Assembly: GCA_004154925.1 (NCBI GenBank)
Contig: QJNS01000172.1
Location: 8,444 to 72,443 of the forward strand
Direction: 5' to 3'
DNA from: Monosporascus cannonballus
Lineage: Eukaryota > Ascomycota > Sordariomycetes > Xylariales
Length of the DNA stretch: 64,000 nt
Below the pieces are notes generated by a model, which was given only the letters and a program-made list of their open reading frames with translations, was not told the origin of the DNA and did not search any database. The position numbers were made by a program, and so were the translations under genes. Shown here piece after piece: positions 1 to 64,000 of this stretch. Every line of letters begins with the position of its first letter. The stretch's first letter is position 1.

Positions 1-14
1 CCCCCCCCCCCCCC
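1..14. other. Poly-C run at window edge, possible gap edge
   Basis: The window opens with 14 consecutive C residues. A similar homopolymer flanks the N gap at 62807-62816, so this is more likely the edge of an assembly gap or a base-calling artefact than biology. This is inference. Confidence 0.5.
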
Positions 15-1574
15 GCATCAGCATAGACTTCATCTTCATTCACGTTAAGATTTGGCTTCTTGCTGCCGCCGGAGCAGCAGCAGAACGACGGCGAGAAACA
101 ACTGTGGCGCCGCGGACGTAACGAAGACTTGTTTCGACGATGCGAGTTCGCTGTCCTGCTCCACGATCTACGGGTCTTGAGAGAGCGTATGCTTCAGTTG
201 CCGCGTGGAGACATGGTTCATCTTCTCCGTCTCGATACTGACTTCTAGCTGAAGTGATAATATTCTTCGTGCAGAACAGGCGGAATTCTGGCCACGTTGG
301 GTTGGGCTCGATGCTCTTCCCGGAGAGCATAGGTCCGGAGCTTGTCTACCTCCTGAATCCGCCCTGTCTTGTCGCCAAAGGGGCCTCGATTCCATGATCC
401 ACGCCTCCAAGCTGCCGACGCCTATTTACAGTCAACACATACATAGTTTCTCCTGTTGCGATGTCATTCCATGCAGGCAATCAAGCCCAGGTTGTGCCCA
501 TACGGACCTTCGACCGGGTCCCCGCGGCGTACTTTCGATCTCCACGCGGGACAGGTGCCGCTTGGGCATCTCTCATTTATAAACGCACATCCAATTGCTC
601 TGTGCGGATGGAATCTTCCTGCATTTTGTATGTGGGGTTGTAAACCATGTAATACAAGATTGCCAACCGGTACTAAGTGGACCTGGATGGTTTTATCTTT
701 CCTTGAAGTCAACCCTTCATTACAATACATTCGTCATTAAAATGTACACTTTGAAGCTGCACTGGCTCATTGCATCACGATGCGGTACGAACCTTATCCG
801 AGTACGGTTGTGGAAACGTCGAATATCGTTGTCCCTGCTTTACAAACTTCGAAAGTTAAGATACTAAGATAAAATCGCAACTTCAGGTTCCCATTATCGT
901 GTCTACCGAATCACCCATAGTGAAAGTCGAGTTAATAAAAAGTTTCACTTCCTATCGGTGTTGATATACCTGTCTAAGAACAATAAAATACCGAAGGATA
1001 TAGGTCCTGGGGAACCGCCCAAACAGTGGCATTGCACTTGGCCAATGATATGCCGGGCAACCGTACAGTGAAGCAAACTACAGTAGACTGTATTGGCAGT
1101 GATTCCCGGACTTCCCACCCAGCAGGCGCCTCGGGACCGACCCTCGGATCATGCACAAACAAGTCCAAGTGATTGGTACATATTCCACGCTGCTCGGTAT
1201 TAGAGCTGGCTACACCAGATATGGCTGAATAGCACATGCAACATCCGTCCCAGCTTCGTCCTCAACTAAATTTTCTGAGGCAACACCGTATTTCGGGGCA
1301 GCTGAGAAATTGTTCTCATGCATTTGCTGACCCTGATGGCGGGTAAGCGGTAGTACACAGTGCGCCGGACACCAGAAGAGGTCAGAATGCTTGGCACACC
1401 GCAGGTCCGAAACATCGCAAGCCACGGTGATCTAATCTAGTTATCCAGACTCTGAGAAGCTTTCTGCTCCCGCGCTTCGATGCAGCTCTCGGGGTTCATT
1501 GATCCCCACATGGACGACTGCTGCTTATGCCGGTGTCTCCAAGCGAGTCCGTCGTTGGGCTTGTGAAAAGGGGT
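15..1574. other. Intergenic, no gene supported
   Basis: About 1.5 kb of normal composition upstream of the reductase gene. Several short overlapping open frames exist on both strands around 40-870 and 974-1425, but none has a recognisable domain, splice structure or conserved motif. I see no RNA gene or repeat here. Confidence 0.5.
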
Positions 1575-1582
1575 TATATAAA
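1575..1582 (+). promoter_or_regulatory. TATA box of the naphthol reductase gene
   Basis: TATATAAA lies about 150 bp before the ATG at 1728, after a GGGG tract. Its position and match suit a fungal core promoter. It is inferred from sequence only. Confidence 0.5.
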
Positions 1583-1727
1583 GTTGCTCTTCCCCTGAAA
1601 GCTAAATTTCTCCATTGCGAGACTTCATTACGCATCCAACCTACCGCTTAAATACATCGGCACACGGAAACACTCGCAATTCAACAGTATTCAAATATTT
1701 TTAGTTTCAGCAAGTTCTATTTACAAG

Positions 1728-2902
1728 ATGCCTGGAGCCACTTCTAAGGGCAGCAAGTACGATGCCATCCCAGGACCTTTGGGGCTGGCTTCCGCTTCAC
1801 TCGAGGGCAAGGTCGCCCTCGTGACGGGTGCCGGTATGTGAGCCCCATTCCTTATGAACTTTCTCCTTTCCCTGGTGTCGCCAACCTTGTGTCCCAACAA
1901 TTTTCTGCGGCCTCAGAATAAGATCATGTATGTTCCTTCGTATCTGTTACGAGTCAAGCGACGGTCCTACTCGGCAAACCCCAATTGAAGTCCGGATGAC
2001 CCGTAAAGCCATTGACCAATCAGACTACTCCTTTGGTGCATTATCCTACTCGATCCGGTTACAGTGATTTTAGTTAACAGGGGGGCCCACCAACTAACAC
2101 TGCCCCGCAACAGGACGCGGTATCGGCCGAGAAATGGCCCTCGAGCTCGGACGCCGCGGGGCTAAGGTCATCGTAAACTACGCGAACAGCTCGGAATCAG
2201 CCGACGAGGTCGTTCATCTGATCAAGAAGAATGGCTCTGACGCGGCCGCCGTGAAGGCCAACGTCTCGGATGTCGAGCAGATCAAGTCACTCTTCAAGCA
2301 GGCCATTGAGATATTCGGCAAGCTGCACATTGTCTGCTCCAACAGTGGCGTTGTCTCGTTTGGTCACGTGAAGGACGTCACCCCCGAGGAGTACGATCGT
2401 GTGTTCACCATCAATACCCGCGGCCAGTTCTTCGTCGCCCAGCAGGCCTACATCCACCTCGAGGAGGGCGGCCGATTGATCTTGATGGGCAGCATCACCG
2501 GCCAGGCGAAGGGTGTCCCCAAGCATGCCGTCTATTCGGGTAGCAAAGGTACCATTGAGACCTTCGCACGCTGCATGGCCGTCGACTTCGGAGACAAGAA
2601 GATCACTGTCAATGTCGTCGCGCCTGGTGGTATTAAGACCGACATGTACCATGCCGTATGCCGCGAGTACATCCCCGACGGCGATCAGTTGGACGACGAA
2701 GCTGTCGATGAGGTAAGCGAGCGTGTAACCCTCTACGTCGGATTAGTAGCTGACATCTATCTAGTACGCCTCGACCTGGTCCCCTCTGAGGCGTGTGGGG
2801 CTGCCCATCGACATCGCTCGTGTCGTCTGCTTCTTGGCATCAAACGATGGTGGGTGGATAAATGGCAAGGTCCTGGGCATCGACGGCCACGCCATGATGT
2901 AA
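1728..2902 (+). CDS. Hydroxynaphthalene (THN-type) reductase, three exons
   Basis: NADPH-dependent short-chain dehydrogenase of the tri/tetrahydroxynaphthalene reductase group, which reduces polyhydroxynaphthalenes in DHN-melanin synthesis; close relatives such as versicolorin reductase act on aflatoxin-type polyketides. Exons are 1728-1833, 2114-2712 and 2765-2902, with introns GTATGT..CAG (280 nt, long for this type of gene) and GTAAGC..TAG (52 nt). All phases close to give 280 aa, close to the about 283 aa of characterised fungal enzymes. Visible motifs are the cofactor loop TGAGRGIG (residues 33-40), the NSG motif near 112, catalytic Ser162, and Tyr176-x3-Lys180 in YSGSK. The N-terminal [11 protein letters not shown] and the C-terminal GIDGHAMM are typical of the subgroup. 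A terminal Met resembles the trihydroxynaphthalene enzyme more than the tetrahydroxy one, but substrate choice is inference. No polyketide synthase or scytalone dehydratase is adjacent. Confidence 0.93.
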
Positions 2903-3481
2903 ACTACGTGTTATTATGGGCTGAGGATCTGCTTACGGAACCATATGTGTGCAAGGGGGCCTTACAGAGTGTGTAGTGTTACCAATAACCAAATAGACAT
3001 ATCCCCTTAAGGTAGCCATGTACGTCCAACTATACGCTGCTGCGTGTGACTAATTTTAGAGGCCCCGTCGCGCTGACATCCCTCGGGGCCAAGAACCCGC
3101 TACGCTAGGGATGCACTGCGCACGTTGCAGAGGGCGACTATCCTAGGAAGCCCCTTGAACATCCGTTAGCCGTGGAGTCGCACCGTGTCGACGGGAGTTG
3201 ACCCTTAGACCCGGTGATCTAACTCCCCATGAGCCCAGCCTGCCTGCACCCCCGGATGTCAGCTGCATGATGTCCCAAGATTGAAACCTACAGCCTGACA
3301 ACCTGAGAGCCTACATGAACAGGCACCACCTCCCCTCCACTTTGACAGCAACATAATCTTGCAAGTTGATTTCAGGACATATCCGCGGTATCATATAAGC
3401 CCTAACTGAGTTTCTGCGCGAGGCGGATGGCGACTAAGCAGAACACTGTCTGTCGGCGTGCAGAACAGGGGTTAGTCAAGC
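2903..3481. other. Intergenic, nothing identified
   Basis: About 580 bp between the reductase stop codon and the solo LTR. It is of mixed composition with no supported gene or RNA. It presumably includes the reductase 3'UTR just after 2902. Confidence 0.4.
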
Positions 3482-3702
3482 TATGGGACCCTGCATCACA
3501 TGCAGAAGCATATATGACTGAAGAAGGAATGAATTGTCAGGTTACTGACCTCTAGAAGGTCCTAGATAGAAGGTGAGGGTAACGAGCCCTCTTTATATAC
3601 ACAGAAAAGCAAGTGGTAGCCAAGAGATACGGCTACCGGAGTGGCGAAAGCGATAGCCGCTAGTCTGAAGACTAGCTAAGCCAAGGTGTTCTAGATTCGA
3701 CA
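3482..3702 (-). repeat. Solo LTR (family F) with 5-bp target duplication
   Basis: On the minus strand it begins TGTCGAATCTAG and ends in CATA. It aligns over its whole length with the LTR at 17484-17704, and both are 221 bp. It is flanked by the direct repeat CAAGC (3477-3481 and 3703-3707), the duplication expected of an LTR retrotransposon. No internal region or primer-binding site follows, so it is a solo LTR left by LTR-LTR recombination. The terminal CA has become TA, compatible with a C-to-T change. Confidence 0.88.
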
Positions 3703-3707
3703 CAAGC

Positions 3708-4599
3708 TATAACGTTTGCTCCAAAGATGCGGAGCATCGGTTAAGTTACATAGAGCCTTTATCAAGTCGGGATGAAGAAGGATGTCAGTTCTCCATGGCC
3801 GAGTTTTGGAACCTATAGCATCTGTCAGTCCCCGATTCCGCTACAATGATGCGGGACGTGTGTGCGGTGCGTCGAGACGTAGGCACAAGATGGCCCATGA
3901 GGCGAATTAGCCACCTCAGAGAACCCTCACTGGGAATCTAGTTGGCAGGTAGGTATAGTTGAATTGATCCCACTGCTCCGAACGAGAAATACGGATCTTC
4001 CGCCAAATAGTTCTTCTTTGATCCTACCCTTGGCTCACATACTCTGCTACACTGAATCTGTTTCATCCTTACTACCTTCCCATGGAACCCCCTTAGCTCC
4101 ATTATCTAGTCTTGATAACGGCAAGGACAAATTCTAGTTAGGCAGCAAGGCTTCGAACCGCGAAGCACTACGGGATCCTCCACTTGCGATAGCCACGCAG
4201 ACGCACGACGTAGCTGCTGAAGTGGCGGTTGGCGAGAAATACAGACTCAAACATATCAGGAGACATTGAATAAGGCCAGCTCAAAGCCTGCCATTAGGTG
4301 GAACCTTCGGCAAGTTTGTTGTCCGCGACGGTGACAGCGCTCACGCGTTCGCTATTCACAAAGCAGTCACAGACAAGAAGCCAGAGGAAACCATTCGTAA
4401 GTCGATAGTTCACCCTTCTGTCATGTGTCTCATTTTGGAGAGAGGCCATCTAGGGCTAGTTGAACCTTAGGAGTGTAGCCATAAAAATTCTCATTTGAAG
4501 CAGTCATTAACCGTGCTGTTACAGTGCCGGTCAGCTCTTCGCGCATACCAAAGGCCTTCCGCGAGGCCAAAACAATCGTACGGCCACTGCGCCTTCGGG
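3708..4599. other. Intergenic with one possible exon-like fragment
   Basis: No complete gene. Around 4297-4397 a frame reading GKFVVRDGDSAHAF... ends at a good donor (GTAAGT, about 4398). It could be a leftover exon of an unidentified gene or an upstream part of the AAA pseudogene. I do not recognise the family. Confidence 0.3.
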
Positions 4600-5990
4600 C
4601 TTCACGATTCCGTGAAGCTCGAAAGCCCCTTCCAGATGCTCATCCATCATTGGGATGGCCTGGACGGGTACAGACGTGCCGCGGTAGAGGGAGCTGCGCG
4701 TGAGCACCTATATCCCCTATTAAAACTTATGGAGCACAATGCTAGAGGAGCGCGATCGAGCGCTCAAGGTGATCTGGAAGGGGCAGGTCTCGTACGAAAA
4801 TGCCTGGGCCATATACCGGCCGGGCGACATCCTGTGCAGCCAGGCTGGGGGCCGCCCGGTGGCTCTTTGTCTGCGATAGATGGTGTACGGAGAAAACCAG
4901 GGCGAAGGGCCATACCCTCAAGGAGCCTCCCTGGTCTTTCTTTGACCCTGCCAGCAAGGGAAAGATCCGGGGCGTCTGGCTCCTTATACGGAAAAAGAGA
5001 GGGTGGTTCTGGATTGCACGGCCTCCGTGGAGGACCGATCGCTCGGCGAATCGCAGACGAAGACAGGCCCCGTGCGGTTCGTGTACTATCCCCCATACAC
5101 CATCGGCTTCTCGCTCGGTTGAAAGGAGTGGTACCATTTCTTCGTGAACTGTCTTACGCCGTTGCAGTGGAACAGCAGCGTTTGGAATTCGCTGGTGATA
5201 AAAGAAGAGGAGAAATTGATCTTCGGTCGCTAGTGACAACTCATGAATACTTGAACAATGCCTGCGATCCGATGGAGCGGAAGGAAAGGGGTTAGCAATC
5301 CTCTTCGTAAGTCTACTCCCTTTCCTTATGGGGAACTTGACAAGATCGGATTGTAATTCTAGCAGACCGAACGCATTCGCCTAGCAGGGACCTATATGAG
5401 TCAGGCAAGCTGCATTCGAGGTCCAGCTGAAGAAGTTACTCCGCCACGCTACGGTGCGGCAGGGGACCGTGCTGCTGGAAGAAGCCGACATCTTCCCGGA
5501 AGCGCGGGGGCACAAGGCCGCACAGCCCAACCGGAACGCATTGGTGGCAGGTGAGCTAGTTACTCCTCGATTTTAGTACTTCCTGTTGCATTCGACCTCG
5601 GCTAATGGTGGCGGCTTTCGCAGCTTTCTTAGCACTCCATAAGGAGCTCGAATGCTTTTCCGGCATCCTCTTCCTTACTACCAACCGCGTGAGCTCGTTC
5701 GAACCGGCCGTGAAGTCGAGGGTCCACCTCGCCCCGACCTACAACTTGCCCGAGGTCGAGACCCGCTGCCGCATCTGGACGAAGTATCTGAGCACTACAC
5801 CGGGAGGGAGATGTAGACCAACCGGAACAGCGCCATCGGCTCGCTGCCCCAAGTGAGACCCAATGGCAGGGAAATCGCTGGCGAGCTGACTACGGCGAGG
5901 ACCACCGCCCGATCGGAGGGAGGCCGCTACGTCTCGGGCATATCGAAACCGTCCTAGAAGTCCGTGACGTATTCGAAAAGAGTTCCACCA
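4600..5990 (+). pseudogene. Decayed AAA-family ATPase (DUF7025 plus AAA domain)
   Basis: Translation in shifting frames recovers a fungal DUF7025/AAA ATPase in the correct order. The DUF7025 part reads SVKLESPFQMLIHHWDG (about 4600-4660) and then SYENAWAIYRPGDIL (about 4785-4830). A pre-AAA stretch PLQWNSSVWNSLV is at about 5165. A Walker B-like VLLEEADIFPEARG (about 5470) has Glu where Asp is usual. Sensor-1/arginine-finger residues GILFLTTNRVSSFEPAVKSR lie at 5660-5720, and the C-terminal NGREIAGELTTARTT and HIETVLEVRDVFEK at about 5862-5980. At least three frame changes and several in-frame stops interrupt it. No P-loop GPPGVGKT is readable between about 5290 and 5400. It is a paralogue of the intact gene at 62303-64000. 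It is not AT-biased, so ordinary decay rather than heavy RIP seems responsible. Confidence 0.85.
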
Positions 5991-6316
5991 CAGGCTGTCA
6001 GTATGTAACATCGTCATCCTAAAGGCCGACGAGACGGTTGATCTAGGTACGGTTGACGGGGACATCTAACAGGCAGTATCCATTTACTACCAATGTGGTA
6101 CGCCGTATTCCTAGACATTTCTGATAGTGTCAATAGGCCCTGGGGAACTAACATCCTTGTGCGTATCTTATTGGTTTTATATCACGACAAGATTCATCAT
6201 GTTGGGGGGGGTTATCCGGGGGCATATAACCAAGTCGAAGCCATTATAGATGGTTCCTATGAGAATTACTCGAGTCTTAACTATCATACTAAAAGGCCCG
6301 GCCGTCCCGGCCCGCA
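5991..6316. other. Intergenic gap before the CVNH-LysM gene
   Basis: About 330 bp between the end of the pseudogene and the stop codon of the minus-strand lectin gene. No gene seen; it probably holds the lectin 3'UTR. Confidence 0.4.
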
Positions 6317-7351
6317 TCAACCAAAGCGAAGCCTTCCGTTGTCATTGGATATCCGTTCGTCCAGCTCGAGCCGGGAAAAGTTCCAACTCCCCCCGCCGGT
6401 CCTCAGCTCCGCCTCCAGGACCCGCCCTCCGTCGACGAGGCGGACGTCGCGGGCCGAGGCGCCGAAGCTCCCGGCCGACCCGCCCGGCACCTGCAGGACC
6501 TGTCCCGGGTAGATCATGTCCGGGTTGGCGAGGTTGTTCCTCCGCGCGATGTCATCGAAGCTGCAGTTGAAGCGCCGCGCGATTTCCCTCAGGGTGTCCC
6601 CCTGTTGAACGGTGACGCTGCTATTACCGCCGCCGCCAGAGCCCCAGCGGAAGCGGCCGTCCTCGTTGCTGATGATGTCGTTGAGGTTCAGGGTGCTCAC
6701 TTGGTCTTGCCCGTCTTCGCGCCGGCAGGTCGCGACGAGATCGAAGCCCTCGAGGTGGATATTGTGCGATGAAGCCGAGAAGTTGCCACCGTGGTGTGAC
6801 AGCCCCCGGTCCGATGAATGGTGCCCTCCGTAATGGTGATGAGACGGCCTCGGGGAGTGGCTCGGTCGGGGAGGCGAGTAGTGTGATGATTGCTCCTGCA
6901 TTTTCTCTTCCTCCTTTTTCTCCTTGCGATCGGCCACGAAGTCCTGCAACTTGTGGCCGGCGAAGGCGCCGGCCATTGCGCCTATGATTCCGTGGCCCAT
7001 CTTATGCCCGCCGTCGGCGCCGGCCGCAGCGCCGGCAAGCCCCCCCATCAAACCACGCTCCCCTTCCTGGCCTTCCTGCCCGGGGCCGCCCGGACCGGGA
7101 CTCGGGGATGAGCCGTGTGGATTCCCATACTGCGAGTTGGGTTGACTGTAGCCGGGCTGACCGCCGGGCGGACCGTAGCCTGGTTGACCGTAGCTGGGCT
7201 GACCGCCGGGCGGGCCGTAACCGGATTGACCGTAACCGGGCTGACCGTAGCCCTGTCCTCCACTGGGATAGGGAGATTGGGAACCCGAATTATCGTTATA
7301 GTAAGACGCTGCCTCGCCACCGTAACCCTGATTGCCGTAACGGGGGTCCAT
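6317..7351 (-). CDS. CVNH lectin with inserted LysM domain (type III CVNH-LysM)
   Basis: Intronless 344-aa protein. The first ATG is at 7351; the open frame runs a few codons further only through a TTG, so 7351 is the eukaryotic start. Residues 1-98 are Gly/Pro/Gln/Tyr-rich with repeats such as YGQPGYGPPGGQ. Residues 99-135 are a glycine-zipper-like stretch (GGLAGAAAGADGG, IIGAMAGAFAGHK). Next come a charged KEKKEEEK segment and a His/Pro/Ser-rich linker. The first cyanovirin-N half is at about 188-237 (NFSASSHNIHL ... DGRFRWG), a LysM at about 245-289 (VTVQQGDTLREIARRF ... IYPGQVLQVP), and the second CVNH half at about 293-344, ending NDNGRLRFG. A LysM between the two CVNH repeats is the known type III fungal architecture, expected to bind mannose glycans and chitin oligomers. 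There is no signal peptide, so it is probably cytoplasmic or unconventionally exported. Confidence 0.92.
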   Translation of the reverse strand: MDPRYGNQGYGGEAASYYNDNSGSQSPYPSGGQGYGQPGYGQSGYGPPGGQPSYGQPGYGPPGGQPGYSQPNSQYGNPHGSSPSPGPGGPGQEGQEGERGLMGGLAGAAAGADGGHKMGHGIIGAMAGAFAGHKLQDFVADRKEKKEEEKMQEQSSHYSPPRPSHSPRPSHHHYGGHHSSDRGLSHHGGNFSASSHNIHLEGFDLVATCRREDGQDQVSTLNLNDIISNEDGRFRWGSGGGGNSSVTVQQGDTLREIARRFNCSFDDIARRNNLANPDMIYPGQVLQVPGGSAGSFGASARDVRLVDGGRVLEAELRTGGGSWNFSRLELDERISNDNGRLRFG

Positions 7352-9754
7352 GTTTGTCAAAGGTCGAGTCTAGTCGCGCTTCGGTTGATTTCACTGCACA
7401 AACGGAAGTACTTCTGGGGTGAGCTCTTGGATTCTGGCTCGAGGCGGGAAGGAGGACGATGTGATATATATTGATGCCTCAACAGTTGATGGCTCCGCTC
7501 CGCCGTCGCTCCCGCCGATAATTGCGTGGCGCTGCATCTGACGTGTGCCTACATAGCCCCTGAGCTGGACAACTAAGTGGGGCTGCATCACGCTTGCGTC
7601 GCAACCGTTGGGTTTAGTCCAATGCACCTCTGCATTCTCGACTTTGATCTTCCCTTAGAGACAACCTTAAACGCGACCATGGTGTTTAGAGTTACACCGC
7701 CTGGTTTCATTCGTTGTGGGTATCCGCTGGTTAGTCGGCATCAAAGCTGTAATGCGGATATTCGGCATGCCTGTCATTCGAACACTGCCGCTCTGGTTAG
7801 TGACCGCAATGAAGCGCTAGCCAAGGACGGGGCTTTCATTGGGGCGGTTTCTTAGCTATGAGCAACCAATGAGATAGTCGCACTAGAGAACGCCTCGAGG
7901 CACGCTGTTGGTTCGCTTTCGCCGAATGTTGCAAACCCACTCCCCTCGCGTCGTTGGCAACTTGTGGCATAGTACCAAGTACGAGGTAGACCTCACATAG
8001 AGTTTTGCACTGCCGATGTGCCAACCAAATCATTGCCTACATATGTCCGAACAAGCACTCGAGGCAGCTTGGAGAAGTGAATAATCCAATGAACTGAGTA
8101 CTGATGAGGGCCATCCCCTCCGCGTCGACGTAAACTGAATTTCTCAGCTCTCCGTCAAATTACGTAACTGGGCCGGAACTGATATTGAGGGGTATAAATA
8201 TATTTGGTTAGCTTTACAGCCAGTTTCCCCAGAAGTTTAGAGTCGCCAGAAATAGCGAAATCAGCGCCATCTCATGTGAAACCGGGGGAATCAGACAGGC
8301 AGCGCCGCACTCTAGTTTTGATTATGACCGTGGAACAGCTGAAATAATTACTGTAAACTTCGAAGCACGCTATCGGGACGACCGCCCGCTCGTATTTCAC
8401 GTTAGATGACAGAGATGCCGTATACGATGGCACGGGCGGATAACCCGATGCGGTTCAGCGACGGGGTGACATCTTACCCGAGTCCACGCGGTCCTTAAGT
8501 CTCGATGACGATGACCCCGGGATCACCGGAACATGGAGCCTGCAGCCTCCGGCCACCTCTTCCTTTTCCTAGTGAGCCTCTGGCTGTATTCCCGAACCCG
8601 GGAGTTCAGTTGCGCCCTTCAAGTACATCCGCGATGATATGTCCCTGGGGAAATGGGTGTCTTCCGTCTAGGGTTCCGTGATAATGTTGGGCGCTGGAAT
8701 ATTAGCTCGCAGAGTGTATGGAGAACCGGGTCACAATATGTGATATGTGGCCACCTTGATGTCCATCACCTTTTCCCCACTTAAACTTCTTCTTGGCCCT
8801 ATTGGTAGGTCAACGCTGGATTGCTCAGCGAGACCGTAGATTTGCATGATATGCCATACGGTTACGGATGCAGGACCATTCACACTTCGGGCATTGCATG
8901 CTGTTTGCACATCCTTCATATTGCGAAGAGATCGTACGTAAGGCAAGTCGCATCTCTGCCACCGCTGAAGGAAATGCGGCTGGAGCGGCTCTCCTCCGCG
9001 AACGGGAACACAAGTCGCTGCGAATAGAAACGATAGCAGTATCGAACAGAGTTTCAAGATAGTCTGGTAGCTGGCAAAATTACCCAGGAGACGGCAAAGT
9101 TTCCAGCAGCGGATGGGCTCGTTCTTAAGCGCCTAATGACCAAAGGCTGTGTAATAGGCACAGCTTGGCGGCTGATCCTCTTTGTGCAGGCGACTGTATA
9201 GTCCACATAAAGATCGGGGTCGAGCATACCGGTTCCAACAGAGGCATGGACTCGGCTAAACATGCATCATGGAGGTTTGGCCACGAGGTCATCGAATATT
9301 TAGGGCAAGTATAATAATGTCGACATTCGTAAGGGCTCTATCCAGAGATCTGGAGGTATATGTTTTCATATGTGCTCAGCTTGGTCTGAGATGCTGAAGA
9401 CCACTCATCACGTACGTCTAGATTTCACATGTTACACAGCCACCTAATACTAATTAGGAAACGACCTCAGGTTATGGCTCATGGATCGGTGAAACCTTTC
9501 GAACGGTAGCATGCTCAGGTTGTCAACTATAAAGGTCGCTATTATACTGCGTACGCTATGCTCAGTAAGTCCGCGTACCGTACGATCGTGACTAGAGAAC
9601 GCCATAAGTCGTGTTTGGATAAGCTTTGTAAGAATATTCGGGGGTGGTTTGGACCGGGTTGAGCCCTCGTGTCCTCTAACTTCATTGCTTTCGCAGGTAT
9701 TATAGGATGTGTGTTCCGAACTTTGCTCTTATGGACTTGCAAGAGACGGTATCT
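7352..9754. other. Intergenic, 2.4 kb, no gene supported
   Basis: Holds the promoter of the minus-strand lectin gene; an AT stretch GATATATATT at 7461-7470 could be its TATA region. Small open frames at 7577-7855, 7836-8033, 8731-9057 and 9054-9263 have no recognised domain, and the one at 8731-9057 starts at TTG. No RNA gene or repeat seen. Confidence 0.4.
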
Positions 9755-11332
9755 TCAGAGTATGGTGACATCGCTCTGGTGGCCATACAGGTCTTCGACT
9801 CCGCAAGTGCATTTCACGCTGCAGTCGCCGATATGTTTTCGAACGCGCTTATGGCCGTTGTCGGGCGGTGGTGTCCCAACTAATGGTCTCGACGTAGGGA
9901 ACGCCCAGATGGAGGGCCAATCTTGCTCTCCGAGCTCAGTGAGCGTCTCTAAGCTTTTCTCCAGCTGTTTGACCGCTACCGAGTTGCACGTGAGAGTCGT
10001 TTGTCGGCTGGCCCATCCGTATAAGAAGACCGATCGGCCTGGGTTAAGTAAAATGTTTGTCTTTTCTTTGGCAGCCCCCGATATATGGGGCGCGTAAGCA
10101 TCTTTACTGGTATCTATGACTCTGATCGGCAGCTGTAGGCCGAGCGGGACGTCGTGGATTGACAGTGACCGTAGTTTCTCGAGTCTCCGCTCCCTTGTCC
10201 ACTGCTCATCGCCCAATATTAAGCACTCGGCTCGAGCTTTCTCGGACTCAGTCCCTATCGTATCGACGATATGGCGAAAGGTCTCTTCCGCTTCCTTGGT
10301 GCAGACGAGGTTTTTGGAGCCTAATATCGGATAAAAGAGCGAGAGTGCCGGCTGCTTGCTTTCTAGTTCCGCATGATCTAGATGCGACCTCCTGAACCAC
10401 GGCTTCCCTGGAACTGTGGAATGTGAGAAATCAGAGGCGAGACCTACGAGAACAGATGTGTCGATATTCAAAATTTTTGAAAAGCTCGTCTTCGGATCCG
10501 GTGCCATTCTGTGTAACAGGTCGGCCGACAAAGCCGGGGCCGGGGTCAATGCGTTTCCGCACAAAACGTTGACCCCTATTCTGCGACACGTGTTTAAGAT
10601 GGCATCGATCCTGGGGTGTTCGCCTTCGATCATGCGAGGCAGAACCAGATAGGGCGTTGGGCATCTTGTCCGTATCCGGTAGCCTCGCACCGCGCTGGCG
10701 AGGGCTTTAGCAAGCTTTACCAAAGGAATATCTGCATCATCGCTCTCAAGGACACGGTCTACCTCGCCGCCTTCACCATCGTCGCTACTGTCTCCACAGA
10801 AAACAGCTTCCCTCGCCATGTCAAAAACGAGCCGCTTGTTGGTCATGGACGAGACTTTCCACCAACTTTGGCCGCCATCGGCAACAACGTCAATGACGAG
10901 GTTGCAATCTTTCGACGGCCTGGATTCCCCGAAAGACCTGAAAATGCGAGTTCCTGGAGCGAGGATCTGTTTTGAGTACTGCTGGCTGGATACGCCATAT
11001 CGCAGCATGGTTATGTCATTTGACCTCTTAGCCGTATCCCAAAGCGCCTCGTAGTAAGGTAGATTGCTGGAACGCGCTTTATGGGATGCGAGATCTCCGC
11101 CTGGGTCGACGTCTTTCGCGTTCTTCTGTAACCATGCTATCTCTGCCCGAAGTATATTACTGAAAGAGGTGTATATCTGCGCCGACATCTGAGGGTGAAA
11201 ATAGTCGACATAGATGTCAGAAAGGTGATCTGCAAACCGTTCAAGCTCTGCCTGTAAGGATCTGGCTCGCGGTAGAAGACCTCCTTCTCGAGTTATAAAA
11301 GCCGACTCCTTAGGGGTCGTTTCGTCCATCAT
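9755..11332 (-). CDS. DUF1308 / C7orf25-like (UPF0415) protein, PIN-like
   Basis: Single-exon 525-aa protein; adjacent ATG codons at 11330 and 11327 make either start possible. Residues 220-245 carry the hallmark RCPTPYLVLPRM block of the DUF1308 family (human C7orf25). Downstream, KILNIDTSVLVGLASDFSH (286-304, Asp291) looks like the first acidic strand of a PIN-like nuclease fold. Conserved acidic residues around 346-369 (CTKEAEETFRHIVDTIG) and VIDTSKDAYAPHI (405-417) fit later PIN motifs. The N-terminal third is helical (LQAELERFADHLSDIY). From memory DUF1308 has been grouped with PIN-like domains, so a nucleic-acid role is possible, but no substrate is known to me. The C-terminal tail (from about 430), with CSVKCTCG at 504-511, looks lineage-specific. 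No operon-like partner. Confidence 0.85.
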   Translation of the reverse strand: MMDETTPKESAFITREGGLLPRARSLQAELERFADHLSDIYVDYFHPQMSAQIYTSFSNILRAEIAWLQKNAKDVDPGGDLASHKARSSNLPYYEALWDTAKRSNDITMLRYGVSSQQYSKQILAPGTRIFRSFGESRPSKDCNLVIDVVADGGQSWWKVSSMTNKRLVFDMAREAVFCGDSSDDGEGGEVDRVLESDDADIPLVKLAKALASAVRGYRIRTRCPTPYLVLPRMIEGEHPRIDAILNTCRRIGVNVLCGNALTPAPALSADLLHRMAPDPKTSFSKILNIDTSVLVGLASDFSHSTVPGKPWFRRSHLDHAELESKQPALSLFYPILGSKNLVCTKEAEETFRHIVDTIGTESEKARAECLILGDEQWTRERRLEKLRSLSIHDVPLGLQLPIRVIDTSKDAYAPHISGAAKEKTNILLNPGRSVFLYGWASRQTTLTCNSVAVKQLEKSLETLTELGEQDWPSIWAFPTSRPLVGTPPPDNGHKRVRKHIGDCSVKCTCGVEDLYGHQSDVTIL

Positions 11333-12439
11333 GTCAGCGCTCGAGGCTGCAGCCTCGTGATAAATTTTGTTGGTTGGCCGTGAAGTAGCGGCACCTTATT
11401 GGAATAGGGGGTACTGTAGAATAAAAGTTGTGGGACTCCCACACGGCTTCAGGCTGACGCTTCGTTGGTTGAGGTATGGGCAAATTGCTTCATTCCTAAC
11501 AGTGCTAAATGCAATAATATCTCCATTTAAGGAACTATCTTGTCTTTGTCTGTCGCCTACGCTTGATCAATATAAGGCTTCGGTAAATAATAGAACATTA
11601 TTGCTACCTGATATAAATACCCTAATTTGGTATCGTCACGTGATTTATATAGCCTGAAGGCAGAAGCCAAGGTGACAAGCCACTGGGAAGATGGCTCGCA
11701 GCTCTATTCCCGTGCCTTATGTGAGCCGTGACTCCTTCCATTGATGCCCAGGCTCTAAATGACTGCTGCGGCAGGTAGAGAAGGTTGAGGCCGATCTTGG
11801 CTGCGCATCCTTGTGTGATATCACGTGGTTTACGAGATAGAAGATACATGCTGCACATGTATGAAGTCGCCGCTCCAGTAGCCGATGACTAAGCGGCTAG
11901 AATCTGGGGAACCCTGTGCAGAAGGTCGAGTTCCCACAATTTCACATACTGTGCATGTGCGTACTTAATTAAGCTTATCTTTCTCCTGCCGCTGACGTTA
12001 CGAGAATATCTGACATAAGAGCTTTCTCTCAAGACCCCGGGAAAAGGGCCTTCAAGCCCAGGTTTCAGCCTTGTCGGGTGGGCCCTTTAATCTCATACAG
12101 ACCTCGAACCAGAGAATATTCTACGGATGCGTAGGGCTTAGAATCTTGTATGTATCGCTCTATTGCAATCGACATTACGTAATGCCATGGCGGCTGTCTC
12201 GTTGATAAGCTTTAGTAGTTACACAGCTCAGGGTTGCCAATTTTACTGTCGCGTGTCGCTCTGCATTGTTGGGAGATGGAATGGTCTGGAGTAATCGATC
12301 AATGATATGGCCGGATTTGGACGAGAGGATGCTGAGTCGCATTCAAGCTGCACCCTATTTTCCACAGGGCTGATTGTGAAGGGGAAATGCACCTTGGATG
12401 GACTGTAGAATTAATGTGTCACTGCTTCCCGATTTCTCC
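11333..12439. other. Intergenic, nothing identified
   Basis: About 1.1 kb between the divergently oriented DUF1308 gene and the symporter gene. Composition falls slightly towards AT. No gene, RNA or repeat recognised. Confidence 0.4.
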
Positions 12440-12741
12440 TTATCAACTGTGTTTCTCCCCTCCGCCGCCGCCAGGCCCCTATCTTTAAATGTCAGCCAAT
12501 GAAGCTCCTAGTTTCTTATCTCGCACCCCACGGATGTACCATGTCAAGCTTCATTGTTATCAGCCATATAGCTTCATTGACATCTCCTAGGCAAGGCCTA
12601 CCCTCGAAGATGGCTGATATCTTCGCTACCCAAACTTGCTATTCCCTAGCATCCGTGGCTGCACCTTGGCGAACCTTATGCAGATCAGATTCGAGATCCT
12701 TATCTCGAACCACTCAAGATGCTTTCTCAAGTAGCCGATAA
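12440..12741. promoter_or_regulatory. Cluster of GATA (HGATAR) sites upstream of DUR3-type gene
   Basis: HGATAR sites occur at 12440-12445 (TTATCA), 12479-12484 (CTATCT), 12516-12521 (TTATCT), 12700-12705 (TTATCT) and 12736-12741 (CGATAA). Random sequence of this length would give roughly one. AreA/NIT2-type GATA factors activate fungal urea and nitrogen-source transporters under nitrogen limitation, so this arrangement upstream of a urea symporter is plausible regulation. Function is inferred. Confidence 0.5.
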
Positions 12742-12780
12742 CCACACCGCGATGGCTTACTATCGATATAACTATTGACG

Positions 12781-12788
12781 TATAAAAG
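12781..12788 (+). promoter_or_regulatory. TATA box of the DUR3-type gene
   Basis: TATAAAAG lies 115 bp before the ATG at 12903, a normal fungal core-promoter distance. Sequence match only. Confidence 0.6.
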
Positions 12789-12902
12789 CATTGAGTTCTT
12801 GTCTCAGAATGATGAAGTAAGTTAAATTATCGACCGCCAAGCATTCCTTGCAACCTCGAGTGCCATTGAGCTTTGACCCGTCATATAATTAACCGAAGCA
12901 CG

Positions 12903-15745
12903 ATGGCAGGAGGCGGTGGCCCGTCGTCCGGTGCTGTGGTACCACCCCTGAACCAGGCGTTCGGCTACGGCATTGTCGTGGGATTGGGCTTCTTATTCTC
13001 ATTTGGAATGATTTTGACCACCTGGGCTCTGAAGAAGTAAGCTACTCAACGCGGCGGTATAGGGATCTCTGAAGGATCGAGAGCTGACTGTTCGCTTAAA
13101 ATAGATATAACAATGAACAACAGACAAGTGAAATGTTTAACACTGCCGGCAGGACCGTCAAGTCCGGGTTGGTCGCTTCGGCTGTGGTTTCTTCCTGGAC
13201 GTGGGCAGCCACGCTCCTTCAGTCGTCTGGAGTCGCATATCGCTATGGCGTCTCCGGACCGTTCTGGGTAGGTGGCATAGCTTCAACTTTCTGGTCTGCA
13301 GCATCAGCCAACTAATCGGTTGCGAAGTATGCCTCTGGCGCCACCGTACAAATCATTCTCTTTGCGACATTGGCTATTGAACTGAAGAGGAGGGCGCCTA
13401 ATGCGCACACCTTCCTTGAGGTCATCCGGGCTCGATATGGTGCGTTATGCTTGTAGCTCGCGGCGAGTTCCATAATTCTAACCGCTTGAAGGCCGCCTAA
13501 CACATTGCGTCTTCATTTGCTTTGGATTGTTCACGAACATCCTCGTCACTGCCATGCTTTTGACCGGCGGATCTGCGGTAGTGACATCCTTAACTGGAAT
13601 GCATACGGCAGCGGCTTGCTTCCTTCTCCCCATGGGTGTTGTTTTATACACCATGTTCGGAGGGTGAGTCTTGGGGGGGAGGTGGGGGGAAGCCCCTGAC
13701 ATAACACCGCTAACACGCCGTAGAATCAAAGCTACTTTCCTTACTGATTATGTAAGTTACCTGAAAATTATGGCCGGTCGATCTCTGACTTTCCCAGGTT
13801 CACACCGTGGTCATCCTTGTCATCATCCTGATCTTTGCCTTGACGGCATATGCGACTGGTACCGAACTCGGGTCGCCCTCTGCGGTCTACGATCATCTGG
13901 TTGGCGCTGCTGCTTCACACCCCGTCGAGGTTAGTACCCAGTATTATTCATTGCACCTCACTTCATTGATGCTTCGTGCATGGCCCACCACTGATTCTGT
14001 TATATGAATGACGGAGGCAGAAAAATGGCTCTGCTACCGGATCTTACTTAATCTTACAACGTCTTAGCTCTTGAACTCGCTGACACTGCATAGGGTAATG
14101 CCGGTGGCTCATACTTGACCATGAAATCCCAACAAGGCGCTATCTTCTTCGTCATCAACATTGTTGGTAAGTAATCTGGCCTTGTAAAATTGTCCTGAGC
14201 AGGGGCTAACTTTCATCAGGGAACTTTGGCACCGTGTTCATGGACAATGGTAAGAATCTCCGGCTTTACAGTTTCTGATTTAGATGTCATGATCTGGCTC
14301 TCGGTTATCCTGCATGAGATCGTCTCATTGGCTGCATTTGAGTTAACACGCCGGAGAAACTCCAAGCTGACGTAATCACAGGCTACTATAACAAAGCTAT
14401 CGCTGCATCACCTGTCCATGCTTTACCTGGCTACATCATTGGCGGTCTCGCATGGTTCGCCATACCATGGCTGTGTGCTACAACGATGGGTTTGAGCGCT
14501 CTTGCTCTTGAGGGGTCACCGTCCTTCCCGACTTATCCAAATCGGATGAACCCGGCCGATGTCACTGCTGGACTGGTGCTTCCGTATGCGGCTGTTGGCC
14601 TATTGGGTCGATCTGGCGCGGCGTGTACGCTAGTCATGATTTTTAGTAAGTGGCTTCTGGGGGTTGTTGATTATGTTCATGTTCTGCGCTATGAATTGCC
14701 TCCATCTATCAACCCCCCTATTGAGAGCAATCGCTAACCTGGACATTTCAGTGGCCGTCACTTCAGCTACTTCGGCTCAGCTGATTGCTGTCTCGTCCAT
14801 TTTCACTTACGATATATATCAGTGAGTTACAACGCACAGAAAGCCATCTACCTGTGACTAATATTCGATGCCAGGACGTATATCAACCCCTTAGCCTCCG
14901 GTGCACGTTTGATCGCCATGTCCCACACTAGTGTCGTAGCCTATGGCACAATCATGGCCGGTTTCAGTGTTGGTCTCTACTACGCCGGAATCAGTATGGG
15001 CTGGCTGTATCTGTGGATGGGTGTGATGATCAGCGCCGCAGTCATTCCCGCGACCTTGACTCTTTTCTGGAAACGCCAGAACTGGATCGCTGCCTCTGGC
15101 GCCCCTGTTCTTGGCCTCATCTGTGCATTGATCGCCTGGACGGTCACCTGCTACAATCAGTTCGATGGTGTCCTTAACGTAGATACCCTCGGATCCGACA
15201 TGCCGATGCTGGCAGGTAACGTCGTTGCTCTTCTTAGCCCGCTAATTTTCGTCCCGCTGTTTACATATAGCTTCGGCGCCGACAACTACGATTGGGCGTC
15301 CATGGCTGCCATCAAGCAAGCCGACGACGTCGACTCGTCAGCCGTCTCCGGGGCGGTCGAAACGGGCTCCGGAGATACGGCCGGCTTCATGTTCGTCGCG
15401 CCCGAGCAGGACATGGTCAAGCTGAACAAGGCCTCGCGGCTGGCAAAGTGGCTGACGATTTTTATGGCGGTCTCCTTCCTCGTCCTCTGGCCGATGCCGA
15501 TGTACGGGAGCGCCTACATCTTCTCCAAGCCGTTCTTTACGGGTTGGGTGGTCGTCGGCATCATCTGGCTGTTCGGCAGCTCCATCGCCGTCGGCCTCTT
15601 CCCGCTCTGGGAGGGAAGGCACAGCATGATCAGAGTCGTGAGGGGCATACTGGGCAAGAACACGAACATCCACCCTGTGGAGACGGTGGTGGGTAAGACG
15701 ATCGAGCCCGAGGAGATGGCGCCTGAGCTGGAGAAGAAGGAGTAA
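12903..15745 (+). CDS. DUR3: DUR3-type urea/polyamine symporter (SSF family), 11 exons
   Basis: Plasma-membrane sodium:solute-symporter-family transporter of the yeast Dur3 type, importing urea and often polyamines. Exons: 12903-13036, 13105-13267, 13328-13439, 13492-13663, 13724-13751, 13798-13929, 14094-14166, 14220-14249, 14382-14645, 14752-14821, 14875-15745. All ten introns are GT-AG and every phase closes, giving 682 aa, a normal length for the family. Conserved stretches include [88 protein letters not shown] and [19 protein letters not shown]. Many hydrophobic helices are spread along the length, as expected for about 15 membrane spans. A TAA at 13313 that looks like a nonsense mutation lies inside intron 2 next to a branch-point-like CTAAT. 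The C-terminal tail is acidic/basic (ending EKKE). An upstream GATA cluster suggests nitrogen control. Confidence 0.95.
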
Positions 15746-16719
15746 AGTTGGCAGCTGGCAGAGTTTCGCGTTGAGATGCCCCGGTGGAGTTAAGAGCTAG
15801 CACATTACACCAAGTAGACCGTGATATGATGTCTATATACAAGGAGAACCGTTATTAAGAGCCTTCCGCCAATATACCTTTGTACCCAGAGTGGGTGGAA
15901 ATGATGTGCATCTGGTCTGGCGTTCTAAAGGACGAGCTGGTCTATGAGGACACTGCTATGGTGCTGACGGCGTTGATCAAATGTAAGCTATGCTTCCAAA
16001 CATTAGAGCCTGACGTAGGATCCGCTACTGTGATATTGTATGTAAATGCCCACATACACGGCTTTGCTGTGAAAAGGGGTAAGGAGGTTATTTTATGCGA
16101 TTGGTGGTTAAGACCCAGAATGGATATTCCTGAGATTCAGATGTATTTCCTAAGATTGCTTTGGTGTCTCTTGACTAGCTTGCATGATATTTCCGTTTAA
16201 TTATAGGCAGGGCGTCTAGCGTGTATAGCCTTGGAGCCCTCTCCTTCTGCGTCCTGTGGAGTACCGCAGAGAGCGAGAACCATTTGACTAGTGATGATCT
16301 TTAGTAAGCAAATAAGTGATAAACCTGGACGCTACCTTGTGCAGCGTCATGCCTTGCTCCTTGATTATGTCGTCCCAAGTGTATAGATGTGGCAAACAGT
16401 AGCAGGTTCTTATCTAGCTTAGCCCCTGATGTGTGCTTGAAGTCAGCATTGCAGGCTGCTATGGGTAGTCCTTCGGTTACATACCTTGACTTTCGTCTAA
16501 TACGAATGCTAAATGTAGCGTAATACTCAATAGCCAGATTTTACTTAGCAAAATGACAGTTAGTGCAACCAAGGCATCACGAAAAATTCATCTCAACGTC
16601 CTAGGACAGTATATCTCCAACCATGCCAACAGTAGTTGGCTATTAACTATCAGTTGCCTCACATAGTTATTCATACCATCTTGAGTGCCTGCCATGAATC
16701 AACCAGTCCCCGAGATAGC
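15746..16719. other. Intergenic, no gene supported
   Basis: About 970 bp. An open frame at 15901-16200 can begin at an ATG but shows no domain or splice evidence. The rest becomes AT-richer towards 16550. Nothing else recognised. Confidence 0.4.
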
Positions 16720-16727
16720 TATAAAAG
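16720..16727 (+). promoter_or_regulatory. TATA box before the cysteine-rich ORF
   Basis: TATAAAAG about 190 bp upstream of the ATG at 16918, followed by a pyrimidine-rich leader (CCCCCTCAAGCTCC). This supports the short downstream frame being a real transcription unit. Confidence 0.45.
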
Positions 16728-16917
16728 TCCCCCTCAAGCTCCTGCTGGGAATGCCTGTCTTGCCTTTTAACCCACAAAACACCTGTCTTTATTGCACCGC
16801 ATCAACGCCGTCCAACCCCAGTCACGATCGCGGCATTGCGACTCATTCTCTGCGCTTCACCTTTGCAAAGAAGAACATCAACAAAACCCTCAACATCAAT
16901 TCACTTTCAGTAGCACC

Positions 16918-17136
16918 ATGTGTAAATACCAGGTCGTGAAGCATTATTGCATAGGCTGCGGGTCCCACTATCATACCACCAGACCCAGCAAAAAGAGTAG
17001 CTGCAATCCTAACGGAAATTGCCCGCCTACTGCGGCTAATACGGAGACCGGGCGGGACAGACACAAGAACCAGAGAAAGTGCCCAGAGTATCCGGGCTGT
17101 GAGGACGCGTCTACATATAGGACTTCGTGGGGGTGA
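16918..17136 (+). CDS. Small cysteine-rich hypothetical protein, 72 aa
   Basis: Short ORF starting at ATG 16918 in a good context (CACCATG), with a TATA box 190 bp upstream and an A-rich leader. The product has seven Cys (residues 2, 11, 14, 29, 35, 55, 61) and several His, with HYCIGCGSHYH near the N terminus (9-19) and NPNGNCPP in the middle. It resembles the loosely conserved small MC-starting Cys-rich proteins of filamentous fungi and might bind zinc. There is no signal peptide, so a secreted-effector reading is not supported. The alternative is a chance ORF. An overlapping longer frame starting upstream at 16792 is less likely because the TATA and start context favour 16918. Confidence 0.5.
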   Translation: MCKYQVVKHYCIGCGSHYHTTRPSKKSSCNPNGNCPPTAANTETGRDRHKNQRKCPEYPGCEDASTYRTSWG

Positions 17137-17483
17137 AGGACGGAAGGGGTTGCGGAAAGAGTGTTTGGGTTGGTAGGGATGGTTGTGGTGGGCTTTGGGA
17201 TTTAGGGGGTAGTGATGTATTGAGATAGGGTCGTTGATGTATGTATGGGAGGCTAGGGATGTGGTGGCATAGCTTAATCAGAAGGCTTCAGGTCCCTGGT
17301 CGCCCGGATGGCCCTTCATTCAGCTTCTACACCAATTCTACGTCATCTAACCTCTATACACTCGTTTCAGGCACTAAACACATTTACTCCTTCTCAGAAT
17401 GCTGAAGCGGTAGAGAGCCTACTGCTAATATTGATTGTGCTATTACCAATGTTGGGATCCCTACCTTTCACCTGCTGACGTTC
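17137..17483. other. Intergenic between Cys-rich gene and retrotransposon edge
   Basis: About 350 bp. The first 150 are strikingly G-rich on the plus strand (GGGTTGGTAGGG-like runs), probably the 3'UTR of the small gene. No gene seen. Confidence 0.4.
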
Positions 17484-17704
17484 TGTTGAACCTAGCAGCG
17501 CCATGGCTTAGTTAGCTAACCGACTAGTGGAAATAGCTTCGGCCACTCCGGTATTCTTATCTCTTGGCTACCACTGTTTTTATCTGTATTTAAGGAGGGT
17601 TCACCACCTTCACCTTCTATGGAAGACCTTCTAGAGGTCAGGGCAACCTTTAATACACTTCTTCTTTAGTTATATGCTTCTGTATGTGATGTCAGGGTCT
17701 TACA
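17484..17704 (+). repeat. 5' LTR of element F
   Basis: 221 bp, same family and same length as the inverted solo LTR at 3482-3702. Shared blocks include TGGCTTAG, CCACTCCGGTA, TCTCTTGGCTACCAC, CACCTTCTAT and GACCTTCTAGAGGTCAG. It still has TG...CA ends. It marks the left edge of the AT-rich block. Confidence 0.85.
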
Positions 17705-18787
17705 GTTATGAGCCCGGTCCGCACTTCTTTCTAGCCGCGCTTTGATATATTTGTTATATATGTTTTGTTGAAATTATTCGGAACCTCGCTGTCGTTCCTG
17801 CGGTATACCTACTGCTTCGTTACCAAGGATATCCATCGCTTAGCTATTACGCTTTTAATTATCTTAGCCCGCTTACTTTTTGCATTATTTCTAAAGGCAT
17901 GGTTGCTCAATTAGACCCTGATGAATCCTTTTCAGAATACGCTTTTAGGTATTTACTTAGGAAGGGGACCCTTAAAGAGTATAACATTTTCGAGTTTTAT
18001 GTCAGTACGAAGGCTAGTATGTTATAGGCATATATTAATCCTAACGTAACCCAAGTGCCATTTTTGCTAACGATACCGAGTTTTCCTAAATTCTATAATT
18101 TTTAAAATGGAAGAATTAAGGAATATGCCTTAAATGGTCTAAATTATTCGAAATTCGAAAAGGCCTTAAAAGCATATAATAAGAAATAATTTTTATATAT
18201 CGTTTAAAAAAGGTATTCGTTAAAATTAATATATTTTTAAATTAATTTATTTATTTTAATTATTATGAGTTATAATAAAAAAAGTTACTTTTAAAAACAA
18301 AACCTAATTATTTTAAAGGCTGAATTTAAAGTTAATAATAATATTGAAATTTAGGAAATTAACATTCTATAAAAATAAATATTTAAAATTAATAAAATCC
18401 AGATAAATACTTAATTATTTACATATTGATATATATATATTAAAACAGCGGAATTTTAAATATTAGCTATTGCAAGTTATTACAGCCACCTTGATTCCTT
18501 AAAGGTTATTAACGTTTATTTACCCGACTTTTTTATTACCTAAAGGGCTAGGGTGGAAAAAGCTATGTTCGAAGGCAAAGATCTTGCTAAACTTCCACTC
18601 GTACAGAAGTTCGTAAAACGGTTCCGAAACCATATGCGATTACGGAAGGCTTAAGGCGTTATCGCAAAACAGTTATTACGAGGAGCGTTTGGCGTTACCC
18701 TAAATGGGAAAATTCCTAATTAAACGGGTACTCTGTAACGTAGCTGGAGGCTTGTTGCATGCGCTCTTATAAGGTGGATTTGGGTGC

Positions 18788-18809
18788 CCAAACCCCAATT
18801 GGGGTTTGG
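18788..18809. repeat. Perfect 22-bp palindrome within a GC-richer island
   Basis: CCAAACCCCAA followed by its exact reverse complement, lying in a GC-richer island (about 18765-18990) inside the degraded gag region of element F. The right arm also pairs with ATTCCAAACCC at 18865-18875, giving an 11-bp inverted repeat (18802-18812 and 18865-18875). It may be the remains of a tiny foldback element. Confidence 0.6.
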
Positions 18810-19419
18810 AATATTGTGAGATAAGCGAGGGTGCGACGCTAACCACAAGACTAAAAGATCAACAATTCCAAACCCTTCTGAGCTATATCAGCAACTAGTT
18901 ACTTTTCTTGATATTTGGAGACGTCTTATCAGGATATATAGGGTCCTGTTCTAGCCCTTTTGGCTATAGAGGGGCTGCGTTATCTTACATACACCTTTAG
19001 ATAATCGGAATAATAACAGCCGGAATAACGGCGGTGGTAATAGCAATAACCTCCTTACGCCAAAATGCTATTATAAAAAGATATATTTTTTAAGGAATAC
19101 CTTTATATTAACGAAAACATTAGATTCGATAATCAAAACGAAATTCATAAACCCCGGAAGAAAATAAATAAATATATTTCGAAGGCCTGTTTTTAATAAA
19201 AGAAAAAAAATTAAACGTTTACAGAAAACAAATACGCTACAAGTTCCTTAATTAATTTTAATATTTTTCATTAAAGGATTTCTTATAGATTTATAAGCTA
19301 ATAACGCTATTACCGAATATAATTTAAAGAGATTTACGCTGTTAAATACGTGTTCCGATTTTTATATTAAAAACCGCAAAGTTAATTTCGTTAATTTAGA
19401 TTTTTTAGGCGTAAAAAGA

Positions 19420-19858
19420 TGTGACGGCTAGGCGGTTTAACCAATTATTAAATCTTAGTCGTACGGGTTTATGTTAGCAGGAGTATCGTAGAATTCTGAG
19501 CAATAGATACAGTAACGTATTAGGTCTTTTAATACTAAAGGTGCAGAAAATATATTGCAAACAATTAGTATTAATAAATGTTGTAAGCTAGTATTATCTA
19601 ATTATAGAAATAATAAGCGTATATATCTTTTTATAAATCTCGTTAAATTCCTTAGATTATTCTAGATCCATATTGAATAACTACATAGATTTCGTTAAAT
19701 CTTTCGGATTATTCCGGATTCATACTAGATAGTTGTATAGATCCTGTTAGATCTCTTGGATTATTCCGGATCTATGTTACGTGGTTTCGATTTACTTGAG
19801 TCCTGTTTCGGTTACTAAATGACCGTTTCCGAGACCCTCTCGTGGTTAAGTTATAATA
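19420..19858 (-). repeat. 3' LTR of element D (family B) with 52-bp tandem array
   Basis: Starts TGTGACGGCTA on the plus strand and ends TTATAATA (CA changed to TA). It is coded on the minus strand like element D. In the region corresponding to U3, a unit with the anchor GATTATTCYRGAT recurs at 19655, 19707 and 19759, an exact 52-bp spacing, covering about 19634-19785. Confidence 0.8.
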
Positions 19859-20675
19859 CGATTTTCCTTTTCTCTAAATTTTGTTCTTAAGATTCTTTCT
19901 AGTAAGATTTTCTTTTATTTATTATTATGTTTAACCGAATTATTAAGAACTGCAGGCGTATTAATCAAAAAAGCGCGAAAACTTAGTTTGTTTCGTTTTT
20001 AATTCTGGTTTTAAACTTATACCTTATATATTTTGTTTCCGCGCTAGTAATTTATATACTATATCGGATGGTGTAATGCGTTATTAGCAGTATATTTTTA
20101 AAAAAACGTTATTACGCTAGTTTCGGTATTTCTTTTTATTTTAAATAATATTAATAAAGAGATAAAGCGTTTGCGGTCGAAAAAATCTTCCGTTTATCGA
20201 TACTTTCGTAATATTTGTTAAAAGTTGTTAATAATATTTTGCCGTTTAAACGAAACGTTATTCTATTTGGAACGCCTTCGTACTTAACAAAATTTTTTTC
20301 GCAAAAAGGGTATAAAAATGGTTAACTGGGACTTTTAATTCCTAGATGAACTAGAAGAATAGAAAAAGGCCGATCGCTTAGAGGTAAAACGCGAATGTTT
20401 AGAAATTAAGCTTTGCGCCGTATTTCCTAAATGGTCTTATTTTTTAGACCTTATCGTGAATGTAAACTGAGGTGTTATGTTAAACGGCGATATTGATAAA
20501 ATTTCTTTAATAGGCGTTAAGCGCTTATAAGATTTTTAGCTGGCTTTTAGGTATTTTCGAAATCCGGGTGCTTTTTTTATTTAATTAGATACTAGATAAA
20601 TCCGTTTTATTTTTTTATGTCGAATATTTTTTCCACTTTAATACTTGTTCGTCTTCTATTTTTATATCGGTTTGT

Positions 20676-21114
20676 TGTAACGAACCTGTTATACATCCAC
20701 CTGGAGGTATGAGCAGTATCCGAAATGGGGTCTTGATTTGCAGGTAATAATAGGGCGAGAAATGATTTAGTGGTTTATTCGTTAAAGAGATTTAAAGATT
20801 TTTCCCTTAATCAGAGAACGGTGCGGTTGCCTTTAGACTGAGAGCTTAGATTAATAGTTAAGGAACGAAACTAAGTAGGTGCTATTTACATAAGAGACCG
20901 ATTTATTATATATCCCAACTCCCAAAGTAAGTATGTCGTGGATCTATGTGATCTATATGATTTATGTGATTTGGTCCCAGATCATTTAGATTACCTAGAT
21001 TAACTAGATCACCTTTAAGAGCCAAGCTTCCCTGTCCGGGGTTTAGCCGTGACAGGTCCGCGCTAGGCCTCAAAGGTAGGTTTCTTGGAGGCAGGAACCC
21101 TGGTTCCTGTAACA
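20676..21114 (-). repeat. Solo LTR, family A, TSD TTTGT
   Basis: 439 bp, TGTAACGAACC...CCTGTAACA on the plus strand. It is flanked by perfect direct repeats TTTGT (20671-20675 and 21115-21119). It is inserted in the 3' part of element D. The half nearest 21114 is GC-rich and unmutated-looking, nearly the same as the solo LTR at 38547-38984. In element orientation it begins TGTTAC and ends CGTTACA. Confidence 0.92.
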
Positions 21115-22126
21115 TTTGTGCTGTATATATTTTAATTATATCCGTTGTTAATTTAAATAAAGAAGCGTAAAAAATAGGATGAAATTTAACTTTAGTAAAG
21201 GTTCTAATTAGAAATTATTTTCTCAGATTTTCTTGGCGATTTTATGTCGACCGATGTATTAAAAATTAAGCTTTTTGCTGGGTTATTTTATTTAGAAATA
21301 TTTGTAATTAAAAATACTATTTCCCTTTTTTTAAAATTTAATTTGTTTTTTTAACTTTTTCTGGCTATAATATTTGTTTATCTGGTTGCGTACGAAATCC
21401 ACCTTTATTTTTATTTCCTAATATAATTATCTTAGTTATTTTAATATAAGAATTATTTTGATATTGATTAAATTGTCGTCGCGTATCTTTTTATAAATTT
21501 TTCAAATACCATCAAAATTTGCGTTCGTAAATATTATTTTAATGTTTTCGTAATAATTAATATCATAAGCCAGTTATACGATTAATAATTTTTAACCTAA
21601 TTATTTTGTTCGTAATTAATATAATATTATATGTCAGTTTTTAAAATTTAGTTCGTTTTATGTATTTATTTATTTATTTAAAGATGAAATATATTAAATA
21701 ATTTGTAATTTAAGCCGATTTGTACTATCAAACTGTGCCAAAATTTAGATGTAAATATTTATCTTGTATTTAAGATAATATTTTTTAATAATCCGTATAT
21801 ACTAAAAATATATCTAAAAAAATGAAAATTATTTATTCGGCGCTGATATCTTTATAACATAATAAGAAATAAGAAGATTTTCTAAATCCACCGACGATAA
21901 CGAAAATGCTGTTGTAATATATTCTTATAATTAAATTTTTAATATAAAAAGTTTGGTAATAAAATTAAATATAATTATATATTATAGTAATTTTGTAACT
22001 GGTAATAGCTATAACGTTCTATATGGCTTATGTCGTCGAGCTTTTATTTTAACGCAAACGTCGTATTGCTAGATTACTTTTTGTATCGTTAATTTCATTT
22101 TAGGAAAAAATATGTATGTCGAAACC

Positions 22127-22542
22127 TGTAACGAACCTGTCATACACCACCTGGTAGTATGAGCAGTATCCGAAAAGGGTCTTGATTTGCAGGTAATAAT
22201 AGGGCGAGGAATAACTTAGTATGTTCGTTAAGGAGATTTTACGGTACTCCTCTTTTAATCAGAGAACGGTACGGTTGCCTTTGGCTAAAAGCTTAGATTA
22301 ATAGTTAAAAAGCGGAATTAAGTAAGTAGTTATTTATATAAGAAACTTAAAGTCTTATACCTTTTTTCATTTTACTAATATGATATTAATTTTTTGGATT
22401 TATTAAATCATTTAGATTATAATGATCTGTATGATTTAATAAATTAGTTAAATTACTTTAAGTTACATAATTTAAAGTGTAGAACTTTTTTTTTTTGCAA
22501 CCTTAAGGCTTTTAGAACGGGTTTATTCGGGGATCCGTAATA
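22127..22542 (-). repeat. 3' LTR of element A (heavily mutated)
   Basis: 416 bp, TGTAACGAACC...CCGTAATA. Terminal CA is mutated to TA. It is the partner of 28982-29399; they differ largely by C/T and G/A transitions. Confidence 0.85.
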
Positions 22543-25500
22543 TTATTTTTTTTTCTTAGGATATTTGTCCCAAAGATAAAAAGGTAAACATTTTTTCCCT
22601 TTAATTGAAAATTATTTTTCTTACCGTTAACTCATTATGGCGGGTCGAGCAAAAAAACCGGCGCGCCCTTTTTATGCGAATTAGCGTCAGATTTGCGATA
22701 ACCGGTTTGCTTATATTTTTAAGTTTGGATTTAAGGTATTACCTTATTTTAATTATTTTTTATTTGGGGAGTTTAAATGTTTTATAACAAAGAATATTTT
22801 AAGTTGTTATTATTATATCCGTTATTAACGTTATTGTAACGGATTAACGATTACCATATTTTTATTAAAAAATATTAGTTCCGAATATAATTGCCTTTAA
22901 AGGGAGTATTATGTTACTGAAAACGAATTCGTAAAATTGCAACGAAAATTTCCAAAAAAAATGTCGAAAAAAATAAACAAGCTATAATGCTTATATCGTT
23001 AGGAAAATATTTTAAAGGAGAAAAGGTTATAACTGCTTTTTAAGGGTTATAAGTTGGACCAGTTAAAAAAATAGGAAAAGATAAAAAAGGAACGACGTTA
23101 TATGGAAACGGAATAAGCGCAATTTACTTTAAAAATAAATGCCATAATAAAGGCGTTTATTTTTTTCGATTGGAACGCCGAAGGTTTGGATTTAAGCAAA
23201 GGATTATTATCGCCTATAACCTTAATTATATTAAAGATAGTCGGTCAGGATTTTGGCGGTAAAACGTTTTAATTAAATCTATCGTATTCGTTAAATAGTT
23301 AAATAATTTTTTACGTATTTTCTTTATGTAAATATTTTTTTTATTTAATTAAATATTGGATTTTATTTTTAATTATTTTAGAATTTAATATTTATTTAAC
23401 TTCGTATTCGTTTAAATTTTTTTCGAATTCTAGGTTTATTTTTAACGGGGCGTTTTTAAGTATTGGTTTAAGTAAAAAAACATAAAAAATAAGGTGTATT
23501 TTTATGTTTTTGGGTAACGATAATCGGTAATTAATCCTGGAAATAATTTCCTTAACCTTAAACGGGTTAAGTTTTTTAAAATCGAACTTATCGCTGGGTT
23601 TTTTTGTTTTAATTTGTAAGATATTCGAAATCGCGTTTTGTTTTTGGCGTAATAAATAAACTTTATTTCTTTTCGTTAAAATTAATCCCTTAATTTTTTT
23701 TATTATAATATTAGGTTATCCGTTATTAAAGGAATCGTAATTCGTTTTAAAAACGGGCTTAAATTATTTTAATTTCTATTATTAATATTTTTATTTTTAA
23801 AATAATTATAATAATTTTTAATACCTTATTAAACGGTTATTTAAGTCGTTTTATTTTTATATCGTATCTGTATATAGCTATATAAAGAAATACGCCCATA
23901 TCCCCGTTAACAAAGGTATTATAAGCAATTTATGCCAATAATAAAAACTTTACCCAGTTATTTTGTTAATAATTAACATAATTCCGAAAATATTATTTTA
24001 AAATCTGGTTTAATTTTTCGGTTTGGTTATCCGTTTAAGGATAATATGCTGTTAAAAATTTAAGTTTAGCATTTATTTATTTGAAAAAGCTAATGCTAAA
24101 TTTCGAAATAAATAACGTATTTTTATCGGAAATAATCTTTTTTGGTATTCCGTATTTATCGAAATAATATTTAATAAAGGCGTAAACCAATTATTCTGCC
24201 GTTGCATTTCCTTTAAAAGGTAAAAAGTACCCATATTTAGTAAGTCTGTCGACAATCACCTACATTCCGTTATATTCGACTCCGGTAACTAAGTTTTTAA
24301 ATAATAATAAATTAATAATAAAATTTTAAGTTATAATATTTTATATCTTATTAGGAATATTAATAGGTTATAATAACCTATAAGGCTTATAACGTACTGC
24401 TTTGGCCTTATTACAAACGTTATAATTCTTAATTACCTTTTTGATTATACGGCGTAACTCTGGAAAATTATATCGTTCTTATAATTGTCTAATAATTTTA
24501 AAAATTCCTTAATGTTTATATAATAGGTTTTTATAAAATTTTTTTATAAATTATTCTTATTATTCTTTGAAAACATAAATTTTGCCATAATATAATAATT
24601 AATCTTTTAATTATCTTTTTAATTATTAATTTTTTTTTTATTTTTCTATATTATAAAAATTTCGGAATTATATTAAAAGTTCGGGCGTTAATATTTTTAT
24701 TATTTCACATAATTATACGGTACCGTCCTTATTATATTATAACATTTGCATGCTTTTTTTAAGGACTTTGGAATCGTAATTTCTTTTGCAATTAAAAATA
24801 TCCGTTTAAATATTTTTTTTTCTTTTGATATAATATATCCTAAAATTAAATCTAAATAAAAAAATTATCCATTTTTTATATTGTTTGTTTAATTCTTAAA
24901 TTTTCATAAATCGAATAAGGTTTTTATAATTAAAATAAATATCGAAAATTTTTTTTATTCCGTTAAAAAAAAATTTTTATTTTTTAAAAACGTTAATAAT
25001 TGCTAATAACTTTTTATCGTAAATCTGGTATCTAAATTTTACGTTTTAAAATATTTTTAAGTAATAAGCTATTAAATATTATTTGTTATTATTTTTTTAT
25101 TGCTTTAAAATTGCATTTAAGGCTTATTTTAAAATATTTATCTTTAGTTATTTTTTTTATTTAAGTTTAGTATTTTTATTATTAATTTATTAATAATTAT
25201 TTTTTTCAATTTCCAGAATGCTTTTTTTACTTTTTTTAAGAATTCGAATTTTTTTCCGACGTACTTCTTAATAATAAATTTCGTTAATAACCTAATAATA
25301 TTTCCGTATTTCTTAATTAAATTACGTATATAATCCGTAAATCCTAAAATCTATCGGATATTTATAACGGTCGCCTTATCGGGAATAAGTTAGTCCTTAA
25401 TTACTTCCATCTTAAAGCGTTAAATTTGAATTTGGCCGGAAGTAAAAATATATCCCAGAAAGTCCAGTTTTTATATATGCCATATACTCTTGGCCGGGTT

Positions 25501-28500
25501 AACTCGGATATTTATTTTATTTAACGTTTAAAGTATTTAGGTAATATATTCCTTATATTTTTCCAAAATTTCGGAATAAATAAAGATATCGTTAAGATAA
25601 ATAAAAATAAATTTATTCAGAAATTTTTTGAACGTAATTATTATTAGGCGTTGGAAATTGGCGGGAGTATTAATAAGTCCCATAAGTATTATTTTGTATT
25701 CGTAAAATCCATGTATTATTTTAAATGCTGTTTTTTATTTTTTTTTTTGGTTATTTTGATATAATAATATCCGTTTCGGAAATTAAATGTAATAAATTAT
25801 TTTATTTTATTGGCATTTTTTTAACGTATTTATAAAAGTTAAAAGGTATCCGTTCTTAATCGTAATATCATTTAATTATTAGTAATTAATTATTTTTTTA
25901 AAAATTAGGTTTCCGTTTTTATCGATTTTTTGCTTTCTATCCTTAATTTTTAGTATTATAAAAATAAGATATTTAATAGGAAAATCAAAAAATTAAATAT
26001 ATCTTTTTTTTAGGTTAAGTTAAATACTTTTTTATAAGGCTTTTAACTTATTGGGATTTATATGGTAAATTTTATAGAATTTAGGATAATATTTTTTTTT
26101 AATAAGTATTTTGTGATCTTATTAATTATATAGTAATAATTCGTAATTTTCTTTATCTTTAAATAGTTTTTTAAATCGTCGATACTTAAATAATACCTTA
26201 GAAATCTGATTTGCAATCTGGATTTCCTTAATAATATAATAAATTTCCTAATTATTTTCCTTAGATAACTTTCGTTTTTATTCCCATAAAAATATTTAAC
26301 TTTTTTAGTTAATATATAAGTTACTGGATTTAAGCCATAGCATTCCCAAAATAATATTGTATTCGGAAATATCGGCAATATTTAATAAGATTTACTTTTA
26401 ATATCTTTAAATTTATACCGGAAATTTTTTAATTTCTCGAAAAATTCGTTTATTATTATATATAAACAAATTTCTATTTACTATACGTAATTTATAAGAT
26501 TTTAATTTATACTTCTAAGGAATTTAATATTTTGTTATTATTAAAAAAAAAATTTTTTTTTTGGTTTTTAAATTAATTATGGCCTTAAACGTTTTATTTT
26601 TATATTAAAAAAAATCTTTATTTGGCTACGTAATCTTTTAGTTATTTCGCATAAGGTTTTGTAAATTAAGGCTTTTCGATACCTTAATTTCGAAAGTTTC
26701 AGTAATTTTTTGATTTTTGATATCGTCCGGCTTAAGTAAATCTTTATTTGTAAATTTTTTTAATAGTATATTTAATATATTAATCGTTTTTATACCGGAA
26801 TTATATTTTCTTACCGTATTTATATTAAGGTTTCAAAATTGGATTTTTTTTAAATTTATTTTTTGGTTTTATATTTTTTAGGTTATAAAAATAAAAAAAT
26901 AATTTTCCAAAAAAGGTATTTTTATATTTAAAAGTTTATATTAAACGTAAAATATCGGAAAATAATATAATTATTTTTATAATATGGCCTTTTGATTTTA
27001 TTTTAACTTAAAATATATATAATAAAACTTTAAATTTTTTGGTTATCGTAAAATTTTTATATATCGGCATTTATTATTTAATTCGATAAAGGTTTTATTA
27101 TTTTATCTGGGCTAAAAATTATTATTTTTTTTGATTTGGAAATAAATAAAATAATTATTTTGATAATAAACGGTAAAATATAACAAATTATAAGGGTTTA
27201 TTAATAACGTTTTTTAGTAAATAATATATTTTAAGAATTTATAAAATTCCAGAAATAATTATTTATAATTATTAATATTTAATTGAAATTAACCGTTTTT
27301 TATATATATCTTATATTTCTAGGAATTAAGGTAATATTAATATTTTAATTTTATAGTTATTTTGGAAACCGTTTATCTTAGGTAATACTTATAGGTTTTA
27401 ACTTTAAAATCCTGGTAAATTAAATAATTTTCGTATTTTAAAATATCATTCTGGATTTAAGTAATTATGGCAATAATAAATTTTGGTTAGGAAAAAATCG
27501 AATTAACTTTTTTTTTCTTTTTTTTTACCTTATTATTTATTTTTTATTTTATTATTTTAACGTTTTTTTAAAGTTAAGGAATTCTTTTTTTTTAAAATTC
27601 CTTTTGGCAAAAAAGCAATATTTATTTTTGAAATACCCTTTTTTTGCCATAGTTAAAACATTTTACTTTAAATTTATTTTTTTGGGTTTTTTCGAAACGG
27701 AACTTGTTTTTTTTTAAGGTTTGCCCTTATTTTTCTTATTTTGGCTTTTCGAACCTTTATTATTATTTCGTTTGCCGATCCTTTTTTTTTTAAAGTACCG
27801 GTCGAAAACTTATTTATTAATAATAATAACTTTATTAATATATTTTGCAAAAAATTTAACTTTAAATACTTTATATATTTTATTTTTAATTAAAAACTTT
27901 AAGCTATTATAATAAAGGTAAAATAACGCGTTTTCCGGTAAATTCGAAACGGCAGCCAAACGGTTAAATTTAATTATATATTTAACGGTTAATTTAATTT
28001 AATAAAAAAAATAAAATTACTTAATAATATTTTATTTTTTATTTGGATTTTTAAATAAGGTTTTTATTTTTTCTTTAAAATTTTCGTATTTATTAAAAAT
28101 GTAATTAATAAAATCCGAAATTTTTTTTAAATATTTTTCAAAATAATCCGTTAAAATAAGTTCGAATTACTTTCGGATTCGTCCGGTTAATAATTAAAAA
28201 ATAGCCATTATTTTTTAATAATTTTTCGTTAAAAAGTTTTTATAAAATTTAAAATAAAACTTGGCTTAAACCAAAAATTTATTAAGATTTTCCGACCCGT
28301 TATAAAGCTTAAGGGAAATTGGCTTATAACCTTTGACATTTGGTATTCCGTAATAACCAAAAGGTGGAATAATTTTTTCCTATATCTGGTTAACGCCAAA
28401 CAATAATAGGGTCGAGGTTTTTTTTTGCATTCATCCTATGTCCATTAAGGGTGGTCGGTAGCCAGCCCCTTGGCTTCGTCTTTTGGCCGAGCTAAACTAA

Positions 28501-28981
28501 GGAAAAATTAGTTTTTTTCCTTAAACGAATCAGGTATTTTCTTATTCCAGGCTTTGAACTTTCTGGGCCAAAAAGTCCAATCTTTTTTCCGTAATAAGTT
28601 TTTTTTCTTTTCCTTTTAGGATTTCGGCTCCATATTCTTTTTTAGTTTTTTCCTTAACCACCTTTTTTTTCGATTTTTTTCCCTGGACTTCGATAATATC
28701 CTTAGGGGCCGGGGTAAGTTATTATCTGGGCTGCAAGAATAATTTTTCCTAAGATCGAATAATAAATAAAACCATATTATCGATTAATTAAAAAACTTTT
28801 TTAATAAATAGTAAATTATTTAATTCGGTTATTAATTCTTTATTAATTAATAACGAAAATTAAATATATTATTTATTTTTTAAATATCGTTTTATAATAT
28901 CGTTTTTATTAAATTTAAAAAAACTTATATTTAATTAAGCTTTAAATTATTTATTAATTATTAATTAAAAAATTATTAAAA

Positions 28982-29399
28982 TATAACGAACTTATTATAT
29001 ATTATTTGGTAATATAAGTAATATCCGAAAAAAATCTTAATTTATAAGTAATAATAAGGCGAAAAATAACTTAATATGTTCGTTAAGGAGATTTTACGGT
29101 ATTCTTTTCTTAATTAAAGAACGGTACGGTTGCCTTTGATTAAAAGCTTAGATTGATAGCTAAAAAGCGGAATTAAATAAGTGGCTATTTACATAAAAAA
29201 CCTGAAGTTTTATACCTTTTTTTATTCTATTAGTGTAATACTGATTTTTTGGATTTATTAAATCACCCAGATTATAGTGATTTGTATGATCTAATAAATC
29301 AGTTAGATCACTTTAAGTTATATGACTTAGAGTATGGAGCTTTTCCTTTTTCTGCAGCCCTGGGGCCTCCAGAACGGGTCTATTCGGGGATCCGTAACA
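28982..29399 (-). repeat. 5' LTR of element A
   Basis: 418 bp, TATAACGAAC...ATCCGTAACA on the plus strand (TG end mutated to TA). The end near 29399 is GC-rich and appears spared, in contrast to its partner. It contains a 9-bp periodic GATnnnnnn run around 29249-29330, open as MDLLNHPDYSDLYDLINQLD on the plus strand, probably by chance. Confidence 0.85.
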
Positions 29400-31198
29400 A
29401 AACCGTTCTAAAGTTTTGTAGATCTCTGGATATTTATATAACTAATATTCGTATACATTTCGTACTAGATCTTTTTAATATTCTTTTAGAATTTATATTT
29501 TGACCGTTTTTTGGAGATTTGGGAAACCGTCGTTATACTGCTGGATTTTCTGATATATATTGCTAGGCACTGCTCGAATTATCGCAATTTATCGTAAACG
29601 TAAATATCTTTCCATAATGGTATTAAAAATTATATGGCTAATTTTGATCAATCTTTTTCGAAATTTAGTTATTTGCTTAAGGTATCGGCTTTACCGTTTT
29701 TTAAACTTTTTTTGTAAATAATAACGAAATCGAAATTCGCTAAGTTTTTCGCATAACGGAATTATTATTTTATAAATTTCTTGGTCGTAATAAATCGACC
29801 AAGATTTTAATAATTCGTATAAACCTTAATCTGGTATAAGTTTTCCTTTAAGAAATACGTAAACTTTTAGAAGGCTACAATAATAACTATAAAACTTTTA
29901 TCTGAAATGCAGTAATTAAACTCGGGTTTTTTTAATTTATATAAAAAAAATATAATAACGTCTAATTTGTCTTAATTATTTCGTTATTTAATTACTGCGC
30001 TTAACTCGTAATTCGAAATATAGGTTTTTAATTTAACGAGATTGATTAAATTATATATAATTAGTACTGGTTTGCTGGTAATTGCATTCTTTATATCCTA
30101 AAATGCTTTTTTTATTTTAGGCGTTTATTTAAACGTTTTTTTCGTGAGGTTCGTTAAGGGTATAATTATTTTACTAAAGTTTCGAATAAACTTCCTATAG
30201 TAATTAGCGAATTTAAAGAATACTCAAATCTTTTTAATCGTAACTAACGTTTATTATTTTATAACTATAGCGATTTTTTAAGGTTTATTTTGATATATCT
30301 TAAGGTATTAATATGTCTTAGATATTTTATTTCCTATATATGGAATTAACTTTTTTCTACGTTAACAAACAGCCTTACGTTTTATAAAGTTGAAAGAACT
30401 TTGTAAACGTATTTTGTATATATTCTTTCTGTTTTTAAGAAAATGAAAATGTCCTCGAGATAGCAAATAATAAAAATATAAACGTATTTCCGTAGCATAT
30501 AATTAATTATCTGTTAAAAGGTTGCGAATATATTCGTAAGTTCTATTAGCCTAATTAAGTATTTAAATAATCCGTATTTCGTTCTAAAAGTTGTTTTTTA
30601 TTTATATTCTTTTTTAATTCTAATAAGATTATATTTATTTTTAAGATCGAATATTATAAATTATTTAGTTCCGTAAAATAGGTTTTTTATTTTTATATTT
30701 AAGGTTAATAATAATCGATTTTTCATAATAATATTGTTCAGTTATCGATAATCGACTATAAATTGTAATTTTCCGAATTGTTTTAGGTGCGAAAAATATT
30801 AGATATTTTGCTAATAATTTCGAAGATTGAATCCCTTTCTTTTATAACCGACTTTTTAGGTATTTTTTAAAAGCGCGCAATTCGTTTTCGTTAAAGTTAT
30901 AAATAAGGTAAAACTTCGTCGAAGATTTTTTTTTAAAAAAGTATTTTATAATTTTATTTGTTATATTTTAGAAATTGTGTAATAAGTTTTTTTAAAAAGT
31001 TATTTATATCGATAGTATTATAATAGTATATTAGTTACATTTTTTGACTTTTAGGACTGCTGTTTCAAGTCGTTATTTAGTTGCCTTAATTTCGTTTTGA
31101 TAATGGTAACAATACGGGGCATTTTTTTGATGCTTATTTTCTTTTTTATGTTTTGTCCTTTTGAGTGATAAGGGTTTTATTATGTCTTTATGCCTATA

Positions 31199-31331
31199 TG
31201 TTACGGTTTGGGGGTACCGTACAAGTTCCAGTATATATATAGCTGTAAGCATCAGGATGATTGCTACAATTGCGATCATTCCACCAATCTTTTGAGCCCC
31301 GGTGGTGTAACGGTATAGTGCAGCCGTAACA
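31199..31331. mobile_element. 133-bp mini-LTR-like element E1, TSD CTATA
   Basis: Begins TGTTACGG and ends CCGTAACA, an 8-bp perfect terminal inverted repeat with TG...CA ends. It is flanked by perfect direct repeats CTATA (31194-31198 and 31332-31336). It is much richer in GC than the surrounding RIP-degraded element D. It is homologous in the same orientation to E2 at 37900-38029. It is either a solo LTR of a very small LTR family or a non-autonomous TRIM/SMART-like unit. The minus strand holds a hydrophobic micro-ORF starting at 31279 (MIAIVAIILMLTAIYILEL). Confidence 0.85.
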
Positions 31332-33816
31332 CTATATTTATCGCTATTTTCAATCGAATGTTAAGATTTTAATTTTTTTTGTCCGTTAATAAGATATAAG
31401 GCGAATTTTACCTAGCCAGTCCTTTTATTAAATAGAATTCTATATTAGCGTATTTATAATAATTCTAAGATCATATCGTAATTTCTAAATAGAATGATAT
31501 AGAAATTAATTATTTGATATAGTATTTAGATAAAAATTTCGAAATAATTAATTTCGCGTATAATTTTCTCGTTATTGTAGGCGAATCTTTGACTTTCGGC
31601 ATTCGTAATTGTATACGGTTTTAATTTGTATTTTTATAACAGTCTGAACCTATTGATTACGTTTCATATAATGTAATTTCCGCCTAAAATTTCGCAGTTT
31701 ATTATTGCGGTATACTAATACATTTTAATTCGTATATCTAATGTAATAAAATTATTATCGGCTTTTATCGTCGCATTTAAAGTCTTTTTTGAAAACTTCT
31801 TCTAATTTTTTAAAGTTTCGTTATTCTGCGGCCTTTTTATAAGTAACTTTTTTTTTTAAATTTCTGTTCGAATTTGTCGAATTTTATTTGTATTTCGGTA
31901 TATAGCGCGTTAAGTTGTTACATCCATTATTGTTACCAGCGTATTGTTTTTTCGTGTTGTATTAATTATTTTTAATTTTGCTGTAATTGTTTTCCTTATT
32001 AAGTAAAATATTTTTTATAATTTCGACCGCATTCTTATATGCTTTATATTAATTGTCGTTTCAGAGTTTGTCTATAAACTGACGTATATTTTTCTTAATA
32101 ACTTTTTTTCGTTAAGATTTATAATAAATATTAATTAATAAAAATCTATAATAATTCTTTGGTAATATATTTCTATTATATACTGGAATAACTTTTTTCC
32201 GTTTAATAGTTATATTATTAGTAACGATTAAAAGGGTCTTCCTATAGGTATTGTTTTTTTAGCCCAGTTTTTTATTTCGATTAACTGGTAAATATTGTTT
32301 AGGATTATAGAACGAAAATATTAATATTATTATTATCGATTTCGTTATTTCCGATACGGTTTGGAAAGTCATATCCTTTATAATATATGCGGGTAATTTG
32401 TTTGTAAATATTTTATTTTTATTTTTTATAATCGGAATATTTTCGTCGTCGATAATATATAGCGTATATTTTGCCGTATCGATAAGGGGTTTCGGGACAG
32501 ACTTTTTCTATTTAATTCTAATAGTTTCGTAATTATTCTTATGATTTTTCTTATTATACTTGTAATATTTATTAGGCTAATTTTTTAGCTTCGCGTATTT
32601 GCTGTTAAACCTTTGACTATAAAGAGCCCGATACGTCTTTAGGCCGAATTATATTAATAAATTTGTTTTCGTTTGTTTGAATTTCTTTAGATTATCTTTT
32701 AAGTACGGGATTTTAATTGTCCTGACGGGACTTTTTAAGTGCTTTGTACCATGCTGCCTTATTTCCTATTTTGTTGTCATTAAAACGTTTAGTTTGACTT
32801 CAACTTTTTCTGTAAATAGCTTTTAATTTTATAGAAATTAGTTCTGTGCCGTATAAAGTATTCTAACGTCGAAAAATGTTAATATTAACCGTATATCGAA
32901 ATTTATTATTATTTTATTAATACTTTTAATACGCTAGGCGTATTATCGATTATTAATTTTAATTACTATAACGATACAGTCTGATAAATAATTAGGCCTA
33001 TTAAACTTAAAAAGATTTTAGTACTTTTTTTAGGCCGTTAAAAAACTTAATTATTAGTTCTTTTTATTGTTAATTTAATTTAAAAATTAATTAAACGAAG
33101 ATATTGTCGTAATTAAATATTAATCTTTTTTATTGTAATTGCTGGATTTATATTTCGGTTGTTAATTTTTTATTTATTATTCCGAAAATCTTTGTTAATA
33201 TTTACTTAAACTGTTCGTTATCCTTATAACTTTCTATTATTTCCGGGTTTCGTTTTTTGACTGATAAAATAACGTATTTTTTTTATAACGGGCTTAAACC
33301 AAATAGCTGCGTTTCCGGCAAATCGTTCGAGTACAAATTTAATTTGTATAATAAGCGTAATTAGTCGAATAGAAAAATACCTAAAATAAGCTTGGCATTA
33401 AGTTAGATATAATTGTAATTTAGTCGAAGTTCTGTCGAAAAATTCTGGTTTAGGAGGTTTAAGAATTTTTTCTAGTTTTTTAGTAGAATTCAGCTAAATA
33501 ACCTAGTCCGTTCGAAAAGGCTTTGCGATTTCGAAAGCCTTTTTTTTTCCTAACTTCTTATGAGCGGCTTAGAAAGATGTCGTAAGATTATTATTATCCT
33601 TTTTAAGCTAAAAGATATGTTTATTTATAATATCCAGGCGTCGAAAAACTTTTTTGCAAAAAAGGCGAAGTTATTCCTTTTCTTTTTTAGATTTTATTTT
33701 AATATCCGAGTTATTAGGAATCTGGTAAATGAGCTGTTCGGGCTGTTTGCTAGTAAATATAATGTCGGCGATATTGCTTAAAGTTTAACGGTATTATTAA
33801 ACAAAACTTTATAACG

Positions 33817-34641
33817 CATAACGGCTAAATAATTTAACCAATTATTAAATCTTAATTGTATAGATTTATATTAATAAGAATATCGTAAAACTCTAAGTAA
33901 TAAATATAGTAATACATTACATTTTTTAATATTAAAACTACTAAAATTATATTATAAATAATTATTATTATGTGACAGCTAGGGGGTTTAACTAACTATT
34001 AAACCTTAGTCGTACGGGTTTATGTTGGCAGGAATATCGTGGGATTCTGAGCAATGGATACAGTAACGTATTACGTTTCGTAATACCAAGGGTGCCTTGG
34101 ATAACGAATTGTTATTGTAAGCTGAAGCTATCTAGACTATGGAAATAATAAGCGTATATATACTTGTTCTGGTTCAAGGTATCTTGGACTGGCTCAAAGA
34201 CGTTTAGTTAATTAAGTCCCCTTGAGCCCCCTTGAGCCCTCCATGACTTAACTGGTTTAACGTCCCTGAGCCAATGACAACGTTTGAGCCCATTAAGCCA
34301 GTCACGTGACTCCTTGGCATGGATCGGGGCTGGTTTCTTCTGGGGCCCGATCGTCCGTGAAGGGCCAAGACCGTTAGGTTATAACATATTAATAAATGTT
34401 ACAAATTAAAGCTATTTAAATTATAGAAATAATAAGCACATATATCTTGATTCGGCTTACTGGCTTATTACCGGTAAGTTGGTAATCCGGCTTACTGGCT
34501 TACTATTAGTAAATTAATAATCCGGCTCACTGGCTTACCACCGATAAGTTGGTAATCCGTTACGTGACCTGCCATACCGCGCACTCGTGGTTAGGTCGTG
34601 GCAGGCCGTTTCTGAAGACCGTAGCCTGTTGGGTTATGATA
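33817..34641 (-). repeat. 5' LTR of element D, interrupted by a solo LTR of its own family
   Basis: Outer LTR pieces 33817-33970 and 34392-34641 join once 33971-34386 plus one TATTA is removed. The outer copy is strongly mutated (start CATAACGG for TGTGACGG, end TTATGATA for TTATAACA). Its U3-side part contains three exact-length 35-bp tandem units: 34454-34488, 34489-34523 and 34524-34558. Confidence 0.8.
33971..34386 (-). repeat. Solo LTR, family B, TSD TATTA
   Basis: 416 bp, TGTGACAGCTA...GGTTATAACA, flanked by TATTA (33966-33970 and 34387-34391). It is far less mutated than the LTR it interrupts. Its variable part (about 34160-34370) is rich in CTTGAGCC-like short repeats and unrelated to the variable parts of other B copies. 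Confidence 0.9.
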
Positions 34642-36223
34642 TTTATACTTCCTTTATAGTAAATATTCCTTTTTTAAAGCCGTTTATTTTTGGTTTTCCG
34701 ATATTTACTAAGAATATAATTTGTTTTGCGTAAATAACCGTTTTTTTTCTAAAAAAGCAATTTTATACAAAAGCATTAAGTTATTTTTTTATTAAAAAAT
34801 TAACCGATTTAATTATTTTTATTAACGAATTACTTTAGTGGTTTTAAATTTTCCTTTATAAAAAATGTCCCCGTTAAATCGTTTCAACAATATTTCTAAG
34901 AGTTTTTATAAATAAGAAAATAACGGAATTAACAGAAATAAACGGCGAAATAATCGATATAAATACAACTAGAACTTTTAATTCGAAAAAACGCAATAAA
35001 AACCGAATAAAATAAATTTTGCTTTTGTAAATCCGAATTTAATATTATCGGTCTTCATAACAGTTTTAAACGTATTACGGAAACCGGCGATAAAATTTTT
35101 CTTAGCAATATAGATAGTATACCGCCGTATAAAACTTTCGATATAAAACGAACACGCGTATTTTAATACGGAAAAACAAGATACGTCGAAAAATTAAAGC
35201 CGATAAAAAGAATAAGTAAGTATACAAAATATAATAATATTGTTAATTTGCTAATATTTTTCTAATCCGATCGAATAATAATTTTTGTAATCGCTAAAGA
35301 TAAAAAAACGTTTTAAACATTTGATATACGTTTTAATATATTTATCGAAACGCTTAATATATTTTAAACTCAAGTTATTTATTATTTAACCGTTTTCGTT
35401 TATAGCAAACTTTTAATCAGATAAAAGTAAATTATCGGCGAACTAGCGAAAAAGGTAGTTTTTTCGAGCAAAACTAATAAATAATAATAAAACCCAGCCT
35501 TAAAAATTAACGGCTTATATTATCGTAAACTATTTCCGATTTTCTTATTACATTGAATAAGGTTTTTTATATTTTTAAATATTAATAATAATTATACTTA
35601 TTACTATAAAAAATCATATTAAAAATTCGGTTTCGTCGAAATTATAAATATTCTCTTTTACGATATCGTATTTTGCAATTATAATTCGGATAAGCTTAAA
35701 CTATTTTCGAAATACTTCTGGATTTTTACATAAAACCCTTTAATAATTTATTTTTTAATTTAAACGCGTCTCGAATTTTTTTTATCGTTTAATAAAATTA
35801 AATACTCAGTTAACTTTAACGCGTCTCGTAACGTATTACGTAAATAACAAATTCGTTATATCTTTAACGTATTAACGCCGGATAAGAAATGTTCGCGTAT
35901 CTAGATTAAAGATCCGTTCGGCGATTAATTTTTTTTTCGATCGACGTTAGTTTTCGCAAATTGAGAATAATATCGGCTCGAACGCGTTTATCGTAACATC
36001 GGGCTCTTAAAATTGCTTTAGTAATATCGTATATTGCATTAAGCTTTTTAGAATTAAGTTTCGAGATATGTTTTTTTGTCTAAATAACTAAATTTATTTT
36101 TGTTTCTATTTAAAAATGTTCTATGTTATTGGTGTTAAATAATATATATTTAAAGTTGGTAATCGTAATATAAACAAAAAATAAGTCGTGAACTTATTTA
36201 AGTCGCGAGTTTATATAGTACAT
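34642..36223 (-). mobile_element. Truncated Fot1/pogo transposon G2
   Basis: Homologous to about 59095-61111 of the complete copy G1, in the same orientation. The right TIR is present, ending TATATAGTACAT at 36223 followed by TA, with ACGT mutated to ACAT. The left quarter and left TIR are missing; the sequence starts abruptly at the end of the D LTR. The transposase is on the minus strand and is heavily degraded. Confidence 0.75.
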
Positions 36224-36225
36224 TA

Positions 36226-37899
36226 TGTCGTTTTATTAAATAACAATTTATTTAGCGTAAATGGCGTATACATTAGTTGTTATAAAAATTAAATTATTTT
36301 AAAATTATTTTATAGATTATTTATTTTAAAATAATTCGATTAATACAACTTTTACCGTTTTTTATATAGCGCCTATAAAAGGCTTCACCTGAGCGGTCTG
36401 CAATCAGTTGCCAATGAGAGTTTATTTTCTAGCTAAAGAGAAAAGAAAGGGAAGATGAAAATACAGTTGTGTGTGTTCGCATATAAGGCGCTGCGCTAGT
36501 GCTGCTTGGTACCGGCGTTTGTCCAGTGCTCTATAATAGGGCTCCATACAGCCCTATCACAGCGCCTATAACAGAGATTTGAAATCGTAATTACCTTTTA
36601 AATTGTTACAAAATTTCCTTTATTAAACGTTAAAAAGGCGTTTTTAAAAAAAATAGCTTAATAACTATTTAATATCGTCGGATTTTATATAAAACAGCAG
36701 TTATATATATTAATATTATCTTAAGATTATTTTTACAGAAAATTTATTATTAAGTAAAATGCCTTTTTTCGCCTTTTAAATGGGACCGAGCCCTTAGATA
36801 TTATTTTTCCAACCGGGCGCTTAGGTATTATTTTTTTTAATAAGGGGTTGTTTTATAGCGTAAAAAATTTTCCTTTTAACGTTAGATGGTTTTTTGATTT
36901 CAGAATAAATTAGCAAGTCGTTTATTTAATGCGCGTTACTTTGATTATTACTGCATCTATTAAATTAGTAACAAATCATTATTTTATAAGTATTTTAATA
37001 AACCTTTATTATTATAAAACAATTTGTTATTTTAATAAAGTAAATACATTAATAATAATAATAATATAATACTAAGTAGATATTTGGCGAATTTTTAATT
37101 AGGCATAAATATAGGCGAATTCTTTTTAGAAAAATAGGATATATAAAGTAATACAAGTAATTAAAAACATTTTCAAAATTTACTTAGGTACTTTACTTTA
37201 AAAAGGTTTATTTTTTATTATAACAAAGATAATATATATAATATTATTATTTTACGATTATTTCTACAATATTAATATATATAAATAAATATTTTTTTAT
37301 AGTAGAAATTATGTATTATGGAAGAAAAATAAATAATAAAAAATGAAAAAAAGAATAATCTAATATTAAATTTAATCCGTTTTTAAAAATTGCGAATGTA
37401 TTAATCGTGCTATTTGTTGTCTTAATTCAATAATTACGAGCCTGGTTTATTATAATTATAATAATAAATTTAAGATATTTTGACAAAACGGCCGGTTTTA
37501 AGTAAGCGTTAAAGTTTAACTTTTCGAAATCTTATTTGCTTATCTTTTAATAACGCTTTTATTTTTAATATTAGTTGGCCTTTTTTTGTTGCGAAATTAA
37601 TCTTTAGATATAATTCTTTAAGATTAAAATCCTTTTGCCCTAATATTTTAATTAGTATATGAAGATTTTCGAAGTACTTAATTTTTGTCCTTATTATTTT
37701 CGGTTTTATCCGGATAGTTTAAATTGTTATTTACTATTTCGTAAAACCTTTTTAATAATAAATTATATTGAGCCGATAATTTGTTTAGGTTTTCAATAAA
37801 CGGAATATAAAATATTTTTTGCATTTTTTTTCTTACGCTTTTCGAATCGTTTTCGGGCATAAACGAGTTCGTTATTATCGTATGCAATATTATTATTTA
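36226..37899. other. AT-rich relic DNA with one GC-richer island
   Basis: No gene. An island at about 36364-36573 is GC-richer and bounded by the direct repeat AGCGCCTATA (36368-36377 and 36561-36570). Read on the minus strand it begins TGTTATAGGCGC and has a TATA-like CTTATATG and a leader-like stretch, so it may be a solo LTR or short non-autonomous element. The rest is RIP-like AT-rich sequence, including an uninterpretable 69-codon minus-strand frame at 37678-37887. Confidence 0.4.
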
Positions 37900-38029
37900 T
37901 GTTACGGCCTGGTCATCTATAAAAGCTCCAGTATATATACAGCTGTAAGCACTAGGATGATTACCACAATTGCGATCATTCCACCGATCTCTTGCTCTAG
38001 TAGCGTGATGGTATAGTGCAGCAATAACA
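37900..38029. mobile_element. 130-bp mini-LTR-like element E2, TSD ATTTA
   Basis: Homologue of E1. It starts TGTTACGG and ends CAATAACA (the right end has lost its match at two positions). It is flanked by ATTTA at 37895-37899 and 38030-38034, so it is an independent insertion. It contains CTATAAAAGC (37917-37926), like a TATA box, on the plus strand. The minus strand reads MIAIVVIILVLTAVYILELL then stop (37978-37917), matching the E1 micro-ORF with only conservative changes. Confidence 0.85.
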
Positions 38030-38034
38030 ATTTA

Positions 38035-38541
38035 AATTAAATATTTTGATTCGGATATAATATAATATAATTAGGATTAATTCAAGTTGTTTAAGATAAT
38101 ATCAATTAACGATTAAAATAATATTTTAACCGTATAAAATTTTAGATACTTTCTATTAATACGGAGAAATATTAGATATATAATATATTACGTATCAAAT
38201 ATGTAAAACTGGATAATATATTGTTATTTTGTTATTATAATATTAAAACAATTTGGTTAAACCTAATATTTAAATAATGTATTTAAGAAATAATTTTCGA
38301 AATCTTAATTAAATTATTTATGTTCGTATTAAAGATAATCGTCAATAATATCTTTTTATAAATTGTCGCTAATACGGTATATCGAACTCTTTTTTTCAGA
38401 ATTTAAATTTAATAAAAAAATTTCGATAAGATTTTTGTAATTCGAAGTAAAAATACGTATTATAAATTATATACTCTATTTGTCATATTTGTTTTCAATA
38501 CCTTTCAAACATTTATTTAAAATACTTAATAGTTTCTCTAA
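38035..38541. other. AT-rich relic, nothing identified
   Basis: About 500 bp of AT-rich sequence between E2 and the next solo LTR. No gene or recognisable element. Confidence 0.4.
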
Positions 38542-38546
38542 AGATT

Positions 38547-38984
38547 TGTTACAGGAACAGGGGTTCCTGCCTCGAGGAGGCCAACCTTTAAGGCCTAGCG
38601 CGGACCTGTCACGGCTAAACCCCGGATAGGGAAGCTTGGCTCTTAAAGGTAATCTAGTTAATTTAGGTAATTTAAGTGATCTGGGACCAGATTATATAGA
38701 TCATATAGATTATATAGATCCACGACATATTCACTTTAGGAATTGGGATATATAATGAATCGGTCTTTTATATAAATAGCACCTATTTAGTTTTCGCTTC
38801 TTAGCTATTAATCTAAGTTCTTAGTCAGAGGTAACTGCACCGTTCTCTAATTAAGAGAAAAGTACTTAAATCTTTTTAACAAACAGATCACTGAATTATT
38901 CCTCGCCCTATTATTACCTGCAAATCAAGACCCTTTTCGGATACTGCTTATACCTCTAGGTGGATGTATGACAGGTTCGTTACA
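38547..38984 (+). repeat. Solo LTR, family A, TSD AGATT
   Basis: 438 bp, TGTTACAGGAAC...GGTTCGTTACA, flanked by AGATT (38542-38546 and 38985-38989). It is inverted relative to the other A copies. The first 110 bp are GC-rich and nearly the same as the corresponding part of 20676-21114. A run of ATATAGAT(C/T) 9-mers lies at about 38690-38725. Confidence 0.92.
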
Positions 38985-41283
38985 AGATTATATTATTAAA
39001 TATTTTTAAATAGAAATTTTTTTTATTAATTGTTAAAATAAATACTGAATGTGATGGCCGTATTACGTAATGATAAATTAAAACGAAAAGATAAATTAAT
39101 ACGCGATTATTAATAAATAATTTGTTAATATATTTAAAATTTTTCAAAAATGTTAACTTAATACCGCTTTACAATAGTATGAAAATATAGCTCTTATAGA
39201 GCTGCGGTTAGTGTTCAACTAGTTACAGAATTACGCGTCAGTAGAAATAACCATCTAGCAGCTAATACGAAACCCAAGATGAAAATAACTTAATATATTT
39301 ACATTTTAGAATATATTCTATAACTGGTTGGAAATTATCTTACTTTAATTTTTAACTATCTATTATTTTATAATCTTTTCATTTTTATTATAGAAAATAA
39401 CGTAATAATTATCAAAAGTAAAATGGGTCAATTATAAAATGAACTTACCTGTCGAAAAACCTATCGATCGGAACCTAATAAACGAACGATCGATTACAAT
39501 ATAAAAATAAGTTAAAAAATTTATAATAAAGCTTTAACGGGTAGAAAATTACAGTTCTGGAGATTATAAATCTCTTCATATATATAATAAGAATATATCC
39601 CGATAACTATTAATCAAACGGTCGAAAAATAAAAGTAATATAACGATTATATCTTGAAATTTAAAATAAAAAAAGGTTAAACCTTTTAATAATAATTAGA
39701 TTTTAAATATTATTCGTTAATAAAATAAATAATATTCGGAATTATTTTGATAGTTGGCCGAATAATAAGTGATAACATACGTTAAAAAAGTAAAATTTTA
39801 TAAGTTAATTACGATGTCGTCGTAAAAGCTTAAGAGCGATAGGCGAATACCGCGTTATAATTGCTCGAAATCTTTCGAATATATATCGATTAAAAAAAAT
39901 TAAATAAAAGTTGTTGCAGAAGTTTTGTCGAAGAGCTAAGAAGAAATACCTTTATTTATATTTAATAGCCCATGGACTATAAAAACGGCTTTATTATAAA
40001 CGTTCAACAATTATACCGCGTTTTGCTTAATTATTTTAATTACGAAAAGAAATTGAAAATTAAAAGTTTATAGGTTTCTATTACGAAAGGCTATACAAAT
40101 CTTAATATTTTTTAATAGAAAATATAAGAAATAATTTATGAAATTACGATAACGACCTAAATAATTACCGTTAGACTTTTATATTAAATAAAGGTTTTTA
40201 ATTTATTAACTAAAGTTTCGAAACGTATTTAACCCGGAACATAATCGGGATAAAAAGCGTTTTATTTTTGATTATTTTTATATATTAATATTAAGATTAC
40301 GAAAAGTTTTATTACGAAAAAACGTGAAGTTAAAATAAACTAATAACGTAATAAATAAAATAAAACGTTATTAGGACGTTTGAAAAAAGGCGAAGAAAAA
40401 CCGATTATCTTCTACTAAAAGTATTAATAAGGATAAACGATCTTATTTTAACGCTTTCAGAAAAAGAAATCTCTAAAGCAAATTAAAGGCGTTACGTAGG
40501 AACAATAAGGATTACGAGCGTTCTTATATTCGGAAAGCAGATAATTATCGATTTAATTCCGATTAAAATAAATCCGTATAATTTAATATCTCTAATTTTT
40601 ACGAGGGCCTATTTAAATATTATAATTATAGAAAATTAAGCCATAAAAGCCTAAATTCCAAATTTAAAAAGGATATGAAGACCTTGTTATCCCGGTTATA
40701 CAGAAATAGATTTTCGAAAGCCGTGCAGAACGTTACAGTATATAACGATAAATTAAACCAGTCTTTAAACGTAAATCTAAAAAAGGAGCCGGAGTAGGCG
40801 TATACGTCCAGTCTATTTCGGCTAATAACCGCAGGACGGTCGGAACAAAGCTGCTCTTTAAAGGGAAAATATTTATTAAAAGAAGTACGGGAGATGTAAT
40901 AATATAAATAAATATAAATACCTGAGCACAAATAAATATTATAAGCAAAAGGTTAATAAGGAAGCTTAATTTTTAACCAATTTCCGTAAATATTCCGTGC
41001 CATATTAATATTAATAACGTATGTATCAAATATTATAAGGCTTACGAAATTCATGTTAATATAATAAATAATAACGGGAACGAACGAAAGTTTAAATAAA
41101 TTTACTTTGTAATATGCCGTAATCGGAAAGCGTCTAATCTTTTATTATCCAAACTAGGAATAGGTAAGTTAAACGTTCTATTAAATACAGCCATATATTA
41201 ATAGTTATATGGATTATTATAACAGGTCGATAAGTATAAAATCGTAAATTTAACGTTTTTCAGCGAATAAGTTTATACCGTTA

Positions 41284-41654
41284 TATTATAACCCAAGCCA
41301 GCTGGGCCTGCGAAAACGGTCCAGCCAAGATCACAAAGCTACGTTAGTTCAGGGTTACGTAATTAGTGCTCAACTGAGTACAACTGAGCACGATTAAGTA
41401 GTACTAAGCAACTGCTTAGCAGGGCTTTGCTAAATAAAGATAAATAATAATTAAGGGATTAAGATATATACGTTTATTAAATTTATAATTTAAATAGCTT
41501 TAGCTTGTAATATAATATCGTTACCTGAAATATCCTTAGTATTACGAGATGTAATACGTTATTATATTTATTGCTTAGATTTCCACGATATTCCTATTAA
41601 TATAAACCCGTTGATTTAAGGTTTAATAATTAGTTAAACCGTATAGCCGTTATA
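41284..41654 (+). repeat. 5' LTR of element B
   Basis: 371 bp, TATTATAACCC...CCGTTATA (TG...CA mutated to TA...TA). Its U3 contains a run of about five 10-bp units of the type CAACTGAGTA / CAACTGAGCA / CGATTAAGTA at about 41372-41420. Confidence 0.85.
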
Positions 41655-44600
41655 CGTTGTAAGTTTTTATTTAGTAATACCGTTAAATTCTGAGTAATAT
41701 TATTAAAATGTCGACCAGCATTTAGGAAACCCTTATTTAGCAGCTTTAGGCTCGAATTCGGGAATTGGAGAAAAAAGTTCGACAACTTAAGGTTAGGCTA
41801 TTTATCCAAACCTTTTTCGCCCGTATGAAGCCTAAGAAACCGGAACCTTACGATGGGAAAGGAAACTCTTAAACCTTTTTGATTTAGATATAAATTTATT
41901 TTCGTTTTCTGGACTTTAGTAATCCAGCGGATATAGTTTTAATAATAGGAATATACCTAATAGGAAACGCAGTTAATTAATTTAAGCTTATTATAGGAAA
42001 TTTTCTAAAAATAAGAAAATCGGTTAAAAAGGGTTTTATTAACGAAATTTTCTTATTTTATATCAAATTCGAAAATAAAGTATGCGATAATTTTAATAAC
42101 CCGGATAAATAACGATTTACGACTTAGTAACTTTTGTAATTTCGATAAAAAAACTTATATTTAAGTACGCCGTAGTTTTTAAACATTTTGCGATTAAGGC
42201 CGGATAAGGAAATAATGAAACCGATATTTTTATCGACATATTTTATAAAGAGTTAAAAGATAATATGAAAAATAAAATTATTCGGATTAAATAATTAATT
42301 ATCCTAGATCGATATATTACAAAGGTAATTAAAATTAATAATTAATAATTTAAAAGATAATCGGAAAAAAAGAATAATATGTTTTACGTTCGGGATATAA
42401 TAAATCAAACCAGGGGAAAAAACGAAGCGTACCTTTATTTTTACGGAACGGCGCCAGGATTTATGGAATTCGACGTTATCTATAAATAAAACTAAAGCCA
42501 AATTAAATACTTTAATTACGGCAAAATAGAACATAAAACCTATAAATATAGGAAACCCAAAAAGCCATGGTAAAATAACTTGACCCCTATACCGGAAGGA
42601 TACTTTAGGAATAATTACGGAAATAACGGTAAGGTTATTAACATAATTTAAGTTAAGTACGTATTAGGTTTATGGCAAAATATCTAATAAGGACTATTAC
42701 GATAAGAAATATGACAAAAAATACGCGAAGTTAAAAAGCTGGTTTAATAAATATCGCGAATATAACAAAAGGCGTTATAAAGATAATTACGCGAATATGA
42801 GAACTGGATAAAAAGAATTTATCTCGGAATACCTAATTGATATGGCAAAATGTACGCCATATACTGTCGACGACAAGAATATCCCGATTACGAGAAATAA
42901 AAATAATATATTTACGAACGAATTACCTGTATGTATTATAAGGGATTCGATTTTCCAAATCGTACCGGAAATAATAAGGATAATAAGTAATGGTATTGAT
43001 ATTTTCGAACCATAACCCCAGGAGATATTTAGCAGTTGGCCGAAGTAGAAAATTAGCCCGAAAGAAAGTAATATCCATAGGAAAACCCCTTTTATTATTA
43101 TAGATAATATAATTATTAAACGGAAAAGGAATTAATTTAGCGTACGGTAAAAAACCATTATCAGAAAGTTATTACGGATTTTTATTTTTAATTAATATTT
43201 ATTATAAATCCCTACAAAAAAGATTTCAAAGAAAAAATACGTTAATTTATAGAAAAACGTTAAAACGACAGCTAAGACGACGTATAATAGGATGTAATTA
43301 TAAACATAAAAAATAATTTATTTAATGGAAAAAGAATTACAAAAAAACTAAAAGTAATTAATATAACTCAAAGGAATAATACGCCGACAATAATAATAAA
43401 TATAGCAGCTAAATATATTAAAGGAAAAATATAAATAGAATTCGATAAACTTAAATAAAAATTAAAAAAAGGTTACTTATAAAAAAGCCGCAAAATAACA
43501 AAACTTAAAGGAAGTAAAGGGAATTTCCAAAAAAAGCTTTAAATACGACGATAGGAAACGTTAACGACCTTATTACTTTAGATATATAAATCGGAATGCA
43601 TTAGTATATCGCAATGGTAAATTGCGAAATTTTGGGCGGAAATTATATTATATCAAATATAATTAATAAGTTTAAATTATTATAGAAATATAAGTTAAAA
43701 TTTTATATAACGACAAATATCGAAAATTAGGAATTCGTTTACGATAACGAAAAATTTATATGCGAAATTAATTATTTTAAGATTTTTATTTAAGGACGAT
43801 ATCAAATAATTAATTTCGATATCGTTTTATTTAGGAATTACGATATAATCTTAGAATTACCATAGATACGTTAGTACGGAGTTTTGATTAACGGTAAAAC
43901 TAGCTAGGTAAAGTTCGTTTTATTTCTTATTAATAAACGAAAAAGAAAAAAAATAAAGTTTTAATATGCGATCGATAATAGCGATAAATATAAGCATAAA
44001 GATACGATAAATATTTTATTACCTAAAGAAATAAAATACAAAAAAAATAGATATTAAAAAAGAATACGACGTATTATTATTATCATTAAAATAAAACTAA
44101 AATAACTGAATAACGATTTAAAACAATAAGAATAATAGCCTTAAAAGTTAGAAAATTTAATTAATATATTATTACAATACTATAGATACAAATAGTTTTT
44201 TTTAAAAAAAGGCTTGATACGAAATTACTAGAATATAGCGAATAAAATTATGAAATAATTTTTAAGAAAGGATTTTCGACGAAGTTTTACCTTATTTATA
44301 ATTTTAATAAAGATGAATTATGTACTCTTAGAAAGTACCTAAAAAATCGGTTATAAAAAAATAGATTCGACTTTCGAAATTACTAACAGGATATTCCATA
44401 TTTTTTATACTTAAAAAAACGAGAAATTACGATTTATAGGTAATTATCGACAATTAAATAATATTATTATTAAGAATTAAATATTATTACCCTTAATTAC
44501 GGAAATAAAAAACCGATTTTATAAAGTTAAATAATTTATTGTATTCGATCTTAAAAATAAATATAACCTTATTAAGATTAAAAAAATACGAATGGAAAAT

Positions 44601-47590
44601 AACTTTTAAAACGAAATAGGAATTATTTAAATATTTGGTTATATTAATAGGACTTACGAACGTACTAACAATTTTCTAACTAATAATTAATTACGTATTA
44701 CGAAAATACCTTAATACTTTCGTTATTTGTTATTTTAACAACATTTCTATTTTCTCGAAAACGGAAAAAGTATATACAAAATATATTTATAAAACTTTTT
44801 ATATTTTATAAGATATAAAATTATTTATTAACGCAGAAAAAAAATAATTTTATATATAAGAAATAGAATATTTGGAATATATTATTACTTTAAGACATAT
44901 TAAGATAGACTCCAAAAAAATCGCTGTAATTATAAAATAGCAAATGCCAATAACGGTTAAAAAAGTACAGGTATTTCTTAGATTTGCCAATTATTACAAA
45001 AAGTTTATTTAGAACTTTAGCAGAATAATTATATTCTTAATAAATTTTACGAAAAAAAAACAATTTTTAAATGGACGCCAAAAATGGAAAAAGTATTTCA
45101 GGAGATTAAAAATGCGATTACCAGCGAACCAGTACTAATTATATACGATTTAAACCGTTCTGTTAAGCTAAAAACCGATATTTCGAATTAGGCGTTAAGC
45201 GTAATAATCGGATAACGAAATAATTAAGGTAAATTGTACCTTATTGTATTTTTTTCGTACAAATTAAAAAGAGCCGAACTTAATTACGGTATCTCAGATA
45301 AGAAATTTATAGTTATTGTTATGGCATTTCGAAAGTTTAAGCATTTCCTAAAAGGAAATTTATATCAGATCAAAGTTTATACGGATTATTAAAATCTTAC
45401 CTAATTTATTACGACCAAGAAATTTACAGGATAATAATTAAAATATACGAAAAAAATTGACCAATTTCGATTTTATTATTATTTACCAAAAAAATCAGAA
45501 AACGGCAAAATAAATACTTTAAGTAAGCGATCAAACCTTGAAAAAAATTGGTTAAAGTTAATTATATAATTTTCGATATTATAATAAAAGGATATTTACG
45601 TTTACGACAAATTGCGATAATTCGGGTAGTACTTTTCGATATATATTAGAAAATTTAATAATATAATAATAATTTTTTAAAAAGTTAAAAAACAGAAAAA
45701 ATACAAATTCTAAAAGAATATTAAAAGGATTTGGTACGAAAAATATATAAATATCAGTTACATAAATATCCAAGGATTTATAAAACTTTAAAGCGATTTT
45801 AATATATATATTTTTTTCCTAAAATAAAATTAATAATATAAAAAATCGTACACGAATATAATATTTGCGCCAAAGCAAAAATTCGACGATATAAGCCATA
45901 CGGAAAATTACAGCTATTACCAATCGTAAAATAATTATAATATTTAGTTATATTCGACTTTATTATCAAATTTCCTATATTAAAGAATTTAATTATAAAA
46001 ATATATTATGATAATATTTTTGTAATTATCGATCGATTTACGAAAATTTCCTATTTTTTACTATATCATAAATATATAAATGCCGAATAACTAATATATA
46101 TTTTTTAGGCATATTTTCAATATATACGAATTGCTTATAGAAAATATATCAGATAAAGGATCAATATTTATATTTAAATTTTAGCAAATCTTTATAATAT
46201 AAATCGGCCTAAATTATAAATTATTTAATGTATTTAAACTATAGATATATACATAAATAAAACGAATAAATTAAACTTTAAAAATTTATTTACGATATTA
46301 TATTAATTATAAACAAAATAATTAAGTTAAAACATTAATAATGGCATAATTAACTTATAATACCAAGTATTACGAAAATATTAAAATAATACTTATAAAT
46401 ACAAATTTTCGTTTTATTCCAAATATTTACAGAAAAGTACGTAATAATAATCTAATTAATATTAAAATATTTTTTACGTTATAATAATTACAATAATTGC
46501 ATTAAGAAACAAAGATAAAACTGGAATTCGTACGAAATTAAATAAATAAACTTTCGAAAAAGAGGAAATAATTTTCCTTATTACAAAAAACATTTAAACA
46601 AAATAACTTAATAAAAAAACTCGATTTCAAATATATCGGTTTATATAAAGTCGCCAAAAAATCTCAGAAAATAATTATTAATTAAAGCTTTTATTAAAAG
46701 TTAAATTTTACCCAATTTTTTATATTTCCTTATTCGAATTAATACCAGATATAATCAAAGTATATACGGTACAAGATAATATAAAATTGAAAAATAAGCA
46801 GGTATACAAAGTAAAAAAAGTTTTCGATATACGAAAATAAAACGGATTTACCCAGTACCTAATTAAATGGAAAAAATACCTAGATTCCGAAAATACCTGG
46901 AAACCTGCTAAAAACCTTATTGGCGCTTAACGCCTATTAAAAAAATTTTACTAATAACGACGGAATTACCGGATATAATTATGTCTTAATTAACGTTTTC
47001 TAACGGCCAAGTAACGCCGAACAGCTTAAGGGAAAAAGTTAAGGCGATTAAGGAAGCTTCGGCGTTAGACTGTTTTTAACGTTCCTGTTCCTTTAATTCC
47101 TTTAGCGATTGTAATTATTGCTGTATTATTTTAATTTTTTTTGAACGAAAAAACGCTTTCTGTTTTCGAAAACGGATTAATCGCATAATGGCTTTATTTA
47201 TTTTTTGCTAATAACGTTTTTGTAATTCTAAGAAATATTTCTTCGCCAGCACCTTTTTATATTTTAAACGTTAATTTTCGGTACGAATATTTTTTAAAAA
47301 AGATAAGGGAACGCCGTTATTATTACAAAAATAATTACGTTTAATATATGCCTTATATTTAGAAACGTTTTCTATTATTTCGCATTTTTAACCTTTAAAA
47401 AAACATAAAAAATACGGCATAACTTCAAATTTGAAATTATCAAAAATAAAAAAAAAATTTTGACATCGCGTAATGGACGAAAAAACCTAATAATAATTTT
47501 TAATAATACGGGCCGATATCTTAAAAAGAAAAAGTTTACCAAAAGGAAAAAAAAAATCTTAAAGGCAAAATTTGGGGAAAGGGAAAATCA

Positions 47591-47971
47591 TATTATAACC
47601 TAAGCTAATTAGGCCTGCGAAAACGGTCCAACTAAGATTACAAAGCTACGTTAATTCAGGGTTACGTAATCAATGCTTAATAGATTTTAACTAAATACGA
47701 CTAAGCACGACTAAATAGCACTAAGCAATTACTAAATAGGGTTTTACTAAACAAAAATAAGCAATAATCAGGGGATTAAAATATATACGTTCATTATTTC
47801 CATAATTTAGATAACTTCAACTTGTAATATAATATCGTTACCTAAGGTACCCTTGATATTACGAAACGTAATACGTTACTGTATCTATTACTTAGATTCC
47901 TACAATACTCCTGCCAACATAAACTCGTCGACTTAAGGTTTAATAGTTAGTTAAACCGCATAGCCGTCACA
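47591..47971 (+). repeat. 3' LTR of element B
   Basis: 381 bp, TATTATAACCT...GCCGTCACA; the right end keeps CA. It is the partner of 41284-41654 and carries the same kind of decanucleotide repeats in U3. Confidence 0.85.
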
Positions 47972-50900
47972 CGTTAATTTAATAAATTTAGCCGAAAAGC
48001 TAAATATCTCGGAATTTGAGAAATAATAAAAACAGAAAATAGCCGAACTCTTTATATACTAAAAGAAATTCCGGCGAATATATTCCGAAAAAATAACCAA
48101 AAAATATTTTAACTATTAAAAACAAAATATATAATAAATCTGATCTTAGGGAAAATGCCTTTATTCGGTCTAATTTATCTTATTTCGGAGGTTTAAAAAA
48201 GGGTATTCGAAAAATATATTCGAAAAAACCTAAAAATAAGCCGGATATATTATTTAAAAACGAACGTAAAGATATTAATATTATTCGTATTTAAAAAAGA
48301 CGGTAATTTCCGATTATACGTTAATTATAAAGGGTTAAATTGAGTAGCGATAAAAAATCGATATTTTTTATTTTTAATTATAAAAGTGACAAATCGTTTA
48401 AAATTAATTAAGGTATTTTCGAAAACTAATTTTAAAAATGTTTATTATTGTATTAGAATTAAAAAAGGCAATTAATAGAAAACCGTTTTCCGAATACGAT
48501 AGAGGCAATTTAAATATACGGTTATATTATTTGGTTTTATTAATACATAAATTAGGTTTCACGCTTATATGCATAAAGTATTAATTCAATTAATTAATTA
48601 TATATACGTAATATATTTACATTATACAATTCTTTATGCGAATAACGAAAAATATATATGAAATATTTTCAGTTAATTTACAAACGGTTATTATAATATT
48701 AATTATTTATTAAAGCATATAAATATAAATTTTGTAAAAAAAAGATAAAGTTTTCAAAATTTATAATTAATATCGACGGCTTAAAGATAAACAGTCGACG
48801 AATCGATATTATCGAAATATAACTAAAACCAAAATTAATTTATAATATTTAAGTATTTTTATTATTTATAAATTTTTATCGAAAATTCATCATTTATTAT
48901 TTACGTGTTACCGAACTTATTATTAGGTTTTTAAAAGAGACGTAAAACAAAAATAAAGTAATAGAATTTCGATAATTCGAAAAAATTAAAAAAACGTTTC
49001 GAAATTTAAAAAAATGCCTTTTAGTTGGCAATTATTTTCTAATATTAAGATAGCGCCAAAAATACCAGAGTTAAAATAAACGCCTCGATAAAAACCATAT
49101 TAAAAATATTTTTATAAAAATACGGAAAATATTAACGCTTAATTGCATATTGATTGAAAAAGTTAAATCTAACCGAAAAACGATAAGTTATACAGTAATA
49201 AAAATTATTAATAATTATAAAAAACCTAAAATATTAATAATAATACTTTAAGGAATCGGAAACAAATTTCGTAATATTTATCGATTATATAACATTAAAA
49301 AATATAATAAAAGCGCCGGCGTATAGCCTTAAGAGAAAGTTCGCTTAATAAATTTACCGCCTTACGTAATTTAATTTTGAAATCTAATATTAACCGGACG
49401 TCGCCAACTCGGCAAATAGGTTATTTAAACGTCCGGATTACATATTAAGGAAAATCGCGTATAAAAATATAATTTTTATATTATTTAAAAAATTAAGATT
49501 TATTAATAATATATCAGAAAACGTAGAGAAAATAATCGTAAATATATAACGCGATTTAAAATATTATATAAAAGCAAAAGGCCATATAAAAATAACGTAA
49601 AATTTGTTCGCTATAAAATTTTTAGATAGATTTTAGGTAACGGAAATTTAAGTAATTACTATCCGCGTAAAAAAAGCGAAAAACCTTCGGTATACGATTG
49701 TAGCAAGTTTTCAAAAAAAAATGGGAGAAAATAAGGAATTATATATTTACCGAACCCATTATTTGCGAATAATAATATAAGTATAAATCATAATAGTAAT
49801 ATAATTAACGGTTAAATAATAATAATTATAAATTGCAGCCGTATTACGATCGGATTCCGAAAAATTTAAGGAAAACGAAATTGATATTAAAATTATTGTT
49901 TATAACCAATACGTTTTACATCTTTTAGCAAAAAAATTATTTAAAAATAAAACGGCATTTTAGCCGAAGGTTTTCTAATAATTTTACGATTAGATTCGAA
50001 AACTGCAAATTAAAGATTTAAGTATTATAAAGTTAATATAGATAATTAAACGTTAAGCCGGAATACAAAAATATTTCCTAAATTTAAATAAAATTTTATA
50101 TTATTGGAATAAATTTATAATTCCGTTATAAGGCGTTTTACGAAAATAATTAATTACTTATTACTATAATAATCCAAAAGTAAGATATATAAAATATATT
50201 TACATGTTAAAATTAATAATTAAAAAGTTCTATAAAGAAAATGTGGCGAGTTATATCCAAAAAAATATATTAAATAATATCCGAATTATTAGGACATAAT
50301 AAAGTTATATCATAAACCATATAAATAGCTATACCCCTTACCGTTACTTAAATAAATTTTCTAAAAAATCTCGTTAGATTTTATTACGGAGTTTCTCAAA
50401 AGCCTAGATTTAAACGGGTTAAAGTACGACGTAATTCTGGTGATCGTCGACCGTTTTACGAAATTGGAATTATTTATTTTTACGGTTAAAACCTTAACCG
50501 TAACCGAATTGGCCCGATTGTTTTACGACAAAATTAAATGCAAATTCGATATATTAGTTAAAATTATTATGGATAAAAACAAATTATTAACAAATTAATT
50601 TTAGGCGAAATTTTATAAAAAAGTAAAAGATAAAGCGGCAAATATTAACCGTTTATTATCCGTAAATTGATAAGCAAACAGAATATATTTATTAGGTCTT
50701 AAAATATTATTTTCGTAGTTATATTAGTAAATATTAAAATAATTAAATAAAGTTATTACGAAATGTAAAATTTATATATAATAATAAGCAAAACGTATTT
50801 ATCGGCTATTTTCGTTTAAAAACTTATATAAGTATTATTTAAAAATAATGGAATATTTCTTATAAAAGTTTAAGAAATAAGTATAGAAAGATAAAGAATA

Positions 50901-53278
50901 TCTTAAAATAATAACGGTTATTCGTTAAGTAATATATAAATATTAGAAAGAATTAATAGCGGCTTAAAAAGTTTTATAATTAATATTATATGCCTATAAA
51001 ATTTAAATTAAAATAATAAATAAATTTATAGATTAAAGATTTTAAGTTTAAAAATAAAGAGTTTGTATTTATTTATATTCGAATTATAATTAAAAATTAA
51101 ATAAATTCTTAAACGTAAAAATGCTTTTATTTTATTAAATATTAACAAATATATAATATATGTTTAATATTTTTATTAAAACCGTAATATAATCGAAAAC
51201 TCGATAACGTTTAAATAACGTTATCGAATCTAATAAAAAGTAAGAAAAATAAGTAATAAAAAAATTGTCCGTTACTAAACTAATCGGAAATAATAAAAAT
51301 ATTTAATTAAATAAAAAGATTAATTTATCAAATATAATACGTAAAAATTCCGAAAACATTTTAAATACGTATTTAAAATATTATAACGTTACGAAAAAAA
51401 ATTAAATACGTATATAAAAAATAAAATAACCTAAAAACCGCAAAGTAATAATAATCCGATTAGAAATTAATTATCTAATAATTATAAAAATTACAAAAAA
51501 TAAATTTAAGCAAATGTAAAATTTTAATATTATAATATTATTTAATTACATAATTACTTTTAAGTTTTTGGCAAATAATTACTTTATTATATATCGATTA
51601 AAAACTTATAAATAATATAAAAAGAATTAAATTTTTATTATGAAAATAGAATTTTATATTAAATTATTAAACCTTATAATATTTAGGTTTTAATAGGCGT
51701 ATTAAAAGTATTAATATAAAAATATCGAAAAATAATCGAAAAATATATAACGGAAAAAAACGGGTGCGTTTATTAAATTTATTAAGCGTAATATTCCGAA
51801 AATTTTTTAAAAACGTTTTATTTTTTTATACAAAATAAGGCCTAAATAATCGGAATATAATTTGTTATTAGTTGAAAATAAAATATTTTTTTTAAAACGC
51901 TTAACGTACTTAGGGTTTAATAATAATTTTACCGGGTAAAACCGTTTTTTAATTATAATTATTAATAAATATCAAAATATTATTAATACGTTAAATAATT
52001 AGCGAAAATTATTTATAAATAAAAAACGTAATAATTTAATAATTTTCGAAAATCGTTTTATTTATAAAGGTACCTTAAAATTACGCTCAATTAGAAATTT
52101 ATTACGGAATAATAAAAAAAGATCGTAATATTTATAAAAAGGATTTAAATTTGCAAACTTATAAAACAGCGTTAAAATTAAACTTCGGTAATTATAACGG
52201 ACGATCGAAATTTAATTTTTATTATATTAAAACAACGATATTCCTTAATAATACCTATATTAAGGGCGAATTTGGCTTTACGAAAAATATTAAGTCGATA
52301 ACCGACCGTAATTATGTCGGAATGTTCGTATTAGGTATCCGTAATACGAACCTTTTCGAATTTATTAATTAACTCCTAATTATTAATATTAAATCAAAAA
52401 AACCGTTTAGGCGATATCTTTAAAAACGATCGAAATTTAAACGGAAATTAAATAACGATATTAATAATATTAAAAATAATTATTTATTATACAAAAACCT
52501 TTATAATATTAATTAATTACGATAAAATTTAAGGCGTCCGGAACCTAAATATAAACCGTACGATAATCGAAATAACTTTATATTACGTAAATATTATATG
52601 GTTTATTACCGTCTATAATATAATTAATATTTATTTTATTATTAGTATTAAGGGAATAAGGTTAAAAAAATTTTAATCCTTATTAATATTAAAATATTAT
52701 TTTTGGAATTTTTTACAAGAACAAAATATGGCGAACGGAAATAATACGTAAAATAAACGGAAAAGGCGGAATAAAAATAAAAAAAGATAAAAAATCGAAC
52801 AAAACGCATACGCAAAAGAAATAAAAATATAAACGCAAAAAAAAAAGAAAAAAAGGTAAATAAAATAAGGTTAAAAATTGTATTATAATACGAAATTATG
52901 CGGAATATAATTGATTACGTAATATAATACGTATTAATTTTTACGGCAATTATTTATAATATAATATAACGGTATATTATCGGCAGGCATACGTAATTAA
53001 ATTTACGAAACGCATTATATTAAATTAATAATAATATTATTAAAGATTAATAATTTAAAAAGGTAAAATAATTCTAAAAATATAACTCTTATAAGGATAA
53101 AGCTAATAATCGACCAGCTACCGATTAATTATTAATGCATTTATTAATATAAATCCACTATCTGGCAGCTAATAAGAAACGCCAGATCAAAATAACTTAA
53201 TACATTTACTTTTTAGAATCTGCTTTACGACTGGTCGGAAATCACCTCACCCAGCTCACAGCTATCCGTTATCTTACA

Positions 53279-55988
53279 TTTGGGCTGCCTAATTATCCGT
53301 TAATAAATTTGTATATAATTTTCTAATATTCTGAATTACGATTTTTTTTATTAATTAAATATGCTAATAATTTTATTTAATAGATTTTCGTTAATTTCCC
53401 TATCAATATATTTTTAAAACCATAATTGTTGTTAGAATTAAATTACTTAATTCTTGTATTAACGTTCTTAATATTCGTAATATTTTCGATTAATAATAGG
53501 AAAATCGACCTTTTATCGTAATTAGAATTAGGGTAGATTCGAATAATTTAACGTAATAAAACAGTTCTTTTAGCTAGGTAAATTCGGTAATTTAAGTTAT
53601 TTTTCGTTCGATAGTTGTTAATTAAATTATAAATAACTAGGTTTCGAATTAAGTTTTTTAACATCTTGTTTTTAATTCGAATTTATTTTAATCGGCCTTT
53701 AATTTAAATAATTTTTATTATCGCTTTTTTACAAATACCTTTCGTTTATTCTTTCGTTATTATTTTAGTTATTAATAATAAAACTTTTTAAATTATTATT
53801 TTAATTCAAGTTATTACTTTATAAAAAATTATTTGTAACATTTTATTATTATCGAAGTTATTATCGCTAAAGTTAAATTTTCGATAAATTGCAATATTAT
53901 TTCGACATTGTAATAAATTCGATTAAAATTATAATAAAGACTTTTACAGTAAACGGATCATTAGCGAAAATAGAAAAAGAAATAATCGAAATTACACAAA
54001 TAGCTAGCGATATAAGGTTTTAAAATTACGTATTAATATTTTCGAACATCGTTTATTTTTTTTCTTTTTATCAAATCTTTATAATCGAGTTATTCACTCT
54101 ATTGATTTTAATTCGAACTTAATACCTCCGAAATAATATAAATCAAAAGTTATTTGCTTTAAGTAATACTTTAAATTTTTTACGAATTAACGATATGTAA
54201 AGCGAACTTCACTAAAATTCTAATAGTTTTATTTTTAATTTTTTCCGTTATTGAAATTTACTGGATATATGTCTATTCGACGTATCATATAAAATAACCT
54301 AGTACTATTAATTGGCTTTATTTCTAAATCTGCTAAAAAAGCGCTAGGTATATCGATAAAGCGTTAGTCAAAAGTATTTATACATAAGGTTCGGCGCTAA
54401 AAACGGAAGTGTGGTAATAAATATATAGCTCGTATTATTTTATAATTATTTTATTATTAATATGTTTTAGTAAACATATTTCGCAAAACTCGAAAATACT
54501 AGAATAATATCTATTTAATTTTTTAAAAAATATCATTTTATTGTATCGTTTGCGATATACTTATAAATATATTATTTTAATTTATACGAATAAAACCTTC
54601 TGCTATAAAAGTATTATAAAAAATTGCAAAAAAGATTTTAATTTTAATTTTAAAAATAATAATATTTATATTATTTATAGCAAGCAAGTAACGTTTTAGA
54701 TAAAAGATATTTTTAGCGTTCGAAATATTTATTTTTATTAAAATATAATTATTTTAGAGCCGGTTATGAAGATTTTAAGAAAATTAAAGAAATAATATGT
54801 ATTTGTTAAATTATTTTAATTAATCTTATATTGTTTATTTTAAATCTTTATTTAAAAAAGGGCTAAAACAGTTATTATTATTATTTAATTCAGTAAATAT
54901 TACATTTTATAAGTACAAAATCTTTTATCGATGAACCTTTTAGTTTCGTATATTTTATATAAATCTTTACTTAATTTAAATTTTAGACTTAGTAAAAAGT
55001 TTTTATTCTAGTTTTTTTTTAATTAATCACTTAATTTTTTATTTTTAACTTAATTCAATCTTATTATTTTGCCTTATTATAATACGTCATTTTTGATTAC
55101 AGTTACTTAATTTGTAAAATAATTTTAAAATAACCGTATTTAGAATTTTTTGGATTTAATTCCGCAATACTCCTTTAATTTAAATATTAGAAATCCGACG
55201 AATTATAATTTTAAGATTCGTATACCAAAAAGGCTCGAACGCAAAAAACCAATTTTTCGAAAAGATAAAATAAAATCGAAAAAGTATATTATAACTTAAG
55301 ATAATAAATCAAGCGCAAATTAAATAATTACACATATTTAAATTTATATATAATTTTCTAAAAATAAATAAAATAAAATATTATTTTGGAACTACTTTAA
55401 TATTTTATTAATTGTTAATAATCAGGCAAAATAACAATATTTTAATTAAGTTATAACGAAATAAGTTAAAATTAAAAATACATTTATAATATCAGATATT
55501 AATAATAATATATATATTAATATTTATAATAAAATAACGGAAATATTTTATTTCAGCGATAATACTGTTTACGATATTTGTTATAAATTTATCGTTAATT
55601 GTCGGAAAATTTTATTATATTTTAGATTAAACTATTTTGTATCACAGTTTAATAAGTAATGTTTTGCCTTAATTATTTTCTGATTATTTTATTAATATTT
55701 TTAACTCTTATTACTAGCTCAAGGCGGAAATACTTTATTAAATATTCTTACAAAAAATGGTAACGAATTTTTTAAATAATTTCGTTACATATTTTAATTA
55801 TTTTTAATAAATAATACTGTTATAAATCGAAACGATTTTAACTTTAATATTAAAGTTAAAATTATTAAGGAAATTTTCTTTATATTTCGTTCGATATATG
55901 TGAATTATTTCCTAATTATTTTATTTTTTAATATTTTAACGTAACTTTAATTATTTTAATATTTAACATTTAAAATAATATAATACCG
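53279..55988. other. AT-rich, highly degraded relic sequence
   Basis: About 2.7 kb at very low GC with stops in every frame. I could not assign it to a family by translation. It is presumably older RIP-degraded repeat. Confidence 0.45.
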
Positions 55989-55990
55989 TA

Positions 55991-57851
55991 ACGTAATCCA
56001 CAAGCGAAGCGCCCATATAAGCGAAGCGCTTACCCAGATTTAATTTTTTAATTACCTTATTTTATTTTTATATTTTTTAATATAATAATATATTTGAACT
56101 TTTAAAGAAAGTACGATTAAACCTTGCTATTTAGGCCAAAAAACGCAATTTTCGTATTAGTTATAAAAAGCTTGCAATTATATATACTGTTCCGAAAATA
56201 AATTGTCGCGAACGAATTTGAGGCAAACCTGTACGACGCAATATACCGCCCAATTCGCGAAAATTAACCGATTCCGAAAAGCAAATTATTATTAAATATA
56301 TTTTCGATTTCGATTTGCGAATATTTTTTTCCCGATTTAAAAATGTTAAAAATATAGCTAATATATTTTTACGTAAACGTAATACGGGACGTATTCGCGT
56401 TAATTAAACGTCGAATTTCGTTAAACGGTAAATTAAGCTAAAAATACGTTTAAATCGAAAAATCGATTACGAAAAAGTTATATATAAAAATCTAGAAGTA
56501 TTTCATAAATAGTTCGAATTTGTACGTAATATAATTACGAAATACGGTATTTCGGAAAAGGATATATATAATTTCGACGAAATTAACTTTTTAATAAGAT
56601 TAATAATGGCGTCGGATATGGTAGTTATAAGCGCCGAAAGGCGTAAAAGGCCCAGATAAGCCCAATAAGGCAGTAAAAAATAGGTTACGGTTATTTAAGC
56701 CGTCAGTTCTTAAGGCTAGGCCTTCTTTCCGTACATTATCGTAGCAGGCAAAAATTACTTTACTTTCTGGTACCGTAATAATTCTATATTACGCGATTAG
56801 AAAATTACCGTAAGTAATAACGGTTAAATAATAAACGCTTTAGGTTTAGATTAGGTTAAATATTTCGACAAATATATCAAAATACGTATAAAAGTTATTA
56901 AACGTTTTTTTATCTTTCAAAGTTACGAAAATTATTATTTAATAAAATTTAAAAAATATTGCAAAAAAATAATATTATTATATTTTATATATCTTCTTAT
57001 TCCTTTTATAAGCTTTAGCTTTTTGATGTAATATGTTTTTCTTCGTTAAAACGGGCTTACGGTCGTTATATCAAAAATTTTATAAAACGTTATAATACGT
57101 ACGTTATTAAGAAAAAAATTTTATCGGCTTTTACGAAACGTTTAAAACGTTTATAACTCCCGAAAATATTAAGGCCGGTTTCCGCGATATTAACCTTATT
57201 TTATTAAATCTCGAATATGTTATTTCGTAACTAAATATCCGATAACCCTTTTAAATACTAACCGTTTCCCTTTTATTTTTATCCTTTTATTTCGAATGCA
57301 AAATATTTAAAACCCTTAAAAAATACTATTGCAATTTAATTGTCTAAAAAATAAAATTATAAATTATTAAGGTAATTTGCCGATAATTATAATCGAAACA
57401 GTAAATTATTTAGCTAAAGGTATAAATTATTTATTGTATAAGGTTGTTTTTTTTTAATAATAAGGTTAGCCATTTTCGCGAAACCAATTATATTTTTAGT
57501 AAGCGTCGAAAAACCAAAAATAAACGCCTCCAAAAAGGAGAATTATTTATTTTTTAAAAAGGGGAGGCTTTCCGGGCCGAAAAAGAAAGTAATGGCGAAC
57601 TAATATAGGAAATAATGGCGGAAGGTAATCGTCGTAAAAGAGTTGCAAAAAAAACGGTGCTATAGCGTTTGCGGTAAGCCCGGACATAATGCGCGTACTT
57701 ATTAAGAAGTAATAGATACGTTTGATAAAGATTATTCCGAATAATTTTAATTAATTTAAGTATGATATAGTTATTAAGAAACTGAATATGTATAATAGGG
57801 TTATTAAAGTGGGCGCTTCGCTTATATAGGTGCTTCGCTTATGAATTACGT
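55991..57851 (+). mobile_element. Fot1/pogo (Tc1-mariner) transposon H with TIRs and TA duplication
   Basis: 1861 bp. Left TIR ACGTAATCCACAAGCGAAGC and its right counterpart (ending GAATTACGT at 57851) are flanked by TA (55989-55990 and 57852-57853). The plus-strand degraded transposase reads AIIYTVPKINCRERI (helix-turn-helix region, about 56170-56220), then KYGISEKDIYNFDEINF (about 56540-56590; the usual NFDETGF is altered) and SAERRKRPR (about 56630). It ends with a C-terminal zinc knuckle CYSVCGKPGHNARTY (about 57659-57703) whose last Cys is Tyr. Stops are scattered throughout; inactive. Confidence 0.9.
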
Positions 57852-57853
57852 TA

Positions 57854-58802
57854 AACGATTTATATTTTAAATTACATTAATATAAAAATATTTTTCGATC
57901 GTTTTTAGGAATTTTAAATTCTTTTTTGTAAAAATATTTCGGCTCTAAATATAATTTTCGATAATTTCGTAAAATATTTTTTATTTACGAAAAAGACTTT
58001 TGGCTATACTTTTTAGCCCGTTATAAAGTTTACGATATTTTCACGTAAAAAATTTTTTTTCCTTTAATATTACAAAAAAATAAATCTTATAAAAGATTAT
58101 CGCGGTTTACGACTAGGATAAATTCGAAATTAAAAAAACGGTTTATCTATTTAGCTATATTAAAACTCAACTTTATAAATAAATATATTAAATAATTATT
58201 TTAAAATAATCTTAAAATAATTTTATCATATTTTAAAACGTATATAAGCCGATATTCGATTTATCCAGGATTTTACGATATTTTATTATTAAAGGTTACC
58301 GGCTTTATGACCTGGTGCAATGAGACCAAGAAGGACCATTTTATATATTATTTCTATACGAAATCCCGCGGTCTTATTTCTAAGATTTGCCTTTAATATT
58401 CGAACTTTTTTTATTATAGGTATATTACGAGAAATTACAGAATAAGGTTTTAATTATATTAAGATATTTATATAAAAATAGTTTCAAATATATAAAAATA
58501 ATAAAAGTTATTTGGATTTTAAAATTAACATATTAATTCACAATATAAAAAACGTTTTATAAAATTTAGTAAACAAAGCCTTTTAAAAAGTTTTAATATT
58601 ATTAATTACGTTTATATTAAAGTTATTTCTGCTATATTCGATGATGCGAATTTTAAATTTTATATTAATAGAAACTTTTTATAAAAAGTCAAAAAAAAAT
58701 ATTTTAAATTAAAAGCGATTATAATATTAATTTATTAGCCGTAATATAAATAATTTTTTCTTTTTTATTAGATTAAGCTTATTAAAATTTAATTATAATA
58801 AA
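57854..58802. other. AT-rich relic between two pogo elements
   Basis: About 950 bp of degraded AT-rich sequence. A short GC-richer stretch at 58284-58345 (GGTTACCGGCTTTATGACC...) stands out but is not identified. Confidence 0.4.
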
Positions 58803-58804
58803 TA

Positions 58805-61111
58805 ACGTATTATATAAGTAAGTTGAACACATAAATAAGCTGGACATTTTTTGGCATTTCGCAATAATAAATTCAAATTAAATAATTATAACATAATAAA
58901 TTCATTTAAATTAATCGGATTCTTTATCGTTAAACGTATTTATAGTTTTCTTATAAGTATGCGTATTATATCTGGGCTCACCGCAAATGCCATATTTCCG
59001 TTTTTTCGCCTGAACTCTTTTACGACGATTATCTTTAGCCGCTGTTAATTATAATTATTTATCATCACCTTTTTTCGTAATTATAAAAGTTTGAGTTTTC
59101 TTTATAGTAAGTATTCTTTTTTTTAAAAAAACGTATGTTTTTAGTTCTTTGGCGTTTATTAAGAATGTAATTCGTTTCGCGAAGGTAATTATTTTTTTTC
59201 CGAAAAAAAAGCGACTTTATATAAAAGTATTAAGTTACTGTAACGAACCTATCATACATCCACCTGGAAGTATAAGCAGTATCCGAAAAGGGTCTTGATT
59301 TGCAGGTAACAATAAGGCGAAAAATAATTTAATATATTCGTTAAGGAAATTTCAAGGTATTTTTCTCTTAATCAGAAAACGGTATAATTACCTCTGGCTA
59401 AGAGCTTAAATTAATAACTAAGGAACGAAAAATTAAGTAAGTAATTATTTATATAGGAGACCCAAACCTTATATATCCTTCTTATCCTTTATATTTCTCA
59501 TAGTCTCTGGGGATCTCGAGAAACCATGGTGTCTGTCGTCCACGAATCTCCTGGTATCTCTGGAAATTGACAGAGACCCGAGGTTTATCCGATGGAAGGT
59601 GGAGATCCCGAGCGTCTCCAACTTCCTGGGCCTCTTTTGGGCCTAGTGGAGTCCCTTCTGAACGTAACAGTTACTTTTATTAAAAGATTAATTGATTTAA
59701 TTATCTTTGTTAGCGAGTTACCTTAGTAATTTTTGACTTTTCTTTACAAATAACGTTTCCGTCAAGTTGTTTTAATAATTTTTTTAAGGGTTTTCGTAAG
59801 TAAGGAAATAGCGAAATTGGCAGAGGTAAGCGGCAAAACGGTTAGTATAGGTATAACTAAAAATTTTAGCTGGAAAAAGACGCGATTAGGATCGAATAAA
59901 ACAAATCCCGTTTTTGCGAATCCGGATTTAATATTATCGGTGTTATAATAGCTTTAAATACGTCGTGAAAGCCGGCGATAAAACTTTCTTTAGCAATATG
60001 GGTAACGTATCGCCGTATAAAATTTTCGATATAAAGCGAATACGCGCGTTTTAATACGGAAAAATAAGATATGTTAAAAGGTTAAAGCCGATAAAAGGAA
60101 TAGGCAGGTATACAAAATATGATAATATTATTAATTTGGTAATATTTTTCGAATTTGATCGAATAATGGCTTTTGTAACCGTCGAAAATAATAAAATATT
60201 TCGAATTTTTAATACGCGTTTTAATATATTTATTAAAATATTAAATCTATTTTAAACTTAATTTATTATTATTCAGCCGTTTTCGCTTATAACAAATCTT
60301 TAATCCGATAAAGGTAAGTTATCGGCGAAATAGCAAAATAAATAGTTTTTCTTAGTAAAAATACTAAATAAAGATAAAACCCAGTTTTAAAAATTAATAA
60401 CTTATATTACCGTAAATTATTTCGCATTTCCTTATTAACCTTATCGAAATTTTCTACATTTTTTAACGTTAATAATAATTATGTTTGTTACCATAAAAAA
60501 CCTTATTAAAAATCTCGTTTTGTCGAAATTATAAATATTCTTTTTTGCGATACCGTATTTTGCGATTATAACTCGGATAAACTCAAATTATTTCCGAAAT
60601 ATTTCTAAATTTTTATATAAAAGTTTTTAATAATTTATTTTTCGATTTAAACGCGTTTCGAATTTTTTTGGCCGTTTAATAAAGTTGAACACTTAATTAA
60701 CTCTAACGCGTCTCGTAACGCGCTGCGCAAGCAGCAAATTTGCCATATCTTTAACGTATTAACGCCGGATAGGAAACGTTTGCGTATCTAGATTAAAAAT
60801 CCGTTCGACGATCGATTTCTTTTCGATCGGCGTTAGTTTTTGTAAAAGAGGGATAATATCGGCTCGGGCGCGTATACCGTTATATCGCGTTTTTAGGGTG
60901 AAATATAGGATATTATAAATAGAACTAAGTTTTTTATAACTAATTTTCGAGTTATTTTTCTTAGCCTAAATGGCTAGGTTTATTCTCGATTTTTTAATAA
61001 GCTGTTCCATATCGTGGTTAGAAAAAAAATAAGTAATTGAAGTCGGATAATAAAATTGTTAAAAGAAAATATCCAGTTTATTTGTATGTCCAGCTCACTT
61101 ATATAGTACGT
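58805..61111 (-). mobile_element. Fot1/pogo transposon G1 with TIRs, split by a solo LTR
   Basis: TIRs ACGTATTATATAAGTAAGTT (left) and ACGTACTATATAAGTGAGCT (right, minus strand) with TA at 58803-58804 and 61112-61113. Subtracting the inserted LTR and one GTTAC leaves 1871 bp, almost the same length as H. On the minus strand the transposase reads LTPIEKKSIVERIFNLDTQ (about 60845-60790) and KDMANLLLAQRVT (about 60755-60715), then KYGIAKKNIYNFDKTRF (about 60560-60510), where the usual NFDETGF has E-to-K and G-to-R changes as expected from G-to-A mutation. Confidence 0.9.
59239..59669 (-). repeat. Solo LTR, family A, TSD GTTAC, inside G1
   Basis: 431 bp, TGTAACGAACC...GAACGTAACA, flanked by GTTAC (59234-59238 and 59670-59674). 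The conserved left part matches other A LTRs; the right part (about 59490-59665) is GC-rich and unrelated to the variable parts of the other copies (repeated TCTCTGG/TCTCGAG words). Confidence 0.92.
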
Positions 61112-61113
61112 TA

Positions 61114-62302
61114 TTTTAAATTATTTTTTTAAAAAAGTTTTTACAGCATTATTTAATTCCCACAAATATAGTATATGTTATTTTTATAATATAATAATTA
61201 TTTCAAATTATTTCTTTACTTTTTTAATAAGTTTAGAATTTACGTATTTTGCTAATAAATAATCGTAAGTACTTAATAAATCCTTAGCATTACTTATTAG
61301 ATATCTGCGAGTAATGCCAAAAACCCATTAGGTACCCGGGTAATTCTGACTTGCGCCAAGGACCCATGGGTGACCCATGGGTCCTTGGCATTACCCGCGG
61401 GTACCCGTAGGCCGTGGGTAATTTTCGGTGGGTGGTTTCTCTCTCATCCTAGATCTATGCTCGAGACCGCCCAATCCCGGCCGGTACGTATTTAGCCTAG
61501 TATCCCGTTGCCACCGAGTAGTGTCGGTAGTTGAGCTCTTGGCTTGGTGACGGCGGATAAATACTTAGTGCGGCTGCTATGTAGGGTCCATGGCATTTGT
61601 CGTGGAATAGGGGTATCTGTGTTAGTCATCAAGCTCCACAGCACCCCGGGAAAAACCTTGTTCCGGCGCGCTCACAGTATATAGAGAGCTTCCTAGCTAC
61701 AGCTCCCTAGAGCCTAATTCTAGTCAGACAATTATCACTTCTCATACTCTATGCAACCTTTTCTCGCGATCAGCCTAACTATGACAGCATTAGTATTATT
61801 ATGCAACAGCATAGATGAAGGTATCTAGTGATCCTGTAGCTCCCGGTCCCGGTCAAGCTCAGATGCCTCCTATCCGAGTACAATGTATACTCCACAGACG
61901 AGTTCTAGGTTGGTCGGTCAAGGCTTGTAGCCACGGCCGGAGTCTTAGCTCAAATAGCCATCCTCACTAGTACTTGCGTTGCTTGTAGGGTCTCAATTAA
62001 CTTCGGACTACAGTAATAGCCACTCAGTTACCAGCACAGTCGTTCAGTAGTAACATCACTCGTAAGAGACTACGGCTGTTTGAAAATCCACAATTGCATC
62101 ATCTTATTACGTGATGGTAACGGTCATAGAGCTGTCTCTGATTCTCTAGGCACTGAAGGGACGACGTGTGTTCTCATAAGAGTCCCCCCCAAAAGTTTCG
62201 CATCACACGAATGTCCTTGAAGAATGGCCAGAGCTAGCAAAGGAAAATAGGATACCTGAATCATGTGCCCCCCATCATAGCCCTTCGTCACCACTAATCC
62301 AA
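61114..62302. other. Compositional boundary and intergenic region
   Basis: AT-rich until about 61300, then normal composition. It contains the long inverted repeat at 61356-61388 and surrounding ACCCG/GGGTA words. No gene supported from 61400 to 62302; the last part is probably the 3'UTR of the AAA gene. Confidence 0.45.
61356..61388. repeat. 33-bp near-perfect hairpin (16-bp arms, 1-nt loop)
   Basis: CCAAGGACCCATGGGT, then G, then its exact reverse complement. Wider pairing is visible: GTAATGCCAAAAACCCAT (61311-61328) can pair with ATGGGTCCTTGGCATTAC (61376-61393), allowing one gap, and GGTACCCGGGTAA with TTACCCGCGGGTACC. It looks like the core of a foldback element or paired TIRs of a short DNA transposon. 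Confidence 0.7.
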
Positions 62303-64000
62303 CTAAGCCTCGATACCATCAAGCGCTGCAAGGGCCTGCACGCGCTTATCGGCCAGCATGTAGAGGCGATCCATGGGCACCTTGCCACCGCTCTTGAGAG
62401 AGAGCAGCTGGGCAGACTTGATGAGGTTCTTGATCTCACGGCCGTTGAGGTTAAGGTGGGATAGCTTGTCAAGCGACTCCTCCGTCAGGTCGAACTTGTC
62501 TTTGCCAGCGCGGCCGATGAAATTCCCCCAGACCTGGCGTCGCGCCTCGCTGGTAAGGTCGTGGTACGGGAGGAAGAGGTCGACGCGGGATTTGAACGCG
62601 TGGTCGATGCTCGAGACGCGGTTCGTGGTCAGGAATATGATGCCTTGATAGTACTGTTTGTAATTCCAATTAGTGTCTGTTTCCACGAAGAATTGGCCAT
62701 AGTGTGGGTCGGAAAGTGACTAAGTTCCATGATCTGCTACAATCTCGAATACTATGCTATTCTGATATCCACATGTTTGGGGGGGGGGGGGGGGGGGGGG
62801 CCCCGGNNNNNNNNNNCCCCCCCCCCCCCCCCCGACAGGTACTTACCTCCAGCTTGGTCAGAAAGATCGATACGAGCTCGTTTCGAGCCAGGGACTCGTT
62901 GGTTCGAGAACCGAGGAAGACATCGGCTTCGTCGAGGAGAAGCATGGCATTCCACATGCGACAGAGCTCAAGGGCACGCTCGAGTGCTTTTTCGACGTCT
63001 GAAGGCTGTGTACCGAGATCTCCAGCGCTCATCATGTAGAGAGGGACGCGGGACCGTTCCGCGACAGCTTCAGCCGTAAACGTCTTGCCCACACCTGGGG
63101 GTCCGAACATAAGGATGATGAGGCCACGGCCCTTGTCTGGAATGAAGTCGTCAAACTCGGCCTTCGACAAGCTCTTGTTCTCAACGAAGGCCCACGCGAG
63201 GTCCTTTTCGCCACCGGGTAGAACAAGTTTCTCGAAGGCTTCATCCTTCCATGTCATATCCTGAAGATCATCCACTCGTAGCTCACACCACTCTTTGGAC
63301 TTCATATCGAAGCCCTTGAGCCAGGGCGAGGTCAGCAGCAGCTGCTCTTCGGTGAGCGCCCGAAGGTCCTCAGTCCTCTCGGCCGGACCTTTGGCAGCTG
63401 ACGAGGTCTCAACCTCAGCGACGGCGAACTCTGCTTTGTAGAGTGTGGCGGGCATCTGAGTGTCCTCGGTATTAGCTTCGTCGACGTCCTCGTCATCCTC
63501 TTTAAAAAGGGGTCGCCATTTGGGCTTGACGATGTTGCAGCTGCGGTAATAAGCATAAGCATCGACGCAGACCTTGCCAGAAACCTGGTCCAATTAGCCA
63601 AGAGCCATAAAAATTCAAGTGGGAAGGTACTAACAGGTCGCTGTTCTGGCTTCTCGGTCTCTAGGAGGATTTTCGTTCCGTGGCAGAGCATGAAGTGATA
63701 TCCTCGAAGCTGCTCGAACTTGCGGCCTCGCTCAATCATCTTTTCCTTGACCCCATGTTCGTCACTGAGGAAAGAGATGGGGAATACCGGAAGAGAGGTG
63801 ACGCGACGGTAGCCCTCGAACTCCCAGATAGTGAGAGTTGTTGTGGCATAACCACTGTTCTCACCGTTCCAATCGACATATTCCATGTCGATCACCCATC
63901 CTGCTGGGTTGCATCTGTCTTCTGGACGTTTCTTGTACTTAAGCACTCGGCAGATAGTGTCGACGCCGTAGAACTTGGTCATGACCAGTGAACCAGGAGG
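62303..64000 (-). CDS. AAA-family ATPase with DUF7025 domain, 5' end beyond window
   Basis: Minus-strand gene with exons >64000-63635, 63584-62847 and 62653-62303. Intron 1 (63585-63634) and intron 2 (62654-62846) are GT-AG and phase 0. The visible N-terminal part is the end of DUF7025 (LVMTKFYGVDTICRVLKYKK ... SLPVFPISFL). Then come Walker A GPPGVGKT, Walker B LLLDEADVFLGSR, sensor 1 FLTTNRVSS, Arg-finger FKSRVDLFLPY, and a C-terminal helical lid NLNGREIKNLIKSAQLLSL. The product ends KRVQALAALDGIEA. All catalytic motifs are intact, so it is likely a functional ATP-driven remodelling protein of unknown client; related fungal genes are highly multi-copy. The pseudogene at 4600-5990 is a divergent paralogue. 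Intron 2 contains an assembly gap, so its true length is unknown. Confidence 0.92.
62779..62833. other. Assembly gap with poly-G and poly-C edges
   Basis: 22 G (62779-62800), CCCCGG, ten N (62807-62816), then 17 C (62817-62833). It lies inside intron 2 of the AAA gene. Homopolymers abutting N on both sides look like a sequencing or joining artefact, although a true G/C homopolymer that broke the assembly is possible. Confidence 0.8.

Follow-up and report, generated by a model that had tools for sequence, protein, structure and literature searches.

E1 and E2, two short units found in the window (the whole 64-kb stretch of DNA that was analysed), are solo LTRs of two subfamilies of one TRIM-size element (Table 1). 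The novel part is the priming: read from the sequence, the primer-binding site (PBS) of this element is complementary to the element's own LTR. We consider it probable that E1 and E2 derive from an element mobilised in trans, with Tf1-like self-priming and palindromic by-products.

A preliminary description had presented E1 and E2 as complete insertions, each with its own 5-bp duplications, and this was confirmed for both units. For E1, an empty site was detected in a paralogue of the flanking DNA, which is diverged (75.6% over 1024 columns) and crosses the E1 site with a single 5-mer, TTATA; no paralogue of the E2 flanks was found within the window. With up to 3 mismatches allowed, a 19-nt core of the unit matches the window twice, compared to 0.02 matches expected from shuffles. 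The units had also been described as richer in GC than their surroundings, which is true of E1, E2 and 80 of 80 complete copies (median GC of 0.48 in the LTR and 0.29 in the flanks). Neither of two internal-region searches listed a match on C97, the contig carrying the window, in agreement with the earlier statement that the window holds no matching internal region. An ORF encoding CVNH and LysM domains points to a filamentous ascomycete as the probable host.

Table 1. Positions of the E1 and E2 features in the window and the basis of each assignment
Feature	Position	Strand	Basis
E1 left target-site duplication, CTATA	31194..31198	+	sequence
E1, solo LTR, 133 bp, TGTTACGG...CCGTAACA ends	31199..31331	+	sequence; empty site in paralogous flank
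E1 TATA-box-like TATATATATA (LTR positions 34-43)	31232..31241	+	block conserved among 80 LTRs; putative function
E1 TTGCGATCATT (LTR positions 72-82), proposed RNA start and self-primer	31270..31280	+	complementary to PBS of complete elements; putative function
E1 box-A / D-arm-like TGGTGTAACGG, also inside predicted hairpin H2 region	31303..31313	+	putative Pol III role
E1 right target-site duplication, CTATA	31332..31336	+	sequence
E2 left target-site duplication, ATTTA	37895..37899	+	sequence
E2, solo LTR, 130 bp, second subfamily, more decayed	37900..38029	+	sequence
E2 TATA-box-like TATATATA	37932..37939	+	sequence, conserved block; putative function
E2 TTGCGATCATT, proposed self-primer	37970..37980	+	PBS complementarity, conserved motif; putative function
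E2 right target-site duplication, ATTTA	38030..38034	+	sequence
Paralogue of E1 flank without E1 (empty site)	43483..44496	-	alignment; inverted-repeat arms also seen

When the 88.8-Mb assembly was searched, the core motif was recovered at 422 places and its reversed control at none, so that hundreds of copies exist besides E1 and E2. The LTR sample drawn from this genome is biased towards E1 and E2 relatives and comprises 104 matches, of which 81 are full-length and 80 have both flanks, the exception being L005 at the end of a contig. Perfect 5-bp duplications surround 57 of the 80 complete copies examined, and 50 of these duplications are distinct, as proposed for a mobile unit; with most copies examined carrying their own duplications, the unit is not always the edge of a larger element. 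Among the 23 complete LTRs devoid of identical flanking 5-mers, at least 12 adjoin a TRIM internal region (5-mers read by eye). No copy of the unit was found in a plasmid collection or, with one exact pattern searched, in viral contigs.

Paired copies around a short internal region do exist in the genome, and the suggestion of solo LTRs from a TRIM/SMART-type element therefore proved right for E1 and E2. The complete element L051 (522-975) is 454 bp long, with an LTR-internal-LTR arrangement of 131-192-131 bp and the outer duplication TTTCA; it is thus shorter than 1 kb, has two LTRs and lacks coding capacity, as defines a TRIM. Further complete elements are L055 and L079, with outer duplications GTACG and AAGTT, respectively. 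The TG...CA ends, the site-specific duplications of fixed length and the paired direct copies found elsewhere are those of an LTR retrotransposon. Internal sequence was found at 25 loci, and internal regions are far fewer than LTR places. By position and by eye, a PBS-like ATGATCGCA follows the 5' LTR and a purine-rich GGTGGGGCAGAG or GAAGGGGCATAG precedes the 3' LTR.

The ATGATCGCA located directly after the 5' LTR is complementary to the LTR motif TTGCGATCATT, an 11-mer that is identical in 73 of the 80 LTRs and sits 38 bp downstream of the TATA-like block, which is the layout of Tf1-type self-priming. The tRNA primer-binding site that the preliminary description had anticipated was thus not observed, the PBS being not of the tRNA TGG type and matching the element's own LTR. 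The complement reaches 10 nt in L052-type elements, in L079-type elements and against E1, for chance means of 5.0-5.2, and this length was attained by 23, 14 and 20 of 20000 Markov resamples, respectively. The defining trait of Tf1-type elements, complementarity of the PBS to some 11 nt of the LTR, is found here over 10 nt in the least mutated elements, as the full complement is kept in only 4 of the 21 elements tested (at least 8 nt in 6 of 21) and the remaining ones carry changes in it, many of them RIP-like by eye. A pattern joining the R motif to the LTR end and the PBS gave seven exact matches, all within the TRIM family (four with internal sequence and three palindromes), and none in the control. 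A relaxed, RIP-tolerant PBS pattern (up to 2 mismatches) was found at 62 places and was not used for counting because the control exceeded it, with 95.

The predicted RNAs of L052 and L079 close the same R:PBS stem, with z values of -2.10 and -2.68 that were equalled by 4 and 3 of 200 shuffles, respectively. The folds of L138 (z -1.19) and of the RIP-mutated L055 (z -0.44) were not significant, and the L137 stretch is predicted to fold otherwise because its inverted arm competes. Two hairpins, H1 and H2, were evaluated for covariation on the 55 distinct rows of the 80 LTRs. H1 received no covariation support, its paired fraction being reached by 500 of 500 shuffles. The paired fraction of H2 was reached by none of 500 shuffles, but 128 of 500 had at least its two double-changed pairs, and some slid versions had more; support for H2 comes mainly from one deep change.

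If R:PBS pairing serves to prime DNA synthesis, palindromic structures should arise. Five loci were found in which the PBS is directly followed by a copy of R-U3 in inverted orientation. The three palindromes for which both ends were obtained have TG...CA ends and 5-bp duplications (ATTAC, GCTAT and ACTAA), and their arms are identical at 67/70, 66/72 and 77/83 positions. The palindrome pattern was detected at 21 places, compared to 4 in the control, and 3 of the 18 inexact places were examined. One match with a single mismatch, on C579 (L142), was interpreted as a solo LTR in inverted orientation and left out of the count. In the L138 palindrome, the arms show variants known from different subfamilies, a hint that two RNAs were copied together.

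These observations are compatible with the following mechanism. The element, with LTRs of about 131 bp and an internal region of about 190-210 bp that leaves no room for genes, would be non-autonomous and mobilised in trans by the enzymes of another LTR retrotransposon. Judging from the TATA-like block and the motif, a polymerase II transcript would start at about LTR position 72; its 5' end, TTGCGATCATT, would anneal to the PBS that follows the 5' LTR and, after cleavage, would prime the minus strand as in Tf1, where the RNA 5' end is cut after nt 11. The TATA spacing and the palindromic loci lend this role of the motif indirect support. The loci in which U3-R-U5-PBS is followed by an inverted R-U3 may have arisen when a strand ending in a PBS copy acted as a primer on R, in its own or in another molecule, or alternatively when a U3-R RNA fragment did so at the PBS, and the resulting DNA with two U3 ends would be accepted by integrase. 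Most complete copies would later have collapsed to solo LTRs, short enough for RIP to largely spare them. If this mechanism is true, the element is a gene-less retrotransposon stripped to little beyond a self-priming RNA signal, and it shows how little suffices for copying by the enzymes of another element. The palindromic loci would then be natural records of self-primed DNA synthesis, and the mechanism could therefore be surveyed in genome sequences, beyond yeast assays.

The proposal that the unit is too short to attract RIP stood as a tendency. Relative to the solo copy L002, 13 of 13 substitutions in the E1-type full-length element L051 and 25 of 27 in L055 are C>T or G>A (substitutions only, gaps excluded), whereas six solo copies are identical to one another. 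However, E1 and E2 themselves carry RIP-type changes, as 4 of 4 private changes in E1 (18 of its 19 neighbours being taken into the comparison, with L005 missing) and 11 of 13 in E2 are C>T or G>A. The difference between full-length copies, mutated by RIP, and the cleaner solo LTRs offers a natural gauge of the length threshold of RIP. The R:PBS complementarity may also yield regular by-products acceptable to integrase, that is, palindromes and many solo LTRs arising by direct integration of one-LTR DNA and not by later recombination. This origin, which we hold to be doubtful, would account both for the identity of six solo copies, located at six sites, and for the lack of any unmutated full-length copy of that subfamily among those found, and would make the 130-bp unit a transposition product in its own right.

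Transcription could instead depend on a tRNA-derived Pol III promoter, as in TRIMp3/Helenus elements, with its box A carried by the LTR, its box B by the internal region and termination at the TTTT of LTR positions 92-95. Box-A-like sequences (TGGTGTAACGG, TGGCGTAATGG and TGGTGTAGCGG) do occur in several subfamilies, the internal GGTTCGATCCC matches box B perfectly and, in L052, comes with a T-stem of 5 bp, this element has by eye no TTTT from box A to the TTTT of the 3' LTR, and Helenus offers a precedent in fungi (PMC10886601). We nevertheless regard a Pol III origin as unlikely, because box A is broken in the commonest LTR version (TGGCGTGATGG, 26 of 80 LTRs), to which four LTRs with TAGCGTGATGG are added, and only 42 of 80 LTRs hold a strict box A match. 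Moreover, the two boxes lie on opposite sides of the LTR border, a Pol III start near position 90 would leave the TATA-like block unusually distant on its upstream side, and Rfam returned no family match, at E values up to 5, in five loci holding complete elements.

A TRIM primed by a tRNA, in which the PBS would pair with an internal segment of one of the host tRNAs and would match the LTR by chance, appears quite improbable. Fungal Helenus elements are usually primed by half-tRNAs (PMC10886601), and the tRNAs covered here are a small subset (63 of 3789 candidates scored and 20 loci fetched). Yet, the longest complement among the 20 fetched tRNA-like loci was 6 nt, compared to 10 nt in the element's own LTR, and the palindromes join the PBS exactly to the R-U3 of the LTR, which a tRNA primer does not explain. 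Two extended loci among the RF00005 tRNA-like places adjoin Copia-like coding DNA and lie outside the TRIM family.

Solo LTRs alone cannot separate a TRIM from a large element, and E1 and E2 could belong to a conventional autonomous retrotransposon, larger in size but with exceptionally short LTRs, in a genome with 78 Gypsy gag matches and, by eye, Copia-like coding DNA. This origin is very improbable, since all internal regions examined (two internal queries and PBS patterns) belong to the TRIM family, and the sole same-strand pair a few kb apart, among 100 of the 422 places listed, consists of two solo LTRs. These, L134 and L135, lie 4.5 kb apart on C191 and were read as separate because L135 has its own duplication, TTATC, and L134 a near match, CCACG/CCCCG. 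No autonomous element with the TRIM LTR or PBS was found, at the places examined, by internal-region similarity, PBS patterns or Gypsy gag position, and ten PBS-pattern loci (L092-L101) matched neither the LTR nor the internal query. Finally, although E1 has 8-bp inverted ends and 5-bp duplications, a MITE that has TGTTACGG/CCGTAACA as its terminal inverted repeats and depends on a DNA transposase is hardly credible, given that the unit occurs in direct pairs around a conserved internal region whose ends are PBS-like and purine-rich.

The self-primed TRIM that we favour resembles TRIM and SMART elements in its short paired LTRs, tiny gene-less internal region, size below 1 kb, target-site duplications, solo LTRs and presumed mobilisation in trans. 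According to PMC10886601 and PMC6934838, the PBS of TRIMs is of tRNA type or unidentified, whereas the PBS of the present element pairs with a motif of its own LTR. Cassandra and Ajax are likewise TRIMs, for which a Pol III promoter is known or possible; their LTR holds a 5S rRNA sequence, and none was detected here, Rfam giving no gathering-score match in the window. Helenus (TRIMp3, Kojima 2024, PMC10886601), whose fungal families are those of Pucciniales and Agaricomycetes, is a fungal TRIM with 5-bp duplications, tRNA-like boxes A and B and solo LTRs. It has both boxes inside the LTR, unlike the present element with its internal box B, which thus falls outside Helenus. In addition, no complementarity between the tRNA-like sequence of the LTR and the PBS is reported for Helenus (PMC10886601), whereas in the present element the LTR motif that is complementary to the PBS lies immediately upstream of the box-A-like part. 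Those fungal GalEa Copia elements that have a Conserved Hairpin Site are also ascomycete LTR elements without a tRNA-type PBS; according to PMC5445492, this site is a palindrome for which no LTR complement was found, whereas here the complement lies in the LTR. The layout is that of Tf1-type self-primers such as Tj1 (PMC4600332), in which about 11 nt of the proposed RNA 5' end are complementary to the PBS and the stem closes over U5 hairpins, as is predicted here. Well-studied Tf1-type elements carry their own genes, whereas the TRIM has none and its RNA start and cleavage are putative; its complement of 10 nt covers nucleotides 1-10 or 2-11 of the motif, depending on the subfamily.

The preliminary description had taken E1 and E2 for two units with separate 5-bp duplications, and this is borne out, the boundaries of both lying as it described. 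A 19-mer core of the unit occurs at two places in the window (0.02 expected). E1 is surrounded by AT-rich repeat DNA, and a paralogue of its flanks on the minus strand at 43483-44496 (75.6% in a 1024-column alignment) is continuous across the E1 site, with one 5-mer and without E1. E1 is therefore an insertion. No paralogue of the E2 flanks showing an empty site was found in the window. The AT-rich stretch spans about 17.5-61.5 kb. Its repeats have diverged, direct ones to 60-88% and inverted ones to 71-92% likeness, as would be consistent with RIP-mutated transposon copies. Elsewhere, an ORF with CVNH and LysM domains (6317-7360, minus strand) contains a 42-bp tandem repeat at 7139-7247.

Positions and target-site duplications (TSDs) of the two units, of repeat copies in the window and of complete elements in the assembly
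Feature	Location	Description
E1	31199-31331	own perfect 5-bp duplication
E2	37900-38029	own perfect 5-bp duplication
Repeat copies in AT-rich stretch	29399-31855 and 43464-45989	
Repeat copies in AT-rich stretch	34986-36009 and 59875-60895	
L051, complete element	C101:430321-430774	LTR 131 - internal 192 - LTR 131; outer TSD TTTCA
L055, complete element		outer TSD GTACG
L079, complete element		outer TSD AAGTT
L052, complete element		outer 5-mers CAGGG/CAGGA, one base apart

In the assembly (88.8 Mb, 618 contigs), the E1 and E2 queries gave at least 41 and at least 40 scored matches, respectively, each including itself (40 scored of 430 and of 508 first-look candidates). The core motif AATTGCGATCATTCCACCRATCT was found with up to 2 mismatches at 422 places, LTRs of complete elements included, and its reversed control at none; 100 of these places were listed. 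From 104 LTR matches in chosen loci, 81 were full-length and 80 had both flanks; these 80 were picked by likeness to E1 and E2 and are therefore not a random sample. Flanking 5-mers are identical in 57 of the 80, and 50 distinct 5-mers occur. Among the 23 LTRs without matching 5-mers, at least 12 adjoin the internal region, as judged from the 5-mers, and 6 show a one-base difference. GC content is higher in the LTR than in its flanks in 80/80 copies, and flank GC is below 35% for 60. At L053 (C165:105000-106400), an LTR of one subfamily lies 85 bp from an LTR of another; each has its own TSD (TAAAA and ATATC), and the two are independent insertions near each other.

Internal-region queries from two subfamilies found 14 and 19 places (22 distinct), and patterns based on the PBS, the sequence just after the 5' LTR, added three loci with internal sequence (C569, C210 and C312:18742), so that at least 25 loci carry it, several of them decayed or partial. 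There seem to be about ten solo LTRs for each complete element, a rough ratio because both counts are lower bounds. The suggestion in the preliminary description that E1 and E2 are solo LTRs of a TRIM/SMART-type family (TRIM, terminal-repeat retrotransposon in miniature) is upheld, and the family is a TRIM on every point save that of an autonomous partner. The locus at C312:18742 (L091) is a truncated element: past its 5' LTR and PBS, TRIM internal sequence continues for only about 45 bp before giving way to unrelated DNA.

L002, L003, L004, L006, L007 and L008, six copies that lack an internal region, are identical; five have differing perfect TSDs, and the 5-mers of L004 mismatch. The 4 differences between E1 and these copies are each C>T or G>A, and so are 11 of the 13 changes private to E2. 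Compared with L002, the full-length elements L051 and L055, both of the E1 subfamily, show such changes in 13/13 and 25/27 substitutions. RIP has a length threshold, and these counts fit a history in which RIP would have hit the 450-bp elements and mostly spared the 130-bp solo LTRs.

The internal region begins TAATGATCGCATGACGG in subfamily A and CTATGATCGCAAGACGG in subfamily B, and a tRNA-type TGG is not present at this start. Its complement, TGCGATCATT or TTGCGATCAT, is found at LTR positions 72-82 (the R motif), where TTGCGATCATT is identical in 73/80 copies; a TATA-like block begins 38 bp upstream of the motif. Ten matching nt between PBS and LTR were reached in 14 to 23 of 20000 resampled LTRs. 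The longest tRNA complement to the PBS was 6 nt among 20 tRNA-like loci, which cover little of the tRNA set. The pattern R motif, 36-66 bases, CA, PBS occurs at 7 places in the assembly (control 0); TRIM internal sequence is present at 4 of these loci, and the other 3 are palindromes. Complementarity of at least 8 nt is kept in 6/21 elements and of 10 nt in 4/21, often being broken in decayed copies.

The palindromes appear to record this layout. In L137 (C555), ATTAC is followed by a complete LTR, 2 nt and ATGATCGCAA, then by the LTR reverse complement, from just before the motif to the first base, and again ATTAC; it had been a candidate for a third-subfamily element but has this palindromic structure instead. 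When as many as 2 mismatches were allowed, the junction pattern matched 21 places (control 4), 3 exact (C555, C117 and C465) and 18 inexact. Inspection of 3 of the 18 revealed the same join in C422 and C4, both known without their left end; C579 was rejected, the join being absent despite an inexact match. The three palindromes with both ends measure 214, 216 and 238 bp, with arm identities of 67/70, 66/72 and 77/83 and TSDs ATTAC, GCTAT and ACTAA. The arms of L138 differ in line with two subfamilies, a 2-nt insertion in its right arm also occurring in L135; because the arms match different subfamilies, two molecules were probably involved. At L078 (C90:118056-118238 region), an inverted LTR, by eye like the L139 subfamily, breaks into the 3' end of a TRIM; it was read as a nested insertion and left out of the palindrome count. 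The palindromic integrants could have arisen by either of two routes. A plus-strand strong-stop DNA with a PBS copy at its end could prime on R, its own or that of another such DNA, with synthesis to its end; alternatively, a U3-R RNA fragment could prime at the PBS and later be copied. Both routes would require R:PBS priming, and neither would be expected with a tRNA primer.

In the folds predicted from LTR position 72 onwards for L052 (z -2.10, 4/200 shuffles as good) and L079 (z -2.68, 3/200), the RNA pairs its 5' end with the PBS, enclosing two hairpins. The predicted fold of L138 does not reach significance (z -1.19), nor does that of L055 (z -0.44), and that of L137 is dominated by its inverted arm. 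One base pair of the second hairpin is cleanly changed on both sides between subfamilies (T-A in 30/55 and C-G in 23/55 distinct rows), and the paired fraction of this hairpin was reached by 0/500 shuffles, both without control for relatedness; its two double-changed pairs were matched by 128/500, some slid versions having three. The first hairpin is unsupported (paired fraction reached by 500/500 shuffles), and both jointly were reached by 58/500.

A Pol III promoter, as in the Helenus/TRIMp3 class, was considered because the box B GGTTCGATCCC lies in the internal region, within a perfect T-arm in L052, and a D-arm-like box A is present in the LTR. We regard this as unlikely: box A is broken in the commonest LTR version (strict match 42/80), and the boxes are split between LTR and internal region, unlike those of Helenus, which lie together inside the LTR (PMC10886601). 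Separately, tRNA-like sequence in L132 (C195:27950-28700) and L133 (C607:136550-137300) is preceded by what looks by eye like the C-terminus of a Copia RNase H and followed by a G-run and an LTR-like start. Many contigs have similar places (34-50 bits), so some Copia family may carry tRNA-like sequence in its 3' untranslated region.

What this analysis adds is the self-priming layout, together with the palindromic integrants. Neither a self-priming TRIM nor such palindromic insertions appear in the available text of the literature matches listed, mostly outside subscription papers, which does not establish their absence from print; in the available part of a bivalve TRIM paper, self-priming is named once, as a comparison (PMC6934838). 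Membership of the Tf1-type mechanism, in which the 5' end of the RNA pairs with the PBS and primes reverse transcription, is not claimed, but the sequences suggest a likeness to it, and Tj1 has the same layout of LTR motif and PBS as the family described here (PMC4600332).
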